Positions 1 to 64,000 of a stretch of DNA of 64,000 nucleotides are shown here, in pieces. Source of the DNA: Bacteroidota bacterium (GTDB taxonomy: Bacteria > Bacteroidota > Bacteroidia > Chitinophagales > Saprospiraceae). Position 1 is the stretch's first letter, and each line of letters starts with the position of its first letter. The notes under the pieces were generated by a model. The model searched no databases, was not told where the DNA came from, and saw only the letters and a program-made list of their open reading frames with translations. The position numbers and the translations under genes are program-made. The stretch is taken from NCBI GenBank assembly GCA_003045895.1, contig PZPC01000001.1:1-64000 (forward strand). Reading direction: 5' to 3'.

Positions 1-281
1 GTAGTCATTTTTTTGACTTGTTATATTATGATTAATTAAGTTGACGCGAATGCGCTGAAGACGTGGCAGGCGCGAGAACCAACTCGAAGTCGGAAATCGG
101 AGGTGGGAAGTGGGAAATAGGGCCGTGTAAAGGTGACTCGAAATCGGAAATCGGAGGTGGGAAATCGGAAGTGATGGCCGCAAATCAGAATATTCACCAA
201 TTACTTTCCCTTTTCAGCAAATCATTTGCACAAGCAAGCTTATCTGCAAAATATTATTAGGATAACAGCAGCTGGATTTTC
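1..281. other. Left-edge non-coding stretch
   Basis: No convincing gene lies here. A 65-codon open frame (63..260) consists of a repeated low-complexity motif (tcggaaatcggaggtgggaa occurs in near-identical form at about 87 and 140) and has no family resemblance, so I treat it as non-coding. Bases 53..84 are the inverse of a repeat found at 6477..6508. Confidence 0.5.
53..84. repeat. 32-bp inverted repeat arm (partner 6477..6508)
   Basis: Bases 53..84 are the exact reverse complement of 6477..6508, read by eye over 32 positions. The two arms bracket the serine dehydratase gene and the condensin-like operon. The motif is part of the larger dispersed repeat family seen at 6.4-6.9 and 13.9-14.7 kb. 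Confidence 0.8.
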
Positions 282-289
282 TACCTTTG
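282..289 (+). promoter_or_regulatory. Candidate -7 box for serine dehydratase
   Basis: TACCTTTG matches the Bacteroidetes TAnnTTTG -7 consensus exactly and lies 37 bases before the ATG at 327. No clear TTTG -33 box is visible at the usual spacing, so this is a single-box prediction. Confidence 0.4.
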
Positions 290-326
290 CCGGGCTGGAG
301 AAAAGCGCCAGCCCAAGTTATCAGCT

Positions 327-1730
327 ATGGAGCGATTAAGCATTTTCGATATTTTCAAAATAGGCGTAGGGCCTTCCAGCTCCCACACCTTAGGGCCCTG
401 GGTGGCAGCCGCGCAGTTTGCCCGCCAACTGACGGGCCGGCCGACCGAACGGGTGGAAATTCACCTGTACCGCTCCCTCTCGCAGACCGGGCGGGGCCAC
501 GCCACCGACCTGGCCGTGATGCTGGGGCTCATGGGCTGGGATCCCAAGACCATTGCCACCGAAAAAATTGCTGATTACATAGCCGACGTTGCCCGTACCG
601 GAACGATTCCTATTGGCAGGCAACGGGTGCCTTTTTTGCGGCAGCGAGATATTATCTTTCACCTCAACGTACCCGTGGAGCATCCCAATACGCTCACCTT
701 TAAGGCCTTCCTGGCAGATGGCAAAGAAGTGGCGGAAACCTTTCTGTCGCTGGGTGGTGGGTTTATCAGCCGCCAGGGCGTGTACCCCGAGGCTGAGGAA
801 CAAATTTGCCTGCCTTTTCCCATCGATACCGGCGCCGAGTTGTTGGCCTACTGTGCCGCCAACGACTGCTCAATAGCCGAAATAGTGGCACAAAACGAGC
901 TGGCTTTCCGGCCAGCCGAGGAAATTACCCGCGACATTCACGCCATTTTTAATACGATGGTAGCCTGCGTGCAAAAGGGTTGCTCGATTCCCGGAATCCT
1001 TCCTGGTGGGTTGCAGGTTCGCCGCCGGGCCAAGGCCATCCACGACCAGTTGCTGGGGGATTGCCTGCCGATGGAAATCGATAGCTGGTTGGAAGCGATC
1101 CGCCAGCAGCCCCATCATTTTACCAATATCAACAAGTGGGTCAGTTGCTTTGCGCTGGCCGTCAACGAGGAGAATGCCGCCATGGGCAGGGTAGTCACCT
1201 CGCCCACCAACGGGGCTGCCGGGGTAATTCCGGCCGTTATACTGTACTACCTCTGCTTTTGCGAAGGCGCCCACAAAACGGCGCTGCGCACGTTCTTTTA
1301 TACGGCTGGCGAAATTGGCTGCCTCTTCAAAAAAGGAGCCACCATTTCGGCGGCCATGGGCGGGTGCCAGGCCGAGATCGGCGTGTCGGCGGCCATGGCG
1401 GCCGGCGGACTCGCCGCGGTTTTAGGGGGTAGCCCCAAGCAGGTACTCGTGGCGGCAGAAATAGCCATGGAACACCACCTGGGCCTCACCTGCGACCCGG
1501 CCGGTGGGCTGGTGCAGATTCCCTGCATCGAACGCAACGCCATGGGCGCCATGAAGGCCATCACCGCGGCCAACCTGGCCCTGGTTCGCGACCCCGACGA
1601 GGCCCTGGTCAACTTCGATATGATCGTCAATACGATGTGGGAGACGGCCAAGGACATGAACGGCAAATACAAGGAGACCTCCGAGGGCGGGCTGGCGATT
1701 CACCTGCCGGTGGTGCACCCGAACTGTTAG
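327..1730 (+). CDS. sdaA: L-serine ammonia-lyase (iron-sulfur type)
   Basis: This enzyme deaminates L-serine to pyruvate and ammonia in the cytoplasm using an oxygen-sensitive [4Fe-4S] cluster instead of PLP. The 467-residue single chain has the beta domain first, with the family GPSSSHT motif at residues 15-21, then the catalytic alpha domain. The cysteines expected to bind the cluster are visible in the GGCQAE, LTCDP and IPCIERN segments, and the C-terminus ends with the usual [11 protein letters not shown] region. The ATG at 327 starts directly at the conserved N-terminus. The length is normal for the fused form. It converges on the next gene with only 7 bases between stop codons and no obvious terminator. 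Confidence 0.95.
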
Positions 1731-1737
1731 CGCTTGC

Positions 1738-2268
1738 TTACTCTTCCTCTTCGCGAATAATCAAGCGGCTAAACGAGCGCGCATATTCCAGAAAGTAGCG
1801 GTGGGCCGGTGTAAAGCGGAAGGCATCTTCGCCTTGTTTGATGATCAACTGGCGCCGCGCCATCTGGTTGTAGAATTTGCGCCGCGTCGGCTCGTCTTTT
1901 AAGCCGGGGGTAGCCTCAATGATCTCGAAGAACGACGACAAGGCCAGCTTTTGTTCGATCTCCTCCACGGAGAAGACGGCAAACTGGAGGCGCTCCATGA
2001 GGTTGTGGCCTTCGCGATCGATTTCGTAGCAGAGGATGCCGAGGAAAACACAAATATCCCGGGCCAGCGCGTCGTTGTTGCGACTGCTCTTGAGCAGGGC
2101 GTAGTCGGCCGTGAGTTCCAAATCCAGTTGGAAGGACAGCTTAAAAAATTCCTGGTAAAAAGCGCGGTTTTCCTTGAGGGTAGCGAAAGCCGCTTCCCCT
2201 TCAATGAGGAAGCGCCCCTCGCGCAAGAGGGCCTCCACAATCTGGAAATGTTCCTTGGGGTAGTTCAT
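1738..2268 (-). CDS. MukE/JetB-like condensin accessory subunit
   Basis: A 176-residue, mostly helical acidic protein, last of three co-oriented genes; its ATG lies 6 bases after the stop of the MukF/JetA-like gene. The size, predicted winged-helix character (it ends with the strand-rich RLIIREEEE tail) and position beside a kleisin-like and an SMC-like gene fit the MukE/MksE/JetB class, which binds the kleisin and regulates ATPase head engagement. No catalytic motif is expected or seen. The assignment rests on operon context and general form, not on a diagnostic motif; a divergent unrelated helical protein cannot be excluded. Confidence 0.55.
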   Translation of the reverse strand: MNYPKEHFQIVEALLREGRFLIEGEAAFATLKENRAFYQEFFKLSFQLDLELTADYALLKSSRNNDALARDICVFLGILCYEIDREGHNLMERLQFAVFSVEEIEQKLALSSFFEIIEATPGLKDEPTRRKFYNQMARRQLIIKQGEDAFRFTPAHRYFLEYARSFSRLIIREEEE

Positions 2269-2274
2269 AGTAAA

Positions 2275-3549
2275 TTAAGACTGTACGGGTTTTACCTCAA
2301 TGACGGGCGCCAGGTAGGTGATGCCAGCGAGTTGCAGGCGAACCCGGGATTCGGAAAAAAGGAGGGTGTAGTTGGCGGTTTCGTCAAAAACCAGGCTGGC
2401 GAGCTGGATAAAATGCTGCGCGTCCAGCTGGCTTTCGTACTGTTGCAGGGTATCGATGCACCACTGGAAATAATTGGCTACGGGCAACGCGGCCTGGAGC
2501 CGGCGCGCGTAGGTGCGGCTGTCGAAAAACCGGGGCAGGCTGTTTTCGGTCGCTGCTCCGGCTACGGAGATGAGAATACCTTCCTGGCGGTTGGCAAACT
2601 GTTCGAGGAAGAAACGGACTTCCGATTCCGTCTGGTCCGAGAAAGTGGGGTAGCGACTGGGCTTGGTAAAATCGGGTACGGGGCGCAGCAGGGGGCTTTC
2701 CAGAAAAAACAACCAACCATTGAGGACTTCGCTTTCCCGCTGTAAGCGTTCCAGCAAGGGCAACAGCTCGCGGGTAATGATGCGCGACTGCCGCAACAGG
2801 TGCTCGTTGGCGCTGCGCAGCAGGTCGTCGAGTTGCTCGTAGCGCTCCTGGATGGCGGGCGAGTGGGTCGCGATCTTTTCGAGGATCATGCGTTCCCCCA
2901 TGCGCCACAGCAGGCGGGTAATGGAATTTTCGTTTTGGTGATTCAGAATTTGGTTCAGGGGCTGGATGTAATGCTCGATGAGGTGGCGCGCCTGGTGCAC
3001 CCGCTCGGGATAGCTCAGTTGGCGTTTGTTGCTCTTCAGGCGCTGGGTCTTGCGCAGCAGCTGGCTGGTATTGCCCGCTACGTTGTCCAGGAAGCTGAGG
3101 ATTTCGTCGTAGAGGTGTTCCTGCCGTTCCAGCAGCAGGTCTTCCTGGCTGGCGGGCGTCGTTTGCAGTAAGCCGAAGAGGTCGCCCAGCGAAATCTGGT
3201 ACCGCCGCAGTTGCGCGGGCAAGAGGGGTTTGAACTCGTTGAGCAAAAAGCCCAGGAACTGCCGCACGGCTTCGGTGAGCCGGTAATCGCCATTGCGTTC
3301 TGTGAGCAGCTTGTAGTCGAACAAGCGCTTCTTGATCACTTCGCCCTGGTAGGTGGTGAGCGCCTGGAAGGCATCCTGCGACACGATGCTGTCGCGCAGT
3401 TGCAGGCGGTACAACTCCCTGAGCAGGTTGAAGTTGTCTTGGACAAAGCGGAGGACCTTGTCGGGCTCTGCCTTATAAATCATGGTTCGCGAGTCTTTGG
3501 TGATAGAAGACCACTTGCTGCGCTGCGCTTTCATCCCATTGCAGATCAC
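2275..3549 (-). CDS. MukF/JetA-like kleisin subunit
   Basis: A 424-residue helical protein. The N-terminal ~110 residues look like a winged-helix dimerisation region (YKAEPDKVLRFVQDNF onward), followed by long leucine- and glutamine-rich helices and a C-terminal beta-rich segment, the order expected for a MukF/MksF/JetA kleisin that bridges the two heads of an SMC dimer. The frame opens with GTG at 3549, which overlaps the TGA of the upstream SMC gene (GTGA), implying translational coupling. ATG codons at 3534 and 3483 are alternative starts, and the family-like N-terminus begins at 3483. It is followed after 6 bases by the MukE/JetB-like gene. Confidence 0.55.
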   Translation of the reverse strand: MICNGMKAQRSKWSSITKDSRTMIYKAEPDKVLRFVQDNFNLLRELYRLQLRDSIVSQDAFQALTTYQGEVIKKRLFDYKLLTERNGDYRLTEAVRQFLGFLLNEFKPLLPAQLRRYQISLGDLFGLLQTTPASQEDLLLERQEHLYDEILSFLDNVAGNTSQLLRKTQRLKSNKRQLSYPERVHQARHLIEHYIQPLNQILNHQNENSITRLLWRMGERMILEKIATHSPAIQERYEQLDDLLRSANEHLLRQSRIITRELLPLLERLQRESEVLNGWLFFLESPLLRPVPDFTKPSRYPTFSDQTESEVRFFLEQFANRQEGILISVAGAATENSLPRFFDSRTYARRLQAALPVANYFQWCIDTLQQYESQLDAQHFIQLASLVFDETANYTLLFSESRVRLQLAGITYLAPVIEVKPVQS

Positions 3550-6224
3550 TGTTGCTGAGCATCCATGTAGTGTTTTTGCTGATCAATGATAAGCCGCCCT
3601 TCGGCATTCCGGTTGATGAAAACGTAGCGGTCAAAACCATCCACGATATTGGGCGCGGCAAAGATGGGATAGAAGTGGTGGTCCTGGCAGAAGCGCACCA
3701 GTTGGGGCCGGTTTTTGCCATCGATGGTGGCAATCTCATCGATGAACAGCACGATCTTGTTGTCGGCAGACAGTTCGGCCAGCCGGCTGATGACCTGCAT
3801 GACGATGACGAGCCGCAACATGCGGTCGGTGCCATCGCTTTCGACCTGTTTGGCCAGGTCCACCGATTTCTCTTCCCCACCCACCTGCAGCCGCAGGCGG
3901 AGGCTGAATAAGTCGGCGAAATCAATTTCCTTGCCTTGTTCGAGGTAGCGTTTCAGGACTTCCAGGCCCTCGTCATTCTCGGGCAGCTGCTGGAACAAAC
4001 CCGTGGTTTGCAGCTGGAGGTTGGAAATTTGGCGCAGTTCTTTTTGCAAGACCAGGTTGGGTGCCAGCTCCACGCGCAGCGACTCGATGTTGGAGATGTT
4101 GATCTCCCGGAGGCTGCGGTTAAAAGATTTTTCGATGAAGTGGTGAAATTCCTGGTATTTCTCCAGGAAATGGGCGGCCGGATTGGCAAACTGTACCGCA
4201 ATGTTATTGAGGATGGTGCGGATACTGCTTTCCTTGTCGTCCATGGCGGTGAACTCGCCTTCCAGTTGGGCCATGAAGGCCTGTTCATCGGCCAGGTCGA
4301 GGAGGGCTTTGTTGCGCAGGAAGCTGAAGAGCTTGTCTTTTTCCAGCCGTTCTTCCCGCCAGGCGCGTTCTTCTTTTTCTAGGTCGGCGAAGAGGCGCAG
4401 GGCGGCGTCGGGCTGGCCGTCCGGGGCCGCTTCGGCTCCGGCTGGTTCGCTCAGGGGCAGGGCCATTTCCTCCAGTTTGCGGCGGGCATTGACCAGCTGT
4501 TGCTCTTCGCGTTTCCACCGTTCGATGTCTTCGCGCAGGACCTGCAATCCCGTTTGCTGGCGCTGGAGGGTTTCCTGCTGCTGGGCGATTTTGCGCAGCA
4601 GCCCCTGGTTGAGGAGCTCGGTTTTTTGCTGTTCGGCTTGCTCTTTCTTAATGTGCTTTGCCAATTCCGGCAGTTGATCCACTTGCTGCAGGTCGCTGGT
4701 GGTGGTTTGCAGGCGGGTTTTGGCTTTCGCCAATTGCTGTTCGTAGGTGGCCTTGTTGCGCGCCGTTTCCAGCAGTTCCTGTAGGCGGAGGAGTTCGGCC
4801 TGTCGTTCCTGGAGTTCCTGCTCGAGGGCTTCGGGGCGGGCCAGTTCTCCCACCGCGAAATCTTCGGGCAGCTGGAAACTGCCGTCGAAGAGGCGCACCA
4901 GGGCCGCGGTATCGCTGATGGGTTGGCGGAGGGCCTCCCTGGGCAGACGGGCTACCTTTTCGCTTAATACCGCGTTGAGCCGCAGGCGATCGGCTTCGTC
5001 TTTGGCCAGGTGGAAGACGAGCCAGTTGTCGATATTGCGCAACTCGGCGGTCTGGCGGTCGATGTCCTGTTGCAAGCGTTGGCAACGGGCTTCCAACTGG
5101 GCCGGCTGCTGCTGCCCGGGCGCTTCGTAGGATTTTAGACGGAATTGCAGGTTGTCCACTTCCTGCTCCAGGTTGGTGATGCTCTCGAGGAGGAGGTTGC
5201 GCGGCGGCAAAGCCAACAAGTGCTTTTGCTGTTGCTGCCAGTTGTGGAGGCGTTCGTGGGTTTGCCGGAGCAGCAGGTCGGCCTGTCCCTTTTCTTGTTG
5301 CAGTTGGCCGAGTTTTACGTTGCCGGCCTGGAAATTGTCTTCCAGCGTAAGCACCTCCGCTTCTTTTTTGTAGATCCGTTCCCGCAGCAAGGCCCGTTGT
5401 TGAATATCCAGGTACCGGAAGGTGGCGGCCAGAAAACCCAGGCGCTGCTCGCGGGCCTGCACGCTGTGGTGCAATTGCTGGAAGTGTTTGAACTCGCCCT
5501 CAATTTCGCGCAGCCGTTGCAGGCGGTCACTCTCGCGGCGCAGTTGCTCCACGTGCTGCATGTTGGATTGCTGGTAGCTCAGTTGCTCGCGGTCGCGATT
5601 ATCGGCAATCAGCAGGATATCGCGCAGGGTATCCGTGGTGATCAGTTTGGAGTTGATGAGGTAGCGGTAGACTTTGCTGAAACTGTTGCTGGCGCCGATA
5701 ATTTTGCTGTCCTTGGTCAGCCACACCACGGCGTCGTTGTTGCGGCCGGTGCGGTACACTTGTCCGAGCACATCCTGTTGCTGGTGAAACTCATTGATCT
5801 TGATGTCGCGCTGTACCAGCTGTTTTTTTACCTGCGTCCAGCTCAGGAGCTGCAGCTCAGCGCCTGCCTCCCGAAAGAACAGGTCGCGTTGGTAGCCGTG
5901 CTGGATGCGGGCGTAGCGCGAATCGCCATTGCCGTCGCGGTAGACGACGATGCAGTAACGACGCCCTTTTTTCTTGATTTCGAACACGATGAAACTCCGC
6001 TCCGGCTCCTTGAAGTAGTAGGCCATGGTGTTTTTATCCGCGGGCCGCCCACCGCTGAAGGACATCAATTTGCGGTTGACCAAAAAGAGGAAGTTGAGGG
6101 CGTAAATCAGGGAGCTTTTGCCCACGTTGTTGCCCCCCACCAATTGCATGGAGTGCCCTTCGGTGAAATCGAGTTCGGCCAAATCATACGTACAGGAATT
6201 AATAAGCACCAATCTACTGAGCAT
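3546..6224 (-). CDS. SMC-like ATPase of MukB/MksB/JetC type
   Basis: This 892-residue protein has the split-ATPase plan of SMC/Rad50 proteins. Walker A (GGNNVGKS) is at residues 30-37, about 600 residues of heptad-rich Q/E/L/R coiled coil follow, and a C-terminal lobe carries an SDGTDRM signature-like loop and Walker B (IVLFIDE, about 824-830). The short coiled coil and the SDGTD loop are closer to Muk/Mks/Wadjet-type condensins than to canonical Smc. I chose ATG 6224: the open frame continues 130 codons upstream, but only through non-coding repeat sequence, and a promoter-like pair sits at 6250..6280. It leads an operon with the kleisin-like and MukE-like genes. In Wadjet the equivalent complex extrudes and cleaves plasmid DNA; no nuclease subunit is adjacent here. 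Confidence 0.7.
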   Translation of the reverse strand: MLSRLVLINSCTYDLAELDFTEGHSMQLVGGNNVGKSSLIYALNFLFLVNRKLMSFSGGRPADKNTMAYYFKEPERSFIVFEIKKKGRRYCIVVYRDGNGDSRYARIQHGYQRDLFFREAGAELQLLSWTQVKKQLVQRDIKINEFHQQQDVLGQVYRTGRNNDAVVWLTKDSKIIGASNSFSKVYRYLINSKLITTDTLRDILLIADNRDREQLSYQQSNMQHVEQLRRESDRLQRLREIEGEFKHFQQLHHSVQAREQRLGFLAATFRYLDIQQRALLRERIYKKEAEVLTLEDNFQAGNVKLGQLQQEKGQADLLLRQTHERLHNWQQQQKHLLALPPRNLLLESITNLEQEVDNLQFRLKSYEAPGQQQPAQLEARCQRLQQDIDRQTAELRNIDNWLVFHLAKDEADRLRLNAVLSEKVARLPREALRQPISDTAALVRLFDGSFQLPEDFAVGELARPEALEQELQERQAELLRLQELLETARNKATYEQQLAKAKTRLQTTTSDLQQVDQLPELAKHIKKEQAEQQKTELLNQGLLRKIAQQQETLQRQQTGLQVLREDIERWKREEQQLVNARRKLEEMALPLSEPAGAEAAPDGQPDAALRLFADLEKEERAWREERLEKDKLFSFLRNKALLDLADEQAFMAQLEGEFTAMDDKESSIRTILNNIAVQFANPAAHFLEKYQEFHHFIEKSFNRSLREINISNIESLRVELAPNLVLQKELRQISNLQLQTTGLFQQLPENDEGLEVLKRYLEQGKEIDFADLFSLRLRLQVGGEEKSVDLAKQVESDGTDRMLRLVIVMQVISRLAELSADNKIVLFIDEIATIDGKNRPQLVRFCQDHHFYPIFAAPNIVDGFDRYVFINRNAEGRLIIDQQKHYMDAQQQ

Positions 6225-6249
6225 ACGCGCGCGATTTTCTAGCGAGGCG

Positions 6250-6280
6250 CGAAGATACACAAGATTGGCAGGGTGCGAAA
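6250..6280 (-). promoter_or_regulatory. Candidate promoter of the condensin-like operon
   Basis: On the minus strand TTTC (6280..6277) and TATCTTCG (6257..6250) are separated by 19 bases, a good fit to the Bacteroidetes TTTG-N19-TAnnTTTG arrangement. Transcription would start about 6243, leaving a ~19-base leader before the ATG at 6224. This supports the short form of the SMC protein. Confidence 0.5.
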
Positions 6281-6476
6281 GGTGGAGGACAGGAGAATTG
6301 GCCAGATTTGGCAGGTACCCCGCGCAAGCTGCCTGGCGGGTGCGAACAAAGTGAGCAGTGCGCGAGCACGGAACGCAGTGAACCCCACAAGGGAGCGACC
6401 CCGACGGGAGGAGGGGATGCGCCCAGGGCTGTCGAATCGGGAAACAGCTAATATAATCAACAGCGTTTTTTTCTAA

Positions 6477-6508
6477 AGTTGGTTCTCGCGCCTGCCACGT
6501 CTTCAGCG
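6477..6508. repeat. 32-bp inverted repeat arm (partner 53..84)
   Basis: Exact reverse complement of 53..84. It lies at the end of the first block of composite repeat A. The motif cctgccacgtctt(c/t)agcg recurs immediately downstream (about 6511 and 6551), giving a short local tandem array. Confidence 0.8.
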
Positions 6509-6850
6509 TTGCCTGCCACGTCTTCAGCGTGGGCGACGCAGCGCAGCAACCTGCCACGTCTTTAGCGTTGGCGGCACGCGGCGAAAGAGCTTGCTTTTTA
6601 GGTTTGCTGATCATCGCGGCAGGCCTCTAGATAACCCATCCCCCGCCCACGCTAAAAAGCGTGGCAAGCTCTTCCCTTGAAAAGGAAGGGAGGCGTGCTG
6701 CGCGTATTCGCGAGGTTTTAACAGCCGTGAATAGTCGGCCATCGGCCATTCCAGCGCTTTTGAACAGTGCAATAGTCTCAGGCCAGTTGCAAGTTAAACT
6801 GCCCGCGTTAAATTTACGACTAGCCTCGGCAAAAATCGCGCGTCTGGACT

Positions 6851-6918
6851 CCCACGCCGAAGGGGCGTGGCAAGCTCTTCCTTGAAAGGGAAGAGCTTGC
6901 CACGCTTTTTAGCGTGGG
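6851..6918. repeat. Long hairpin element, identical to 14667..14734
   Basis: A 17-bp perfect stem (6865..6881 with 6889..6905) around a 7-base loop, extended by an outer cccacgc/gcgtggg pairing. The same 68 bases recur at 14667..14734 and a close relative at 14194..14262. There is no T-tract, so it is a repeat element and not an ordinary terminator. Confidence 0.8.
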
Positions 6919-7029
6919 CGGGGGATGGGTTTGCTAAAATGCGCCATTTCGGATAAATATCGCGACAACGCATTAAATATTTTCAGATTCGACGCCCTGG
7001 GGGATGCGCCCACGCCAACCCGTTTGGGG

Positions 7030-8205
7030 TTAATCCAATTCCTGCAGCGCCTCCTCCAGGCCTTCCCACAGCCAGTTGGGGTCTTCGAGCCCGATGTAGA
7101 GGCGTACCATGGTCCAGGGCAGGGGGCTGTCGGGGCGGCCGGGGATGCCGTAGAAGGCTACCGTGGGCAGGGCCAGCGACTCGTGGCCACCCCAGCTGAC
7201 GGCCATGCTGAAGCGGGTGCTGTCGAGCAGGCGGTGGGTGAAGCGCTCCATCTCTTCCTTGGTTTTGGCGGCAAAATGCACGGAGAACAGGCCGCCGGCG
7301 CCCGACATTTGCTGGCGGGCCAGCGCTACCTGGGGGAAGGAGTCGAGCAGGGGGTGGAGCACCTGCTGCACTTTGGGGTGGGCCTCCAGGCGCTGCGCCA
7401 GGTCGAGGGCACTGGTATTGCTGCGGTGGAGGCGCAGTTCGAGGGTGCGCAAGCCGCGCAGCACGAGGGCGGCATCGCTGGGGCTGATGATGGGGCCCAG
7501 GGTCATGTACTCGTGGTGGAAGATGTGTTCGATTTTTTCGCGGCTGCCGCAGATCACCCCGACGACGACGTCGCTGTGGCCGTTGAGGTACTTGGTGCCC
7601 GAGTGGATGACCAGGTCGATACCCAGGCGTGCCGGTTGCTGAAAAATAGGGGATGCGTAGCTGTTGTCGATCATGGAGGTGAGGCCGTGGGCGCGGGCGA
7701 TGGCGGCGCAGGCGGCGAGGTCCTGGCAGTCGAAAGTGAGGGTGTTGGGGCTTTCGAGGTAGAGGACCCGGGTGTTGGGCTGGATGGCGGCGGCGATGTC
7801 GGCGGTGGAGCGACCGTCGACGAAGGTGGTGGTGACGCCGAAGCGGGGCAGGTAGCTGGTGAGCAGGTTTTTGGTCCAGGAGTAGGGGGCGTTGACGCAG
7901 ACGACGTGGTCGCCCTGCCGAACCTGGCTCATGATGGCGGCGGCAATGGCACCGCTGCCGCTGCTACAGACCAGGGCTTCTTCGGTGCCTTCGAGGGCGG
8001 CCACCTTTTGGCGCAGCATCTTTACCGTGGGGTTGTTGCCGCGGGTATAGAGATGGGAATCGAACTCACTGGCGAAAGCCTGGCGGAAGTCGGCCAGCCG
8101 CTGGTAGGCGAAATTGCTCGACTGGATGATTGGCGGCGACACGGCGCCGTAGTATTCTTCGCGGTTCTCGCCCAGGTGGTTGAGGATGTAGCTGAGGTGG
8201 TGCAT
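7030..8205 (-). CDS. Trans-sulfuration PLP enzyme (cystathionine gamma-synthase/lyase family)
   Basis: A 391-residue fold-type I PLP enzyme of the Cys/Met metabolism family. The cofactor lysine is K205 in the SGTKYLNGHSD motif, and the phosphate-binding CSSGSGAIAA segment is at about 80-89. The RGNNPT motif near residue 55 is the usual R-x-x-N-P-T element. Family members make or break cystathionine or act on homocysteine or methionine. The motifs do not decide between synthase, beta/gamma-lyase and O-acylhomoserine sulfhydrylase. It is last in a minus-strand series after the PhzF-like gene (36-base gap); repeat A follows its stop codon. Confidence 0.85.
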   Translation of the reverse strand: MHHLSYILNHLGENREEYYGAVSPPIIQSSNFAYQRLADFRQAFASEFDSHLYTRGNNPTVKMLRQKVAALEGTEEALVCSSGSGAIAAAIMSQVRQGDHVVCVNAPYSWTKNLLTSYLPRFGVTTTFVDGRSTADIAAAIQPNTRVLYLESPNTLTFDCQDLAACAAIARAHGLTSMIDNSYASPIFQQPARLGIDLVIHSGTKYLNGHSDVVVGVICGSREKIEHIFHHEYMTLGPIISPSDAALVLRGLRTLELRLHRSNTSALDLAQRLEAHPKVQQVLHPLLDSFPQVALARQQMSGAGGLFSVHFAAKTKEEMERFTHRLLDSTRFSMAVSWGGHESLALPTVAFYGIPGRPDSPLPWTMVRLYIGLEDPNWLWEGLEEALQELD

Positions 8206-8241
8206 GGTGGCCCGGTTGGTGAAGGGCCGAAGATAGAAAAA

Positions 8242-9036
8242 TCAATCCGGCAAAAATACCTCCCCCCGCAAATAGGTCACCGCCTGCCCGTCGAGCCAGA
8301 CGCGGTCGCCGTGGTACTCGCACGCGAGGATGCCGGTGCGGGCGCTGATCTGCCGGGCCGCGAGCTGGTTTTTGCCCAGGGTTTTGGCCCAGTAGGGCGT
8401 GAGCAGGGTGTGGGCAGACCCGGTGACGGGGTCTTCGGCGATGCCAAAGCGCGGGTAGAAACAGCGCGACACGAAGTCGACGGCGGTGCCGGGCGCGGAG
8501 ACGATGAGGCCCCGGTAGGGCAGTTGCTGAATGAAGGCGAGGTCGGGAGCCAGGTCGGCCACCTGCTGCTGGTGGGCCACGATCACGAGGAGGTCGTCCT
8601 TGCCGGCGATGGTGGTTTGGATGGCGGTGCCAAGGGCTGCCGCCAGGCCGGGAGGGGGCGCAATTGTGGTGCCGGCGTCGGCCGGGAAATCCAGGCGGTA
8701 ACCGGTAGCCAGCCGCTCCACGTGGAGGCTGCCGCTGAGGGTCTGGAAGGTGATGCGGGGGCGGGTGATGCCGATTTCCTGAAAGAGGGCGTGGGCCGTA
8801 GCCAGGGTAGCATGACCGCAGAGGCGCACCTCCTGGGCGGGGGTGAACCAGCGCAAGGGGAAGGCGCCGTCTTGTTCGGGGAGGAAGAAGGCCGTTTCGG
8901 AAAGGTTGTTTTCCAGGGCGATGGCTTGCAGCAGCTCGTCGGGCAGCCACTGGGCCAGCGGCATGACGGCCGCGGGGTTGCCCCGCAAGACCTGGTGGTG
9001 GAAAGCATCGATCTGGTAAAGGCGCAGGACGGTCAT
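8242..9036 (-). CDS. PhzF-family isomerase/epimerase-like protein
   Basis: A 264-residue protein with the two-lobed PhzF/diaminopimelate-epimerase-like fold. It has the N-terminal YQIDAF start, GNPAAV at 19-24, the conserved acid E47 in NNLSETAFF, the GHATLATAH glycine-histidine motif, and the second-lobe DPVTGSAHT motif. PhzF catalyses a proton shift in phenazine synthesis, but most bacterial members are of unknown substrate, and no phenazine genes are present. It lies between the TIM-barrel protein gene and the PLP enzyme gene with short gaps, so co-transcription is likely; no shared pathway is evident. Confidence 0.85.
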   Translation of the reverse strand: MTVLRLYQIDAFHHQVLRGNPAAVMPLAQWLPDELLQAIALENNLSETAFFLPEQDGAFPLRWFTPAQEVRLCGHATLATAHALFQEIGITRPRITFQTLSGSLHVERLATGYRLDFPADAGTTIAPPPGLAAALGTAIQTTIAGKDDLLVIVAHQQQVADLAPDLAFIQQLPYRGLIVSAPGTAVDFVSRCFYPRFGIAEDPVTGSAHTLLTPYWAKTLGKNQLAARQISARTGILACEYHGDRVWLDGQAVTYLRGEVFLPD

Positions 9037-9088
9037 GAGTGGCTCAATTTTAAAAGCGTAAGGGATAATACGGGCTACAATTTCACCG

Positions 9089-11146
9089 CTAATCGATCAC
9101 GTAGCAGCGGCATTCGCCAGCCGCCAGGGAGCCGAGTGGGAAGGTGCCTGCCAACAGGGGGACGGCTGCTTCCGACGCGGGGTCGGTCAAACTGGAAAAA
9201 AGCAAGCGGGCCTGCCGATCGGCCACGCTTCCGGGAACGGAGATGTGGAGGGGGTCAGCGGCCTGGCTGGGGTGCAGGTTGACGACGAAGAGGTACTGCG
9301 GCTTTTCGGCCTGGGTCCAGGCGACGGTGCAGTGCGTTGCGGCCGGATCGGGCGGCAGGAGCCACTGGGTGGTGGCGGCTGCCAGCGCTGGCGCCAGCTC
9401 GTCGGCCAGCAGGCGGATGCGCAGCAGGCGGTGGAAGAGCGGGCCATTTTGCCCCCACTGGTAGGGGCCGTGGGTGGCTTTGGGGCCTTCGTCGAGGTGG
9501 AAAACGTAGAGCTTGGTGTAGTGCTCATTGGGTGCGGGCACGGGGTGGGGGTCGCGCTGCTCGAAGCCGAGGGCCTGGTAGGAGGGTGTATCGGGGAGGA
9601 ACAGGCCCAGGAACAGGCGGGCTTCGTTGCCGTGCAGGTAGAATTTGTCGAAGCGGGGGTCGTCTTTGTCACCGGTCATGATGGTGAAGTTGGGAACGAC
9701 CCGGCCGTTGGCCTGGATGGCCAGGTAGCGCTGGAACTGCTCCATGAATTCCGCTTCGCCGACTACCATGCTCTGCAAGTCGCCCAGGGTGGTATCGGCC
9801 TGGCTGGCCGCCAGGTGGGCTACTTCGTCGCCGTAGGCCATCTCGTCGGGTTCGGCCAGGAAGCTTTCGGCGAAGTAGGCGAAATAGGGGACCGACTGCT
9901 GCACGTACACTTTGACGGCCGCCAGGGGATCGTAGAAGGCGTCGGGTGCGGCGGGCACGCCGGTGGGGCGCATCTGGACGTGGGACATGTCGCCGCGCAT
10001 GAAATCGAACTGGTAGTGGGCCTGCATCTCGGCGTAGTGCTGGCAGAAGTAGTCCCACACGGCAGTGCGGGGCTGCTCGAAGTCGATGGCCCAGTTGCGG
10101 TTGTCGTCGAGCCGTTCGTAGAATTTGAAGCGGGTGAGCGGCCCGAAGACGCGCGACATTTTCTGGGGCTGGGTGATGCGGTAGTCGCGCCACTCGCGGC
10201 CCGCATAGTCGACGTTGACGGCGGCGGGGCTGGGGTCGACCTCGATGCCGCGGTAGGGCGGGCCCATGGTGGCGGGTACGGGTTCGTAGCCCAGGTTGTA
10301 GAGCCAGTCGATGAGGTTGGCGCGCCGGTCCTGGCGGTCCTGGTGGCGCTCGGGCTGCCCGAAGAGGACGAGCAAGCGCTCCCTTTCGGGGAAGGACGGC
10401 CCGAAAAAGTCGGCCGTTTCCGCGGGGTACTGGACGGCGGGCTGTGCCGAACCCTGGCGTACCAGCCACGACATGATGCTGCCCTGGACCTGCTCGTGCA
10501 GGTGGGCCTGGTGGTTGATGATGCGGGTGTCTTTTCTTTGCAGCCACTCAAAAAAATGGGGCTGGGCCAACACCATTTCCGAGTAGCGGTCGGTGTGCGG
10601 GATGACGTCCATGCCGACGGTTTTGCCGAGGGCGTGCAGCAAGTTGACGACGGCCCGGAGTTGCTTTTCTACCGTGTTCAGCTGGGGCACGAGGTGGGCC
10701 AGTTCGGCGCTGTAGAATTCGGGGTTGATGTTCCAGGAAGCCATGCCGTAGAGGCTGGACACCACGCCGGGTTCCCAGATGGGTAAGAGGTGGATGCCCG
10801 ACTGGCTGGCTGGCAGGGTGAGGGCGTACTTGACCACGTTCCAGAACGACTGGATGGTGCGCACGTTGATGCCCACCATATTGACGCGCTTGATCCAGTC
10901 GGTAGAAGTGGCCGCGGCCAGGGGGCTGGGTACGTGGCCGGTAGGCGAGAGGGCGGCCTGCAGGGTGGGGATGCCCAGCCGCTTAGCCAGGGTTTCGAGC
11001 ACGATACGGCCCGGCAGTTGCACGGCCTCTTCGGGGAGCAAGGCCACCACGAAATCCTGCTGCCCGGCCGCGTAAGCCGCCAGGTGTTGGGGGCCGTTTT
11101 GTAGCCAGTCGGCCCGGAATTGCTGGTAAGTGGTCGGTAGTGGCAT
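9089..11146 (-). CDS. Alpha-amylase-like TIM-barrel protein
   Basis: A 685-residue protein without a signal peptide. Elements resembling alpha-amylase superfamily regions are visible: GMDVIPHTDRYSE near residue 195 where region I (DxxxNH) would be, and FDFMRGDMSHVQMRP near 380 where region II (RxDxxxH) would be. Aspartate D-x-x-H in the second is kept. The last ~100 residues look like a beta-sandwich domain C. The exact substrate is unknown, and it is divergent enough that it may be a GH13-like enzyme of unassigned specificity or a catalytically altered relative. It follows tyrS by 57 bases on the same strand, probably by chance co-transcription. Confidence 0.55.
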   Translation of the reverse strand: MPLPTTYQQFRADWLQNGPQHLAAYAAGQQDFVVALLPEEAVQLPGRIVLETLAKRLGIPTLQAALSPTGHVPSPLAAATSTDWIKRVNMVGINVRTIQSFWNVVKYALTLPASQSGIHLLPIWEPGVVSSLYGMASWNINPEFYSAELAHLVPQLNTVEKQLRAVVNLLHALGKTVGMDVIPHTDRYSEMVLAQPHFFEWLQRKDTRIINHQAHLHEQVQGSIMSWLVRQGSAQPAVQYPAETADFFGPSFPERERLLVLFGQPERHQDRQDRRANLIDWLYNLGYEPVPATMGPPYRGIEVDPSPAAVNVDYAGREWRDYRITQPQKMSRVFGPLTRFKFYERLDDNRNWAIDFEQPRTAVWDYFCQHYAEMQAHYQFDFMRGDMSHVQMRPTGVPAAPDAFYDPLAAVKVYVQQSVPYFAYFAESFLAEPDEMAYGDEVAHLAASQADTTLGDLQSMVVGEAEFMEQFQRYLAIQANGRVVPNFTIMTGDKDDPRFDKFYLHGNEARLFLGLFLPDTPSYQALGFEQRDPHPVPAPNEHYTKLYVFHLDEGPKATHGPYQWGQNGPLFHRLLRIRLLADELAPALAAATTQWLLPPDPAATHCTVAWTQAEKPQYLFVVNLHPSQAADPLHISVPGSVADRQARLLFSSLTDPASEAAVPLLAGTFPLGSLAAGECRCYVID

Positions 11147-11203
11147 AAAGCAGGCGTTTAAGGCTAAGCGAAGCTAAAACAGTTCGCTGGAAGCAGGTTG
11201 TTA

Positions 11204-12481
11204 TCAATCCGTCAGCACCACCATGTATTTGTTTTTCTTGCCGTTCTCGATCATGAGAAAGCGGCCGTGGAGCAAATCGTCGGAACGGAGCATTGTTTCT
11301 TCGTCGCTGATCTTGGTTTTGTTCACACTGATGGCATTGCCTTTGATGGCGCGGCGGGCTTCGCTTTTGGAGGCGACGATGTCGGTGTGTTCGGCCAGGA
11401 GGTCGAGGATGTTGACGGGTTCGTGAAAGGCGGTGCGGTCGACGGCAAAACTCGGAATTTCACCCGCCACGGTTTGCAGGGCGCTGGCTTTGAGGCTGTG
11501 GAGGTCGTCGGCGCCGGCCTTGCTGTTGAACAGGAGGTTGGACACCTGCTGCACGGCCTCGAAGTCTTCCTGCGAGTGCACCCGCACGGTCAGCTCTTCG
11601 GCCAGGATGGCTTTCAGGGCGCGGGGATTGCTGGCGTGTTCGGCTTCCAGGGCTTCCACTTCCTCCTGCGATTTGAGGGTGAAGTAGCGGAGGAATTTGG
11701 GCAGGTCGCGGTCGTCGGCGTTGAGCCAGAACTGGTAGAACTGGTAGGGCGAGGTCAGCTCGGGATCCAGCCAGATGTTGCCGGCTTCGCTTTTGCCAAA
11801 TTTGCTGCCGTCGGCCTTGGTGAGCAGGGGCGTGGTGCAGGCGTAAGCTTTGGCGTCGGTGAGGTTGCGGCGAATGAATTCGGTACCCGAGGTGATGTTG
11901 CCCCACTGGTCGGAACCGCCCATCTGCAGGCGGCAGCCGTAGGTTTCGTAGAGGCACTGGAAGTCGTAGGCCTGCAGCAGCTGGTAACTGAACTCGGTGA
12001 AGGAGAGGCCCGACTCCAGGCGGTTTTTGACGGAGTCTTTGGAGAGCATGTAGCTCACCGTCAGGGTTTTACCGACGGTACGCAGGAAGTCGAGGACGTT
12101 CATCTCCTTGTAGAAGTCGATGTTGTTGACCAGGATGGCGGCGTTGGGCCCCTCGAAGTCGAGGAGTTTGTAGATTTGCTTTTTCTGGTGTTCCAGGTTC
12201 CGGTCCAGTTCGGCGTAAGACTTCAGCACCCGTTCTTTGTCCTTGCCGGAAGGGTCGCCGATGCGGCCCGTAGCGCCGCCCATGAGCACGATGGGGCGGT
12301 GGCCGGCGTTTTGGAGGAGGCGCAGGAGCATGATCTGTACAAAGTTGCCAATGGTCATGGACGGGGCGGTGGGGTCGAAGCCAATATAGCCTACGGTGGG
12401 TCCGGCGGCTAAAAATTCTTCTAGTCCGGGAGTAGCGTCATGTAGCATACCCCGCCATTGCAATTCCTTGATAAAATCCAT
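11204..12481 (-). CDS. tyrS: Tyrosyl-tRNA synthetase
   Basis: This class I synthetase charges tRNA-Tyr. The 425-residue length matches the bacterial enzyme. It has the HIGH-equivalent loop (PTAPSMTIGNF, about 38-48), the tyrosine-pocket YQLLQAYDF and QMGGSDQWGN segments, the KMSKS-equivalent SKFGKSE, and a C-terminal S4 RNA-binding domain. I chose ATG 12481 because the open frame upstream (to 12763) runs antisense through the permease gene and starts no family sequence. The gene is divergent from the LolC/E-type permease and leads the minus-strand run toward the PLP enzyme. Confidence 0.95.
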   Translation of the reverse strand: MDFIKELQWRGMLHDATPGLEEFLAAGPTVGYIGFDPTAPSMTIGNFVQIMLLRLLQNAGHRPIVLMGGATGRIGDPSGKDKERVLKSYAELDRNLEHQKKQIYKLLDFEGPNAAILVNNIDFYKEMNVLDFLRTVGKTLTVSYMLSKDSVKNRLESGLSFTEFSYQLLQAYDFQCLYETYGCRLQMGGSDQWGNITSGTEFIRRNLTDAKAYACTTPLLTKADGSKFGKSEAGNIWLDPELTSPYQFYQFWLNADDRDLPKFLRYFTLKSQEEVEALEAEHASNPRALKAILAEELTVRVHSQEDFEAVQQVSNLLFNSKAGADDLHSLKASALQTVAGEIPSFAVDRTAFHEPVNILDLLAEHTDIVASKSEARRAIKGNAISVNKTKISDEETMLRSDDLLHGRFLMIENGKKNKYMVVLTD

Positions 12482-12503
12482 GTACAGTTTTATTTTTGCG
12501 GCG

Positions 12504-12511
12504 TAAAGATA
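12504..12511 (-). promoter_or_regulatory. Candidate -7 box for tyrS
   Basis: On the minus strand TATCTTTA (12511..12504) is one base off the TAnnTTTG consensus and would place transcription about 17 bases before the tyrS ATG. No clear -33 box is present. Confidence 0.35.
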
Positions 12512-12556
12512 GAAGCAAAAAGCTTTTTTAACAGATTTTGGTTCCGTTTCTTTATC

Positions 12557-12564
12557 TATCTTCG
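12557..12564 (+). promoter_or_regulatory. Candidate -7 box for the permease gene
   Basis: TATCTTCG lies 16 bases after a TTTG (12537..12540) and 8 bases before the ATG at 12572. It is the same variant box as the one predicted for the condensin-like operon. The leader would be only a few bases long. Confidence 0.3.
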
Positions 12565-12571
12565 CGCCATT

Positions 12572-13870
12572 ATGAATTTCTCCTACTTTATAGCCCGTAA
12601 GGTAGCGGCTGGCGGTGGCCAGTCGTTCTCGCGCATGATCATCCGCATTGCGGTGGTGGCCGTGGCGCTGAGCATGACGGTGATGGTGGTGGCTTCGGCC
12701 CTGATCGCTGGTTTTAAGGAGGAGATTGCCGAGAAAGTCTTCGGCTTCTGGGGGCATATTCACATCTCGGATACCAATGCGGTACGCTCCATCACGGAGG
12801 TGAAGCCCATTGACATTGACCAGCCTTTCTATCCCGATTTAAATGACCTGGGGCCAATCACTTACCGGGCTCAGGAAACCTGGTTTGGCCAGGTGAGGGA
12901 AAAAGAGCGCGTCACCGAGGGCGGCATTCGCCACATCCAGGCCTATGCGGTCTACTCGGGGATTATTCGCGCCAACGACGAGCTGGAAGGCATCATCCTG
13001 AAAGGCATTGGCCAGGATTTCGACTGGAATTTCTTACAAAAATACATCATCAAGGGTACCCGACTCACCTTGCCCGACACCACGATGGGCGACGGTATTC
13101 TGGTTTCGGAATACACCGCCAACCGGCTCCGGCTGGACGTGGGCGACCGTTTTTCGGTCTTTTTTGTGACCAGCACCTACGAGCAGCTGGAGCGCCGTTT
13201 TACGGTGGAGGGCATCTACCGCACGGGGCTGGAGGAATACGACCGCCAGTTTGCCCTCGTGGATATTCGCAAGATCCAGCAGGTGCTGGGCTGGAAGGAA
13301 AACCAGGTGAGTGGCTTCGAAGTTTTTGTCGACAATATCGACGATCTAGATGCCTTCACCAACTACATCTACTTCGAGGAAATCACCAACGACCTGTACG
13401 CCGAAAGCATCAAGGAGAAGATGCGCGCCATCTTCGAATGGCTCGACCTGCAAGACGTGAATGAGTGGGTCATTCTGGGGCTCATGCTGGTGGTGGCCAT
13501 CATCAATATGGTCACGGCGCTGCTCATCCTGATTCTGGAACGCACCAATATGATTGGCACGCTCAAGTCGCTGGGCGCCGCCAACTGGTCGATCCGCTGG
13601 GTGTTCCTCTACTACGCGGGCTACATTATCCTGGTGGGTTTGTTCTGGGGCAACCTGATCGGACTGGGCCTGTGCTGGCTGCAAGCCACCTTTGGCTTCA
13701 TCACCCTCGACGAGGCCAATTATTACCTCGCGGTGGCCCCCATCAAGATCAACTGGTGGTCGGTGCTGCTGCTCAATGGTGGCACGTTGGTGGTCACGTT
13801 GCTCTTTCTCATTGTACCTTCCTATTTGGTTTCGCGCATTGATCCGGTTAAGGCGATTCGGTTTAAGTGA
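12572..13870 (+). CDS. LolC/LolE-type ABC transporter permease
   Basis: A 432-residue inner-membrane protein with the MacB/FtsX-permease plan. One N-terminal membrane segment (about 25-50) is followed by a ~250-residue periplasmic MacB-PCD-like domain and three C-terminal membrane segments ending in LVSRIDPVKAIRFK, the standard ending of this family. Together with an ATPase encoded elsewhere it would extract lipoproteins from the inner membrane or act as a mechanotransmitter. The ATG at 12572 begins at the conserved FSYFIARK start; an in-frame upstream ATG at 12458 lies inside tyrS and is rejected. No ATPase gene is adjacent. Confidence 0.85.
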   Translation: MNFSYFIARKVAAGGGQSFSRMIIRIAVVAVALSMTVMVVASALIAGFKEEIAEKVFGFWGHIHISDTNAVRSITEVKPIDIDQPFYPDLNDLGPITYRAQETWFGQVREKERVTEGGIRHIQAYAVYSGIIRANDELEGIILKGIGQDFDWNFLQKYIIKGTRLTLPDTTMGDGILVSEYTANRLRLDVGDRFSVFFVTSTYEQLERRFTVEGIYRTGLEEYDRQFALVDIRKIQQVLGWKENQVSGFEVFVDNIDDLDAFTNYIYFEEITNDLYAESIKEKMRAIFEWLDLQDVNEWVILGLMLVVAIINMVTALLILILERTNMIGTLKSLGAANWSIRWVFLYYAGYIILVGLFWGNLIGLGLCWLQATFGFITLDEANYYLAVAPIKINWWSVLLLNGGTLVVTLLFLIVPSYLVSRIDPVKAIRFK

Positions 13871-13957
13871 TGGGGGGGTGCTGCGCGCATTCGAACTTAT
13901 TGCTAGCCTTGGCAGAAATTGGGCGTTTGAACTCTCTTCCTTCAGAACCCATCCCCC

Positions 13958-14747
13958 AGGGCTATCGAATCTGGAAATAGATAATATAATCAACGGCGTT
14001 TTCTTCTAAAGTTGGTTCTCGCAGCGACGCAGCGCAGCAACGGCTCGCGGCGAAAGAGCTTGCCACGCTTTTTAGCGTGGACGTGCTTTTATGCTTTACG
14101 CTGATCGTCGCGGCATACCTCTAGATAACCCATCCCCCAGCCCACGCCGAAGAGGCGTGGCAAGCTCTTCCCTTTTTAGAACCCATCCCCCGGCCCACGC
14201 CGAAGGGGCGTGGCAAGCTCTTCCCTTGAAAAGGAAGAGCTTGCCACGCTTTTTAGCGTGGGAGGCGTGCTGCGCGTGTTCGCAAGGTTTTGACGGTTGT
14301 GAACAGTCGTCTATCGGCCATTGTGAAAAGTCGACTAGCCGTGATTTATCGCCTTTTGGGCAGTAGCTTCAGACCATTTGCAAGTTAATTGCCCGTGTTG
14401 AATTTACCGCCAGCTACGGCGAAAATCGCGCGTCTAGACTCCCTTCCTTCAGAACCCATCCCCCGGCCCTTCCCTTGAAAAGGAAGGGAGGCGTGCTGCG
14501 CGTGTTCGCAAGGTTTTGACGGTTGTGAACAGTCGTCTATCGGCCATTGTGAAAAGTCGACTAGCCGTGATTTATCGCCTTTTGGGCAGTAGCTTCAGAC
14601 CATTTGCAAGTTAATTGCCCGCGTTGAATTTACCGCCAGCTACGGCAAAAATCGCGTGTCTGGACTCCCACGCCGAAGGGGCGTGGCAAGCTCTTCCTTG
14701 AAAGGGAAGAGCTTGCCACGCTTTTTAGCGTGGGCGGGGGATGGGTT
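13958..14747. repeat. Composite non-coding repeat, copy B
   Basis: Same block order as copy A at 6425..6931, but expanded. The 65-bp block is at 13958..14022 and the degenerate block at about 14045..14135. Several cccacgcc...gcgtgg hairpin units (14140-14262) follow, then two tandem 183-bp units and a final 68-bp hairpin plus cgggggatgggtt identical to copy A. It fills the gap between the permease and acyl-CoA oxidase genes. No protein-coding content is shared between copies. Confidence 0.85.
14261..14669. repeat. Tandem pair of 183-bp units
   Basis: Unit 1 (14261..14443) and unit 2 (14487..14669) align without gaps at an offset of 226 bases and differ at about 4 positions by eye. Unit 1 is preceded by a long hairpin and unit 2 by a shorter palindrome (cccttgaaaaggaaggg). 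A more diverged single copy is at 6689..6853. The near-identity of the tandem pair suggests recent duplication or gene conversion. Confidence 0.85.
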
Positions 14748-14828
14748 CTCCAAAAGGCAGAGCTAGAGCTGGGTAAAAACACACGAACTACATCTAAATT
14801 CTTCCAACAAACCCAGCCCTGACCCCCC

Positions 14829-17135
14829 TCAAAGCGCAATCGGCGCCGCCAGCAACGCGTCGGGAATACCGAACGCCTCCACCAGAGCCAGGGCTTCGGG
14901 GCGGAGCTGGCTACAGAGCTGATCGATCTGGCGGCGAATGGCCTTGCTTTTGACGTTGGCCAGGTAGTCTTGTTCCAGGTACCAGGCGGCGTGCTGCTCG
15001 ATGGTGTGCAGGGCGTAGAGGGCGCGCAATTGTTCCAGGATGGGGAACGTGCTCTTGTCGCGCTGTTGCTGGATGGCGGTGTGCATGGCCTCCAGGGTGA
15101 CGCGCTCCACGAAGGCTTCCGCCAGGGCGAGCATGTGGGTTTGGCAGATGAGGCCAGCCTGGTAGGCGCTCTCCCCGTTTTTGATGTGTCCGCGCAAGCG
15201 CTGCGCCAGGGAGAAGAGCAGGCGCCGCTCCCGAAATTGGAAGGCACTCAGTTGAAATTCCGCGCTCCGCAGGTGGCTGGCTTCGGTGTTTCGGATGGTG
15301 AAGGGGTTTTGTTCCGTCACCACGGTGCTTATCCGCTCGCCGAGCATGCGCATAATAGCCATGTTGCCATCTTCGTGGAAGGCCTGCTGGTAATCCGTCA
15401 GCAAGCCTTTGGCTACCAGTTGCATCAGGACCGTATTGTCGCCTTCGAAGGTGGTAAATATTTCCGTGTCGGCTTTCAGGGCGGCAAACTGGTTCTCCGT
15501 CAGGTAGCCCTTGCCGCCGCACGCTTCGCGGCATTCCTGGATCGCGGCCGTGGTGAACCAGGTCGCGTAAGCTTTCATGCCGGCCGCGAGGGTCTCTATT
15601 TCGCGCATGGTGTCGTCGGTACGGGCAAAGTAGCGATCGGCCAGGTGGTCGAGCCCAAACTGTACGGCGTAGGCCTTGGCGACCAGCGGCAGCAGGCGGC
15701 GCTGGTGGCTGGGGTAGTCGAGAATGGGGGTTTCCGGGCTGGTGGCCGTGGGCGAAAACTGGCGCCGTTTGGCGCCGTAGCGGATGGCGATGTCCAAGGC
15801 TTTCTTGGTGGCGCTCAGGCCCGCCCGCGGCACACATACGCGGCCACCGACGAGGGTGCCCAGCATGGTGAAAAAGCGGCGCGACGGATTTTCGATCGGA
15901 CTGCTGTAGGTGCCATTGGCCGCCACCTGCCCGAAGCGGTCCAGGAGGTTTTCGCGGGGTACACGCACGTGGTTGAACCAGATGCGGCCATTGTCGACGC
16001 CATTGAGGCCCAGCTTGTAGCCATTGTCCTGGACGCGGATGCCCGGCAGGAGTTCGCCGAAGGTGTCGCGCAGGGGCACCACCAGGGCGTGTACGCCGTG
16101 GTTTTCTTCCCCCACAATCAGCTGCGCAAACACACTGGCCACCCGGCTGTGGAGGGCGTTGCCGATGTATTCTTTGCCCGCTTCCTCGCGGGGGCTATGG
16201 ACGATAAATTCCCCGGTATCCGGGTCGTAAGTGGCGGTAGTTTCCAGCGCCCGCACGTTGGAGCCGTGGCCGGTCTCCGTCATGGCGAAGCAGCCGGGCA
16301 GGTCGAGGGTGCCGGTGGCGGGCAGGTATTTTTCGTGGTGTTTGGCGGTACCCAGGTTGAAGACACTGCCACCCCAGAGGCCAAATTGTACGCCAAATTT
16401 GATACACAGGCTGAGGTCGTGGTAGCCGAGGGTTTCGAATACGGCGGCGTAGGCGCTCAGGTCGTCCTGGCCGCCGTAGGCGCTGGGGAAGGAGAGGCTG
16501 CCCATACCCTGCCGGGCCAGGAGCTGGCACCACTTCAGCACCTGCTCGCGGTGGTCTTCCTTGATGGGAATGTGGCGCAGCTGGAACTCGGGGTCCTGCA
16601 GGATGGTCAGGGTTTTGGCTTTCACGTTGGCCATCCTGCCGTCGAGCAAGGTTTGCATTTCGGTTACCCGAAAGCTGGCCCTGCGGGCTTCTTCCTCGAA
16701 AATGGCGGCTGGTGGCGGGTTGAAGAGGTTGCGGAAAGTGGCGACATTGAGTTGGCCGAGGTCGGTTTCCAGCGCCTGCAGGGAAGCCCGGTCCTGTGCG
16801 CTCATCCAGTGTTGGCGGGGCGTTTCGGATGCGGCCAGCGCCAGCCCTACGGCCAGCAAGGTCTGCTGGTCGGGTGGCAACTGGGCGGCTACCTCCTGGC
16901 AGCTGATCTCCCAGAACTTGAACAGGTCGCGGGTGGGCGGAATGGCCGGATTGCTCCACAACAGCAGCTGCTGCTTGTCGGGTTTGGTGAGAAAAGACAA
17001 TTGGGCGACCCGTTCCCGCAGGGTGTGGACCTCCGAGGGCGTCAGCACCCGGTCGGACCACCCGGCGTAAAGAAAGGGGATCAGCACCCGGACACCGGGC
17101 GCGAACGCAATTTTGAGGGCAGGATTTTGACTCAT
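14829..17135 (-). CDS. Acyl-CoA oxidase/dehydrogenase-like flavoprotein
   Basis: A 768-residue FAD enzyme, longer than ordinary acyl-CoA dehydrogenases and similar in size to the acyl-CoA oxidase (ACOX) group. After a ~150-residue N-terminal helical region it has the substrate/FAD motifs CFAMTETGHGSNV and GNALHSRVA, then RRQF, ACGGKGYL and FEGDNTVLMQ. Together these mark the dehydrogenase fold with an additional C-terminal helical domain. It would introduce the 2,3-double bond into an acyl-CoA. Oxygen or an electron-transfer flavoprotein as acceptor cannot be decided from sequence. It stands alone between repeat B and the accessory island. Confidence 0.8.
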   Translation of the reverse strand: MSQNPALKIAFAPGVRVLIPFLYAGWSDRVLTPSEVHTLRERVAQLSFLTKPDKQQLLLWSNPAIPPTRDLFKFWEISCQEVAAQLPPDQQTLLAVGLALAASETPRQHWMSAQDRASLQALETDLGQLNVATFRNLFNPPPAAIFEEEARRASFRVTEMQTLLDGRMANVKAKTLTILQDPEFQLRHIPIKEDHREQVLKWCQLLARQGMGSLSFPSAYGGQDDLSAYAAVFETLGYHDLSLCIKFGVQFGLWGGSVFNLGTAKHHEKYLPATGTLDLPGCFAMTETGHGSNVRALETTATYDPDTGEFIVHSPREEAGKEYIGNALHSRVASVFAQLIVGEENHGVHALVVPLRDTFGELLPGIRVQDNGYKLGLNGVDNGRIWFNHVRVPRENLLDRFGQVAANGTYSSPIENPSRRFFTMLGTLVGGRVCVPRAGLSATKKALDIAIRYGAKRRQFSPTATSPETPILDYPSHQRRLLPLVAKAYAVQFGLDHLADRYFARTDDTMREIETLAAGMKAYATWFTTAAIQECREACGGKGYLTENQFAALKADTEIFTTFEGDNTVLMQLVAKGLLTDYQQAFHEDGNMAIMRMLGERISTVVTEQNPFTIRNTEASHLRSAEFQLSAFQFRERRLLFSLAQRLRGHIKNGESAYQAGLICQTHMLALAEAFVERVTLEAMHTAIQQQRDKSTFPILEQLRALYALHTIEQHAAWYLEQDYLANVKSKAIRRQIDQLCSQLRPEALALVEAFGIPDALLAAPIAL

Positions 17136-17436
17136 GGTTAGGGACTTTTCTTGTTCAGCCAGATCGGTATAGCATGGCTACGGAGCCACGGCAGCTGAAA
17201 CCGCAGGTGGCTTGGGAATTTAACGAAAATATAGGTAAAAACTTTCTTTTGGGTGGGGGAATTAATGGCTGCCTTTTCGGGAAGAGGTTTTTTTGTAGGA
17301 AAAGGGGGGGGGGACTCCGTGGGTAAGTGCGGTAAAAAAGCGTTATTTTTGGGTGAAGAAAAAGGGATGGTTCAGCGCGTAGTTACAAACCTATACCCAG
17401 CGGGGTGGATTTTGAGGACTTGTAAACCGATTTATT
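17136..17436. other. Left border of accessory island
   Basis: No gene seen. A possible minus-strand -7 box (TATTTTCG, 17231..17224) could serve the acyl-CoA oxidase gene. The stretch contains homopolymer runs, including a G10 at about 17305. A 113-codon open frame starting at 17253 crosses this region but shows no family sequence. Confidence 0.4.
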
Positions 17437-17793
17437 ATGGAACACAACATCATCAAACACTTTCAAGCAGTAAAAGCCATCATTGGCCAAGGCAAGACAC
17501 AGGCCGTGCAGGCGGTGAACATGCAGTTGATACAGGTCAATTGGCAGGTGGGTGCGTATCTGTCCACCAGCCTGACCACTGCTGCCTATGGTGACAAGAG
17601 AGAATTATATTTCGCCAGAAGGTGATTTTTATCCCATAAAGATTGTGGGGTCAGTGACCCCACAATTGCCACCACTACCCGCTTTCTTGGCGAGATTGAG
17701 TTGGACGCATCATATTGAAGTCTTAAAACAGGCTACTGGCATTCTGCCCGCGAAGCGCAGGCCATTTACGAACGCATAAAGCCCGCTCCATAA
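17437..17793 (+). pseudogene. Decayed DUF1016 (YhcG-like) N-terminal domain
   Basis: The frame from 17437 reads FQAVKAIIGQGKTQAVQAVN and QVNWQVGAYLS, typical of the DUF1016 N-terminal region of YhcG-type PD-(D/E)XK proteins. It then breaks. A second frame gives LSWTHHIEVLK and a third gives GYWHSAREAQAIYERIKP, both expected later in the same domain. Thus an internal deletion and at least two frame changes have destroyed it, and the C-terminal nuclease domain is gone. YhcG-like proteins are linked to restriction and phage defence, so this may be debris of an older defence gene. Confidence 0.6.
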
Positions 17794-17805
17794 CTCAAAT
17801 AATAA

Positions 17806-17994
17806 GTAATCAACAAAAGCAAAGATGAAGGAGGAGAGGTCGCAACTGATGAAATCGTCGGTTACCGTACTGATATACATGAACCTGTCTACAAAAGCGA
17901 GTTAGCCGCTGAGCTTGACGCGGCCGTAGCGGAAGTTGATGCCGGAGATTTTATCACACTGGAGGAACTCGAAGCTGAAGTAGCAAAGTGGTGA
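17806..17994 (+). pseudogene. Antitoxin-like C-terminal fragment
   Basis: An open frame without a usual start codon (it follows a stop at 17803) encodes VGYRTDIHEPVYKSELAAEL and ends FITLEELEAEVAKW. This G-Y-x-x-D-G/H-x-P-x-Y...L-x-x-E-L...I-T-x-E-E-L layout matches the C-terminal half of small Bacteroidota antitoxin-like proteins, including the intact gene at 24883..25152 in this window. No toxin gene follows. It is best read as the remains of a toxin-antitoxin unit at the island edge. Confidence 0.45.
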
Positions 17995-18137
17995 ATACGG
18001 AGTCCACTTCCACATTTAGACCACGCAGGTGTTGCACCTCTTGCAGGCTTTTGGAAAGCTGGGGTAAGCTAATTATATTTACCACTTACTGCAAATCTAT
18101 CACGGTTTCCATTGCTTATAAATACGAAGAACTGATC

Positions 18138-18590
18138 ATGGCCAACGAAAACCTAACTCCCACTACTGGGCTTCAGTAAGCCCGCGACCTCATTGCCTAA
18201 GACCGGCTTGATGAGGCCCTCTCCACCCTGCGTACATGGCTGGACAATAGTCCGAAATTGGATGAAATTCTGCACCAGTCGGGTCGTTTTGCCGCTATCC
18301 GAAAACAAATCCGTCACGGCACAGTCAGCCATGCCGAAGCCAACTTGACACGCAATCAAATCAGCTACGCCCTGCTGGAATTGTTGCGTGAAATCGAAAC
18401 ACAAGAACGCGAAAACCCGACCTTGAAGCAGGAACTGGAAGCCGCCATTTCTATTACACAGTCTAAGAATGTGGTTGCAGGCTCTACCATCACTGCCGGT
18501 GGCAATGTCCAAATTGGCGACAAGCACGTGACCCAAAACGCGGAGAAGATTTATAATATCGACAAAATTGACAACGCTAATTTCTCTTGA
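18138..18590 (+). pseudogene. Effector-associated-domain (EAD) protein with two stop codons
   Basis: From ATG 18138 the frame encodes a short leader, then ARDLIA-stop-DRLDEALSTLR and the helical run through ISYALLELLREIE, which is the pattern of the small all-helical EAD11-type domain. A glycine-rich beta segment (STITAGGNVQIGD) and a tail EKIYNIDKIDNANFS follow. TAA codons at 18177 and 18198 interrupt the first helix; both sit where lysine would be natural (AAA to TAA). A TTG at 18258 could restart translation but would lose the first EAD helix. EADs couple partner proteins to STAND NTPases in conflict systems. The stop TGA overlaps the next gene's ATG (TGATG). Confidence 0.65.
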
Positions 18591-19942
18591 TGATGACCAA
18601 CGAAAACCAACCCATCCTCATCCAATCCGTTGCCGAGGGTATGCTTAACCTACAGGTGGACGGCGAGGTGCTGGAAATCCGCAATGAGCTGGCCGCCCTG
18701 CGCATACTGTTGGAGAGCCGCCAAACCCAAACGGTACAATATGCCGACAAAATTTACAACATTGCGCATATTGACGAGGCCAACTTTGGCAGTGTCACCA
18801 GCAAGATAGTGTTCAATGGTATCTTGGTGCGGCGCCTTATCAGGGCATTGGAGCAAAAGACAGGTGTGCAGGATTTCCTGCGCAACCTGCCCAGCGAGTC
18901 GGCAGACAAGTGGGAAGAGGTTCCAGCGTTCTTGCAGGACGCCCAAGTATTGGTGGGGCAGCATTTCGTGTGGGTGCTGGCCTGGGAATTGCGCCGCCTC
19001 TTCGCCATCGGAAAGGATAAACGCAAGCGACAGGAGGAAAAAGTGGACGAGTATATCGACCACTGCTTCAGCACGGCCAAGATGGCGCTCCAATTAACCA
19101 ATTTTCTGCTCATAGCAGCGCTTTGGGATAAAAAAAAGCAGCAAGAAGGATTGAAGCTAAACCCTGCGCAGTTGGAGCCCTTCTTCGGCACACGCCCCCT
19201 GACCATGCTGGAACACCACCAGTTGCTGACCAACCTGGTGGATATGTTGGTCGACAATGGCCTCGAGCTCCCGTTTGAGGAGCCAGACTTGGAGGCAGAC
19301 GGTGCTTTGAGTAAGGCCGTTGTTCGCTTGGAGGAGCTGTGCAGCCTCAACATAGCTTATGGCTTGGCACATTGCCACACTGCCGAAGCCTGTTTGGCCG
19401 ACCTGCTCGTCGGGCTGCCATTTTTCAATACCCACCACCTGGTCACCATCAAGCGGGTGGAGTACGAGGCGCTCCGCAACAACTCGCCCCGCTACGTCAA
19501 GGACTTCACCATCCTGGAGAAAAAGGAGGCGCGGGAGTGGCAGCGTATGCTGAAGTTCGACCACGACGCGCCCGTGCAGTCCTACGCCCTGCTGTTTCGC
19601 AACCACCAGCGGGCCTTCAATCTCTTTCCTTTCTTGATGGACTACCACGCGCTCATCAATGAGCGTGTCTTCCAGATACAGCTGTACGAGTGCCGCGAGG
19701 GCTGGCGCGGCCTGCGCTACTACAACGTAGAACAGGAGTGCGAGCAGGCTATGTATTACTGCGACGCCAATGCCGAGGTGATGGAAGTGCAGACCGAAGA
19801 CCAAAAGCAGGCACTGGAGCGCGACATCCGCTGCGATCTGGCCATCAAGCAGTTGGAGGACGCCATGAACACGCTCCTTGGTCCTGGCCATCGCTTCGTG
19901 AAGGAGGCCGCACGCCCAAGCGATCATTTTGGAAATATCTAA
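18590..19942 (+). CDS. Unknown protein of EAD-STAND operon
   Basis: A 450-residue cytosolic-looking protein without recognised domain. Residues 53-66 (DKIYNIAHIDEANF) nearly repeat the C-terminal tail of the EAD gene product (EKIYNIDKIDNANF), suggesting a shared docking or beta-strand tag. The remainder is mostly helical, rich in leucine, with aromatic clusters but no nuclease, protease or nucleotide-binding motif that I can identify. Translation is coupled to the EAD gene (TGATG overlap); the STAND NTPase gene starts 13 bases after its stop. By position it is an adaptor or effector that works with the NTPase. An ATG at 18593 is an equivalent start. Confidence 0.6.
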   Translation: MMTNENQPILIQSVAEGMLNLQVDGEVLEIRNELAALRILLESRQTQTVQYADKIYNIAHIDEANFGSVTSKIVFNGILVRRLIRALEQKTGVQDFLRNLPSESADKWEEVPAFLQDAQVLVGQHFVWVLAWELRRLFAIGKDKRKRQEEKVDEYIDHCFSTAKMALQLTNFLLIAALWDKKKQQEGLKLNPAQLEPFFGTRPLTMLEHHQLLTNLVDMLVDNGLELPFEEPDLEADGALSKAVVRLEELCSLNIAYGLAHCHTAEACLADLLVGLPFFNTHHLVTIKRVEYEALRNNSPRYVKDFTILEKKEAREWQRMLKFDHDAPVQSYALLFRNHQRAFNLFPFLMDYHALINERVFQIQLYECREGWRGLRYYNVEQECEQAMYYCDANAEVMEVQTEDQKQALERDIRCDLAIKQLEDAMNTLLGPGHRFVKEAARPSDHFGNI

Positions 19943-19955
19943 ATCCTCAGACACC

Positions 19956-21650
19956 ATGCGAAAGCGTTATCCATTTCCATTTTTGGACGCCTACGAACGG
20001 AAAGACCAGGATTTTTTCTTCGGTCGCGACGAGGAAATAGAGCAACTCTACCAACTCACGCAGCAGAGCAACATCGTGCTGCTCTACGGCCATTCCGGCA
20101 CGGGCAAAACCAGCCTCATCCGCTGCGGCCTGGCCAACAAGTTCCGCAGCTACGACTGGCAAGACGTCTATGTACGCCGTGGCACCCACCTCATCCGCTC
20201 CCTTGACCGGGCACTCTGTGAGGAATCTGACGGAGCCTTCGACTACGAAGACGGCGGCGACACCATCGCCGACCTGCCCCAGAAATTGGAGGCGGTATAT
20301 AGGGCCACCTTCAAGCCCCTCTACCTCATCTTCGACCAATTCGAAGAACTCTACGTGCTCGGCAGCCGCGACGAACAGGATGCCTTCGTTCGCATCATAC
20401 AGGACATCCTGCGCAGAGAGCAGCCCGTAAAGGTCATCCTCAGCATCCGGGAAGAGTACCTCGGCCACCTCTACGAGTTCGAGCGGGCCGTGCCGGAGCT
20501 GCTGCGCAAAAAGCTGCGGGTGGAGCCGATGAACCTGGAGCGTGTAAAGACCGTCCTGCTCGGCGTGAGCAACCAGCCCGACAGCAATGTACAGCTCGAA
20601 GCAGGCCACGAAGCCCCCATCGCCGAGGGCATTTTTGAGAAAATACGCGGCCAGGACAAAACCCTCCACATTCCGCTGCCTTACCTGCAGGTGTTTTTGG
20701 ATAAGTTCTACCTCGAAGTGACGGGCGACCAAAGCCGCCAAGCGGAGGCTATCTTTACCCGCCCCACCCTCGCCGCCATGGGCGACCTTGGCGACGTGCT
20801 GCGCAACTTCCTCGACGAGCAGGCCACTGCCATCAGCCGCGCGCAAGGCCTGCCAGAGGCGGAGGTATGGCGCGCGCTCTCGCCCTTCGTTACCCTCGAA
20901 GGCACCAAGGAGCCGCTCTCGGAAGCCCAACTCACTGCCCGCCTGAGCGACCTGCCCACCGGTGCGTCCGCCCGCCTGCTGCAAGCTCTGGTGCAGGGTC
21001 GTATTCTGCGCTTTTCGGAAGCCAGCCAACTCTACGAAGTGGCCCACGATGCCCTGGCCAAACAAATACACGCCAAGCGCAGCGACGAGGAGATCGCCAT
21101 CCTGGAAGTGCAGCGCCTGGTGAAAAGCCAGACGGCCATGAAGGCCGAGGCGCGGGAGTATTTTACGGAGAAGCAGCTGTTGTTTATGGAGCCCTACCTC
21201 GAAAAGCTGGTGCTGGGAGAGGCGGAAAAAGACTGGATAGCGGAGAGCCGGGTGCGGGTGCACCACCAGAAAGAGGAGGCGCAAAGGCGGCAGGAGGCGG
21301 AGCTGGCGGCGACGCAGAAGCGGCTGCGGCTGGTGCGGGGCCTGCTGGCACTGGCGCTGGTGGCGGTGCTGGTGGCGGGGTATTTGAGGGTGCTAGCCAA
21401 CGGCCAAAAAGCCGCTGCCGAAAGTGCCACGTTGGTAGCCAACGAACGCCTGCTGGAAGCACTGCAAGAAAAAGCCCAACGCCTCGAAGGCGAAAAAGCC
21501 CAATTGATCCGTGCCCAAGCCGTTTACCAAACCGCAGGGGACAGCATCCTGCAGCGCGAGACCCTACAGACCATGACCGAAAAGGACAGCCTCATACAAC
21601 TGAATGCACAAAATATACGGGATGCCCAAGCCCGCCAAAAACAACAATAA
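19956..21650 (+). CDS. Membrane-anchored STAND NTPase (nSTAND1-like)
   Basis: A 564-residue signal-transduction ATPase. The N-terminal PFPFLDAYERKD and FFFGRDEEIEQL lead-in is typical of novel STAND type 1. Walker A (GHSGTGKT) is at 45-52 and Walker B (LYLIFDQFEE) at 122-131, with arginine-sensor-type SIREEYL later and a winged-helix-like region around 330-370. A hydrophobic segment at about 460-480 is a single membrane span, followed by a charged coiled coil of ~80 residues that would lie in the periplasm. STAND proteins switch on by nucleotide-driven oligomerisation after a ligand is sensed. ATG 19956 precedes the family start; the secreted DGR-variable protein gene follows 2 bases after its stop. 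Confidence 0.75.
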   Translation: MRKRYPFPFLDAYERKDQDFFFGRDEEIEQLYQLTQQSNIVLLYGHSGTGKTSLIRCGLANKFRSYDWQDVYVRRGTHLIRSLDRALCEESDGAFDYEDGGDTIADLPQKLEAVYRATFKPLYLIFDQFEELYVLGSRDEQDAFVRIIQDILRREQPVKVILSIREEYLGHLYEFERAVPELLRKKLRVEPMNLERVKTVLLGVSNQPDSNVQLEAGHEAPIAEGIFEKIRGQDKTLHIPLPYLQVFLDKFYLEVTGDQSRQAEAIFTRPTLAAMGDLGDVLRNFLDEQATAISRAQGLPEAEVWRALSPFVTLEGTKEPLSEAQLTARLSDLPTGASARLLQALVQGRILRFSEASQLYEVAHDALAKQIHAKRSDEEIAILEVQRLVKSQTAMKAEAREYFTEKQLLFMEPYLEKLVLGEAEKDWIAESRVRVHHQKEEAQRRQEAELAATQKRLRLVRGLLALALVAVLVAGYLRVLANGQKAAAESATLVANERLLEALQEKAQRLEGEKAQLIRAQAVYQTAGDSILQRETLQTMTEKDSLIQLNAQNIRDAQARQKQQ

Positions 21651-21652
21651 CC

Positions 21653-22954
21653 ATGCGCATACTTACTTTATCCTTGCTGATTTTGTTTTTTGGCCTGCCC
21701 GGCATGACCCAGGATTGCCCACATTTCGACCGCCTTATGCGTATGGCAGACACCTACTGGCAAAACGGCGAGTTTGAAAAAGCACTGAACCAATTGGCCG
21801 CCGCACGGGAGTACTGCCCTGCTCTGAGTGGGAGGCTAGATGAAAAGTCGTTGGCCTTCACTACTGAAATCTCACGAAAGTACCGAGAGGCGGAGCAAGA
21901 AAAAAAGCGGGCGGATACAGCCCTTAATAACCTCCAACGCATCGCCGACCAAGCTGTTCCCATCGTGCTGGCTGATATTGACCAGGACATCTACCGACTG
22001 GAATACGATAGCACCTACGGAAAATGTAAAACTGCCGTAGGCCTCAACGCCCGCCGACGGGAAGTGGAAAAGCGAATATGGGAGATTGCCTACTTTTACA
22101 CAGAAGCCGATACTGTGGCAGCGGCAGTGGCCTTGCTCAACCTGCTTCAGCCTACCGGATGGACCGCCAAAACGTCTGGCCTGCAGGATAAACTGCGCAC
22201 CTACCTGGCCAAAACCCTGCCTGCCGACTACCTGAATACCTTGCAAGAACGCTATTACCCCAAAATGCTGCCAGTGGAGGGAGGAGGGGCGTTTTGGCAA
22301 GAGGAATTGGAGGATACGCTCCGAGTAGAAAAGTCTTTTTATATCGGTGAAACGGAAATCACCTACTGGCAATACCAGGTATTTGCGTGGGCAGCAAAAC
22401 ACCACATAGAACCACCCGCCTGGGAATTTTGCGGTGATAATCCGGCCGTTTATACCAACTGGTACGACGCGGCGTTTTACTGCAACTGGCTGAGCAAAAG
22501 GCACGGAAAGGATGCTGTTTATGTCCTCACCAACCCGAGCGAATATGATTGGGGTATTGCCTACGATGTGCAGATAGATACCACCGCCAATGGCTACCGC
22601 TTGCCCACCGAGGCCGAATGGGAGTTTGCGGCACGAGGCGGCAATTCTACCAATGGGTTGGAATACAGTGGGAATTCGGTTTTAGACAGTGTAGGCTGGT
22701 ATGGCGAAAATTCCAATAACCGCACCCGAGCCGTTAAGCTGAAAAAACAAAATGAACTAGGTTTGTATGACATGAGCGGCAACGTATGGGAGTGGTGTGA
22801 TGATTGGTATAGCGAGGGTGATCCGCCCCGGGTGTTCCGCGGCGGGTCGTGGTACTCCTACGCAGCGGACTGCCGTTCGGCCTTCCGCAACAACTACTCC
22901 CCCGACTCCCGCAACGACTTTGTTGGCTTCCGCCTCATTTTCGTCCCGCAGTGA
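21653..22954 (+). CDS. Secreted FGE-sulfatase (C-type-lectin-fold) protein, DGR target
   Basis: A 433-residue protein: signal peptide at 1-19, a helical TPR-like region at 20-210, then an FGE-sulfatase/SUMF1-type domain. That domain has FYIGETEITYWQYQ, YRLPTEAEWEFAARGG, GLYDMSGNVWEWCDDW and the terminal RGGSW...GFRL motif. The fold is the usual scaffold for DGR variable proteins. Residues 393-433 are encoded by the variable repeat; compared with the template at 24617 they differ mainly where the template has adenine. Varied sites include residues 395, 401-403, 406, 409, 411, 415, 419, 422 and 423. It most likely binds a ligand outside the cell or in the periplasm and signals to the STAND protein encoded just upstream. 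Formylglycine-generating activity is not implied. Confidence 0.8.
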   Translation: MRILTLSLLILFFGLPGMTQDCPHFDRLMRMADTYWQNGEFEKALNQLAAAREYCPALSGRLDEKSLAFTTEISRKYREAEQEKKRADTALNNLQRIADQAVPIVLADIDQDIYRLEYDSTYGKCKTAVGLNARRREVEKRIWEIAYFYTEADTVAAAVALLNLLQPTGWTAKTSGLQDKLRTYLAKTLPADYLNTLQERYYPKMLPVEGGGAFWQEELEDTLRVEKSFYIGETEITYWQYQVFAWAAKHHIEPPAWEFCGDNPAVYTNWYDAAFYCNWLSKRHGKDAVYVLTNPSEYDWGIAYDVQIDTTANGYRLPTEAEWEFAARGGNSTNGLEYSGNSVLDSVGWYGENSNNRTRAVKLKKQNELGLYDMSGNVWEWCDDWYSEGDPPRVFRGGSWYSYAADCRSAFRNNYSPDSRNDFVGFRLIFVPQ

Positions 22955-22978
22955 GGCGGCCTGCCTGTCCGGTTTTAC
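22829..22978 (+). repeat. DGR variable repeat (VR)
   Basis: 150 bp aligning without gaps to the template repeat at 24617..24766. Over the 42 codons ending at the shared TGA, I count 16 differences at template adenines (about 30 available) and 5 at the other ~96 positions. The invariant 3' part (from gttggcttccgc through the stop and cctgtccgg) would include the homing signal. The VR covers the last 41 sense codons of the FGE-domain gene. Confidence 0.88.
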
Positions 22979-23016
22979 TCATGAGCATAGCGAGCTGTTG
23001 AAAAAAAGTAAAGGGG

Positions 23017-23044
23017 GGGAGGGACGAACCTCCCGTGCTTTTTT
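23017..23044 (+). terminator. Intrinsic terminator after the DGR target gene
   Basis: Stem gggagg (23017..23022) with cctccc (23029..23034), loop gacgaa, then gtgctttttt. It lies 63 bases after the stop of the FGE-domain gene and should end the EAD-STAND operon transcript. Confidence 0.55.
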
Positions 23045-23075
23045 GAGGCAGTGAGCGAATAAATAGGAAACGGAT

Positions 23076-23100
23076 ACCGGCGTAAGCCGGTGATTTTTTT
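23076..23100 (+). terminator. Second hairpin with T-tract before HRDC gene
   Basis: Stem accggc/gccggt around gtaa (23076..23091) followed by gattttttt. It sits just upstream of the HRDC gene start at 23117, so it could be a second terminator or an attenuator in that gene's leader. Confidence 0.45.
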
Positions 23101-23116
23101 AGAAAAACGAGCAATC

Positions 23117-23596
23117 ATGCGAATCAAACTATTCACCATACCCGTAGGCGACAGCGGCAGCGCGCTGGCTGAGATGAACACCTTTCTGCGCGGGAACAAG
23201 ATATTGGAAGTGGAGAACCACTTGGTCCACAATGAGCATGGAGCGTACTGGTGCTTTTGTGTGCGCTACATCGAGCGAGCCTATCCGGAAGCTGACGGAA
23301 AGAAGGCCGCTAAGGTGGATTATCGCAGTGTGCTGGACGAGGCTACTTTCCAGAAGTTTAGCAAACTGCGGGAAATTCGCAAAAAGGTAGCGGCGGAGGA
23401 GGGTATCTCAGCCTTTATTATCTTCACGGACGACGAACTGGCAGAATTGGCTAAATTGGACGAGATCACGGAGCAGGCTATGCTTGGTATCAAGGGCATC
23501 GGCGAAAAGAAGACAGAGCGCTTCGCCAAATATTTTATCACTAAACCGGATTGCGTAATACGTTTACTAAACCTCCAAGGTTTAGTAAACGTTTAA
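23117..23596 (+). CDS. HRDC-domain DGR accessory protein
   Basis: A 159-residue protein. The N-terminal half (KLFTIPVGD, AEMNTFLRGNKIL, YWCFCVRYIE) has the form of small proteins often encoded beside DGR reverse transcriptases. Residues about 82-145 form an HRDC nucleic-acid-binding domain (FSKLREIRKKVAAEEGIS...LGIKGIGEKKTERF). It probably assists template RNA or cDNA handling in mutagenic retrohoming. ATG 23117 is preferred to GTG 23090. The last 11 residues (from 149) are encoded by the palindrome at 23561..23591, so the natural C-terminus was replaced or extended when the transposase element arrived. Confidence 0.8.
   Translation: MRIKLFTIPVGDSGSALAEMNTFLRGNKILEVENHLVHNEHGAYWCFCVRYIERAYPEADGKKAAKVDYRSVLDEATFQKFSKLREIRKKVAAEEGISAFIIFTDDELAELAKLDEITEQAMLGIKGIGEKKTERFAKYFITKPDCVIRLLNLQGLVNV
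23561..23591. repeat. Left palindrome of RAYT element
   Basis: A 31-base palindrome: stem cgtttactaaacct / aggttta gtaaacg around a ccaa-type centre. It differs from the right copy at 24307..24337 only in the centre. It encodes the last 11 residues of the HRDC protein. Confidence 0.85.
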
Positions 23597-23618
23597 GAAC
23601 CATTTAAACAAAAATTTC

Positions 23619-24290
23619 ATGGCTGCACGCATCAATTATTGGCAGCAGTTGGAAGAGAACCTTACCTACCATATTTATAATCATGCCGTGGGTAGGGAGA
23701 ATCTTTTTGCTACCGAGGCCAATTATACCTACTTCCTGGAACGATGGAAGAAGCACATGCCTTACTTGGATGTGTACGCCTATTGTCTGATGCCCAATCA
23801 TTTTCACTTTTTGGCCAAGGTCAAGCCTTTGGACGAATACTTGCTAGAACATATAAGAACCCAACAAACGCAAAAGGCGGAAGCCTTTTTGAAAAGCACT
23901 ATTCCTTACCATAGCTATCTTGAAGACCAGTTCAAGCGCCTGTTTTCAGGCTATACGCTGGCATTCAACAAGCAAGAAGAAAACAGAAGAGGCACTTTGT
24001 TTCAGAAACGTTTCAAAAGGGTCGCTATTTCCTCCGACTATCGTTTGCTTTATATGCTCGCCTATATTCACCACAACCCCATTCATCATAGGTTTTATGA
24101 CAATCACACGGACTGGCCTCATTCTTCCTACCAAGCTTTTTTTCAGATGGGAAAGCACTCCAACATTCGACGGCAGGAGGTGCTTTCTTGGTTCGCTGAT
24201 GATATGGATAAGGCATTGACCTTGTTTACCCAATATCATCAGGATTTTAAAACTGATCGGGATATGGGAGGATATATGTTTGAAGATTAA
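23619..24290 (+). CDS. REP-associated tyrosine transposase (Y1/IS200-like)
   Basis: A 223-residue HUH-family protein. It has the early YHIYNHAVGRENLF segment, the metal-binding HUH motif in YCLMPNHFHFL (H-x-H, about residues 65-67), and the helix with LAYIHHNPI, where the tyrosine is the likely nucleophile, followed by the WPHSSYQAF motif typical of the RAYT/transposase-17 group. Such proteins nick single-stranded DNA at REP palindromes. The flanking palindromes fit that role. The gene is intact and starts at ATG 23619, 27 bases after the left palindrome. Confidence 0.85.
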   Translation: MAARINYWQQLEENLTYHIYNHAVGRENLFATEANYTYFLERWKKHMPYLDVYAYCLMPNHFHFLAKVKPLDEYLLEHIRTQQTQKAEAFLKSTIPYHSYLEDQFKRLFSGYTLAFNKQEENRRGTLFQKRFKRVAISSDYRLLYMLAYIHHNPIHHRFYDNHTDWPHSSYQAFFQMGKHSNIRRQEVLSWFADDMDKALTLFTQYHQDFKTDRDMGGYMFED

Positions 24291-24306
24291 CCTACGTTCG
24301 TTTATA

Positions 24307-24337
24307 CGTTTACTAAACCTCGAAGGTTTAGTAAACG
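24307..24337. repeat. Right palindrome of RAYT element
   Basis: A 31-base palindrome matching the left copy except at the centre (cgaa in place of ccaa). Partial tandem repeats of aaacgtata follow immediately and lead into the reverse transcriptase remnant. Confidence 0.85.
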
Positions 24338-24342
24338 TATAA

Positions 24343-24558
24343 ACGTATAAAACGTATTTGCTCTATCCCAACCGCACCCGTTTGGCACAACGCAGCCGCA
24401 AGCGGTTTATCCAAAAATCCAAGGAGTACGAACGTTTGCTGCAAGCAGGCGAATGGTCGCAAAAAGACTATCAGCGGCATGTCGAGCCACTAACGGCCTT
24501 CACCTTGTATGCCGATGCGAAGGCGCTTCGTAAGCGTCAATTTCATTTGGCAGAATAG
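24343..24558 (+). pseudogene. C-terminal remnant of DGR reverse transcriptase
   Basis: The open frame between a stop at 24340 and TAG at 24556 encodes RLAQRSRKRFIQKSKEYERL, GEWSQKDYQRHVEPL and a final ADAKALRKRQF. This is the characteristic C-terminal thumb region of DGR reverse transcriptases (normally ~350-400 residues). The palm with its YxDD motif and the fingers are absent from this locus; the element at 23561..24337 sits where they should be. No natural start codon remains (a TTG at 24358 is the only candidate), so it should make no functional enzyme. Confidence 0.75.
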
Positions 24559-24616
24559 TGCGGTCCTGCCAAATGAATTTGGTAAGACAAAAAGGGCATA
24601 CATCGAGGGAACGAAC

Positions 24617-24766
24617 CGGGTGATCCGCGGCGGGTCGTGGAACAACAACGCAGCGAACTGCCGAACGTCGAACCGCAACAACACCCCCCCCGACAACCGC
24701 AACAACAATGTTGGCTTCCGCCTCCTTTTCGTCCCGCAGTGAGGCAGCTGGCCTGTCCGGCTTTAC
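24617..24766 (+). repeat. DGR template repeat (TR)
   Basis: 150 bp matching the VR at 22829..22978 without gaps. In the VR frame it reads RGGSWNNNAANCR...NRNN...DNRNNNVGFRL: variable residues are encoded by AAC/AAT codons, which adenine mutagenesis can diversify to many amino acids without creating stops. It lies 58 bases downstream of the reverse transcriptase remnant, the usual place for a TR. Changes at codons 17-18 and 23-24 compared with an all-AAC pattern suggest it has begun to drift. Confidence 0.88.
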
Positions 24767-24789
24767 CCTGTGAAATAATACGATTGATT

Positions 24790-24870
24790 ATGAATTTCTA
24801 CTACGTATATGTTCTTTTAAGTGAACAGGATGGTTTTTTTAACCTGCCAGGTAACAGACTAGTTCGATAA
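24790..24870 (+). pseudogene. GIY-YIG nuclease N-terminal fragment
   Basis: ATG 24790 starts MNFYYVYVLLSEQDGFF, the usual opening of small GIY-YIG family proteins, where FYIGYT would follow. Here the frame is lost after 15 residues and ends at TAA 24868. It is a short relic, probably deletion debris at the right edge of the island. Confidence 0.5.
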
Positions 24871-24882
24871 AACGTTATATCT

Positions 24883-25152
24883 ATGGAAATACAACTAAAA
24901 CAAATGCTTATGAGTACGGTAGATAAACGCGCAGCGCTTCATCATTTAATTGATGAAGCTAATGAGGCATTTATAGAGGCCGCGTTCCTAATCTTCACTG
25001 CAGCGCAGACAGAAAAGCCTTATGGATATGAAGTTGACGGAACGCCTATTTATGCCAGCAAACTTGGCGCAGAACTCGACAAGGAGATCACAGCTGCTGA
25101 AAATGGTAATTATATAACAGCTCAGGAGCTTGATGAAATATCGAAAGGATAA
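24883..25152 (+). CDS. Orphan antitoxin-like protein
   Basis: An 89-residue acidic protein. The N-terminal helical part (RAALHHLIDEANEAFIEAAF) resembles the start of many Bacteroidota antitoxins, and the C-terminal half (GYEVDGTPIYASKL, ITAQELDEISKG) matches the pattern of the fragment at 17806..17994. No RelE/ParE-type toxin follows in the 52 bases before the next gene, so it is either an orphan or misassigned. The two related sequences lie at opposite ends of the accessory island. Confidence 0.45.
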   Translation: MEIQLKQMLMSTVDKRAALHHLIDEANEAFIEAAFLIFTAAQTEKPYGYEVDGTPIYASKLGAELDKEITAAENGNYITAQELDEISKG

Positions 25153-25204
25153 TTAAGGCTATTTTTAGCAACGTACGCTCAGCCTAGCACCAGAAATAAA
25201 AACC

Positions 25205-26005
25205 GTGCCACAGCCCCCCCAAACATTCACCGACCAACTGAACCGCGAGGTCATCCTGCCCCGTGTGCCGCCACAGCGGATTGTCTCGCTCGTCCCCTCG
25301 CAGACCGAACTGCTGGCCTACCTGGGGCTGGCCGGGCGGGTGGTGGGCATCACCAAATTCTGCGTCCACCCCACCGCCTGGCGCCGGGAGAAGACCCTCG
25401 TTGGCGGCACTAAGCAGCTGCACCTCGACCGCATTCGCGCCCTGCAGCCCGACCTCCTCATCGCCAACCAGGAAGAGAACGACCGGGCACAGGTGCTGGC
25501 GCTGGCGGCAGATTTTCCGGTGTGGGTGAGTAGGGTAGTGGACCTGCCCTCGGCCCTGGCCATGATCGAGTCGGTGGGCGACCTCACGGCTACCACGGCG
25601 CGTGCCCAGGCCCTGGTACAAAGTATCCGGGAGTCCTTTGCCGAATTGGCCGCTTTCCCCGTCCTGAGTGCCGCCTACCTGATCTGGCGGGATCCCTATA
25701 TGGTCAGCGGCGGCGATACTTTCATTCAGGCCATGCTCACGGCTGCCGGCTTTGCGAACGTTTTTGCCGAACAGGATCGCTACCCCGCAGTCAGCGCCGC
25801 CGAACTGGCCGCCGCCAGGCCCGCCGTCATCCTGTTGTCCTCGGAGCCTTACCCCTTTCGGGAAAAACACCTGCGGGAACTGCAGGAAATTTGTCCGCAG
25901 GCCGTCATCCGCTTAGTGAATGGGGAATTGTTCTCCTGGTACGGCAGTCGACTCTTGCAGTCGGCAGCGTATTTTCGTAAATTGCGCCAGGAAATTCCGG
26001 GGTAA
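25205..26005 (+). CDS. BtuF-like cobalamin/metal-binding protein
   Basis: A 266-residue helical-backbone metal receptor. The RIVSLVPSQTELLAYLGL opening, GGTKQLHLDRIRALQPDLLI and the second lobe with AELAAARPAVILLSSEP are typical of BtuF-type vitamin B12 or corrinoid/siderophore-binding proteins. There is no signal peptide or lipobox, so the protein would be cytosolic unless the start is wrong. The GTG at 25205 is the only reasonable start after the preceding stop. No transporter genes are adjacent; it marks the return to core sequence to the right of the island. Confidence 0.8.
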   Translation: MPQPPQTFTDQLNREVILPRVPPQRIVSLVPSQTELLAYLGLAGRVVGITKFCVHPTAWRREKTLVGGTKQLHLDRIRALQPDLLIANQEENDRAQVLALAADFPVWVSRVVDLPSALAMIESVGDLTATTARAQALVQSIRESFAELAAFPVLSAAYLIWRDPYMVSGGDTFIQAMLTAAGFANVFAEQDRYPAVSAAELAAARPAVILLSSEPYPFREKHLRELQEICPQAVIRLVNGELFSWYGSRLLQSAAYFRKLRQEIPG

Positions 26006-26046
26006 ATTTCGCCTACATGCCCCCGCAGCACAAGTCTAACCAAACC

Positions 26047-27678
26047 ATGAACTACCACTCGCGCTACCTGTTCTTCGTTTGCTTCCTGGGTTTCGGCGCT
26101 TTGGCGCTGTCTGGCCAGGCCCGGGAGGACCTGCGGATTCCCGGTGAACTGATCGTCCACTTTGCGGAAGAGGTCGCCGTGCCCGCGCAACTGGCCAGCT
26201 GGTCGCGCAGCCGGTCGGCCGCGGCGGTCACTTTGCGGGCCGTTCGTCCGCTGGGTATTCGGCACAACCTCTACCTGCTGCGTTTCGACGAAGCGCGCTA
26301 CCCGGTGGCCGAGCTGCTCCAGTGGCTGCGTCGCCAGCCGGTGGTGCGGACGGCCCAGGCCAATTATACCGTCGAATTTCGCAATACCCCCAACGATACC
26401 GAGTACTTCCGGCAGTGGGACATGGACCTCATCGGCGCCCCCGAGGCCTGGGCACACACCACCGGCGGGCAAACCCCCAACGGCACGCCCATCGTGGTCG
26501 CCATCATGGACAGCGGCTTCGACCTCCAGCACGAAGACCTTCAGGACAACCTCTGGCACAACCCCGCCGAAATCCCCGGCGACGGTATCGACAACGACAA
26601 CAACGGCTACGTCGACGACGACCTCGGCTGGAATTATTACAACGACAATCCCGCCATCGCGCCCGGCAACCACGGCCTCTCCACCAGCGCCATCGTCGGC
26701 GCGCGCGGCAACAACGGCCTCGGCGTCACCGGCGTCAACTGGCAGACGCAAATGATGCTCTTCACCTTTTCCTCGGTAGCCGACCTCGTGCGCGCCTACG
26801 AATACGTCATCGACCAGCGCGCCCGCTTCAACGAGAGCCTCGGCGCCACCGGCGCCTTCGTCGTAGCCACCAACAACAGCTTCGGCCAGGAGCGCGTGCG
26901 CTGTGCGCAGCAACCCGTCTGGGCCAGCATGTACGACCTGCTGGGCGAAGTGGGCATCCTCAGCAGTGCGGGGGTGGGCAACAGCCGCTACGATGCCGAC
27001 GCCGCCGGCGACGTGCCGGGCACCTGCCCGTCCGACTACCTCGTCGTGTCCTGCAATACCGATGCCGACGATAACCTCTACACCAACTCGGCCTACGGCG
27101 CCGTCTCCGTCGACCTGGGCTCGCCGGGCGAGGGTTCCTTTACCGCCAAGCCGCAAAACACCTACGGCACCTTCGGGGGCAACAGCGCCGCCACGCCCCA
27201 CGTCACGGGGGCCATTGCGCTGCTCTACAGCGCCCCCTGTGCCGACTTCCTGGCGCAGGCTCTGGCGCAGCCCGCCGCCACGGCCCGCTTCGTCAAGCAG
27301 CTCCTGCTGGACGGCACCGAAAAAGTACCTTCCCTTACTTTTCGCACCGTCACCGGCGGCCGCCTCCACGTAGGCGCCAGCATGACCAGCCTCCTGGCCA
27401 CCTGCACCAATACCCTCGGCGACCTCCAGGTGCTCACCCTGCGGCCCAACCCGACCAGCGCCGCCCTGCGCGTCGATTTCCGGACACCGGGCAACGGCAC
27501 TTATCTGGCCCAACTGTACAACGCCCTCGGGCAGCAGGTCCTCCAACAATCGGTGCCGGTGGATGAGCGCGGCGCCCGCAGCTTTGTACTCGAACTGGGA
27601 CACTTGCCCGCCGGGGTCTATTTTCTACGTTTTGGGACTGGAAAGGAGTGGGTGACGGAGCGGGTGGTGGTGTATTAG
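26047..27678 (+). CDS. Secreted subtilisin-family serine protease with T9SS signal
   Basis: A 543-residue protein: signal peptide at about 1-24, a pro-region, then an S8 peptidase domain. The catalytic acid is in AIMDSGFDLQHEDL, histidine in GNHGLSTSAIVGARGNN (HGTHVAG-like but altered) and serine in GGNSAATPHVTGAIALL (GTSMATPH-like). The last ~80 residues (LTLRPNPTSAALRV...LPAGVYFLRF) are a type A type IX secretion sorting domain, so the enzyme is exported across the outer membrane. ATG 26047 is chosen over 26017 because it begins the signal peptide. It is followed by an AT-rich spacer. Confidence 0.9.
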   Translation: MNYHSRYLFFVCFLGFGALALSGQAREDLRIPGELIVHFAEEVAVPAQLASWSRSRSAAAVTLRAVRPLGIRHNLYLLRFDEARYPVAELLQWLRRQPVVRTAQANYTVEFRNTPNDTEYFRQWDMDLIGAPEAWAHTTGGQTPNGTPIVVAIMDSGFDLQHEDLQDNLWHNPAEIPGDGIDNDNNGYVDDDLGWNYYNDNPAIAPGNHGLSTSAIVGARGNNGLGVTGVNWQTQMMLFTFSSVADLVRAYEYVIDQRARFNESLGATGAFVVATNNSFGQERVRCAQQPVWASMYDLLGEVGILSSAGVGNSRYDADAAGDVPGTCPSDYLVVSCNTDADDNLYTNSAYGAVSVDLGSPGEGSFTAKPQNTYGTFGGNSAATPHVTGAIALLYSAPCADFLAQALAQPAATARFVKQLLLDGTEKVPSLTFRTVTGGRLHVGASMTSLLATCTNTLGDLQVLTLRPNPTSAALRVDFRTPGNGTYLAQLYNALGQQVLQQSVPVDERGARSFVLELGHLPAGVYFLRFGTGKEWVTERVVVY

Positions 27679-27752
27679 TACTAAGCATCAGGAACCGGTT
27701 TCCTTTTTTGATAATTTTAAATTTAAAAATTTAAAAATGTTAAAAATTGTGA

Positions 27753-27783
27753 TTTGTTTTTTTGAAAAATTAAAATATATTTA
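27753..27783 (+). promoter_or_regulatory. Candidate promoter of lipoprotein gene
   Basis: TTTG (27753..27756) and TATATTTA (27776..27783) are spaced by exactly 19 bases in a very AT-rich stretch, a good match to the Bacteroidetes promoter. Transcription would begin about 27790, some 35 bases before the ATG at 27825. Confidence 0.5.
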
Positions 27784-27824
27784 TAGCTAAATTAATGCGA
27801 TTCTTTTCACTAAAACCATTTAAA

Positions 27825-28352
27825 ATGAAAAAAGTAACGCAGCTCTCTTATTTAATCGTGCTCTTGCTGGCGTTGGTTGTATGCCAGTGTGCCAAACCTG
27901 AAGAACAACCTGTAGAAACAGAAAAAGCAAAATTGTTGACTACCTTTCAGGCTGCCTACGAGGCTTATTTAACTGCACCTACACCACCAAGGACCATTGC
28001 CGATGCCACCGAACGTAAACGAATGAACGACCGGGTGCAGGAACAATATGATTTGTACTATCAAGTGGTCAATGCCGAAATTGCCAGAAGACAGGCCGCC
28101 AATATTAGCGATGAAGCTGGTTTTGTAGCTTTTACCGAACAGGCCAAATCTGAATATATCGACGAAGATGTACAGGCGTACTGGGCACAAAGAAAAACAG
28201 CGATCGCACCCATTACCCAGTTAAGCGATCAGTTGGATGAGGCCCAACAAAAATTGATTCCTTACTATCCCGAGTTGGCAGAAATGTCATCCGTGAAATC
28301 CTATGAGTGGTTGCAGGAACAAGGTGTTTTTGGATCCGTTCAAACGCACTAA
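27825..28352 (+). CDS. Putative lipoprotein of unknown function
   Basis: A 175-residue protein with a hydrophobic leader and a lipobox-like LVVCQCAKP around residues 18-26, so it is probably lipid-anchored. The mature part is a highly charged single-domain helical protein (RMNDRVQEQYDLYYQVVNAE, QLDEAQQKLIPYYPELAEM) with no motif I recognise. ATG 27825 is preferred to 27795 because it begins the signal peptide (MKKVTQLSYLIVLL). It stands as a single transcription unit. Confidence 0.65.
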   Translation: MKKVTQLSYLIVLLLALVVCQCAKPEEQPVETEKAKLLTTFQAAYEAYLTAPTPPRTIADATERKRMNDRVQEQYDLYYQVVNAEIARRQAANISDEAGFVAFTEQAKSEYIDEDVQAYWAQRKTAIAPITQLSDQLDEAQQKLIPYYPELAEMSSVKSYEWLQEQGVFGSVQTH

Positions 28353-28453
28353 TTCGCTGGTTATGGCAGGCCTTATAGTATATGTGATTACCTCCGCCAA
28401 GATTTCCCAAACTCCACAATCCCATCAATTACCTACTTTTTCGCAATAAGTCG

Positions 28454-28461
28454 TATCTTTG
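28454..28461 (+). promoter_or_regulatory. Candidate -7 box for CDP-alcohol transferase gene
   Basis: TATCTTTG is a perfect TAnnTTTG -7 box followed by GCGCC, a common continuation in this window. The leader to ATG 28540 would be about 70 bases. Confidence 0.5.
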
Positions 28462-28478
28462 CGCCCCATTTTAAACGA

Positions 28479-28547
28479 ATGCTGTTTTGGTGTTTAGGGG
28501 TTCCCTGGTCATTGAAAATGCGCAAAAAGATAGGCCAGCATGTCTAA
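28479..28547 (+). other. Possible 22-codon leader ORF
   Basis: An ATG at 28479 begins a 22-codon frame whose TAA (28545..28547) overlaps the start of the CDP-alcohol transferase gene (ATG 28540). It lies within the predicted leader and could couple translation to that gene. There is no homology evidence, so it may be chance. Confidence 0.2.
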
Positions 28548-29301
28548 ATTACCTGCCATACATCAGTTTCTCGACCTTTCAGATTACGGCCGCCCGGCGG
28601 CAAAGATTATTGCCAATCGCCTCAAGGAAACCGCTTTCACGCCCATTCACGTAACCATTGGTTTTATCATTGCCGGGCTGATCGCTATTGCCTGTATTCT
28701 GACGGGTCATTACTGGGCAGCGGGTTTTTTCCTGATCCTGAAATCGGTCCTTGATGCCGCCGATGGCGAACTGGCCCGCCTCAAGCGTACGCCTTCGTAC
28801 ACGGGCCGCTATTTCGATTCGGTAGCCGATATCCTCCTCAACCTATTGGTCTTCATCGCCATCTGGCACGTGACTGATACGCCGGCATTAGCCGCCCTAC
28901 TGGCCTTTTTGGGGGTTCAGTTGCAGGGTACTTTGTACAATTATTACTACGTGATCCTGCGCAATCGGTTTGCCGGCGACACCACCAGCCGGGTCTTTGA
29001 GGTAGACACCCCGCAAGCCATGCAAGGGGAAAAACAGCGCCACGTCAATATCCTGTTCGGGATGTACAAGCTGCTCTACGGCGCTTTTGACCAGGCCATC
29101 TACCGCCTCGACCGCACGGCCGCCCAGGGCAAGTGGTTGCCCAAATGGCTGATGACGGCAGTGTCCACTTTTGGCCTCGGCTTCCAACTCCTGATTATCA
29201 GTGTCATGTTGGTACTGGGTTGGAAAGACTACATCGTCACGTTTTTTATCGCCTATTCCTTGATGATCCTGGTTTTTGTGGGGGTGCGCAAGGCGTTGTG
29301 A
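28540..29301 (+). CDS. CDP-alcohol phosphatidyltransferase family membrane protein
   Basis: A 253-residue integral membrane enzyme with the complete signature D-x2-D-G-x2-A-R-x8-G-x3-D-x3-D (DAADGELARLKRTPSYTGRYFDSVAD, about residues 70-95; shown only by its key residues D-DG-AR-G-D-D). It transfers a phosphoalcohol from a CDP-alcohol to an acceptor during phospholipid synthesis. Five or six hydrophobic segments surround the active site. Which head group or diglyceride it uses cannot be told. The first ~30 residues are an amphipathic lead-in. The next gene (flavoprotein) begins 57 bases downstream. Confidence 0.85.
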   Translation: MSKLPAIHQFLDLSDYGRPAAKIIANRLKETAFTPIHVTIGFIIAGLIAIACILTGHYWAAGFFLILKSVLDAADGELARLKRTPSYTGRYFDSVADILLNLLVFIAIWHVTDTPALAALLAFLGVQLQGTLYNYYYVILRNRFAGDTTSRVFEVDTPQAMQGEKQRHVNILFGMYKLLYGAFDQAIYRLDRTAAQGKWLPKWLMTAVSTFGLGFQLLIISVMLVLGWKDYIVTFFIAYSLMILVFVGVRKAL

Positions 29302-29358
29302 GTCGGTAGACCTGGTGTTCAGTAGCAGAAATCGCACAAAATTCCGTATTCTTACCGC

Positions 29359-30567
29359 ATGAAAAAATCCGTCGCCATCATCGGTGGAGGGACGGCGGCC
29401 TTGTTCCTGGCGGCCTTCCTGGATCCGGCCTTATTTGCCGTAACGATCTACGAGAAAAACAAATCATTGGGTCGCAAATTTTTGGTGGCCGGCGACGGTG
29501 GCTTTAACCTCACCCACACGGAACCTCTCGACGCCTTGGTTACCCGCTACACCCCGCCCGATTTTTTGGCCGCAGCCATCCATTTTTTTGACAACCAGCA
29601 GTTCGGGAAGTGGCTGGCGGAGATCGGCATCCCCACCTTTGTCGGGAGCAGCAAGCGGGTATATCCCGTACGGGGCATCAAGCCCATTGGGGTGCTGAAT
29701 GCAGTTCTGGCGGTCTTGGCGGCTAAAGGGGTGCAACTGCGCTACCAATACCCGTTTACGGGGTGGAACGCTGCCGGCGAGCCCATTTTCAAGGGCAACG
29801 AAGCGGTTAGCGCCGACTATTACGTCTTTGCCCTGGGGGGGGGCAGCTGGTCGGTCACGGGGTCCGACGGCCACTGGCTGGAAGCCTTCCGGCAGCAGGG
29901 TATTGCCACGCGGCCCTTCGCGCCGGCCAACTGCGCTTACCAGGTGCCCTGGCCCGCCGGCTTACTGGCCGAATGCGAGGGCCAACCGCTGAAGAATATC
30001 ACCATCACCTGTGCCGGCCAGGTGCAAAAAGGCGAGGCTGTCCTTACCCAATTTGGGCTGGAAGGCAATGCCATCTACGGGTTGAGCCCGCAAATCCAGG
30101 CCCAGCTGGACGCCCGGCAGGCAGCCACCATTTACCTCGATTTAAAACCCACCCTCTCCCTGCCCACGATCTTGCAACGGTTGGCAGCCAGCAACAAGAA
30201 AACGACGGACACCCTGCGCACCGACCTCCGGCTCAGCCCTACCCAGCTGGCGTTGTTGAAACACACCTTGACGAAAACCGACTACCTGTCGGCCACCACC
30301 CTGGCGGCCAGGATCAAGCAACTCCCGCTGCAAGTTACCGGAGCAGCTCCCCTGGACGAGGCCATTTCTACCAGTGGGGGAGTAGCCCTGACAGCCGTTT
30401 CGGCAGCTTTTGCGTTAACCGAACTGCCCCATACCTACTGTATTGGCGAGATGCTGGACTGGAACGCACCTACCGGGGGCTACCTGATTCAGGCTTGTGC
30501 CAGCATGGCGGCCTTCCTGGCTGAGCATTTGAAGCGACAGGCCACCGAAGCTGAATTTCAGGATTAA
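29359..30567 (+). CDS. HI0933/BaiN-family flavoprotein
   Basis: A 402-residue FAD protein with an N-terminal dinucleotide-binding fold (VAIIGGGTAALFLAAFL), the EKNKSLGRKFLVAGDGGFNLTHT stretch specific to the HI0933/aminoacetone-oxidase-like group, and the closing GEMLDWNAPTGGYLIQACASM motif that contacts FAD. The substrate is unknown; related proteins have been assigned bile-acid reduction or aminoacetone oxidation without strong general support. It probably works in the cytosol. Start ATG 29359 begins directly at the binding fold. Confidence 0.85.
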   Translation: MKKSVAIIGGGTAALFLAAFLDPALFAVTIYEKNKSLGRKFLVAGDGGFNLTHTEPLDALVTRYTPPDFLAAAIHFFDNQQFGKWLAEIGIPTFVGSSKRVYPVRGIKPIGVLNAVLAVLAAKGVQLRYQYPFTGWNAAGEPIFKGNEAVSADYYVFALGGGSWSVTGSDGHWLEAFRQQGIATRPFAPANCAYQVPWPAGLLAECEGQPLKNITITCAGQVQKGEAVLTQFGLEGNAIYGLSPQIQAQLDARQAATIYLDLKPTLSLPTILQRLAASNKKTTDTLRTDLRLSPTQLALLKHTLTKTDYLSATTLAARIKQLPLQVTGAAPLDEAISTSGGVALTAVSAAFALTELPHTYCIGEMLDWNAPTGGYLIQACASMAAFLAEHLKRQATEAEFQD

Positions 30568-30654
30568 AGAAATTATTGCTATGTTAGCGACGTTAATCAT
30601 TAGAACAAGTCTATTAATAGAAGGTAAACCTTTCACCATCAACCTAACCAACCC

Positions 30655-31404
30655 ATGCGAAACAATGCTATCTGGCTCAGCGCGGCCTTTTTTTTAGTGA
30701 CCAGCCTGACGCTTATTGCCCAAACGACCACCGGAGTGGCCTCCTATTATGCTGCTGGTCTCCAGGGGCGCAAAACAGCTTCCGGGGAACCTTACGATCA
30801 CCAGGGATTTACTTGTGCCAACCGCGACTATCCTTTTGGTACCGAACTTAAAGTTATCCGCGTGGACGACGGCCGCTCGGTAGTGGTGCGGGTGAACGAT
30901 TGTGGCCCCCACCGGAAGGACCGCATTATTGACGTGTCGGGTGCGGCAGCCGAACAGATCGGACTGGTGCGCGACGGCATCACCCTGGTGCGACTGGAGT
31001 TGGTGAAAATGGGCACGGGTAAGATGCCTTGCGGCAAGACCCGGCGGCCGGCCGCGAGTAAAGGACCAACGTCCTACGGAAACGAAGGAACCCCCGCCAC
31101 GCCGGCAACTGCGCCCCCACCACCCCCGATTGAGGGGCAGGGAACCTACCGGGCCGAGGTTTTGCGGCCCATCGAAGCGGGTTTCGGCGTACAGGTGGGG
31201 TCTTACCGGGTCTACGAAAATGCCGCTGAAGTAGCGGCCGACCTCCAGGCCAAAGGGTACAGCAAGGTGTTGATCCGCCTTCAGGGCAACGTCCATCAAG
31301 TGGTTTTAGGACCTTTCAATACCCACGATAGCGCCGAGGAATACCGCAAGAACCTGCTGGCAAAATACCAGATCCGCGGCTTTGTGACCGAAATTAAACC
31401 CTGA
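30655..31404 (+). CDS. RlpA-like protein with SPOR domain
   Basis: A 249-residue exported protein. A signal peptide (to about residue 23) precedes a double-psi beta-barrel RlpA domain with GVASYYAAGLQGRKTASGE, FGT and VRVNDCGPH followed by RIIDVS. A proline-rich linker then leads to a C-terminal SPOR domain (FGVQVGSYRVYENAAEVAADL) that binds denuded glycan strands at the division septum. RlpA proteins are lytic transglycosylases in some bacteria; the aspartate and histidine of that active site (NDCGPH) are present. Confidence 0.85.
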   Translation: MRNNAIWLSAAFFLVTSLTLIAQTTTGVASYYAAGLQGRKTASGEPYDHQGFTCANRDYPFGTELKVIRVDDGRSVVVRVNDCGPHRKDRIIDVSGAAAEQIGLVRDGITLVRLELVKMGTGKMPCGKTRRPAASKGPTSYGNEGTPATPATAPPPPPIEGQGTYRAEVLRPIEAGFGVQVGSYRVYENAAEVAADLQAKGYSKVLIRLQGNVHQVVLGPFNTHDSAEEYRKNLLAKYQIRGFVTEIKP

Positions 31405-31534
31405 GGGGTCGGCATTATTTACCGACCCCTGAGAATAAATGCGCGGCGCCAAAGTTGGTGGTTAGCGCGGTTCTGGTGTATTTTGCCGCGGCCAACGGAT
31501 GTCCCGTAGGCTACTTATCTCCAAGCACCACGAA

Positions 31535-31963
31535 ATGATCTGGATTACACCACCTACCCTTGCCGCGATCAATGCCATGGGTAAAGCTACCCTGGTGGAT
31601 CACCTGGGTATCGTTTTTACCGAAATTGGCCCCGACTTTCTGCGGGCCACCATGCCCGTCGACCACCGGACGGTACAGCCCATGCGCCTGCTGCACGGCG
31701 GTGCTTCGGTTGCGCTCGCCGAATCGATGGGGAGCGTGGCCTCCTCCTTTTGTCTCCCCGACCTGGCGACCCAGTCGGTGGTAGGCGTCGAAATCAATGC
31801 CAATCACCTGAGTTCTACGCCCGAGGGCAGCATGGTCACGGCCACCGTTAGCCCGATTAAGGTAGGGCGGACCCTGCATGTTTGGGAAATTAAAATCCAC
31901 CGCCCCGACGACCGCCTTATTTGTGTCAGTAGGATAACAATTGCCGTGGTTGCACGCCGTTAA
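31535..31963 (+). CDS. PaaI/MenI-type hotdog thioesterase
   Basis: A 142-residue hotdog-fold enzyme that hydrolyses acyl-CoA thioesters. It has LVDHLGIVFTEIG, the MPVDHRTVQPM segment, and LLHGGASVALAESMGS with the catalytic acid in the central helix, as in 1,4-dihydroxy-2-naphthoyl-CoA hydrolase (MenI) and PaaI. I prefer ATG 31535 to ATG 31499: a TATTTTGC box at about 31477-31484 would put transcription only a few bases before 31499. It is a single gene between RlpA and the anchor-B protein. The physiological substrate is not determined. Confidence 0.8.
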   Translation: MIWITPPTLAAINAMGKATLVDHLGIVFTEIGPDFLRATMPVDHRTVQPMRLLHGGASVALAESMGSVASSFCLPDLATQSVVGVEINANHLSSTPEGSMVTATVSPIKVGRTLHVWEIKIHRPDDRLICVSRITIAVVARR

Positions 31964-31989
31964 AGACGCTTGAACCTGCCGGAAAAGTT

Positions 31990-31997
31990 TAACTTTG
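31990..31997 (+). promoter_or_regulatory. Candidate -7 box for choice-of-anchor B gene
   Basis: TAACTTTG fits TAnnTTTG exactly and is followed by GCGC. A CTTGA at about 31970 is a weak -33. The leader to ATG 32068 would be about 65 bases. Confidence 0.45.
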
Positions 31998-32067
31998 CGC
32001 TTTCACCTTACCCTTTTCCTATTCTTAAATATGACCAAAAAGACGTTGAGTCTTTGAACCTACTCGT

Positions 32068-34455
32068 ATGCGTAAAATATTTTTTATCGCGCTCCTTTTC
32101 CTGGTAAGCGCTTCCACTGGTTGGGGACAATTAAACATGTCACTGGCCTCCCATTTGCAATACAATGTGGACCTGAATGATATTTGGGGCTACGTGGCGC
32201 CCGACGGCACCGAATACGCCCTGGTGGGCGCCAACAACGGGGTGTCGATCGTCAGTCTGGCTGATCCGGCCAACGCCACCGAAGTGGCTTTTGTGCCCGG
32301 GCAGAATTCCATCTGGCGCGACCTGAAAACCTGGGGTGAATTTGCCTACGTGGTGACCGACCAAGGAGGCACTACCGAAGGTCTGACGGTCATTGACTTG
32401 TCCAATTTGCCAGCCTCCGTCGACTTTTTTCACTGGACGCCCAATTTGCCGGATCTTGGCACCTTGCAAAACTGCCACAACATCTTCATCGATGAATTCG
32501 GTTACGCCTACCTGGCGGGCTGCAACCTCAACAGCGGGGGCATGCTCTTTATTGACGTGTTCACCACCCCCGGTCAGCCTTCCTTTGCGGGTGCGGCTCC
32601 AAACCGGTACGCCCACGACGTCTACGTGCGCGACAACAAGATGTATTCCTCCGAACTCACCCGTGGGCGCATGGCTATCTACGACGTCAGCGACAAAGCC
32701 AATGTGGTACTGGAAGGCGTGCAAACGACGCCCTACGAATTTACCCACAACATTTGGCTGTCTGATAATAGCCAGGTAGCTTTTACTACCGATGAACAAC
32801 CAAATGCGCCCGTTGCAGCCTACGATGTCAGTGATCCGGCAGACATCATTGAGCTGGATCAGTTTCGTCCGACAACGACCCTCAATGAGGGCGTAATTCC
32901 CCACAATGTGCACGTCTGGAACGATTGGCTCATCATCAGCTACTATACCGATGGTGGTATTGTTGTAGATGCCAGTCGCCCGGACAACCTCATCGAGGTG
33001 GGTAATTTTGATACCTTCTTTGGCGCTGGCGCCGGTTTCAACGGCGTGTGGGGGGCTTATCCGTTCCTGCCTTCCGGAGTTGTGTTGTTAACGGACATCG
33101 GTAACGGACTCTACGTGCTGGACGTCAATTATGTGCGCGGATGTTACCTGGAAGGTGACGTCAGTGATGCGGTTTCGGGCGCTGCGCTTAATGGGGTAGA
33201 AATTGCGATTGAAGCCGTAGAAGAGAACCTTAGCTTTTCTCGTATTGACGGGACTTATGGGACCGGGATTGCTACCGCGGGTACCTACCAGGTGCGTTTC
33301 AGTAAGCCCGGTTACAACAGCCTCACGACTACCGTTACCATTGCCAATGGCGAATTGACGATCCTGAATGTGCAATTGCAGCCGCTGGCCACCTTCTCCA
33401 AAACCGGCAGCGTGGTCGTGGCGGGCGTTGGCGCAGGTATTGGCGGATCAACGGTTGTGCTGGACAACGGTATTTCGGTATTTACCTTCCTGGCTGATGA
33501 AGCTGGCGTTTTTCAGATCAACAATGTCTACGAAGGAGCCTACGATGTATATGTCGGTGCCTGGGGTTACCAGGAGCGGTTGATCGAAAACCTGGCCATT
33601 AACAACAACGACGACGTGGTATTTGCCCTGACATCAGGTTACCAGGATGGATTTGCCCTGGATCTCGGCTGGACCACCAGCGCCAGCTCGGTTACCCGCA
33701 CCGGCTTCTGGGAGCGGGGCGTGCCGTTGGCTACTTACCAGGGGACGGCCCTGGTGAATCCCGGTTTCGACGTGGAGGGTGATCTGGGTAATGCCTGCTA
33801 CGTAACGGGTAATGCCGGTGGTGGCGCGGCCAATGACGATGTTGACGGCGGCAGTGTGACCCTCACTTCGCCACCCATGGCCCTGGCCAGCCTTTACGTA
33901 GACCCCGTGTTGGAATACAACCTCTGGTTTTGGAACGGCGGGGGCGATGGCAACCCCAACGACGAACTGGTGGTGACGGTCTCCAACGGAATCACCTCGG
34001 TGACGGTCGAAACGGTCAACCAAACGGGTAGCTTCTGGCGGCAGCGTTCGCAGCTTCAACTGGGTAGTCTTCTGGAGATTACCGACAATATGCAGGTATC
34101 CTTCACCACCAGCGATTTCGACCCCAATGGTCACCTCCTGGAGGCTGCCGTCGATGCTTTCGCTGTTACCGGGGAACAGGTAGTAGGTACGCGGACCGCT
34201 TCGTTGGAAGTGGAGTGGCAAAATACGCCCAATCCCTTCCGCGCCGGATTCCGTACCCAGTACCAGTTGCCGGTGTGGCAGAACAGCGGTCAGCTGCAGG
34301 TTTTCAACGTTCTGGGGCAGTTGGTGGAAAATTACCCCCTTACGAGTGCACAAGGTTTCTTTGACCTCGGTGCCAACTGGCCTGCCGGGGTATACTTGCT
34401 GCACCTGGAAGTACCTGGCCAGGGTACCGCTGTGGAGCGGGTAGTGAAACAGTAA
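32068..34455 (+). CDS. Secreted choice-of-anchor B family protein with T9SS signal
   Basis: A 795-residue exported protein: signal peptide at about 1-21, then the choice-of-anchor B beta-propeller-like domain with its marker segments (DIWGYVAPDGTEYALVGANN, WRDLKTWGEFAYVVTD, CHNIFIDEFGYAYLAG and HDVYVRDNKMYSSE). Two carboxypeptidase-regulatory-like beta-sandwiches follow (about 355-420 and 430-505), then a further beta-rich domain and a C-terminal type A T9SS sorting domain (NTPNPFRAGF...WPAGVYLLHLEV). It should be displayed on or released from the cell surface. Its ligand is unknown. A hairpin at 34522..34561 follows the gene. Confidence 0.9.
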   Translation: MRKIFFIALLFLVSASTGWGQLNMSLASHLQYNVDLNDIWGYVAPDGTEYALVGANNGVSIVSLADPANATEVAFVPGQNSIWRDLKTWGEFAYVVTDQGGTTEGLTVIDLSNLPASVDFFHWTPNLPDLGTLQNCHNIFIDEFGYAYLAGCNLNSGGMLFIDVFTTPGQPSFAGAAPNRYAHDVYVRDNKMYSSELTRGRMAIYDVSDKANVVLEGVQTTPYEFTHNIWLSDNSQVAFTTDEQPNAPVAAYDVSDPADIIELDQFRPTTTLNEGVIPHNVHVWNDWLIISYYTDGGIVVDASRPDNLIEVGNFDTFFGAGAGFNGVWGAYPFLPSGVVLLTDIGNGLYVLDVNYVRGCYLEGDVSDAVSGAALNGVEIAIEAVEENLSFSRIDGTYGTGIATAGTYQVRFSKPGYNSLTTTVTIANGELTILNVQLQPLATFSKTGSVVVAGVGAGIGGSTVVLDNGISVFTFLADEAGVFQINNVYEGAYDVYVGAWGYQERLIENLAINNNDDVVFALTSGYQDGFALDLGWTTSASSVTRTGFWERGVPLATYQGTALVNPGFDVEGDLGNACYVTGNAGGGAANDDVDGGSVTLTSPPMALASLYVDPVLEYNLWFWNGGGDGNPNDELVVTVSNGITSVTVETVNQTGSFWRQRSQLQLGSLLEITDNMQVSFTTSDFDPNGHLLEAAVDAFAVTGEQVVGTRTASLEVEWQNTPNPFRAGFRTQYQLPVWQNSGQLQVFNVLGQLVENYPLTSAQGFFDLGANWPAGVYLLHLEVPGQGTAVERVVKQ

Positions 34456-34521
34456 AGCAGCGCCGTTTTTCAGCATTTATTTAGCTTGTCGCAAAATAGT
34501 GCCGGTTAAACGAGCCGAAAT

Positions 34522-34561
34522 AAGCGTGGGGCAACTGTGATGATGCAGTTGCCCCACGCTT
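34522..34561. terminator. 16-bp perfect hairpin
   Basis: Arms 34522..34537 and 34546..34561 pair perfectly over 16 bp with an 8-base loop (tgatgatg). It lies 67 bases after the anchor-B gene. There is no T-run (tgtttgg follows), so it may stabilise the 3' end or act as a processing or weak termination signal. Confidence 0.5.
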
Positions 34562-34744
34562 GTTTGGAGAAAGTGTCCCGTTTTAACAGCTGCCACCAAC
34601 GGTTAGTACGACTAATCCTTAATCTGTCGTAATGAAGGGATTAAGTGATAAATTAGATGGATAAAAGAAGAAAAAAAATCGTGATATTCGTTTTGAAATA
34701 AAAATTTCTTGTTGTTTTTCTTGGAGTTTTAGTCAATTAAACAT

Positions 34745-34850
34745 TATCTTTGTGTCGCTTACTTTAAGCAAAAGATTATTATTTTCACATCAGAGAGAGC
34801 GCGTTTTTAAAGGAGCCCTGCCTATCTTATTTCAGGGCTCACTTTTTTTT
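34745..34850 (+). ncRNA. Candidate small RNA with own promoter and terminator
   Basis: A perfect TATCTTTG -7 box (34745..34752) is followed ~60 bases later by an intrinsic terminator: stem gagccctg (34813..34820) with cagggctc (34833..34840), then acttttttttattt. The predicted transcript (about 34758-34850, ~90 nt) holds no open frame of note. No RNA family is recognised. Alternatively it is an attenuated leader of the ornithine aminotransferase gene, which starts 147 bases downstream and has its own weak TACCTTAG box near 34946. Confidence 0.4.
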
Positions 34851-34997
34851 ATTTGCTTTGTTTAACGATGTTTTCAATCTGCGCTTGTCTTCCCCTTAAA
34901 TAAAGAAAGTCTTTCCTTCTATTTACATCTACGTGTAAATAATCCTACCTTAGCGTTATTGCTACAGGTTTAGTGTACGTTATAAATACCACCACAT

Positions 34998-36290
34998 ATG
35001 TTAACTTCAAACTCAACGCTTTCGTCCGAGGCATTAATGGAATTGGAGAATCAGTACGGTGCCCACAATTATCACCCATTACCGGTGGTACTTGCCCGTG
35101 GCCGTGGCGTCTATGTTTGGGATGTTGAAGGCAAGCGTTATTACGATTTCCTTTCTGCTTATTCGGCTGTTAATCAAGGTCATTGCCATCCGCGGATTAT
35201 CGATGCACTAGTCGAACAGGCCCGGGAACTGACCCTGACCTCCCGCGCCTTCTACAACGACGGTCTCGGCCTTTACGAGGAATACCTGACCCGGTATTTC
35301 GGTTTTGAAAAGGTGCTTCCGATGAATACCGGCGCAGAAGCTGTAGAAACCGCCGTAAAAATTGTCCGTAAGTGGGGGTATGAGAAAAAGGGAATCCCTG
35401 CCGGCGAAGCCAAAATCATCGTTTGCGGCCAGAATTTCCACGGGCGCACCATCAGTATCATTTCTTTTTCCAGCGATCCCAACGCCAAAGGGCAGTTTGG
35501 TCCTTATACGCCGGGTTTTCAGTCGGTACCTTACAACGATCTGGCGGCCTTGCAGGCCGTGCTGGATCAGGAACCGGAAAAAATAGCGGGCTTCCTCGTA
35601 GAACCCATTCAGGGGGAAGCGGGCGTTTATGTGCCGGATGACAACTTTATCCCAGCGGCAGCGGCACTTTGCCGGGAGCGCAATATCCTTTTTGTAGCCG
35701 ACGAAATTCAAACGGGTATCGGTCGTACAGGGGCTTTGTTGCGGATTTGTGGCGACTGTACCTGCGCGGGGCACTGCGAACAGCAAGCTACTTATACGCG
35801 TCCGGATGTCCTGATTCTGGGCAAGGCCATTTCTGGTGGTGTTTATCCGGTTTCGGCAGTCTTGGCAGATAACACAATTATGGAGGTCATCCGCCCCGGT
35901 CAACACGGCAGCACATTCGGGGGTAACCCCCTGGCTTGTGCCGTGGCGATGGCTGCCCTGGAGGTGGTTCGCGACGAAAAACTCACCCAGAATGCCCGCC
36001 AACTGGGCAACCGCTTCCGGGAGCGCATGCAGGAACTGGTGGATCGCTTTCCCCAGGTACTGAGCAAGGTACGGGGTAAGGGACTTCTCAATGCGGTAGT
36101 GATCAACGATACTCCCGACAGTAAAACGGCCTGGAACATGTGCGTGAGCCTGGCTGAGGCCGGCCTGCTGGCCAAGCCAACCCACGGCAACATCATCCGC
36201 TTTGCACCACCACTGGTGATAACGGAGGATCAACTCGAGGAATGCTGCGACATTATCGCGGGGGTGGTGGAGCAATTTGCGGCGAATTAA
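34998..36290 (+). CDS. rocD: Ornithine--oxo-acid transaminase
   Basis: This PLP enzyme converts ornithine and 2-oxoglutarate to glutamate-5-semialdehyde and glutamate. The 430-residue protein has ENQYGAHNYHPLPVVLARG, LPMNTGAEAVETAVK, FVADEIQTGIGRTG and the cofactor lysine in LILGKAISGGVYPVSAV, with STFGGNPLAC near the end, all typical of RocD. Between GRTG and RPDVLILGK lies an insertion with four cysteines and a histidine (CGDCTCAGHCEQ) that is absent from textbook RocD. It stands alone, 147 bases after the candidate small RNA. Confidence 0.92.
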   Translation: MLTSNSTLSSEALMELENQYGAHNYHPLPVVLARGRGVYVWDVEGKRYYDFLSAYSAVNQGHCHPRIIDALVEQARELTLTSRAFYNDGLGLYEEYLTRYFGFEKVLPMNTGAEAVETAVKIVRKWGYEKKGIPAGEAKIIVCGQNFHGRTISIISFSSDPNAKGQFGPYTPGFQSVPYNDLAALQAVLDQEPEKIAGFLVEPIQGEAGVYVPDDNFIPAAAALCRERNILFVADEIQTGIGRTGALLRICGDCTCAGHCEQQATYTRPDVLILGKAISGGVYPVSAVLADNTIMEVIRPGQHGSTFGGNPLACAVAMAALEVVRDEKLTQNARQLGNRFRERMQELVDRFPQVLSKVRGKGLLNAVVINDTPDSKTAWNMCVSLAEAGLLAKPTHGNIIRFAPPLVITEDQLEECCDIIAGVVEQFAAN

Positions 36291-36374
36291 CAATCCTGAC
36301 CAGCAAATGCAACAACCACACCCATTATTGTCGTTATTAATATATATTGAAATAAACCAACCAACACACCAGCA

Positions 36375-39300
36375 ATGCTAAAACGATTGTTGCCCTTACT
36401 GGCGGCAGTATTTTTCGCAGGTTGGGTTGCGGCACAAGAAACCACTGTCTACACGGAAGCAAACCGGGCCTTCAAGCGCGGCGAGACTTTCTTTGACGAA
36501 GGTTTGTTTGCTAAAGCTCAAAGCGAATTCCGCCAAACGATAAATCTCTTGCGTCCGATCAACGAAGCTGACTCGGAATTACTACACACCAAAGCGGAAC
36601 TCGGCTATGCGCAGGCCGCCGTGCGGCTCAGCCAACCCGACGGCGAGAAGCTTATTCTGGATTTTATCCGCAACTACGCGCCTGATCCCATTGCCAACCT
36701 GGCCCTGATCGAGATAGCCAATTATTATTTCGATACCAAAGACTACGATAAGGCTATCGCCTACCTCGGCAAAGTGCCTAAGTACGGCCTGAGCAAAGAG
36801 GAGCGTTCCGAAGTATCGTTCCGGCTGGGCTACGCCCAGTTTGTCAAAAAAGACTTCGGGCAGGCGAAGGGGAATTTTCGCGATATCAAAGACCTCGAAA
36901 CGGAATATTACTACCCGGCCAATTACTACCTGGGACTTTGCTATTTCTACGAAGGCAATTACGATGATGCCGTCCGGCAGTTTCGCCTGGTGGAGCGCTC
37001 CAACAAATACGACGACTATATTCCCTACTATACGGCGCAAATTTATTTTGCCCAACGCCGGTTTGAAGAGTTGATCGCTTATGCGGAACCCCGCCTGTCG
37101 GATCCAAATCTGAAAAACCAGAAAGAAATCTACCAGTTGGTAGGACAAGCCTATTTCGAACAAGGCAACTTCCCCAAGGCACTGAGCTACCTGGAATACT
37201 ACGCCGACCGTTCGAGCAGTCTGCGCGCCGAGGAGTTTTACCAGTTGGCCTACGCCCAGTACAAAACCGGCGACTACCCCAAGGCGATCCGCAATTTTCA
37301 GGAGGTGAGTGGTGAAGACAATGAAATGGGCCAGGCGGCTAATTACTACCTTGGTGAATGTTACCTGCGCAACGGTGACCGGTCTTCGGCCCGGGCTTCT
37401 TTCGGCAACGCCAAGCGGATGACCTACGATCGGTCACTGGCCGAAGAAGCCAACTTCAACTACGGCAAGTTGTCCTACGAAATGAAGGATCCGCAGGAAG
37501 CCATCACGGCCTTTCAGCAGATTACCGCTACCAGTCCGTACTACCTGGAAGCCCAAACGCTGATGGGGGAAATTTTCTTGTCGTACCGCAACTACGAACA
37601 AGCCCTCTCCATCCTGGACGCCATGCCAAACAAACCGCCCCAGTTGCAGGCCAGCCACCAGAAGGTGATGGTGCTGCGGGGTATTCAATTGCTACAGGAG
37701 AAAAAAACAGCGGAGGCCAAGGCTCTCTTCACCCGGTCACTTCAGTATCCTATCGACTCGCGTAGCCAGGCCATAGCCCTCTACTGGCTGGCAGATATTG
37801 CTCACCAAAATGCCGAGTACAACGAAAGTATCCGCCTGAACAGCCAGTTCCTGACCCTGGCAAAAACCCTTACGGGCTTGCCGGACGAGTCTTCCCTGTT
37901 TGCCGGCAACTATTTGCAGGGTTACAACTACCTCAAGCAGGGCAACTTTCCCAGTGCCCTGGATTACTTCCTGGCCACGGTGGAAGGGATCAAACGCAAC
38001 CGCAGCTTTATTGCCAATCCGGAAGTACGGGACGATATGCTCGGCGACGCAGTTCTGCGAACGGGTGATGCCTACTTCAAACGCAACCAGTACAACCAGG
38101 CCATCCAGTACTATGACGAAGCCGTGAACAACAAGTACAGTGGCTACATCTATGCCTTGTACCAGAAAGCGCTACTCGAAGGCCTCCGCAATCGCAACGC
38201 AGAGAAAATACTGGCACTGGAACAAATCGCCACCGATTACCCCAACTCGGAGTACGCCGATGACGCACTCTTCCAACTGGCTATCGCCTACCAGGAAATT
38301 GGCCAGCCCGGTCGGGCGATCGAACCATTGCGCCGCCTGGTGAGCCAGTACAAGAACAGTTCGGATTTGGTGGTGCAGTCGTACCTGCGCCTGGGCCTGA
38401 TCAACTACAACCTGGGCAACCAGGAGGCTGCCATTAACTATTACCGACAAGTGTTCTCCAATAACCCCAGCGCCGAAGAAGCCAACGTTGGCCTTTCCGC
38501 GCTCGACGAGATTTATGTCTCGGATATGGGACGCCCAGACCTGCTGGAAGCTTTCCTGCGCACCATTCCCAACTACAACTTTAACGATTTCTCGCGCGAT
38601 AGCCTCTTTTTTCGCTCGGCGGAAACCCAGTACGAAAATGGCAACTACCAACGCGCCATTGAGGGTTACCAGAACTACCTCAACCAGTTTCCCAGTGGTA
38701 TCAATGTGCTGACCGCCCATTACCACAAAGGCGAAAGTCATGCCGTACTCCAGCAGTATGACCAGGCGCTGGTGCACTACGAATGGGTGATTGCCAAAGG
38801 AGCCAGTCGCTTCTATTTAAAAGCGTTGGAAAAAGCGGCCCTCATCGCTTACAACGCGGCGCAGGATTTTAACAAGTCTTTCGACCTGTATACCCGACTG
38901 GAGCAGGCTGCTGATACCGATGATCTGCGCTTTGAAGCACAATTGGGAGGCATGCGATCCGCTTACCGAATCGGCAATTCCCAGGCCGTTTACGCCCTGG
39001 CCAATAAGGTGGCCACCAACAACAAAGCCACCGATTTGCAGCGGGCAACGGCGAACTTTTACATCGGTAAAATTGCCTACGATCGCAATGACCTGACGGC
39101 GGCCCTGACGTCGCTGAACGAAACGATTCGCCTGAGCGACAACGAGCAAACCGCCGAAGCACGTTACCTGCGGGCCATGATCTACTACAAGCGGCGGGAC
39201 CTGGCCAAAGCCAAGGAACTGACCCTGGCGGCTAACCGCGAGAGCTCCGGCTATCCGTACTGGGTGGCTAAAAGCGTCATTTTGCTGTCCGATATCTTCG

Positions 39301-39488
39301 TGGAACAAGGAGACCTGTACAACGGACGGGCAGCATTGGAAGCCTTACTCGAAAACTATAAGGAAGACGCCACCGTGATTGCCGAGGCCCGCACGAAACT
39401 CGCCCGGGTCAACAGCATGATCAACCAGGGGAGTCGCCTGGATAATTCCGATCCTTCCCGCCTGGAGCTGGACGGCGGCGGACAGTAG
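36375..39488 (+). CDS. Large exported TPR-repeat protein
   Basis: A 1037-residue protein with a signal peptide (about 1-20) and tetratricopeptide repeats over almost its entire length. Recurring A-x-Y-x-L-G and Y-x-x-A-I-x-x-Y/F units are visible, e.g. YYFDTKDYDKAIAYLGKVP, NYYLGLCYFYEGNYDDAVRQ and RTGDAYFKRNQYNQAIQYYD. It is likely periplasmic and a protein-protein scaffold. The outer-membrane barrel gene follows 64 bases later in the same direction, a pairing that suggests an envelope complex. No enzymatic domain is seen. Confidence 0.8.
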   Translation: MLKRLLPLLAAVFFAGWVAAQETTVYTEANRAFKRGETFFDEGLFAKAQSEFRQTINLLRPINEADSELLHTKAELGYAQAAVRLSQPDGEKLILDFIRNYAPDPIANLALIEIANYYFDTKDYDKAIAYLGKVPKYGLSKEERSEVSFRLGYAQFVKKDFGQAKGNFRDIKDLETEYYYPANYYLGLCYFYEGNYDDAVRQFRLVERSNKYDDYIPYYTAQIYFAQRRFEELIAYAEPRLSDPNLKNQKEIYQLVGQAYFEQGNFPKALSYLEYYADRSSSLRAEEFYQLAYAQYKTGDYPKAIRNFQEVSGEDNEMGQAANYYLGECYLRNGDRSSARASFGNAKRMTYDRSLAEEANFNYGKLSYEMKDPQEAITAFQQITATSPYYLEAQTLMGEIFLSYRNYEQALSILDAMPNKPPQLQASHQKVMVLRGIQLLQEKKTAEAKALFTRSLQYPIDSRSQAIALYWLADIAHQNAEYNESIRLNSQFLTLAKTLTGLPDESSLFAGNYLQGYNYLKQGNFPSALDYFLATVEGIKRNRSFIANPEVRDDMLGDAVLRTGDAYFKRNQYNQAIQYYDEAVNNKYSGYIYALYQKALLEGLRNRNAEKILALEQIATDYPNSEYADDALFQLAIAYQEIGQPGRAIEPLRRLVSQYKNSSDLVVQSYLRLGLINYNLGNQEAAINYYRQVFSNNPSAEEANVGLSALDEIYVSDMGRPDLLEAFLRTIPNYNFNDFSRDSLFFRSAETQYENGNYQRAIEGYQNYLNQFPSGINVLTAHYHKGESHAVLQQYDQALVHYEWVIAKGASRFYLKALEKAALIAYNAAQDFNKSFDLYTRLEQAADTDDLRFEAQLGGMRSAYRIGNSQAVYALANKVATNNKATDLQRATANFYIGKIAYDRNDLTAALTSLNETIRLSDNEQTAEARYLRAMIYYKRRDLAKAKELTLAANRESSGYPYWVAKSVILLSDIFVEQGDLYNGRAALEALLENYKEDATVIAEARTKLARVNSMINQGSRLDNSDPSRLELDGGGQ

Positions 39489-39552
39489 GAACCGGAAACC
39501 TGGTTTCGCAGTGGTTTTTCAAATTATTGAACCCTTAGAAAAATAGCTTTGC

Positions 39553-41184
39553 ATGAAATATATAGCTAGTATCTGCCTGTTGCTGTTGGCGCTGGGTTTG
39601 GCCGCGCAGCCTGACTTGCCTTCCGGGCAGGTAGATATCGTCAAGAGCTTCGAAGCCCGGTTGGCCGAAGCCAACCGCATTGACGTGCGCCCCCAATTGC
39701 CGCCCCTGGATACCACCACGCGGCGTCTGACCTACAATGTGATCGGTAAGGATGTGGCCGTAGAATACCTGCCTCCCCGCATTCGCCCCCTGGCTTTTCG
39801 TACCGAGCAGCCACCTACTATCTATGATGGCTACGCCCGTTTCGGCGTGGGGTTGCCGAGTGCCTTCTACGGCGAACTGTCGTATGATATCACCAAGAAC
39901 AAGGAATTTGACTTCGGCATAGACCTGCTGCGACATACCCTCAACAACAACAAGAAGGTGGAGAACCAGCGGGTGAGTGACAACAGCCTCGGCCTGGATG
40001 GTACCTACTACTTCGACCAGGGGTATGCCGTACGTGGCAAAGTCGGTTTTCAGTCGAACGGAGTCAATTATTTCGGTTACAATGACCTGAACGAAGAGCT
40101 GGATACGAATCTTTATTCCTTTAAGCTGGAAGAAGTACGCCAGCGCTTCAATATCTTCGACTTCGGGCTCGAGCTCTTCAACGGGGAACGAACCCAGGGC
40201 GACTTCAACTACCGGGCCGCTGCGGACATCTACCTGATGAGCGACAACTACGCCGCCCGCGAGAATGGACTTTTGCTGACCTTTGACGCTACCAAGTGGT
40301 TTGACGAAAAACACCCCTTGCGTGTTACCCTCCGCACCGACTTTTCCTCGTTTCGGGATACCGTGAAGCAGAGTCTGAATAACATTTACCTGGAGCCCAG
40401 CTATACGTACCACGGTGATGCTTTCCAGGTGAAGATCGGTGGTAACCTGGTTGCCAACGACGACAACTTCTCGCTCTTTCCAAACCTGGAGGCCAGCGCC
40501 AACGTGGTAGCAGGGGTATTAACGGCCTTTGTGGGCGCGAATGGTTCGTTGGAAAAGAACAACTTCCGCAACCTGGTGGCCTACAATCCCTTCATTCTGA
40601 CCCGCCTGACAGTACAGAATTCCAAATGGACGGAATACTACGGTGGGGTAAAAGGGACCATCTGGGGCATTACTTACCAGGGGCAGGTAGGGTACAAACA
40701 GGTAGACAACCTGGCCCTGTTCCAGCTGGGTAATCCGCTGGACAGTATCGCCCGGTTTGACGTGCTCTACGATACCGCTAGTATTGTCACCATCAAAGGC
40801 AACATAATCGTGCCCTTGTTCGAGGGCCTGGAACTGCTGGGTGGGGTAAGCCAGAACATCTACACCCTGGATCGCGAGGAGAAACCCTGGCATTTGCCTG
40901 CTTTTTCACTCAACGCCGGTGCCCATTACTTTACACCCGACCGGAAGGTGGATCTGCGCGCCGAGTTGTACTTCGAAAACGGGGTACCTTACCGCAATAC
41001 CCTCGGTGAGGCCGATAACCTCAATGCGTTGTTCGACGTTAGCCTGGCGGGCGAGTACCACTTTACGGAAAAGTTTGGCGCCTGGGTGCAAATCAACAAC
41101 CTGGCCGGCAACCAACGGCAACGTTGGTTCCGCTACCCAACGGTGGGGCTAAACTTCCTGGTGGGGGTCAGTGCGCGGTTTTAA
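39553..41184 (+). CDS. Outer-membrane beta-barrel protein
   Basis: A 543-residue protein with a signal peptide (MKYIASICLLLLALGLAAQ) and then alternating amphipathic strands ending in an aromatic residue (VGLNFLVGVSARF), the outer-membrane barrel signature. It resembles TonB-dependent-receptor barrels but has no plug domain or TonB box that I can find, so it may be a plain porin-like or anchoring barrel. A TAGCTTTG box ends two bases before the ATG, too close to drive this start, so expression from the upstream TPR gene's transcript is more likely. A strong terminator follows. Confidence 0.75.
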   Translation: MKYIASICLLLLALGLAAQPDLPSGQVDIVKSFEARLAEANRIDVRPQLPPLDTTTRRLTYNVIGKDVAVEYLPPRIRPLAFRTEQPPTIYDGYARFGVGLPSAFYGELSYDITKNKEFDFGIDLLRHTLNNNKKVENQRVSDNSLGLDGTYYFDQGYAVRGKVGFQSNGVNYFGYNDLNEELDTNLYSFKLEEVRQRFNIFDFGLELFNGERTQGDFNYRAAADIYLMSDNYAARENGLLLTFDATKWFDEKHPLRVTLRTDFSSFRDTVKQSLNNIYLEPSYTYHGDAFQVKIGGNLVANDDNFSLFPNLEASANVVAGVLTAFVGANGSLEKNNFRNLVAYNPFILTRLTVQNSKWTEYYGGVKGTIWGITYQGQVGYKQVDNLALFQLGNPLDSIARFDVLYDTASIVTIKGNIIVPLFEGLELLGGVSQNIYTLDREEKPWHLPAFSLNAGAHYFTPDRKVDLRAELYFENGVPYRNTLGEADNLNALFDVSLAGEYHFTEKFGAWVQINNLAGNQRQRWFRYPTVGLNFLVGVSARF

Positions 41185-41244
41185 GCGCCTGTTGCGCTTG
41201 TTTCCGGAGGAAGAACGGCCGTGAAATTTTATCACACCAGCGGA

Positions 41245-41283
41245 CAGGCAAAAACGCACAATTGCGTTTTTGCCTGTTTTTTT
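41245..41283 (+). terminator. Strong intrinsic terminator
   Basis: A 14-bp perfect stem (41245..41258 with 41263..41276), 4-base loop caat, then seven or eight T. It ends the TPR/barrel transcription unit. Confidence 0.85.
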
Positions 41284-41333
41284 AGACGTAACCAGAACCT
41301 GTCTTTTGAATTCACATAAAATAAAATACCACT

Positions 41334-41561
41334 ATGCAACAAGATACCTTCTCTCTGCGACCTACCGACGAATTTATCGAGTTGGTCAAGTTGTTGAAAA
41401 TTAAGCAACTGGCCCAAAGCGGCGGACACGCCAGCATTCTCGTTGAAGATGGGGAGGTAAAGGTAAATGGCGAAACAGAGTACCGCAAGCGCAAGAAATT
41501 GCGGGTGGGCGATGTGGTTGAATTGGAGGGAATTGCCATCACCATATTAGCGCCTGAATAG
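41334..41561 (+). CDS. S4-domain RNA-binding protein (YbcJ-like)
   Basis: A 75-residue protein consisting of one S4 RNA-binding domain: FIELVKLLKIKQLAQSGGHASILVEDG is followed by the strand VKVNGETEYRKRKKLRVGDVVE. The size and layout match the YbcJ/YaaA-type small S4 proteins. Its RNA target, possibly ribosomal, is unknown. It starts 50 bases after the terminator of the preceding unit, so it has its own promoter. Confidence 0.85.
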   Translation: MQQDTFSLRPTDEFIELVKLLKIKQLAQSGGHASILVEDGEVKVNGETEYRKRKKLRVGDVVELEGIAITILAPE

Positions 41562-41723
41562 CTGCTGCGCTACGGCAAGTAAGTACAAAATTAAATTTTA
41601 TATTTATTTTTAAAGTCAGTTTAAGATTTGCTAGTGATAAATAATTTCAGTATATTACACGGCTAAATTGGCTTGTAGCCAACCAGTTTGAAAAGTCGGT
41701 AAACCATCTAAATCTACTTAGTC

Positions 41724-42194
41724 ATGAAAAATTTTCAGCAAAAATCACTGGACAATAATGCCAAAGACCTGCAATTGAAAGCACCAATGGCCACGGAATA
41801 CATGGTTCCGGCCGCGAAGTTATTCACCTTTAGGGCGGATACTCCCGTAATGGAAGCCATTAATACTTTACTCGAAAACCGGATTACGGGTGCGCCGGTG
41901 CTGAATGATAAAGGAGAAGTAATCGGCTTGTTAGACGACAAAGATTGTTTGAATATACTGGTAGGAAGTGCTTACTACAACCACCCCATGGAAAGAGATA
42001 CCGTTGCTACCTACATGTCCAACGTGATGAAAAGCATCACGCTCGAATGCGACATCATCAAGGTGGCTAACATTTTCATGACGACCCCCTACAAGCGCTT
42101 GCTCATTATGGATGAAAAAGGCAAACTGATCGGCCAGATCAGCCGGCGGGATATTTTGCGGGCAATCAGGGACATGGAGACCAATACCTGGTAG
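41724..42194 (+). CDS. CBS-domain pair protein
   Basis: A 156-residue protein with two CBS motifs (about 25-80 and 95-150). The strand-helix units TPVMEAINTLLENRITGAPVLND and the final KRLLIMDEKGKLIGQISRRDIL are typical. CBS pairs bind adenosyl nucleotides and serve as energy sensors; here the pair is stand-alone and the target is unknown. An AT-rich region with tatattac boxes precedes it. No enzymatic domain is attached. Confidence 0.85.
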   Translation: MKNFQQKSLDNNAKDLQLKAPMATEYMVPAAKLFTFRADTPVMEAINTLLENRITGAPVLNDKGEVIGLLDDKDCLNILVGSAYYNHPMERDTVATYMSNVMKSITLECDIIKVANIFMTTPYKRLLIMDEKGKLIGQISRRDILRAIRDMETNTW

Positions 42195-42397
42195 CGGGCA
42201 GCAGGTAGGGATGCGTTTTCATAGGGCTGTTGCAAATGAGGATTCAGGTAGGCCTGTTTACATAACCCTTACCAGTAGGTGTTGGTACATATATTTAAAA
42301 TAAAATTCTACGATAAGGCAAAATAATAATTTATTCTTTGTCATTTTTGAATATGTACAGTATATTACCAGTACATTTTCAAAAAATGCGATAGCCC

Positions 42398-44200
42398 GTG
42401 AAGCCCACCAATATCCAGGATCCGGAATATTTCCACAAAGTCGTCGACTGTCAGTTGGCCTGCCCGGCACATACTCCGGTGCCCGAATACATTCGGCTGA
42501 TAGCTGCCGAGCGTTACACCGAGGCCTACATGGTCAACTGGGAGTCCAACGTGTTTCCCGGTATCCTGGGGCGCACCTGCGACCGGCCCTGTGAACCGGC
42601 TTGCCGCCGTGGCCGCCTGGAAGGGGAGGAAGAACCGGTGGCCATCTGCCGCCTCAAGCGGGTGGCGGCCGACAACAAAGGCGCCGTCAAACACCTGATG
42701 CCGCAAGGGCCTTTTGCGGCCAATGGCAAGAAGATCGCCCTGATCGGGGGTGGCCCGGCTTCCCTGACCGTTGCCCGCGACCTGGCGCCCCTGGGCTACG
42801 AACTTCACCTCTACGACGAATGGAATAAAGGTGGAGGCATGATGCGAACCCAAATTCCGGCCTTCCGCCTACCCGAAACCGTGTTGGATGAAGAAGTAAA
42901 TTACATCCTCGACCTGGGTATCCACACCCACTTCAATACCTACGTGTCCAGCATGCGGGATATGCTCGCCAAGGACTACGACGCCATTTTTGTGGGCACC
43001 GGTGCCCCGAAAGGCCGCGACCTGCAACTGCCCGGCCGGGAAGCCGCCGACGCCAACATCCATATTGGCATCGAATGGTTGGCGGGGGTTGCTTTTGAGC
43101 ACATCACGGCCGTTGGCAAAAAAGTCATCGTGCTGGGTGGTGGCAATACGGCCATGGATTGCTGCCGCACCTCGCGCCGCCTGGGCGGCACTTCCGTGCA
43201 GGTCGTCGTGCGCAGCCCCTTCGAAGATATGAAAGCGTCACCCTGGGAAATCCAGGATGCCAAACGCGAAGATATTCCCATCCTCAACAATATGCCGCCC
43301 AAGGAATTTGTGGTCGAGAACGGCCGCCTCAAGGGGGTGGTTTTCGGCAAAGTTCGGGCGGAATACGACGAAAATGGCAAGCGTAGCCTTCTGCCCACGG
43401 GCGAACCCGATGTCTTTATCGAAGCCGATGACGTGATCATCGCCATCGGCCAGGACAACTCCTTCCCCTGGATCGAGCGCGACCTGGGCCTGGCGCTGGG
43501 CAAGTGGGACTTGCCGGTGGTGGATAAAAAAACCTTCCAGTCGACCCTGCCCCAGGTTTTCTTCGGTGGCGACGCTGCCTTCGGGCCCGAGAACGTCATC
43601 ACCGCGGTAGCGCACGGCCACCAGGCTGCCATCTCCATCGACCTCTTCTGCCAGGGTGATGATATCCTCAACGACCGCCCCGGCCCGACCACCAACCTGA
43701 TCAGCCAGAAAATGGGCATCCACGAATGGATCTACGACAGCGGCGTCACCAACGACGACCGCTACGCCGTGCCCCACGAAGGCAAGGAAAAAGCCCTCTC
43801 GAACCGCAAGGTAGAAGTGGAACTGGGCTTCGATACCCAACTCGGTTTCAAGGAAGCCCAGCGCTGCCTCAACTGCGATGTGCAAACCGTATTCAACACC
43901 AGTCGCTGCATCGAATGCGACGCCTGCGTGGATATTTGTCCCACCTCCTGTATCACCTTCACCACCAACGGCGAAGAGGAGGACCTTCGCCAGCGGCTCA
44001 ATGCCCCGGCTACCAACCTGTCGCAAGACCTGTACGTGTCCGACGTATTGCCTACCATGCGGGTGATGATCAAGGACGAAGACGTCTGTCTGCACTGTGG
44101 GTTGTGTGCCGAACGCTGCCCCACCGCCGCCTGGGACATGCAGAAATTTTTGTACCAAGTTACTAAAGCCGGACATACATGCAGCAACTTAGTGGAGTAA
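42398..44200 (+). CDS. GltD-like NAD(P)/FAD oxidoreductase with ferredoxin domain
   Basis: A 600-residue protein. The N-terminal Cys-rich domain (CQLACPAHTPVPEY, GRTCDRPCEPACRRG) binds [4Fe-4S] as in the glutamate synthase small subunit. FAD (IALIGGGPASL) and NAD(P) (VIVLGGGNTAMDC) folds follow, and the C-terminus holds two [4Fe-4S] ferredoxin motifs (CIECDACVDICP and CLHCGLCAERCP). The start is GTG 42398, with no in-frame ATG nearby. It overlaps the next gene by 22 bases. Within this operon it probably shuttles electrons between NAD(P)H and ferredoxin for the 2-oxoacid oxidoreductase. Confidence 0.85.
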   Translation: MKPTNIQDPEYFHKVVDCQLACPAHTPVPEYIRLIAAERYTEAYMVNWESNVFPGILGRTCDRPCEPACRRGRLEGEEEPVAICRLKRVAADNKGAVKHLMPQGPFAANGKKIALIGGGPASLTVARDLAPLGYELHLYDEWNKGGGMMRTQIPAFRLPETVLDEEVNYILDLGIHTHFNTYVSSMRDMLAKDYDAIFVGTGAPKGRDLQLPGREAADANIHIGIEWLAGVAFEHITAVGKKVIVLGGGNTAMDCCRTSRRLGGTSVQVVVRSPFEDMKASPWEIQDAKREDIPILNNMPPKEFVVENGRLKGVVFGKVRAEYDENGKRSLLPTGEPDVFIEADDVIIAIGQDNSFPWIERDLGLALGKWDLPVVDKKTFQSTLPQVFFGGDAAFGPENVITAVAHGHQAAISIDLFCQGDDILNDRPGPTTNLISQKMGIHEWIYDSGVTNDDRYAVPHEGKEKALSNRKVEVELGFDTQLGFKEAQRCLNCDVQTVFNTSRCIECDACVDICPTSCITFTTNGEEEDLRQRLNAPATNLSQDLYVSDVLPTMRVMIKDEDVCLHCGLCAERCPTAAWDMQKFLYQVTKAGHTCSNLVE

Positions 44201-46002
44201 ACGACCTGGTGGTTCGTTTCGCCAACGTGAATGGTACGGGCTCGGCCAGTGCCAATTTCCTTTTTGCCAAAGCGATTGTGCGGATGGGCATTCCCGTCAC
44301 GCCGAAGAATATTTTTCCTTCCAACATCCAGGGCTTACCTACCTGGTACGAAGTGCGGGTAAGCGAAAAGGGCTACCTGGGCCGCCGCGACGGAATCGAT
44401 GTCCTGGTTTGCGTCAACCCGCAGAGTATGGCCCGCGACGTGGCCAGTGTCCGCCCCGGGGGGTATTTCCTCTACGACAATACCAAAAAACTTCCCGACG
44501 AACTTATCCGCGAGGATATCCACTACCTCGGCATCCCCATGATGGAGCTGGCGATGCATACCTACCGCGATCCCCGGCAGCGGCAGTTGTTCAAGAACAT
44601 CATCTACGTCGGCGCCCTTTCCCTGCTGTTGGACATGGAGTTCAGCGTGCTGGAGGAGATGATCGCCGACCAGTTTAAAAAGAAGGAAAAGCTAATTCCG
44701 CTCAATATCCAGGCGCTGGAACTGGGCCGGACCTACGTGCGGGAGCACTATGCCTACCCCCTGCCCATCCGCCTGGAACGGCGCGACCTGGTGGGCGATC
44801 GGATCGTCATCGACGGCAATACGGCCTGCGGCCTGGGGGCGCTCTACGCTGGCGCTACGGTAGCTGCCTGGTACCCGATCACCCCGTCTACCTCGGTGGC
44901 CCAGGCTTTTGAGCATTACGCTCAAAAACTGCGCATCGACCCGGAAACGGGCAAAAAGAAGTACGCCGTTATCCAGGCCGAAGACGAGCTGGCTGCCATC
45001 GGCATGGTCATTGGTGCGGCCTGGAACGGGGCCCGGGCCTTCACGGCCACCAGCGGCCCCGGGGTATCGCTGATGAACGAATTTATCGGATTGGCTTACT
45101 TTGCCGAAATTCCAGTTGTGCTCATCAACGTGCAGCGCGCCGGTCCCTCCACGGGGATGCCCACGCGTACCCAACAGGCCGATATCCTGTCGACGGCCTA
45201 CGCCTCCCACGGTGACACCAAACACGTACTACTGCTGCCCAGCACGCCGCAGGAGTGCTTCTCGATGACGGCCGATGCGTTTGACCTGGCAGATCGCCTG
45301 CAAACGCCCATTATGGTGATGACTGATTTGGATTTGGGAATGAATGACCACCTTTCGGACCCACTGGTGTGGGATGATGAGCGGCGCTATGACCGTGGAA
45401 AGGTGTTGTCGGCAGAAGACCTGGACCGGGTGGAAAAATTTGGCCGCTACCTCGATGTCGATGGCGATGGTATTCCCTACCGCACGATACCGGGAACGCA
45501 TCCGACCAAGGGTTCTTTCTTCACCCGCGGAACTTCCCGGGATGAGTATGCCCGTTATACCGAAGACGGTGCCGCCTACGTCCGCAACGTCGACCGCCTG
45601 AGCAAAAAGTGGGACACGGCCAAGGGGCTCGTTCCGCCAGCCATCTTTTACCAGGACGGGAAACAGAATGAGACCGGGATGCTCTTCTTTGGCACCACGA
45701 CTTACGCCGCACTGGAAGCCATGGACCAGTTGGCCGAGGAAGGCCTACAGATAGATGCTATGCGCCTGCGTGCCTTCCCCTTTGGTCCGGAAGTGGCCGA
45801 TTTTTTGGCTTCCCATCAGCAGGTTTTTGTGGTCGAGCAGAACCGCGACGCGCAGCTGCGCAGCCTGCTGATCAACGAGTTGGAAATTGATCCACGCAAG
45901 TTGATCCCAGTACTGAACTATGACGGCATGCCCATTACCGCTGCCCGTATCCGCGGCCATTTGGTCGAAGAATTAACTCATGTGGCGGTATCAAACCGCT
46001 AA
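44179..46002 (+). CDS. 2-oxoacid:ferredoxin oxidoreductase alpha subunit (gamma-alpha fusion, KorA-like)
   Basis: A 607-residue fused chain. The N-terminal gamma domain (RFANVNGTGSASANFLFAKA) is followed by the pyrimidine-binding alpha domain with YPITPSTSVAQAFE, QAEDELAAIGMVIGAAW, TSGPGVSLMNEFIGLA and QRAGPSTGMPTRTQQ. This is the KorA-type arrangement seen in 2-oxoglutarate:ferredoxin oxidoreductases, which make acyl-CoA and reduced ferredoxin reversibly. 2-Oxoglutarate is the likely substrate but is not proven by sequence. The start overlaps the upstream gene, and the beta subunit gene begins 13 bases later. Confidence 0.9.
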   Translation: MQQLSGVNDLVVRFANVNGTGSASANFLFAKAIVRMGIPVTPKNIFPSNIQGLPTWYEVRVSEKGYLGRRDGIDVLVCVNPQSMARDVASVRPGGYFLYDNTKKLPDELIREDIHYLGIPMMELAMHTYRDPRQRQLFKNIIYVGALSLLLDMEFSVLEEMIADQFKKKEKLIPLNIQALELGRTYVREHYAYPLPIRLERRDLVGDRIVIDGNTACGLGALYAGATVAAWYPITPSTSVAQAFEHYAQKLRIDPETGKKKYAVIQAEDELAAIGMVIGAAWNGARAFTATSGPGVSLMNEFIGLAYFAEIPVVLINVQRAGPSTGMPTRTQQADILSTAYASHGDTKHVLLLPSTPQECFSMTADAFDLADRLQTPIMVMTDLDLGMNDHLSDPLVWDDERRYDRGKVLSAEDLDRVEKFGRYLDVDGDGIPYRTIPGTHPTKGSFFTRGTSRDEYARYTEDGAAYVRNVDRLSKKWDTAKGLVPPAIFYQDGKQNETGMLFFGTTTYAALEAMDQLAEEGLQIDAMRLRAFPFGPEVADFLASHQQVFVVEQNRDAQLRSLLINELEIDPRKLIPVLNYDGMPITAARIRGHLVEELTHVAVSNR

Positions 46003-46015
46003 AAACGAATAGACT

Positions 46016-47068
46016 ATGTCTTACCTCCGCCCCAGCTTCCGGCACCCGCTGCTCCCTAAGAATGAGCTCGGGTTCACCCGGGCCGATTACGAAGGCGCTA
46101 TCTCGACCCTCTGTGCGGGTTGTGGCCACGATTCCATCAGTGGGGCCATTGTTCAGGCTTGTTTCGAAATGGCGCTGGAACCCCACCGGGTAGCGAAGTT
46201 GTCGGGGATTGGCTGTTCGTCCAAAACCCCGACGTATTACCTCAGCCATTCCCACGGGTTCAACACCGTGCACGGGCGCATGCCGAGTGTGGCGACGGGG
46301 GCCTACCTGGCCAACCGGGAGTTGATCTACCTGGGGGTCTCCGGCGACGGCGATACGGCCTCCATTGGCATGGGGCAGTTTGTACACGCCATTCGGCGCA
46401 ACCTCAATATTGTCTACATCGTGATGAACAACGGCTGTTACGGCCTCACCAAAGGCCAGCATTCGGCTACCGCCGATGCCGGCTCCAAGACCAAGGACGG
46501 CGGCCTCAACCCCTTCGAGGCCATCGACCTGGTGGGCCTGGCGCTGGAATTGGGCGCTACCTTCGTGGGACGCAGTTTTTCCGGTGACAAGACCCAGCTC
46601 GTGCCGCTGATTCAGGCGGCGATGACGCACCCGGGGTTTGCTTTTATTGATGTGTTGTCGCCCTGCGTGACGTTCAACAACAAACCCGACTCTACCAAAT
46701 CATACGACTACGTGCGGGCGCACATCGAAGCAACGGCGACCATTGATTTTGTGCCGGAAAAAAAGGAGATTCTGGTGGATTACGCCGAAGGCGATGCCAG
46801 AGAGGTGAAGCTGCACGATGGCTCGATGATCCACTTGCGCAAATTGGCGCCCAACTGGGATCCCCGGTCGCGCACTTCGGCCATGAACCGCCTGCACGAC
46901 GCCAAGTCGCGTGGGGAGATTCTCACCGGCCTGTTGTACATCGACCAGGACAGCCAGGACCTGCACGAGCTGGAGCAAACCGTAGCCCGCCCGCTGAACA
47001 GCCTTCAGGAAGCTGACCTGTGCCCGGGCTCCGGCGTGTTGGCGGGGATTAATGCGAAGTTTCGGTAG
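46016..47068 (+). CDS. 2-oxoacid:ferredoxin oxidoreductase beta subunit (KorB-like)
   Basis: A 350-residue thiamine-diphosphate-binding subunit. Its motifs are LCAGCGHDSISGAI, the GIGCSSKTPTYYLSH cluster region, the GDGDTASIGMGQF TPP-Mg motif, and MNNGCYGLTKGQ with the N that completes it. It completes the alpha/beta enzyme with the preceding gene. The C-terminal ~80 residues are an acidic tail usual for Kor/Por beta chains. A short T-run follows the gene; beyond it the surface-glycan cluster begins. Confidence 0.92.
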   Translation: MSYLRPSFRHPLLPKNELGFTRADYEGAISTLCAGCGHDSISGAIVQACFEMALEPHRVAKLSGIGCSSKTPTYYLSHSHGFNTVHGRMPSVATGAYLANRELIYLGVSGDGDTASIGMGQFVHAIRRNLNIVYIVMNNGCYGLTKGQHSATADAGSKTKDGGLNPFEAIDLVGLALELGATFVGRSFSGDKTQLVPLIQAAMTHPGFAFIDVLSPCVTFNNKPDSTKSYDYVRAHIEATATIDFVPEKKEILVDYAEGDAREVKLHDGSMIHLRKLAPNWDPRSRTSAMNRLHDAKSRGEILTGLLYIDQDSQDLHELEQTVARPLNSLQEADLCPGSGVLAGINAKFR

Positions 47069-47355
47069 GGGCGGGGGCTGGTTTTTTTTTTGAATAACAT
47101 AACCAGGAATGAAACAGGTATAATAAATCGTTGAATAGTAAAATTCGCCCCGCTTTTTGAGCTGTTTTGTGTTCCTGATTTCTGGGATCCGGGAGCAGCT
47201 TTTTGCTGCTTGAAAAAGCCGTTAAAAGCTATTTTAATAACCGAATTTTAGCAAATAAGTTGTAAATTTATTACGCCTTATAACCAGCTGGTTAAGCACC
47301 CGGTTAAAGACAGACGATAGTTCAAAAAGTGACCCACCTAAAACGAAACAACAGC

Positions 47356-48819
47356 ATGTTGAAAATAAAAATAACGGATATAGACAAAAACGCCCTTGCA
47401 CTAAAAGAAATAAAATACATATTCGAAACCCTCTGCCTAACCATTGGCACACCGTGGCATTTTGTGCCTGCCCACTTTACGGGGCCGGTTGATGTTTATT
47501 ACGGGTTAAACGAAACTGTTTCTGCCCGTTTGTATATTAAGGCAAATCCTGAATCGGTTCTGAAAAGCAAAAAAGCACCACGGGTATTTCAAGAGAGTGG
47601 CATTACCTTTATGGATTTTTCCGACCAACCGGTTGCGGCCAGTTATACCACCACTTCGGATAATCAGGTCGTCCTGAAGAATGACATTGTTTACAGTTTG
47701 TTTTACCTGATTGCAGGGAAAAGCGAAGCGGATATTCCCCGGAATAAATTGGATCAACACGATGTTTTTCAATCTGTTTTGTACAAAAATAATTTACTAC
47801 ACACCCCCGTTTTTAACCAGTATGCGGAACTGATAGCGGAGTTGTTTGCTGACGTGTATGAATTTGCGCCCAGGTGGAAGGATGGTAAAAAAGCGGCCTT
47901 AGCCCTGTCGCATGACACCGATTATCCAGAGATGATCAAGTCCATCGAAATACTCCGGTATATTTTAACCAATCGGAACAAGCTTAAATTCAGCACGATA
48001 CCTGATATCCTTAGCGGGAAAAACCACTTCTGGCAATTCGACAATTTTATCGAACTCGAACAAGCCTATGGTGCGAAATCTGCCTTTTATTTTTGTCCAC
48101 TGAAGGGCTCCTTGTTCAGGTACTTTTTTATCGCGCCAGACCCCTTTTATGATACGAGCACCACAAAATTCAAAGCGGTTTTCAAAAAACTGAACGACAT
48201 TGGATTTGAGACGGGGCTGCATTCCAGCTATTTTGCCTATCAGTCATTGGCAAGTTTTAAAAAAGAAAAAGAAAAATTACAAGAAGAAGCGGGGTTTGAA
48301 ATTGTGGGAAACCGCCATCACTACTGGCACCTTAACCAGGACGACCCGTCAGAAACAGCCTTTATTCACCAGGAATCCGGTTTGTTTTACGACTCTTCGC
48401 TCTCCTTTGAAAAGCACTCCGGGTTTCGTTACAGCATCTGCACTCCTTTTAATTTATGGCACAAGACCCAGGAAAAAGCCTTGTCTATCCTGCAATTGCC
48501 GCCTACCTTGATGGATGATCACCTGTTTGGTCACGCCAGGAACCATTCATTTGCTACTTTTAAGGAGCACATTGATTCACTGGTTCAGAGCGTAGCGGAC
48601 TACCGTGGCGTATTTGTTGCTGATTTTCATGCCCGGGTATTAAACACCACCTTTTTTCCGCAGTGGGGCGAAGCCTACCAATATCTACTGGAAGCTATCG
48701 CTGCCCGGGAGGACTTTTACATTGATACGCCCATTAATATCTGCAAATATTGGCAAGAAAGAATGACGCACCTAAAAAACCAGGCGAAAGATGAAGTTAG
48801 TGGTGTTTACCAACGATGA
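47356..48819 (+). CDS. Polysaccharide deacetylase-like protein
   Basis: A 487-residue protein. After a ~170-residue N-terminal region of unknown fold comes a divergent NodB-type domain with LALSHDTDYP (metal-binding aspartates), GLHSSYFAY and DFHARVLN. These proteins are common in surface-glycan clusters of Bacteroidota and may deacetylate an N-acetyl sugar on a lipid-linked intermediate. The ATG at 47356 begins MLKIKITDID; a GTG at 47329 is less likely. It overlaps the formyltransferase gene by 29 bases, so a shared task is plausible: removing acetyl before adding formyl. Confidence 0.75.
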   Translation: MLKIKITDIDKNALALKEIKYIFETLCLTIGTPWHFVPAHFTGPVDVYYGLNETVSARLYIKANPESVLKSKKAPRVFQESGITFMDFSDQPVAASYTTTSDNQVVLKNDIVYSLFYLIAGKSEADIPRNKLDQHDVFQSVLYKNNLLHTPVFNQYAELIAELFADVYEFAPRWKDGKKAALALSHDTDYPEMIKSIEILRYILTNRNKLKFSTIPDILSGKNHFWQFDNFIELEQAYGAKSAFYFCPLKGSLFRYFFIAPDPFYDTSTTKFKAVFKKLNDIGFETGLHSSYFAYQSLASFKKEKEKLQEEAGFEIVGNRHHYWHLNQDDPSETAFIHQESGLFYDSSLSFEKHSGFRYSICTPFNLWHKTQEKALSILQLPPTLMDDHLFGHARNHSFATFKEHIDSLVQSVADYRGVFVADFHARVLNTTFFPQWGEAYQYLLEAIAAREDFYIDTPINICKYWQERMTHLKNQAKDEVSGVYQR

Positions 48820-49540
48820 AAGCTATTACGGCAAAAAAATGATTCAGGAGCTGGAAGCTGCCCATATTCCGCTGGAGGCGGTGGTGGTGATTAAACAACC
48901 ACTGGACTATCATTTGAAATTATTCAATTACGTCAAACGGCGGGTTGGATGGGTAGAAGCGCTTGTTTTTGCCGTGAAAACAGTCCTGGAGGGGGTGTTT
49001 AAGCAGCCCCCAGAGACCCTAAACTACGAGCAGTTCGCCACTACCATCGTTTATACCAAAGGCACCAATAGCCCCGAAACAGAACGTATGGTCAAAGCGC
49101 TGGCACCTGATGTAATTATCCTGGCCCAGACGGGTATTGTCCGGCGCAATATTTTAGCCATTCCCAAACTGGGAACCATCAATGGTCATCCAGCCGTCCT
49201 GCCGTATTACCGGGGGATTGATTGCCATAAATGGGCGATTTTGGCCGGTGACTTTGACAAGATCGGCGCTACCGTGCATTGGGTAGACAAAGGGGTAGAT
49301 ACGGGCAATATCATCGGGGTGAAAACTTACGCCCTGCAAAAAGACGAAGGGCCTGATGATATAGCGTGGAAGTTGTATTTGTTGTGTATCGACGGTATTA
49401 GGGATGCCTTGTTGAGTTTGTTACAAGGGCAGCCGATAAAAGGAAAAAAACAGGAAAAGGAGGACGGTAAACAGTATTATAAAATGGGGTTGAAATTGGA
49501 ACGGGAGGTGAAATTAAAGCTGTCCCGCTATTGGGCTTGA
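48791..49540 (+). CDS. Formyltransferase-family protein
   Basis: A 249-residue protein with the folate-dependent formyltransferase core. VIILAQTGIVRRNIL is followed by GTINGHPAVLPYYRGID, carrying the N-x-H of the active site, and GATVHWVDKGVDTGNII, where the catalytic D is placed. It has the length of sugar N-formyltransferases and not of Fmt (about 310 residues plus tRNA domain). It overlaps the deacetylase gene by 29 bases. The most likely role is N-formylation of an amino sugar in the surface glycan. Confidence 0.75.
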   Translation: MKLVVFTNDESYYGKKMIQELEAAHIPLEAVVVIKQPLDYHLKLFNYVKRRVGWVEALVFAVKTVLEGVFKQPPETLNYEQFATTIVYTKGTNSPETERMVKALAPDVIILAQTGIVRRNILAIPKLGTINGHPAVLPYYRGIDCHKWAILAGDFDKIGATVHWVDKGVDTGNIIGVKTYALQKDEGPDDIAWKLYLLCIDGIRDALLSLLQGQPIKGKKQEKEDGKQYYKMGLKLEREVKLKLSRYWA

Positions 49541-49615
49541 AATGAACCAATTGGGAAGGACGAGCGGTGGGAATAGGAAAACGATACTGGACAACAGGGA
49601 AAAGGGCAAAAAAAC

Positions 49616-49643
49616 AGCCCCTCATAACGAAGCTGTGGGGGCT
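49616..49643. terminator. Bidirectional terminator between convergent genes
   Basis: agcccc (49616..49621) pairs with ggggct (49638..49643). On the plus strand tttgcc follows; on the minus strand the stem is followed by gttttttt, a good T-tract for the membrane-protein gene read leftward. The stop of that gene lies in the loop. Confidence 0.5.
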
Positions 49644-50347
49644 TTTGCCTGCTTGAAAAAATACAAGGCTAAAACCAGGAAGATTAATGATGCATTGCAT
49701 TCGTAAACTTCGTTGTAAGAGAGAACGTCGGCATGTTGGGGATGGGCTATTTTTATTAATTTAATGATGTATAAATTAATTAAAAAAAGTAGCCCAATTT
49801 CCAGTGGCGGAACCGGTAACCGAAGTTTTTGAGTGAGACGCGCCACGAAAGGAAAGAACGAATAGGCCATGGGGAATAGAATTCCGAAAGAAAACCAGCA
49901 TACATTGAAAAAGTAATTGGCCGTATGTAATTTAGATAAACCGGTTTTTGCGCTCCCATCAAAATTTACCGTGTTAAAGAACTCTATGTTATGCAAAGTG
50001 AATTCGCCCTGCACATTGATCGTAGAAATCGATTCAGGCGTACGGAAGCCAAAAATTCTTTGCCCCCAGGCTAACTCCTCGCCAAGACCTAGAAACATCC
50101 CAATGGATAAAAGTAAAAAAAACAAATTTTTGTTAGTCAGGTAACTTCGTAGAAAAAAGATAAAAGCACCTAAAAAGCCGAAAGCCGTGAGACATTCAAA
50201 GAAGCCATCTTCTTGTAGGTATCCCAGTCTGTGGATTGTCTCCAAATCAAAGATGAAATAGGTGGAATAGGTTAAGATTATAAATAAAAAAATGGGTAGG
50301 GTGTAAACTTTAAATTCTTTTAATTTAAAGTTGAATAGTTTTTTCAT
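49622..50347 (-). CDS. Membrane protein of unknown function
   Basis: A 241-residue integral membrane protein with about six hydrophobic segments (e.g. TLPIFLFIILTYSTYFI, FFLLLSIGMFLGLG, IGLLFLINLYIIKLI). A conserved-looking EELAWGQRIFGF motif lies in the loop near residue 90, a pattern found in an uncharacterised family of bacterial membrane proteins. It is the last minus-strand gene of the glycan cluster and starts 38 bases after the stop of the lyase-like lipoprotein gene. No function is assigned. Confidence 0.6.
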   Translation of the reverse strand: MKKLFNFKLKEFKVYTLPIFLFIILTYSTYFIFDLETIHRLGYLQEDGFFECLTAFGFLGAFIFFLRSYLTNKNLFFLLLSIGMFLGLGEELAWGQRIFGFRTPESISTINVQGEFTLHNIEFFNTVNFDGSAKTGLSKLHTANYFFNVCWFSFGILFPMAYSFFPFVARLTQKLRLPVPPLEIGLLFLINLYIIKLIKIAHPQHADVLSYNEVYECNASLIFLVLALYFFKQAKAPTASL

Positions 50348-50385
50348 TGGTGTAGGTTTTTTTTTGGTGTATGTTTTTTTCTCTT

Positions 50386-51291
50386 TTACTCCGCATCCGG
50401 GCGCACCCGTAAATAAGCATCCTGAAGGTATTCCGGATCGGATGAATCGCGTTGTATCATTTTCAGTGGCCCCATGAACAACTCCATGTCCGGTACCCCT
50501 GCTGCGAGGCTATTGGCAACTGCGGTGGAATCTCGATGCAGGTGGTGATAAATACCCCATTTGTTTCTTCCACCCCATTCGTACCCCTCGTAAACAGTAG
50601 CGCCCGAGAAATCGTAATACAAAGTCCCATTGAGCCAGACTTGCAATTTTCCACTGTCTTCCAAACCAAAAACGACGTGGATGACGACGTCCAGCTGGTC
50701 ACCAGCCATAGGCTTTACCGGATAAACAATTCGGTCTTCTTCCACATCATTGATCACCTGAATCTCGCCACCAACAGCAGGGGTAGGGCGGTGGTAGGCC
50801 GCTATTTCAAGGCTGAACAAAGGAGGATGTCCTGGAACTCTTGGGTGGTTTTGGAAAATGACAATAGGCGCAGTAGGGTCTATTCTGTAATTGTCGCCAA
50901 AAGTATAGCGCCAGCCCAGCCATTGTTCGGTGCCCAGCGGATGTTGGACATCCCACGGTTCGGTCTGGATTTCGGCTCTCATGTTGAACCGGTTGTCGGC
51001 TTCTGGAGGAGGGGTTGGCCGGATCGGATCGAGGTAAAACCTCAACTTGTTGCCAGCATTGGTCACCGCGTGCGGATCGGTTTCGGAATCTATTCTAAAG
51101 GAGTCACTGGCAAAAACTGCGCCAACTGGCCACGTATTAATCGGTACATCATAATTTGACCAATCCCAGATTTGACAGCGGCAGTCCACTATTTCTGGCT
51201 CGTCGGGTAGCGGAATTCTACAGGCCGGTGATAGGCTGAGCAGGAAGAGACAAAAGGACAAAAAGAACCAGGGGTGGAGTAGCGATTTCAT
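50386..51291 (-). CDS. Heparin-lyase-I-like secreted lipoprotein
   Basis: A 301-residue protein with a signal peptide and lipobox-like SPACRIP near residue 24. The mature domain is a beta-jelly-roll of the polysaccharide lyase type: NRFNMRAEIQTEPW, GTEQWLGWRYTFGDNY, IVIFQNHP, then DVVIHVVFGLEDSGKLQVWLNG and NKWGIYHH. This matches the heparin lyase I-like family (and PL7/PL20-like folds). It would sit in the outer membrane and cut an acidic polysaccharide. Its presence in a biosynthetic cluster suggests trimming or release of the product. Confidence 0.7.
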   Translation of the reverse strand: MKSLLHPWFFLSFCLFLLSLSPACRIPLPDEPEIVDCRCQIWDWSNYDVPINTWPVGAVFASDSFRIDSETDPHAVTNAGNKLRFYLDPIRPTPPPEADNRFNMRAEIQTEPWDVQHPLGTEQWLGWRYTFGDNYRIDPTAPIVIFQNHPRVPGHPPLFSLEIAAYHRPTPAVGGEIQVINDVEEDRIVYPVKPMAGDQLDVVIHVVFGLEDSGKLQVWLNGTLYYDFSGATVYEGYEWGGRNKWGIYHHLHRDSTAVANSLAAGVPDMELFMGPLKMIQRDSSDPEYLQDAYLRVRPDAE

Positions 51292-51376
51292 GATTTTTTT
51301 TATGTAAAACGGATCACACCTGGAAAAAATTCTTTTTTTTCAGGTTGGTGAAATATAAAATATAATTCAATGATTA

Positions 51377-51967
51377 TTATTTGAATTTATGGTAGTAACC
51401 TTCATCGGCAAATTCAATCAGATCGAGGTCGCCCCGGCTGTCGCCATAAGCCAGTAGCTTGTAATCTGCTCTTCGGGGAAAAACTTCCAGTATTCGATTC
51501 ACTTTTTCCCGACCGTAGCAGTTTTTTGTTAAAAATTTTCCAGTCAATTTACCCTGCTGGTCTATTTCAACCTGAGTGGCCAGTACCCGGTCAATTCCCT
51601 GGCCAGCGGCCCATGGCGTAATCCAGTTCTCCACGGAAGCACTCACGATAACCAAAACACACCCTTCTTGCTGGTGGGTATGGATGGCCGTCAGCGCTCT
51701 GGGGCGAACTATTTTTGCTATTCTTTCGGAAAAGGCGGCTCCCCACTGGTTAAATTGGTCAATAGAAGTGCCTTTGTAGAAGTAAGAAAAAATGTGCTGT
51801 TTGACTTTCCAGTTTGGATAAAGCCGAAGCTTGTAGGCGATCAGTAGCGGACTGTAAAGAAAGAATCCGACTAAAAATGGCCAGGTTCCTTTGCTGAATT
51901 TGATAAAGGTCAGCAAAGTGTCTTTGGTGGTAATTGTACCATCGAAATCAAAAGCAGTGATGGTCAT
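51377..51967 (-). CDS. HAD-IB family phosphatase
   Basis: A 196-residue phosphoserine-phosphatase-like HAD enzyme. Motif I DFDGT has D7 and D9, and motif II lies in VLVIVSASVENWI. Motif III is YGREK, and motif IV YGDSRGDLDLIEFAD. ATG 51967 is chosen because motif I starts there; the longer frame to 52021 overlaps the upstream gene. It begins 5 bases after the UbiA-type gene's stop. The pair mirrors mycobacterial Rv3807c/Rv3806c-type genes, so it probably removes the 5-phosphate of a polyprenyl-phosphoribosyl lipid. Confidence 0.8.
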   Translation of the reverse strand: MTITAFDFDGTITTKDTLLTFIKFSKGTWPFLVGFFLYSPLLIAYKLRLYPNWKVKQHIFSYFYKGTSIDQFNQWGAAFSERIAKIVRPRALTAIHTHQQEGCVLVIVSASVENWITPWAAGQGIDRVLATQVEIDQQGKLTGKFLTKNCYGREKVNRILEVFPRRADYKLLAYGDSRGDLDLIEFADEGYYHKFK

Positions 51968-51972
51968 TTGGG

Positions 51973-52851
51973 CTAGAAGTAAATTAAAATAACGAAACTG
52001 GTGATCCAGCAAAGTATGCATACCTGAATAAAATGGTCCTTCATCAATATTTTAGTAGGACTACCGCTCTGGGCATTCACGATCACAATCTGTAAATACC
52101 TTAAAATACCTGCCAGAACAAATATAACGGTTACAAAAACATAAGGACCCAGGCGAGCAATTACTTCCTCCGAAACAGTGTACATAATATAACAAACCAA
52201 CGTGATGGTAGCCAGGATACTTAAGGTCTGATTCATGTAGTCTAAGTTGTAGCCGTCTACATTTTTTCGCGACTTAACCCCCGTATTCCGATAGATAATT
52301 ACGTCATCCCTGCGCTTCGCAAACGCCATGAAAAGAGCCAGCAGAAAGGTCATCAGTACGAGCCAGTGGGAGACGACTATTTGGGTTGCCACCCCCCCTA
52401 TAATGACCCGCAAGACAAAACCAATGGCAATAATAAACACATCAACGATGGCGAGGAATTTTAGTTTTAAGGTGTAGGCAATGTTCATGGTGTAATAAAA
52501 CAACATTATACCCAGTACGGCCCATCGTTGTTCGCCTCCAAATAAGATGATTAAAGTTAAGCCTAAAAACAGGCAAACCAAGAGCAAGAAATAGCCGTTG
52601 AATTTGCTGATTGCTCCGCTTGCCAAAGGGCGGTTGCGTTTTACGGGGTGTTGTCGGTCGACCTCAAGGTCACAAATGTCATTGAGGCAATAGATAGAAC
52701 TGGCCACCAGCGAAAAAGCGAAGAAGGCCACAATACAAGCTTTCCAACCCAACCAGTTGCCCAGCTGCCCCGAAAAGAACAAGGGTAAAAAAATGAAGGT
52801 GTTTTTTAGCCATTGGTGTAGCCTCAGTTGTTTTAGGATATCCAGGATCAT
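51973..52851 (-). CDS. UbiA-family phosphoribosyl-lipid synthase
   Basis: A 292-residue membrane prenyltransferase with about eight membrane spans. The first aspartate-rich motif (NDICDLEVDRQHPVKRNRPL, N57-D58...D61...D65) is of the decaprenyl-phosphate phosphoribosyltransferase type: the HPxKxxRP continuation distinguishes it from quinone UbiA enzymes. The second (YTLKLKFLAIVDVFIIA) follows at about 125-142. It would transfer phosphoribose from PRPP to a polyprenyl phosphate, providing a furanose donor for the surface glycan. The HAD phosphatase follows immediately. Confidence 0.85.
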   Translation of the reverse strand: MILDILKQLRLHQWLKNTFIFLPLFFSGQLGNWLGWKACIVAFFAFSLVASSIYCLNDICDLEVDRQHPVKRNRPLASGAISKFNGYFLLLVCLFLGLTLIILFGGEQRWAVLGIMLFYYTMNIAYTLKLKFLAIVDVFIIAIGFVLRVIIGGVATQIVVSHWLVLMTFLLALFMAFAKRRDDVIIYRNTGVKSRKNVDGYNLDYMNQTLSILATITLVCYIMYTVSEEVIARLGPYVFVTVIFVLAGILRYLQIVIVNAQSGSPTKILMKDHFIQVCILCWITSFVILIYF

Positions 52852-52867
52852 GGGAAGATGGATTTGC

Positions 52868-54157
52868 TTATTTCCAAACCGGCGACCGCTCTTTTAAGAT
52901 GCCATCGATGCCGTAGGCGGCGAAAAGAACCAACACAAAAACAAAAGGATAATGGTACCTGGGGGAAACGGAGAAAATATTGGTCAGTAAGGTGCCTGTA
53001 ATTAAGATCATCAGGAGGATGCCTTTTTCGGAAAGCAAAGATTTTCGGTGGACGATGAGGGCGTAAAAAAAGAGGAGCAACACCAAATAGTAGCCGATAC
53101 TTTTTAACACCCGAATGGTCATCTGGCCCACAAAAGCAGCTTGCGTAACTTTCCCATCCACGACGTAGGAACTAACAAAAGAACCACCGCCCAGCAAGGG
53201 GCGGTCTGCCCAGGAATCTTCGACGTAAAGCCCGCCAAATTTCAGCAAATAGAGCTTTGCAAATTTTACCGGATGTTCTTTAATCCACGCGACGGCCCGG
53301 GCTTTCCAAATCGAATCTTTTTGGGCAAAAGTAAAGGAACCCGCATCGGGGATATAGGCAATACTGGTGCTGTCTGTTAAAACCGATACCGCTACACCGC
53401 CGTATGCTTTGTCATTGGCGGTCATGATTAGATTAGCCCCCGAAGTACTGGATTGGAAGACAAAGTAACCGGTTTTCTGTTCCGTTGCCTTTCCTATTAC
53501 AAACACGGTCAGGAACAGCGGCAACAGGAGTGCCAGGAAATTGACGGGTTTGAATTTTTTGATAACCATAAAGGCCAACGTGGTCAACACGAATATGATT
53601 ACCAGTGGGCGAATCCAATTCGCGAGGGCAAATAATACCCCCGCGACGATCAATAAATAAATGCGGGGCGAAAGACAAAAGCAGAAGGCCGTTAAAGAGA
53701 GCCACAGAAAAGGAATCTCGGTTCCGGCCGGTGCAACAATCATGAGATTCGAATACAATAAACACCACAGGATGACGGCCCAAATAGCGGTTGACCGATT
53801 AAAAAACCGTTCTCCCAGGTAAAAAATCTCACCGACGATGAGCAGGTTCATCAGCAAATTTAAAATCATATTCAGGTTCAATGTCCCCCACGCCTTCAGC
53901 TGGAGAATGAGGAAATTGATAAAACCTGGCGCCCAGATATAAGATGAATAGATGTCCTGTTGCATGGGGTACCATTCGTTGTGCGCAAAACAACGCCTGG
54001 CAATATCAATATACGCTCCCTGGTCACTTCCTTGCGGTTCGCCCCAGAAATAAATGACAACAACGATTTGCGCCAAAATCCACAACACCAGTACCGATAA
54101 CATGATACGGAAGGGGACTCTTTCCTGGTCCATTTCTTGCTTCTTCGTTTCTAGCAT
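52868..54157 (-). CDS. GT39-like multispanning glycosyltransferase
   Basis: A 429-residue membrane protein with ~10 spans. After the first span, QGSDQGAYIDIARRCFAHNEW contains the early periplasmic aspartate typical of GT-C/PMT-like enzymes that use polyprenyl-phosphate sugars. A long periplasmic loop (about 215-310) and further spans follow. I chose ATG 54157, 12 bases after the stop of the upstream glycosyltransferase; the longer frame to 54247 overlaps it. It is a natural user of the lipid-linked pentose made by the adjacent UbiA/HAD pair. Confidence 0.7.
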   Translation of the reverse strand: MLETKKQEMDQERVPFRIMLSVLVLWILAQIVVVIYFWGEPQGSDQGAYIDIARRCFAHNEWYPMQQDIYSSYIWAPGFINFLILQLKAWGTLNLNMILNLLMNLLIVGEIFYLGERFFNRSTAIWAVILWCLLYSNLMIVAPAGTEIPFLWLSLTAFCFCLSPRIYLLIVAGVLFALANWIRPLVIIFVLTTLAFMVIKKFKPVNFLALLLPLFLTVFVIGKATEQKTGYFVFQSSTSGANLIMTANDKAYGGVAVSVLTDSTSIAYIPDAGSFTFAQKDSIWKARAVAWIKEHPVKFAKLYLLKFGGLYVEDSWADRPLLGGGSFVSSYVVDGKVTQAAFVGQMTIRVLKSIGYYLVLLLFFYALIVHRKSLLSEKGILLMILITGTLLTNIFSVSPRYHYPFVFVLVLFAAYGIDGILKERSPVWK

Positions 54158-54168
54158 CCCTTGGTATT

Positions 54169-55332
54169 TTAAGTATTGATGACTTGCTGGTATAAAGTAT
54201 CGTACCTCGTTGCGAATACTTCGCTGGAATATTCCTGATAAACCCAATCTTTGGCCTGCTTCATCTTAGTGGCCATCTCTTCCGGATGGTTTTCTGCCCA
54301 TTGGAATTTTTCGGCCAGGTCGTCTACGTCCTTGTTGCGGAAGAACAAAACCTCCCGGTCCGAGAACACCTGGGTATTTTGTGGAATATCACTACAGATC
54401 AACGGCGTGATGCCGGTACTGCCAACTTCCAGAAGCATCAGCGATAAGCCTTCCAGCTCAGAGGGGAAAATAAAATACCTGGCTCTTTCTACCAGGGCCA
54501 TCAGGGTGGGTCTGTCTCCGACGAAACCAATGAATTTCACATTTAATCCCTTCGCCAATGATTTAATAAGCTGCAGGTAAGGCGCACCGTGCGACTCTTG
54601 TCCGGCAATGACAATCGGGCCTTGGTAATTTATTTTTTTCATGGCTTGCAGAAAGGTGTGGCAGCCTTTGGTCGACATAATCCGGCGTGCTGCAAAAAAC
54701 AAAAAATCGCCTTCCACCCCGTGCGCGCGGAGTAAGGTTTCGGCGGCCTGGTCATTCCGTCTTGGGTCAAGATCCACCCCGTTGGGGAGGTAGAGTACCT
54801 CGCGTTGATAGGTCTGGAAATAATAGTCAGCCAGGGGTTTGGACACCGACGTCAGCGTGGCCGAGGAACGTATGAAAACAGACTCCATAAAGCGGAAATA
54901 GGCCCTGCCCACGGCACTCCATTTGTCTCGTAAATAAGGTGCTTCGTGCGAAGTTGCAATGACTTTGCCCTTCCAGCTCAACAGCGGGATGAAAAAAGCG
55001 CTATCGGTTTTGTGTACGTGGATCAGGTCGTATTTTTTGGAAAACAGCAAATGGATACTGCACAATGCATAGTACATAAAGACCCCCACCGAACCCATTG
55101 GGAATTGGGGCATGCTAATCACCTTCACATTGCTCATGTAGTTGGCCGCTTCGGGGTCGGGGTAGCAATAGATGGTGATGTCGTATTTTTCTTTCAATTC
55201 GTGGATGATGCTTTCGGCCACTCTACTGGTGCCTCCTTTGGAGGGATAGTATTTGATGCCGAAAATAGCAATGGTTTTTCGGCGCACCGGCGGCGCACTT
55301 TGGCGGTCGTTAAGGGCTATGTTTTTAGTCAT
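54169..55332 (-). CDS. Glycosyltransferase family 4-type
   Basis: A 387-residue GT-B glycosyltransferase. The N-terminal IFGIKYYPSKGGTSRVAESI with the glycine loop and VIATSHEAP are followed by the C-terminal lobe with LFFAARRIMSTKGCHTFLQA and FIFPSELEGLSLMLLEVGS, carrying the E-x7-E nucleotide-sugar motif. It transfers a sugar from a nucleotide donor during repeat-unit assembly on the inner face of the membrane. Donor and acceptor are unknown. The membrane glycosyltransferase gene starts 12 bases downstream. Confidence 0.85.
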   Translation of the reverse strand: MTKNIALNDRQSAPPVRRKTIAIFGIKYYPSKGGTSRVAESIIHELKEKYDITIYCYPDPEAANYMSNVKVISMPQFPMGSVGVFMYYALCSIHLLFSKKYDLIHVHKTDSAFFIPLLSWKGKVIATSHEAPYLRDKWSAVGRAYFRFMESVFIRSSATLTSVSKPLADYYFQTYQREVLYLPNGVDLDPRRNDQAAETLLRAHGVEGDFLFFAARRIMSTKGCHTFLQAMKKINYQGPIVIAGQESHGAPYLQLIKSLAKGLNVKFIGFVGDRPTLMALVERARYFIFPSELEGLSLMLLEVGSTGITPLICSDIPQNTQVFSDREVLFFRNKDVDDLAEKFQWAENHPEEMATKMKQAKDWVYQEYSSEVFATRYDTLYQQVINT

Positions 55333-55388
55333 GGCGTTAGGTAAAGTTGGTGGTTTTGACTTTGGGATGGCAGGGGGAATCAGCGCTC

Positions 55389-56342
55389 TTACGGCTGGGC
55401 GGTTGTTCTGTTGGTGGAATACAAAGCCTGGAAATGGATCCGCTGACTGATTTCATTGGCAGGGGTGAGCCGGTTTTTTAGCTGGTACCAGCTTTTGCCC
55501 AGCAGCAATTTGAGTTTAACCAGGTTGGGCCCACCTCTTTCCAGTGCATTGCGGGGAACGGCCAAATGGTGATCAGCCTGGGAATAGCGCTTTTTCTCCA
55601 TACTGAAGCTCAGTGATACGTCACAATCCGCCAGGATTTTTTGCTCCCGGGGGCCAAAGTCCAATAGTGGAATACCATTTGGGAAGGCGAAATACGCCGT
55701 TTTTTTACCCAGCAGCCTGGCCAGCCCATCAATAGAAGCTTTCACTTCGTCATACGCTCTTTCATCCGTCTCATTTTTCAGGATAGGATGGTTCATGGTA
55801 TGTGCGCCAATCTTGATGAGGCCCGAACGGTCGACCTCAATCAATTGGTCGGTATTCATGTTTTGGGGGGGCAACCGTTTCCTGTTGTATTTGGTAAAAT
55901 ACTGGTCAATTACCGCGTGGATGTCATCGACCGGAAGGGATTTTAGGATCGCATAAATGGAAAATCGAGCTAAACTGGCTTCCTCCAGTTGTAGAAAAAG
56001 CGCCAACTCTTGCTTGAAGTGGTTTTCTTCGATGCCCGCTATCTCCTGAAACCAGAAGTTTTTTTCTTCTATTATGATCAACGGGGAAACGTAAATACTG
56101 GCGGGTATTCCGAGTTCTTTTAAAACCGGGAAGCTGTTTTCATAAAAGGTTTTATGGCCATCATCAAAAGTGATGTGGCACGTGTTTTTCAGTGTTTTTC
56201 CGGAATGGTAAAAATTGCTAACCTCGTCAATCGAAACAAAGTCGTACCTGGATGCTATTGCTTGCAGCGTACGGCGAAGCCAATCACGGGAATGAATATC
56301 GTGAAAAGTGATAGCAATATTATTAGCAGATAGGTTACCCAA
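55389..56342 (-). CDS. NodB-type polysaccharide deacetylase
   Basis: A 317-residue protein whose NodB homology domain is clear: IAITFHDI at the start, the metal-binding HITFDDGHKTFYENSFPVLKEL, and GAHTMNHPIL with both histidines. Such enzymes remove N-acetyl groups from amino sugars in metal-dependent fashion. The frame starts with TTG at 56342; no ATG is available upstream, and TTG GGT AAC gives the best N-terminus. It is separate from the larger deacetylase at 47356, so the cluster may modify two sugar positions. Confidence 0.8.
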   Translation of the reverse strand: MGNLSANNIAITFHDIHSRDWLRRTLQAIASRYDFVSIDEVSNFYHSGKTLKNTCHITFDDGHKTFYENSFPVLKELGIPASIYVSPLIIIEEKNFWFQEIAGIEENHFKQELALFLQLEEASLARFSIYAILKSLPVDDIHAVIDQYFTKYNRKRLPPQNMNTDQLIEVDRSGLIKIGAHTMNHPILKNETDERAYDEVKASIDGLARLLGKKTAYFAFPNGIPLLDFGPREQKILADCDVSLSFSMEKKRYSQADHHLAVPRNALERGGPNLVKLKLLLGKSWYQLKNRLTPANEISQRIHFQALYSTNRTTAQP

Positions 56343-56437
56343 GAAATATTGATTTTGTTTGGCTTGGCTTAAAGCACAAAAAATGTCGAAGAACTTTTTA
56401 TTCGCCGACCCCTAAGAGCGTGTTTGGTCCGGCATGC

Positions 56438-57634
56438 TTAAAAAACCTGTTCCTTTCTTTTGGGAGCAGCAGGTAGGTTGAAGTTTTTTAAATACTGAGG
56501 CGTGATGACCATCTTGTCAAAATCGCGGGCCCGGGCCAGGCTGCGCTCCATGTATTGGTTTCGCAGGTCGTCGTCGTCCAACAACCTGATCACGGCCTCA
56601 GCCAGCAGCGGTATGGCTCCTACGGGAAACAGGACCCCATTTTTTGCGTATTCAATACGGTCGGTCAGTTGCAACTCAATGTTCGAGTTGGGGCTTAAAA
56701 TTTCCCGCGGGCCAGAAATGCAATCCGAAGATATTACCGGCGTACTGCACGCCAGGGATTCGATTATGATGTTGGGCAGGCCTTCGCTTTCGCTAGCCAT
56801 GATGAAAAGATCGGCCTGGGCCATATAGGCAAAGGGGTTGCTTTGAAAGCCTAAAAAATGAACATCGGCGCTTAGGCCGAGCTCTGCCGCAACTTGTTGA
56901 AGGTATTCCAGGTCTTCGCCGTCACCCACAACAATCAACTCGACCTCGGGCCGCTCTTTTCGGATAATAGCCAATGCTTTAATAATATCATCCACCCGTT
57001 TGCCGGCGAATAACCGGCCAGCGGAGATGAGGTACTTTTTTTCCGGCGCAAAAGAAAACGCGGCCACCTGGTGCTGGGACAAGGAGATGATTTTTTCAAT
57101 GTCATGGGGGTTATAGATGATTCGGTGTTTGTGCTGGTAGGCTTTGAGGTTGAGGTAGCTTTCCAACTCCTGCTTCATTATTTTAGAAATAGAAATGATC
57201 TCGTGGGCCTGTTGATAGAACCATTTGTAGATTTTTTTTTTGATTTGCCGGAAAGGAAAAGGTTCGGAGAACGCCAGTTGTTTGTGGTGGATTATTTGTG
57301 CCTGGTGATTAGATCCGAATAGCAAAGCGGTTGTGTTAATAAAATTAGCGCGAATCAGGTGGCTTTGCACGACCTGGATGTTGTATTGCCGGATGAGTTT
57401 GCGCAACCGGTAGGCGCAAATGAAGACATAAAATGCTTTGGCCAACGGATTTTTTAGCTTGTCGTAATGGGTCAGGTAAATTACGCGATGATCCGGTGCG
57501 GGAGGATATCCTTTTTCTCTTTCCACAATGATTAACAAACTTTCGATTCCCTGGTCCTGGAATTCCGTCAGTAGGGTTAATCCTACTTTTTCCGCCCCTC
57601 CCCGGGCAAGGGAATTGATTAAAATAGCTATCAT
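56438..57634 (-). CDS. Glycosyltransferase family 4-type
   Basis: A 398-residue GT-B enzyme. It begins MIAILINSLARGGAEKVGL (the glycine loop after strand 1) and has QVVQSHLIRANF, IIYNPHD, YLISAGRLFAGKRVDDIIKA and IMASESEGLPNIIIESLA with the E-x7-E motif. ATG 57634 is preferred to the longer frame because it begins at strand 1. The AGAEK-like opening is common for N-acetylgalactosamine-type transferases, but the donor cannot be settled. It lies between the deacetylase gene and another glycosyltransferase gene. Confidence 0.85.
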   Translation of the reverse strand: MIAILINSLARGGAEKVGLTLLTEFQDQGIESLLIIVEREKGYPPAPDHRVIYLTHYDKLKNPLAKAFYVFICAYRLRKLIRQYNIQVVQSHLIRANFINTTALLFGSNHQAQIIHHKQLAFSEPFPFRQIKKKIYKWFYQQAHEIISISKIMKQELESYLNLKAYQHKHRIIYNPHDIEKIISLSQHQVAAFSFAPEKKYLISAGRLFAGKRVDDIIKALAIIRKERPEVELIVVGDGEDLEYLQQVAAELGLSADVHFLGFQSNPFAYMAQADLFIMASESEGLPNIIIESLACSTPVISSDCISGPREILSPNSNIELQLTDRIEYAKNGVLFPVGAIPLLAEAVIRLLDDDDLRNQYMERSLARARDFDKMVITPQYLKNFNLPAAPKRKEQVF

Positions 57635-57713
57635 AATTTTTGAATAGAATGGGTTAAGGCATGGTTCAATCACGAAAATTGGCAGAGAGCCATAAAACTA
57701 AAGAGGTCAACTG

Positions 57714-58841
57714 TTAGCTTATTTGCGGGTGTTTTGGGGTTATGCCCAGTAGGCGTTGGTACAATTGAAAATAGGAAGACGTCATTTGCTCCAGGTTGAA
57801 GAAATGTTGAATGCGCAAGCGGCCTGCTGCGCCCATTCGTGCCGCCAATGCTGGATGATCGAATAGGTAGATCAATTTGTCGGCCCAGGCAGTGGTCGTA
57901 GCTTCTCTAATCAGATACCCCGTTTCTCCTTCGGTCACAATTTCCGGCGTTCCGCCACCCCACGTAGCAACGACGGGCTTCCCGAGGGCCATGTATTCCA
58001 TAATAGCGTTGGAGATCCCCTCGCCATGTGCAGACTGATTCGTCATCAGCACACCAATGTCAAAGGTGTTAATGATGGATTCTACTTCATTTTGGTTGCC
58101 CGTGAAAATGATCCGGTTTTGATAGGCGGCTGGAATCCGTGCCCGGCAAGCCGCCAAGTTTTTACCATCGCCAACCGCCACAAAGCTCACGTCATCCCGA
58201 ACCTGCAAAACAGCCTTTGCCACCTCGACAAACAAGGTGTAGTCCTTGCGATCCTCCACGGCACCCACCATCCCTACCACTAACGGGGTTTCGATCCCAA
58301 ACTGTGTTCTTACTTCCGTTGCCGGTTTCAGCCGGGCGATCCTTTTAAAGTCGAAGCCATTGTGGAAACAATGACTTTTAAAACGGGGTGCACCATAAGC
58401 CTGCAACCCGGCACGGGAATTGCCTAAAACGGCGTCGGAGAAAGGAAAGGTTAGCCTGCCCCGCAACCAGTGTGTATCTCGCCAGCCCTGGTTTTGGGGC
58501 GCATCAGCCACCATGGCATTGAGCAATTTGATGCCCAGCATCTTGGCTGCCGGGATGGCATAGACCGACGTCATCGAACCCCAACTGTGGATGATATCCG
58601 GCTGGAATTTGCGACAGAGCTGGTACAAGCGAAAAAACACGCGCGGGTCTTTAGCGGGCTTGCGTTCCAGGATGTGCAAGGGGATGCCCAGGTCATAGAC
58701 CTCCTGATAGGCTATTTTGTCAGAAAAGATCACCAATTCGCACGTTACCTCCGGATACTGCGCCAACCCCTTGAGCAGCTCCAGGAGCCGTCTTTCCCGT
58801 CCTCCTTTCACCAGGTTGTCGTTGAGCATCATGATTTTCAT
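57714..58841 (-). CDS. Glycosyltransferase family 4-type
   Basis: A 375-residue GT-B enzyme: MLNDNLVKGGRERRLLELL at the N-terminus, DIIHSWGSMTSVYA, CFHNGFDFKRI, and GMVGAVEDRKDYTLFVEVA in the second lobe. ISNAIMEYMALGKPVVATWGGGTPEIV serves as the nucleotide-sugar site. Its ATG overlaps the stop of asnB (ATGA at 58838..58841), so the two are translationally coupled. The exact sugar is unknown. Confidence 0.85.
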   Translation of the reverse strand: MKIMMLNDNLVKGGRERRLLELLKGLAQYPEVTCELVIFSDKIAYQEVYDLGIPLHILERKPAKDPRVFFRLYQLCRKFQPDIIHSWGSMTSVYAIPAAKMLGIKLLNAMVADAPQNQGWRDTHWLRGRLTFPFSDAVLGNSRAGLQAYGAPRFKSHCFHNGFDFKRIARLKPATEVRTQFGIETPLVVGMVGAVEDRKDYTLFVEVAKAVLQVRDDVSFVAVGDGKNLAACRARIPAAYQNRIIFTGNQNEVESIINTFDIGVLMTNQSAHGEGISNAIMEYMALGKPVVATWGGGTPEIVTEGETGYLIREATTTAWADKLIYLFDHPALAARMGAAGRLRIQHFFNLEQMTSSYFQLYQRLLGITPKHPQIS

Positions 58842-60721
58842 CGGGTGCTACCTTCAAACTGTTCCAGCCAGGCATCCAGCACCAGCAAGGACCAGATCTT
58901 GAAATTCATGTCGCGCATCCCCTTGTCGTGGTCCTGGAGCACTTTGCGCACATAACCCATGTTGACATATTCGGTCAGCCGGTTGTTGTTGCTGTGGAGG
59001 CGGTCATTGACGTATTCCCACAGCGAATCCTTGAACCACATTTTTAGCGGTACGCCGAACCCTTGTTTGGGATGGGCCAAAATAGACGCCGGCAGGTAGG
59101 GTTCCATTGTCTTTTTGAGGATGTATTTTTTCTGCTGGCCCCGGAGTTTGTAGGCCGAAGGGATGCGGAAACTCAATTCAGCAACCTTGTGATCCAGGAT
59201 TGGCACCCGTACCTCGAGCGAATTGAGCATGCTGGCCCGGTCTACTTTTGTCAGTACGTCGTCTACCATATAGGTTCGCATATCCAGTTCAAGCATCCTG
59301 AACAGGTAGTCATCCGAAGAACTGGCGGCAATCAGTCCTTGCTTGTAGGCTTCTGCCGGGGTCACACAGATGGTGTCCCACAATTCCGGGCGATACAATT
59401 TCTGCCGCTCCGGCAGCGTCCACTGCTGGGTCGTGAAAGCGCCTACTTCTTCCCGTTTTTTGGACAAGTGATAGCTCAGGCCTTTTCCCCAAAGACTGTT
59501 GGGCAGGGCCTGATGTACGCTGCCCCAAAAGTGTTTGTTGAACGTATGCGGCAGCCGGTGGTACTTGTAAATATGCTGTAATTTCGGATAGGTATCGTAG
59601 CCGGCAAAAAGTTCGTCGCCGCCGTCACCCGACAGGGCCACGGTAACATACTCCCGCGCAAATTTGGAGACGTAGTAAGTTGGAATGGCCGACGGATCGG
59701 CGTAGGGCTCATCATAAGCCCAGACCAATTTGGGGAGCAGGCTGATCGATTCCGGCTCGATAATCTGCTCGTGGTGTTCGGTTTGGTAGTGCTCGGCTAC
59801 CGCCCGGGCGTAGGGCAATTCATTGAATGCCTGCTCCCGGAAACCAATCGAAAAGGTCTTGACGGGCGCATTGGAATGTTTGCACATCAGGGCGACGACC
59901 GAACTGGAGTCGATGCCGCCGCTGAGAAAAGCACCGAGCGGAACATCACTGACCAGGCGCATTTTTACCGCCTCCGACAGCACACTTTCCAGCTCCTCAC
60001 ACCATTCCCGCTCCGTCTTGCTGTAGTCGGGCTCGTAGTGGATGTCCCAGTACTTGCGGAATGTAATTTTAGGCTGCTTACCCTCGAACGCTATTTCCAA
60101 GGTATGTGCAGGCCGTAGTTTTTTGATTTCCCGGAAGATCGTCCGATCGTCCGTAATGTACTTGTAGGCGAAGTAGCTGTCTAGCGCCTGGGAGTCGATC
60201 TCTTTGGTGATACCTCCGGCGGCCAGGACTGCCTTGATCTCGGAACCGAAAACAAACCTATCCTGACTCAGGTGGTAAAAAAGGGGCTTGATGCCAAAGC
60301 GATCCCGGGCGATAAAAAGCTTTTTCTTCCGGTCATCCCAAATGGCAAAGGCAAACATCCCCCGCAAATGTTCGACGCAGCGGTTGCCGTATTCTTCGTA
60401 GGCGTGCACAATCACTTCGGTATCCGTTTGGGTTCGGAACTGATGCCCCCGTTCGCGGAGCTGTTGCCGGAGTGCCTGGTAGTTGTACACTTCCCCGTTG
60501 AAAACGATCCAGATCTTGCCGTCTTCGTTGCACAAGGGTTGGTGTCCGGTGCTGAGGTCGATAATGCTCAGCCGACGAAATCCCAATCCCACATTACCCG
60601 CGATATAGTACCCGCTATCGTCCGGTCCGCGGTGCACAATGGACTCTGCCATGCCGTGAAGCTCCTGTTCCTGTACCCGGTAAGTGGGGTCAAAGTGAAG
60701 TTTTCCGCTAATTCCACACAT
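58838..60721 (-). CDS. asnB: Asparagine synthase (glutamine-hydrolysing)
   Basis: A 627-residue two-domain enzyme. The N-terminal glutaminase domain has the nucleophile Cys2 directly after Met1 (MCGISGKL), HRGPDDSGYY and FNGEVYNY. The ATP-pyrophosphatase domain has FLSGGIDSSSVVALM and the later LSGDGGDELFAGYD. ATG 60721 is fixed by Cys2; the open frame upstream is rejected. In glycan clusters such proteins often amidate a uronic acid or a linked amino acid and do not supply free asparagine. It is coupled to glycosyltransferase genes on both sides (14-base and 4-base overlaps). Confidence 0.9.
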   Translation of the reverse strand: MCGISGKLHFDPTYRVQEQELHGMAESIVHRGPDDSGYYIAGNVGLGFRRLSIIDLSTGHQPLCNEDGKIWIVFNGEVYNYQALRQQLRERGHQFRTQTDTEVIVHAYEEYGNRCVEHLRGMFAFAIWDDRKKKLFIARDRFGIKPLFYHLSQDRFVFGSEIKAVLAAGGITKEIDSQALDSYFAYKYITDDRTIFREIKKLRPAHTLEIAFEGKQPKITFRKYWDIHYEPDYSKTEREWCEELESVLSEAVKMRLVSDVPLGAFLSGGIDSSSVVALMCKHSNAPVKTFSIGFREQAFNELPYARAVAEHYQTEHHEQIIEPESISLLPKLVWAYDEPYADPSAIPTYYVSKFAREYVTVALSGDGGDELFAGYDTYPKLQHIYKYHRLPHTFNKHFWGSVHQALPNSLWGKGLSYHLSKKREEVGAFTTQQWTLPERQKLYRPELWDTICVTPAEAYKQGLIAASSSDDYLFRMLELDMRTYMVDDVLTKVDRASMLNSLEVRVPILDHKVAELSFRIPSAYKLRGQQKKYILKKTMEPYLPASILAHPKQGFGVPLKMWFKDSLWEYVNDRLHSNNNRLTEYVNMGYVRKVLQDHDKGMRDMNFKIWSLLVLDAWLEQFEGSTR

Positions 60722-61958
60722 ACCTTGCTGCTTTTTTTTTGGGGGTGAGATTTTCCATAAATGTGCGCAGGGGCTGGCCGTACTGGGAATAGTCAAATGC
60801 CTTTTTTCCCATTGTTTTTCCGGCTTCTCCTACCTGGCGGGCCAGCTGCGGATGTTGGATAATCCACTGCATTTTTTCCACGTATTCTTCCACCCGATAA
60901 TCTTCGGTGACCAACGCATTTTTCTGGTCGGTAAAGTAGTAGGGCACTTCTCCCACCCGGGTAGTGATCAACGGATTGCCGGAGGCCAGGTACTCCCCAA
61001 TTTTATGGGGGAAGCGGGCCACGTCCTGGACGGTATGCCGCAGTGGGATCAGCAGGCCAATTGCATCGATGTACAACTGTACGAGGTCATCATAGGGCAA
61101 ATTGGAGAAGGTCTTCACCCGCGCGCTTTTCTTCAGCTGTTGAACCTGGTTGGCCACTGCTGCTTTACCTTCAGCCGGGCCGCCAATTACCAGGTACAAC
61201 AGCACCTCTTCGGTATCGGGCACCTGCTCAAAAGCGTCCAGGATGAAGAGAATGACCTCCAGGTAATTGGCCGAGCCACAATAGAGAAAAAACTTTTCCC
61301 GCTGGGGGGAGCGCGGTTTTTCAAAACGGGAAAACTCGGTGAGAACCGGAATTTTCAGGTAAGGCTTTCCGGGGGCTTTTTGCCGGAGGAAATCCGTCAG
61401 GTAATGGCTGATCGGCAACACGCCGTCGGCCATTTTTAAGCCGACATGCTCCAGAAAAAAATCACTGATTCGCATAGTGGTAGTTTGCCGGCTGGTCGTA
61501 CTGGAATTGTGCTCGACCAGGAGGTACGTTATTTTGAAACCGTACATCCGGGACAGCAACCAATAGAAAAGCAAGGGCAGGAAATCCATGCTGTGTACGA
61601 TCACCCCACTCATTCGTTCTTCCCGGCCAAACTGGCGGAGGAGTTGGGCTTCCTTCCACCAGCCCTTCAGCTTGAGCAGGTTGCGTTGTAGCATGCCTTG
61701 TGGCCGGTAGACACTACCCGTAGCAAAGTAATAATCAATGCCTTCATAATTCCCAACGGGGGCAATGTGAGGCCCGTGTTCGGGATCGTATACGCCCTTG
61801 CGGCTGATGACGGTTACCGCGGCTCCGGCCGCCAGCAGGCTCCGGCCCAGCAAACGTATTTTTTCAATTTCGGCCATCCCGTAGGGGAAACCAGAAGCGC
61901 CTACCTGAACTACGTGGGCAGCTGCTCGCGTAGGGTTTTGCAACTTATTGTTCACCAT
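60708..61958 (-). CDS. Glycosyltransferase (GT-B, family 4-like)
   Basis: A 416-residue protein. The N-terminal VVQVGASGFPYGMAEIEKI has the glycine loop, VEHNSSTTSRQ the central part, and FFLYCGSANYLEVILFILDAF and GLLIPLRHTVQDVARFPHKIGEYLASGNPLI the second-lobe donor region. The pattern is divergent from the other family 4 enzymes here. ATG 61958 is chosen over a TTG at 61979. Its last 14 bases overlap the asnB start. The specific sugar is unknown. Confidence 0.75.
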   Translation of the reverse strand: MVNNKLQNPTRAAAHVVQVGASGFPYGMAEIEKIRLLGRSLLAAGAAVTVISRKGVYDPEHGPHIAPVGNYEGIDYYFATGSVYRPQGMLQRNLLKLKGWWKEAQLLRQFGREERMSGVIVHSMDFLPLLFYWLLSRMYGFKITYLLVEHNSSTTSRQTTTMRISDFFLEHVGLKMADGVLPISHYLTDFLRQKAPGKPYLKIPVLTEFSRFEKPRSPQREKFFLYCGSANYLEVILFILDAFEQVPDTEEVLLYLVIGGPAEGKAAVANQVQQLKKSARVKTFSNLPYDDLVQLYIDAIGLLIPLRHTVQDVARFPHKIGEYLASGNPLITTRVGEVPYYFTDQKNALVTEDYRVEEYVEKMQWIIQHPQLARQVGEAGKTMGKKAFDYSQYGQPLRTFMENLTPKKKAARYVWN

Positions 61959-62077
61959 GGTATTTTGATGCTTTGACAAATTCAGTGTTTTTGAGTCCAG
62001 GGAAGCATAAAACCAACGCTCCCTTTGGTCTCTTTGACTTTTCTTTGACCACGGTATAGGTCAAAGAAGGTGTATGT

Positions 62078-63055
62078 TTACTTGGTCTCCAGGACGGTTT
62101 TTTCTACTTGCTCGGCTATCCAGCGAAAGGTTTTTGCCATTCCTTCCCGGAGCGGTAAAGTAGGTTTCCAGTGAATCTTCTCCTGGATCAGGCGGTTGTC
62201 CGAATTCCGGCCCCGCACCCCGGTTGGGCCGGGAATGTTTTTGATGCTGATCTGCTTGCCGGAAATCTCAATGACCATTTTAGCCAGGTCGTTGATCGCG
62301 ATCATCTCATCGGAACCAATGTTGACCGGCCCACTAAAATCCGATTCCATCAGCCGGCGTACCCCTTCGAGGCACTCGTCGATGTAGAGGAAAGAGCGGG
62401 TCTGTTTGCCATCGCCCCAGATCTCGATGTGATCGCCATCCTCGGCCTCGGCTACTTTGCGACAAACTGCTGCCGGCGCTTTTTCCCGGCCGCCGGTCCA
62501 GGTGCCTTCCGGGCCGAAAATGTTGTGAAAACGAGCCACCCGGACTTCCAGGCCATAATTTCGCTGGTAGGTGAAGTAGAGTCTTTCGCTGAATAATTTC
62601 TCCCAACCATATTCACTATCCGGCTGAGCGGGGTAGGCCGAATCTTCGGAGCATACCGGGTTGTCGGGGTCCAATTGGTTGAATTCGGGATAGATGCAGG
62701 CCGAAGAGGAATAGAAGATTTTCTTGACGTTGGCCATTCTGGCGGCGTGCAGGATGTTTAAGTTGACGAGTGCCGAATTGTGCATAATATCGGCATCATT
62801 TTCGCCGGTGAAGATAAATCCAGCTCCGCCCATATCCGCTGCCAGTTGGTAGATTTCATCAAAAGGTCGGTTGACTACCCGGCCACAGACCACCGGGTCG
62901 CGCAGGTCGCCCAGGATGAATTCATCCGCGGCAAAGTCCGAAAATTCGGGGTGTTTCAAGTCTACGGCCCTTACCCAGTAGCCTTCATTTTTTAGCCGCA
63001 AACAGAGATGAGACCCAATAAAGCCTCCCCCGCCACATACCAGTGCATGTTTCAT
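62078..63055 (-). CDS. NAD-dependent epimerase (GDP-mannose 3,5-epimerase-like)
   Basis: A 325-residue extended SDR. It has the NAD-binding CGGGGFIGSHLCLRL at the N-terminus, the LAADMGGAGFIF and HNSALVNLNIL stretches characteristic of the GDP-mannose 3,5-epimerase-like group, and the catalytic S/Y-x3-K (SSSACIYP and YGWEK). It ends at WIAEQVEK. The likely reaction is epimerisation of GDP-mannose to GDP-L-galactose or GDP-L-gulose; other GDP/dTDP-hexose substrates remain possible. It is well separated from the glycosyltransferase gene downstream (119 bases) and probably co-transcribed with the acyltransferase gene upstream (33 bases). Confidence 0.8.
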   Translation of the reverse strand: MKHALVCGGGGFIGSHLCLRLKNEGYWVRAVDLKHPEFSDFAADEFILGDLRDPVVCGRVVNRPFDEIYQLAADMGGAGFIFTGENDADIMHNSALVNLNILHAARMANVKKIFYSSSACIYPEFNQLDPDNPVCSEDSAYPAQPDSEYGWEKLFSERLYFTYQRNYGLEVRVARFHNIFGPEGTWTGGREKAPAAVCRKVAEAEDGDHIEIWGDGKQTRSFLYIDECLEGVRRLMESDFSGPVNIGSDEMIAINDLAKMVIEISGKQISIKNIPGPTGVRGRNSDNRLIQEKIHWKPTLPLREGMAKTFRWIAEQVEKTVLETK

Positions 63056-63088
63056 TTTTTTTGAATTTTAGGTTGGTTAATGAATGAT

Positions 63089-63772
63089 TTAAAACGATTT
63101 TTCTTGCTGTACGCCTTGGATCGGCCTGATCACCCGGCAAGGGTTCCCGCCGGCGATTACATTAGCAGGGATATCATGGGTGACGAGGCTATTGGCTCCA
63201 ATGACCGTGTTTTCCCCAATAGTAACCCCTTTGAGGACGACGGTATTCAGCCCGATCCAGGCGTTCCGCCCAATCCGGACCGGCCGTGCCTCCTCTCCCC
63301 CGATGGTGTGCCTTTGCGCGGCGGCCAGCGGGTGCCAGTCCCAGTCGGTGATCAGCACGTTGGCACCGCAAAGCACGCCGTCTTCAATGATGACTTGCCT
63401 GGCAGCTCCGATCACCGTACCGCTCATGCCTACCCCGTTGCCGATCACCACTTCCGCTTCCGGGCGAAGAGTAGAGATCATACACCTGCGGTTGACGCCT
63501 ACCAGATTGGAAGTTGCATCCGAGCGAAAGGAACAGTCCGAGCCGATCGAGATATTCGATAGGGGCGTGCGGTGCACATAGGGGCGCCCAAAAAACGTGG
63601 CATTGTGGCCAAGGGCGATGCCTTTTAACCGAAGCAAAAAACAGGTGGTCTGGGTAGAATAGCGGCACAGCAGCCACAGGCGACTGCGCCGGATCGTATT
63701 GAAGACCCGGCCCGGCAGGTCAGATCTCAGTTTTTGATTAAACGTCCCAGGTATTTTGACCGTACCGTACAT
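63089..63772 (-). CDS. Hexapeptide-repeat acyltransferase
   Basis: A 227-residue protein of the left-handed beta-helix family. Hexapeptide turns are visible (ISIGSDCSFRS, VVIGNGVGMSGTVIGAARQVIIEDGVLCGANVLI, PVRIGRNAWIGLNTVVLKGVTIGENTVIGANSLVT), with the GNP-type end (IAGGNPCRVIRPI). It would transfer an acetyl or other acyl group to a sugar hydroxyl of the glycan. ATG 63772 is chosen over a TTG one codon earlier. It lies between the epimerase gene and the cut carbamoyltransferase gene. Confidence 0.85.
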   Translation of the reverse strand: MYGTVKIPGTFNQKLRSDLPGRVFNTIRRSRLWLLCRYSTQTTCFLLRLKGIALGHNATFFGRPYVHRTPLSNISIGSDCSFRSDATSNLVGVNRRCMISTLRPEAEVVIGNGVGMSGTVIGAARQVIIEDGVLCGANVLITDWDWHPLAAAQRHTIGGEEARPVRIGRNAWIGLNTVVLKGVTIGENTVIGANSLVTHDIPANVIAGGNPCRVIRPIQGVQQEKSF

Positions 63773-63808
63773 CAAAAAAGTGCTTTTCGGATGGCTATTG
63801 GCAGCCCC

Positions 63809-64000
63809 TTATTTTTGGATGAAATAGTTGTTGATAAATAAGCCGTCGATCCCGGAATCAAACAGGCAGCGGATAGCCTCTTTGGGATGATTGATGATTG
63901 GCTCGCCGAGGATATTAAAAGAAGTGTTGAGGATAACGTATTCTCCTGTCAATTTCCCGAATTCGTGGATCAGCTCCCAATACCTGGGGTTGGTTTCCTT
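63809..64000 (-). CDS. Carbamoyltransferase C-terminal part, cut by window end
   Basis: Reading leftward from base 64000 gives 63 residues and a stop (TAA at 63809). The peptide contains GEYVILNTSFNILGEPIINH and then EAIRCLFDSGIDGLFINNYFI. The LNTSFN-x-x-GEPI element with its following helix is the signature of the C-terminal Carbam_trans_C domain of NodU/CmcH-type O-carbamoyltransferases. The start and the catalytic N-terminal domain lie outside the window. The enzyme would carbamoylate a sugar of this glycan. Confidence 0.75.
   Translation of the reverse strand, partial: KETNPRYWELIHEFGKLTGEYVILNTSFNILGEPIINHPKEAIRCLFDSGIDGLFINNYFIQK

Follow-up and report, generated by a model that had tools for sequence, protein, structure and literature searches.

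The window (the whole 64,000-nucleotide stretch of DNA analyzed here) contains the remains of a diversity-generating retroelement (DGR) with an HRDC accessory gene, preceded by a row of genes on the + strand. The first is a frame with an effector-associated domain (18138 to 18590, +; Pfam EAD11, E value of 1.7e-11 on the open part, profile positions 35 to 80 of 80), which has two in-frame TAA codons (18177 to 18179 and 18198 to 18200) and is open from 18201 onward only. It is followed by genes for a 451-amino-acid (aa) protein (18587 to 19942, +) with no family match below an E value of 0.1, a 573-aa nSTAND1 NTPase (19929 to 21650, +; Pfam nSTAND1, 6.9e-43), in which a likely membrane segment was recognized by eye, and the 433-aa DGR target (21653 to 22954, +). 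The target has a signal-peptide-like start (also by eye) and a C-terminal FGE/C-lectin fold (Pfam FGE-sulfatase, 3.9e-43, residues 214 to 429), and the variable repeat (VR) forms its terminus, as in DGR targets with this fold.

The sensor encoded by the target gene has an nSTAND NTPase and a broken EAD11 frame as neighbors in the same row of genes. The nSTAND1 and FGE sensor parts of an nSTAND/EAD conflict system are present, the EAD11 frame carries two stops, and no effector was identified among the neighboring genes. In the available part of their description, the DGRs of Thiohalocapsa PB-PSB1 likewise have FGE targets with nSTAND1 and EAD, regarded as putative conflict systems (PMC10907252); there, the diversified domain and STAND form one fusion protein and the EAD belongs to EAD8, whereas nSTAND1 and the target are separate genes in the window.

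Variable and template repeats

A preliminary description of this DNA reported two repeat blocks aligning without gaps, and they do so at an offset of 1788 over 151 nt with 83% identity. Its adenine tally was reproduced: between 22829 to 22954 and 24617 to 24742 (126 bp), 16/30 template adenines differ, compared to 5/96 other bases, and the exact alignment tabulated by template base that it had proposed as a check gives a clear adenine bias (Fisher one-sided P = 2.2e-8). The 150-bp extent assigned to the blocks is correct as a gapless match, but the repeats properly end at “AG” (22951 and 24739), and the extra ∼27 nt are abnormal. The VR spans 22829 to 22954 (+), with 22951 as the last base in common with TR ends of the intact type, and the template repeat (TR) spans 24617 to 24739 (+), as placed by alignment to the VR and to intact relatives. 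Beyond these two, no credible copy was found in the 5.57-Mb draft genome (third-best match, E value of 0.022 over 29 nt).

The pair differs mainly at template adenines, as is characteristic of DGRs, and TR/VR organization with A-specific mutagenesis is shared with Bordetella phage BPP-1, as far as the accessible parts of its descriptions go (PMC3240598, PMC12875486). Five differences in the mutated core are not at adenines; by eye, two or three are TR changes, one is a VR change, and one is ambiguous. Five or more such differences occur in 4/101 A-biased pairs of relatives, a set itself prefiltered for A bias (at least five A differences, outnumbering those at other bases more than twofold), which places the window in the tail but does not make it unique. 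An ordinary duplicated gene end, with no DGR involved, would produce two similar blocks 1.8 kb apart and some non-A differences, but it is exceedingly improbable given the strength of the adenine bias (P = 2.2e-8) and synteny with HRDC-RT-TR cassettes.

Remnant of the reverse transcriptase

Intact relatives, from a sample of 150 genomes drawn evenly from the larger family, have the order FGE target, HRDC, ∼332-aa reverse transcriptase (RT), and TR, and the cassette of one of them (G100) matches the order in the window. Locus L085 (CALMSO010000045.1, uncultured Saprospiraceae bacterium), on the same contig as L065 (G100:C45), also shares the upstream gene, with nSTAND1, FGE target plus VR, HRDC, RT, and TR in succession. 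Unlike the window, L085 has a whole RT with YMDD, TR-VR differences on A alone (15/30; other bases, 0/94), and a post-TR border complementary to its own post-VR flank.

The HRDC gene and RT remnant that the preliminary description placed between the blocks were found there, but its account omitted a transposase frame with two palindromes that separates them. The HRDC gene (23117 to 23596, +; Pfam HRDC, 4.7e-15) is 86% identical to that of G100 over residues 1 to 145, but homology stops at ∼23555 and the remainder reads through a REP-like palindrome (23558 to 23596) identified by repeat analysis; the DGR accessory gene (Avd or HRDC) is thus represented by HRDC, though without its C-terminal tail. 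Next is a RAYT-like gene (REP-associated tyrosine transposase; 223 aa, 23619 to 24290, +; NCBIfam NF047646, 8.3e-16), scoring 58.2 bits, under the cutoff of 80 (Pfam Y1_Tnp, 20.4 against 23), and then a right palindrome with perfect 22-bp arms (24299 to 24345; repeat analysis). A Y1-type transposase gene between palindromes recalls RAYT/REPtron elements; REPs are described as usually abundant in the available portions of the literature (PMC2817692, PMC8266576), whereas these palindromes occur at only three places in the genome, two of them at the transposase gene itself, and the gene scores below the NCBIfam cutoff.

The RT remnant (24358 to 24558, +) consists of 66 C-terminal aa that begin at alignment column 265, lack YMDD (columns 214 to 217), and are 71% identical to the C terminus of the L085 RT. 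Homology to L085 ends at the RT start codon and restarts 798 bp later, with ∼802 bp of other DNA between; the replaced part of the RT thus extends from the start codon to past YMDD, and the replacement holds the REP-type transposase between palindromes. Replacement of RT genes by MITE-like repeats, or their interruption by transposons, is also recorded for Thiohalocapsa PB-PSB1 in the available part of the study (PMC10907252), but the replacing DNA differs, being a RAYT-like gene with palindromes in the window. The remnant had no match in phage records and a single chance-level match among solved structures (E value of 1.2).

An RT-profile search of the draft genome found no other DGR-type RT; apart from the remnant, the profile matched just one sequence, a group II intron RT. 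The draft, whose completeness the tool puts at 99.84%, is split into 161 contigs, and a gap could hide an RT. Two of three congeneric genomes had no RT match, and the third had one (profile positions 3 to 249) about as strong as the group II intron RT. With the 66 C-terminal residues left and no catalytic YxDD-containing RT elsewhere in the draft, the locus was classified as a DGR remnant rather than a DGR.

Paired flanks in HRDC-class cassettes

In intact HRDC-class loci, of which that of Thermoflexibacter ruber DSM 9560 (L164) is an example, the ∼14 to 18 nt after the TR (X′) form the reverse complement of a segment (X) whose end lies ∼35 nt beyond the VR. The loci compared were the best 80 of 496 relatives by RT alignment, reduced to 70 with A-biased pairs, 69 after a length filter, and 66 with full flanks, and the best 80 of at least 582 viral loci, of which 67 were retained. 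In these two sets of best matches, complementarity was found in 62/66 HRDC-class and 0/67 viral loci at P ≤ 0.005 and in 65/66 and 3/67 at P ≤ 0.05, a few of the 62 pairing at other offsets. These counts follow an initial result of 49/66, after which the flank start was shifted 12 nt upstream in both sets because chance matches had pushed the BLAST boundary beyond the TR end. A stricter anchored count (n = 64) gave 13 or 14 of 14 matches in 50 loci, at least 12 in 55, and 8 or fewer in 4. The viral loci belong to a distant RT group (32 to 41% identity), with HRDC in only 2 of these best 80 of at least 582, and accessory type and clade are therefore inseparable in this contrast. Two loci, L254 and L264, represent another DGR type, in which a 116- to 118-aa gene, presumably Avd, precedes the RT.

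Comparison of the loci shows that X and X′ are complementary and covary, and a guide is their more likely role. We lean toward a model in which the template RNA of this class would be aimed by base pairing between X′ after the TR and X beyond each VR. The principal alternative, to which we assign a smaller though substantial probability, is that the complementarity reflects structure at the transcript or DNA level (message stability, processing, or a cruciform) and not target finding. As a purely structural function would allow, the TR and VR are on the same strand in the loci examined, and a scan of the 66 found no antisense VR, the arrangement by which cis and trans pairing could be told apart. 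Such a function fits less well with the retention of X by 44/45 VRs in 20 multi-VR loci, a count in which some VRs may appear twice because L119 and L126 are overlapping loci of a single contig (1/42 per-position rows had no content and adds one to each paired figure). The position at which pairing ends likewise counts against it: in 33 unique loci the edge is the last TR base, where that of a guide or primer site would lie, and pairing falls at −1. Preselection for at least 12 matches partly explains the high values at positions 0 to 13 but has no part in this drop.

Since pairing stops at the final shared base of the TR, X would have its 3′ end directly against the template, in the position that a primer takes at its binding site. 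In a bolder and rather doubtful variant of the guide model, X itself would act as the primer: its 3′ end, from a nicked top strand or a cut transcript, would prime cDNA on the TR; such cDNA would be attached to the target strand and might then fold back over the VR.

Efficient homing in BPP-1 requires a cis element just downstream of the VR, and the accessible parts of its descriptions give it Avd, a local post-VR hairpin, and cDNA primed by spacer RNA (PMC3240598, PMC12875486). The phage system has been reconstituted in laboratory E. coli with a reporter target (PMC12875486), and its cDNA is described as attached to RNA 3′ of the TR. In HRDC loci, unlike BPP-1, conserved pairing links the post-VR flank with the post-TR flank, and it is marginally probable that recognition through X and X′, and perhaps priming, would differ from the hairpin and spacer-RNA priming of the phage. 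A local post-VR hairpin was rejected as a class feature, with stems of at least 7 in 1/66 HRDC loci (best 80 of 496) and 4/67 viral loci (best 80 of at least 582). Rfam assigned no family to four intact loci, and RNAalifold predicted just a three-pair hairpin, with two pairs covarying, in the post-TR region. No remote VR with X was established in 12 family genomes searched for VRs far from the TR, of which 11 gave matches. Pairing of X and X′ was not found in the DGR literature searched; the novelty is provisional because this excluded the survey of Wu et al. 2018, the likeliest place for HRDC-DGR cis elements to be treated.

Template border and fate of the element

The window retains only the VR half of this pair. 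Its X (22969 to 22986, +) has its 3′ end 35 nt past 22951 and is complementary to the post-TR border of L085 (score of 16). After the TR, where intact relatives have the post-TR RNA border, the window has VR-type sequence (24740 to 24766, +). Alignment of the nine nearest intact relatives shows the TR and VR diverging at the AG or within about a base, which makes the ∼27 nt of further sharing in the window an abnormality. The post-TR DNA scores 6 as the complement of the window's own post-VR element and 24 as a direct copy; the complementary border typical of the class is thus missing. The post-TR model R1, which matches 14 family loci (five of which, L065, L069, L070, L071, and L073, are training loci under other identifiers), has no match in the window and nothing credible genome-wide (best E value of 5.1; 150 of 1,033 first-look candidates scored).

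The window very probably holds a defunct HRDC-class DGR with a frozen VR. Comparison of sequences shows that the RT and TR border were replaced; from this we infer the order, agent, and route of events. An RT would once have copied the TR into the VR, rewriting the FGE/C-lectin target at template adenines, as the A-specific pattern and intact homologues suggest. Later, a RAYT-like gene with two palindromes would have supplanted the RT gene between its start codon and a point beyond YMDD and cost HRDC its end. Downstream of the TR, the DNA would have turned into VR-type sequence, with loss of the border that matches the complement of the post-VR element in intact relatives. With no RT and an abnormal TR border, the VR would now be inherited like any other sequence, as a frozen sensor allele, and the TR could drift freely. 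The target, HRDC, and transposase frames are all open, which counts against a dead element.

Of the earlier claim of DGR retrohoming acting on the target, the retrohoming is supported by the A-specific signature, homologous HRDC-class cassettes with 14 intact RT genes, and the FGE/C-lectin-fold C terminus. Present activity is not, as the catalytic part of the RT is missing, the TR 3′ border is replaced, and HRDC is truncated, and nothing suggests that the pair acts at present. That the DGR is still active, using in trans an RT encoded at another genomic site or on a plasmid and having no need of the local one, would be consistent with an intact VR and target frame, the retained post-VR element, and the gaps in the draft. 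It is nevertheless very unlikely, as no DGR-type RT was found in a draft estimated by the tool to be 99.84% complete, and even a foreign RT would face an abnormal template because the TR border was replaced. There is likewise only a slight chance that the locus is an assembly misjoin or a minority variant of a strain with an intact RT. Intact and transposon-interrupted DGRs do coexist in one Thiohalocapsa PB-PSB1 sample, according to the available part of that report (PMC10907252), but the present locus is internal to a contig of 227 kb, the transposase has distinct junctions with HRDC and with the RT, and the TR border lesion and EAD11 stops agree with genuine decay.

How mutated cDNA reaches and enters its target is incompletely understood even in the model DGR, as stated in the accessible part of a recent account (PMC12875486). 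For the HRDC class, X and X′ offer a concrete hypothesis, testable by compensatory mutation, and a rule by which TR ends and targets could be found computationally. The window is a natural knockout, in which a diversified sensor was frozen after its engine was replaced, and such fossils can reveal whether selection keeps a sensor allele once diversification stops. If guiding by X and X′ is true, the window shows the result of losing X′, with X and a frozen VR remaining. We consider that the window probably holds a frozen sensor allele together with a testable target-recognition element, and that a complementary pair, X and X′, may steer such cassettes to their targets.

Remains of a DGR cassette

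The cassette in the window is a genuine product of a diversity-generating retroelement (DGR) but is now a fossil: the preliminary description identified its origin correctly, and what falls away is the DGR as an acting system. The two blocks that it reported, one (22829 to 22978) with the variable repeat (VR) of the FGE target gene and the other (24617 to 24766) with the template repeat (TR), are present and give a gap-free alignment, their offset being 1788. The adenine bias was also reproduced: over the stretch that ends with the shared stop, 16 of 30 template adenines differ, versus 5 of 96 other positions (Fisher P = 2.2e-8). Similarity searching found no further credible VR/TR copy in the draft genome. 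Twelve of the 16 adenine differences (VR 22829 to 22954) are A to T, exceeding the expectation for even substitution; this excess could stem from protein-level selection or from an insertion bias.

The reading frames upstream share the cassette's orientation: an EAD11 frame (18138 to 18590), a 451-aa protein that matched no family, an nSTAND1 NTPase in which a membrane segment is likely (by eye), and the 433-aa DGR target, which begins with what resembles a signal peptide (by eye) and carries an FGE fold at its C terminus. The EAD11 adapter frame contains in-frame TAA codons at 18177 to 18179 and 18198 to 18200; these two stops raise the possibility that the conflict-system portion of the row is decaying as well. 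Between VR and TR lie an HRDC gene (profile match), a gene for a transposase resembling REP-associated tyrosine transposases, with a palindrome on each side, and a 66-aa frame recognized by similarity search as a reverse transcriptase (RT) remnant, which matches RT C termini in 10 of 149 other genomes of the family (11 of 150 counting its own). The nearest intact cassette, on contig G100:C45 of an uncultured Saprospiraceae bacterium (locus L085), has the same gene order: nSTAND1, FGE target, HRDC, RT, and TR. Because G100 is assigned to the family of the window's own genome, a Saprospiraceae species is the probable source of the window. Directly downstream of the window TR is what looks by eye like the start of a GIY-YIG-like frame (24790 to 24870), apparently truncated.

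Loss of the RT and of the TR border

Homology between L085 and the window ends at the RT start codon and restarts 798 bp on, within the RT; in place of the missing part, the window has ∼802 bp consisting of palindrome, transposase, and palindrome. The remnant covers the RT alignment from column 265 onward and lacks the YMDD motif (columns 214 to 217). The window HRDC has lost its last ∼10 residues, and its frame runs on through the palindrome. When ≤3 mismatches are allowed, the genome has three copies of the palindrome, two flanking the transposase and one on contig 85 (44347 to 44379). The latter is apparently in frame within a gene (by eye), like the left copy that extends the HRDC frame. 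No close second copy of the transposase was found in the genome, the next match being 27% identical. Of 80 loci with intact DGRs, 3 have a relative of the transposase nearby (L085:8203-8733, L164:7366-7953, and L101:3947-4333), that in L085 seemingly with an internal deletion.

The sole RT above the RVT_1 cut-off in the genome is of the group II intron type, an RT/maturase at a contig end (contig 28, 3 to 1247) with a TIGR04416 score of 409.6 bits (above cut-off) and a GIIM domain. A profile of 14 intact DGR RTs matched only this gene and the remnant, and no DGR-type RT was found elsewhere in the draft genome. The RT profile had no match in two of three further genomes from the genus; in the third it matched over positions 3 to 249, about as strongly as it matched the group II intron RT here.

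The border after the TR is also altered. In the nine nearest intact relatives aligned, TR and VR diverge at about a shared AG, each continuing into its own flank, and a portion of the post-VR flank recurs in reverse complement as the post-TR flank. The post-TR flank of the window (24740 to 24766) differs in being a direct copy of VR-type sequence (direct score, 24; complement score, 6), and the window's VR flank remains complementary to the L085 TR border (score, 16). Thirty loci were used to build a covariance model of the post-TR region. This model matched every one of the 14 intact RT loci in the family set, five of which were also training loci (weakest E value, 0.028); it did not match the window and gave nothing credible elsewhere in the genome (best E value, 5.1, with 150 of 1,033 first-pass candidates scored). 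Recombination between the TR and a VR belonging to a second, since-lost target is a possible origin of this pattern; 20 of the loci examined carry two or more VRs.

Template drift was gauged against 101 A-biased pairs from 70 relatives' loci, a set itself selected for A bias. Non-A differences in the mutated core numbered 72 of 6,369 pooled positions, with none in 72 pairs and five or more in 4; the window, with 5 of 93, is in the tail of this distribution but is not unique. Compared by eye with relatives' TRs, the five comprise two or three TR changes, one VR change, and one ambiguous case, a pattern that an unconstrained template would be expected to show.

Paired flanks of intact HRDC-class loci

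An HRDC open reading frame is present in 80/80 genome loci (the best 80 of 496 RT relatives) but in only 2/80 viral-contig loci (the best 80 of at least 582). Complementarity between the post-TR and post-VR flanks was scored in loci that had an A-biased pair and whose flanks were complete. At shuffle P ≤ 0.005 it was found in 62 of 66 genome loci, compared with 0 of 67 viral loci; upstream flanks were complementary (P ≤ 0.01) in 0 of 64 and 0 of 66, respectively. Random exchange of VR flanks among 44 loci whose TR borders are distinct lowered the mean score from 15.5 to 7.1 (standard deviation, 0.35; highest mean in 10,000 permutations, 8.75), and in 33 of the 44 a locus's own VR was the best or tied-best partner of its TR border. 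In viral loci, own and permuted scores were about equal (5.63 and 5.70).

The elements concerned are X', directly after the TR, and X, beyond the VR. In 50 of 64 anchored loci, representing 29 distinct 14-mers, 13 or 14 of 14 positions are complementary, a level reached by 7.8% of comparisons with other loci. One pairing position is paired in 36 of 41 rows, with each of the four bases represented among the pairs, and in 20 multi-VR loci complementarity is kept by 44 of 45 VRs (P ≤ 0.01). Across 33 loci, chosen for 12 or more matches, pairing begins abruptly at the last shared TR base, where it is 97% compared with 30% at the preceding base, and tapers off on the opposite side. In 30 of these loci the distance from the VR end to the end of X is 30 to 36 nt, most commonly 35 nt, which is also the distance in the window. 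Past X', 30 aligned loci retain a small hairpin, its loop GGAT-like, together with a nearly invariant motif resembling GAACAGAT; this part of the template RNA may serve in RT binding or priming. The post-TR region matched no Rfam family in four loci. A second DGR type, with a 116- to 118-aa gene before the RT, occurs in two relatives (G023:C92 and G093:C112); its TR has no X' border, and both genomes also carry HRDC-class DGRs.

Possible role of the pairing and relation to known systems

The complementarity, covariation, and position of X and X' are direct observations, as is the absence of X' pairing in the window. Most simply, the pairing would aim the template RNA, which would include X', at its target, since every target comes with an X. 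That the same complementarity reflects a transcript-level or DNA-level structure with no role in targeting is a tentative alternative, which we consider plausible though not probable. With the pairing edge at the TR border, X could in addition prime the copying of TR, a bolder and less probable role.

Guo et al. considered a possible contact between the loop of the BPP-1 post-VR hairpin and TR-containing RNA (PMC3240598), and cDNA priming from spacer RNA has been described, with retrohoming termed incompletely understood (PMC12875486). No report of post-VR/post-TR pairing was found in the literature searched, whose coverage is incomplete, nor in passages of PMC3240598, PMC12875486, PMC10053308, PMC3521204, PMC4372165, PMC8144416, and PMC10907252.

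HRDC is already known as a DGR accessory (portions of PMC3240598 and PMC10053308). In Thiohalocapsa PB-PSB1, as described in part of PMC10907252, FGE domains are diversified by DGRs within STAND/EAD systems, and RT genes are replaced or interrupted by mobile DNA; the dead cassette of the window is therefore an instance of a known phenomenon. Novelty may lie in the paired flank elements, and the fossil cassette is of value mainly for leading to this putative target recognition element.
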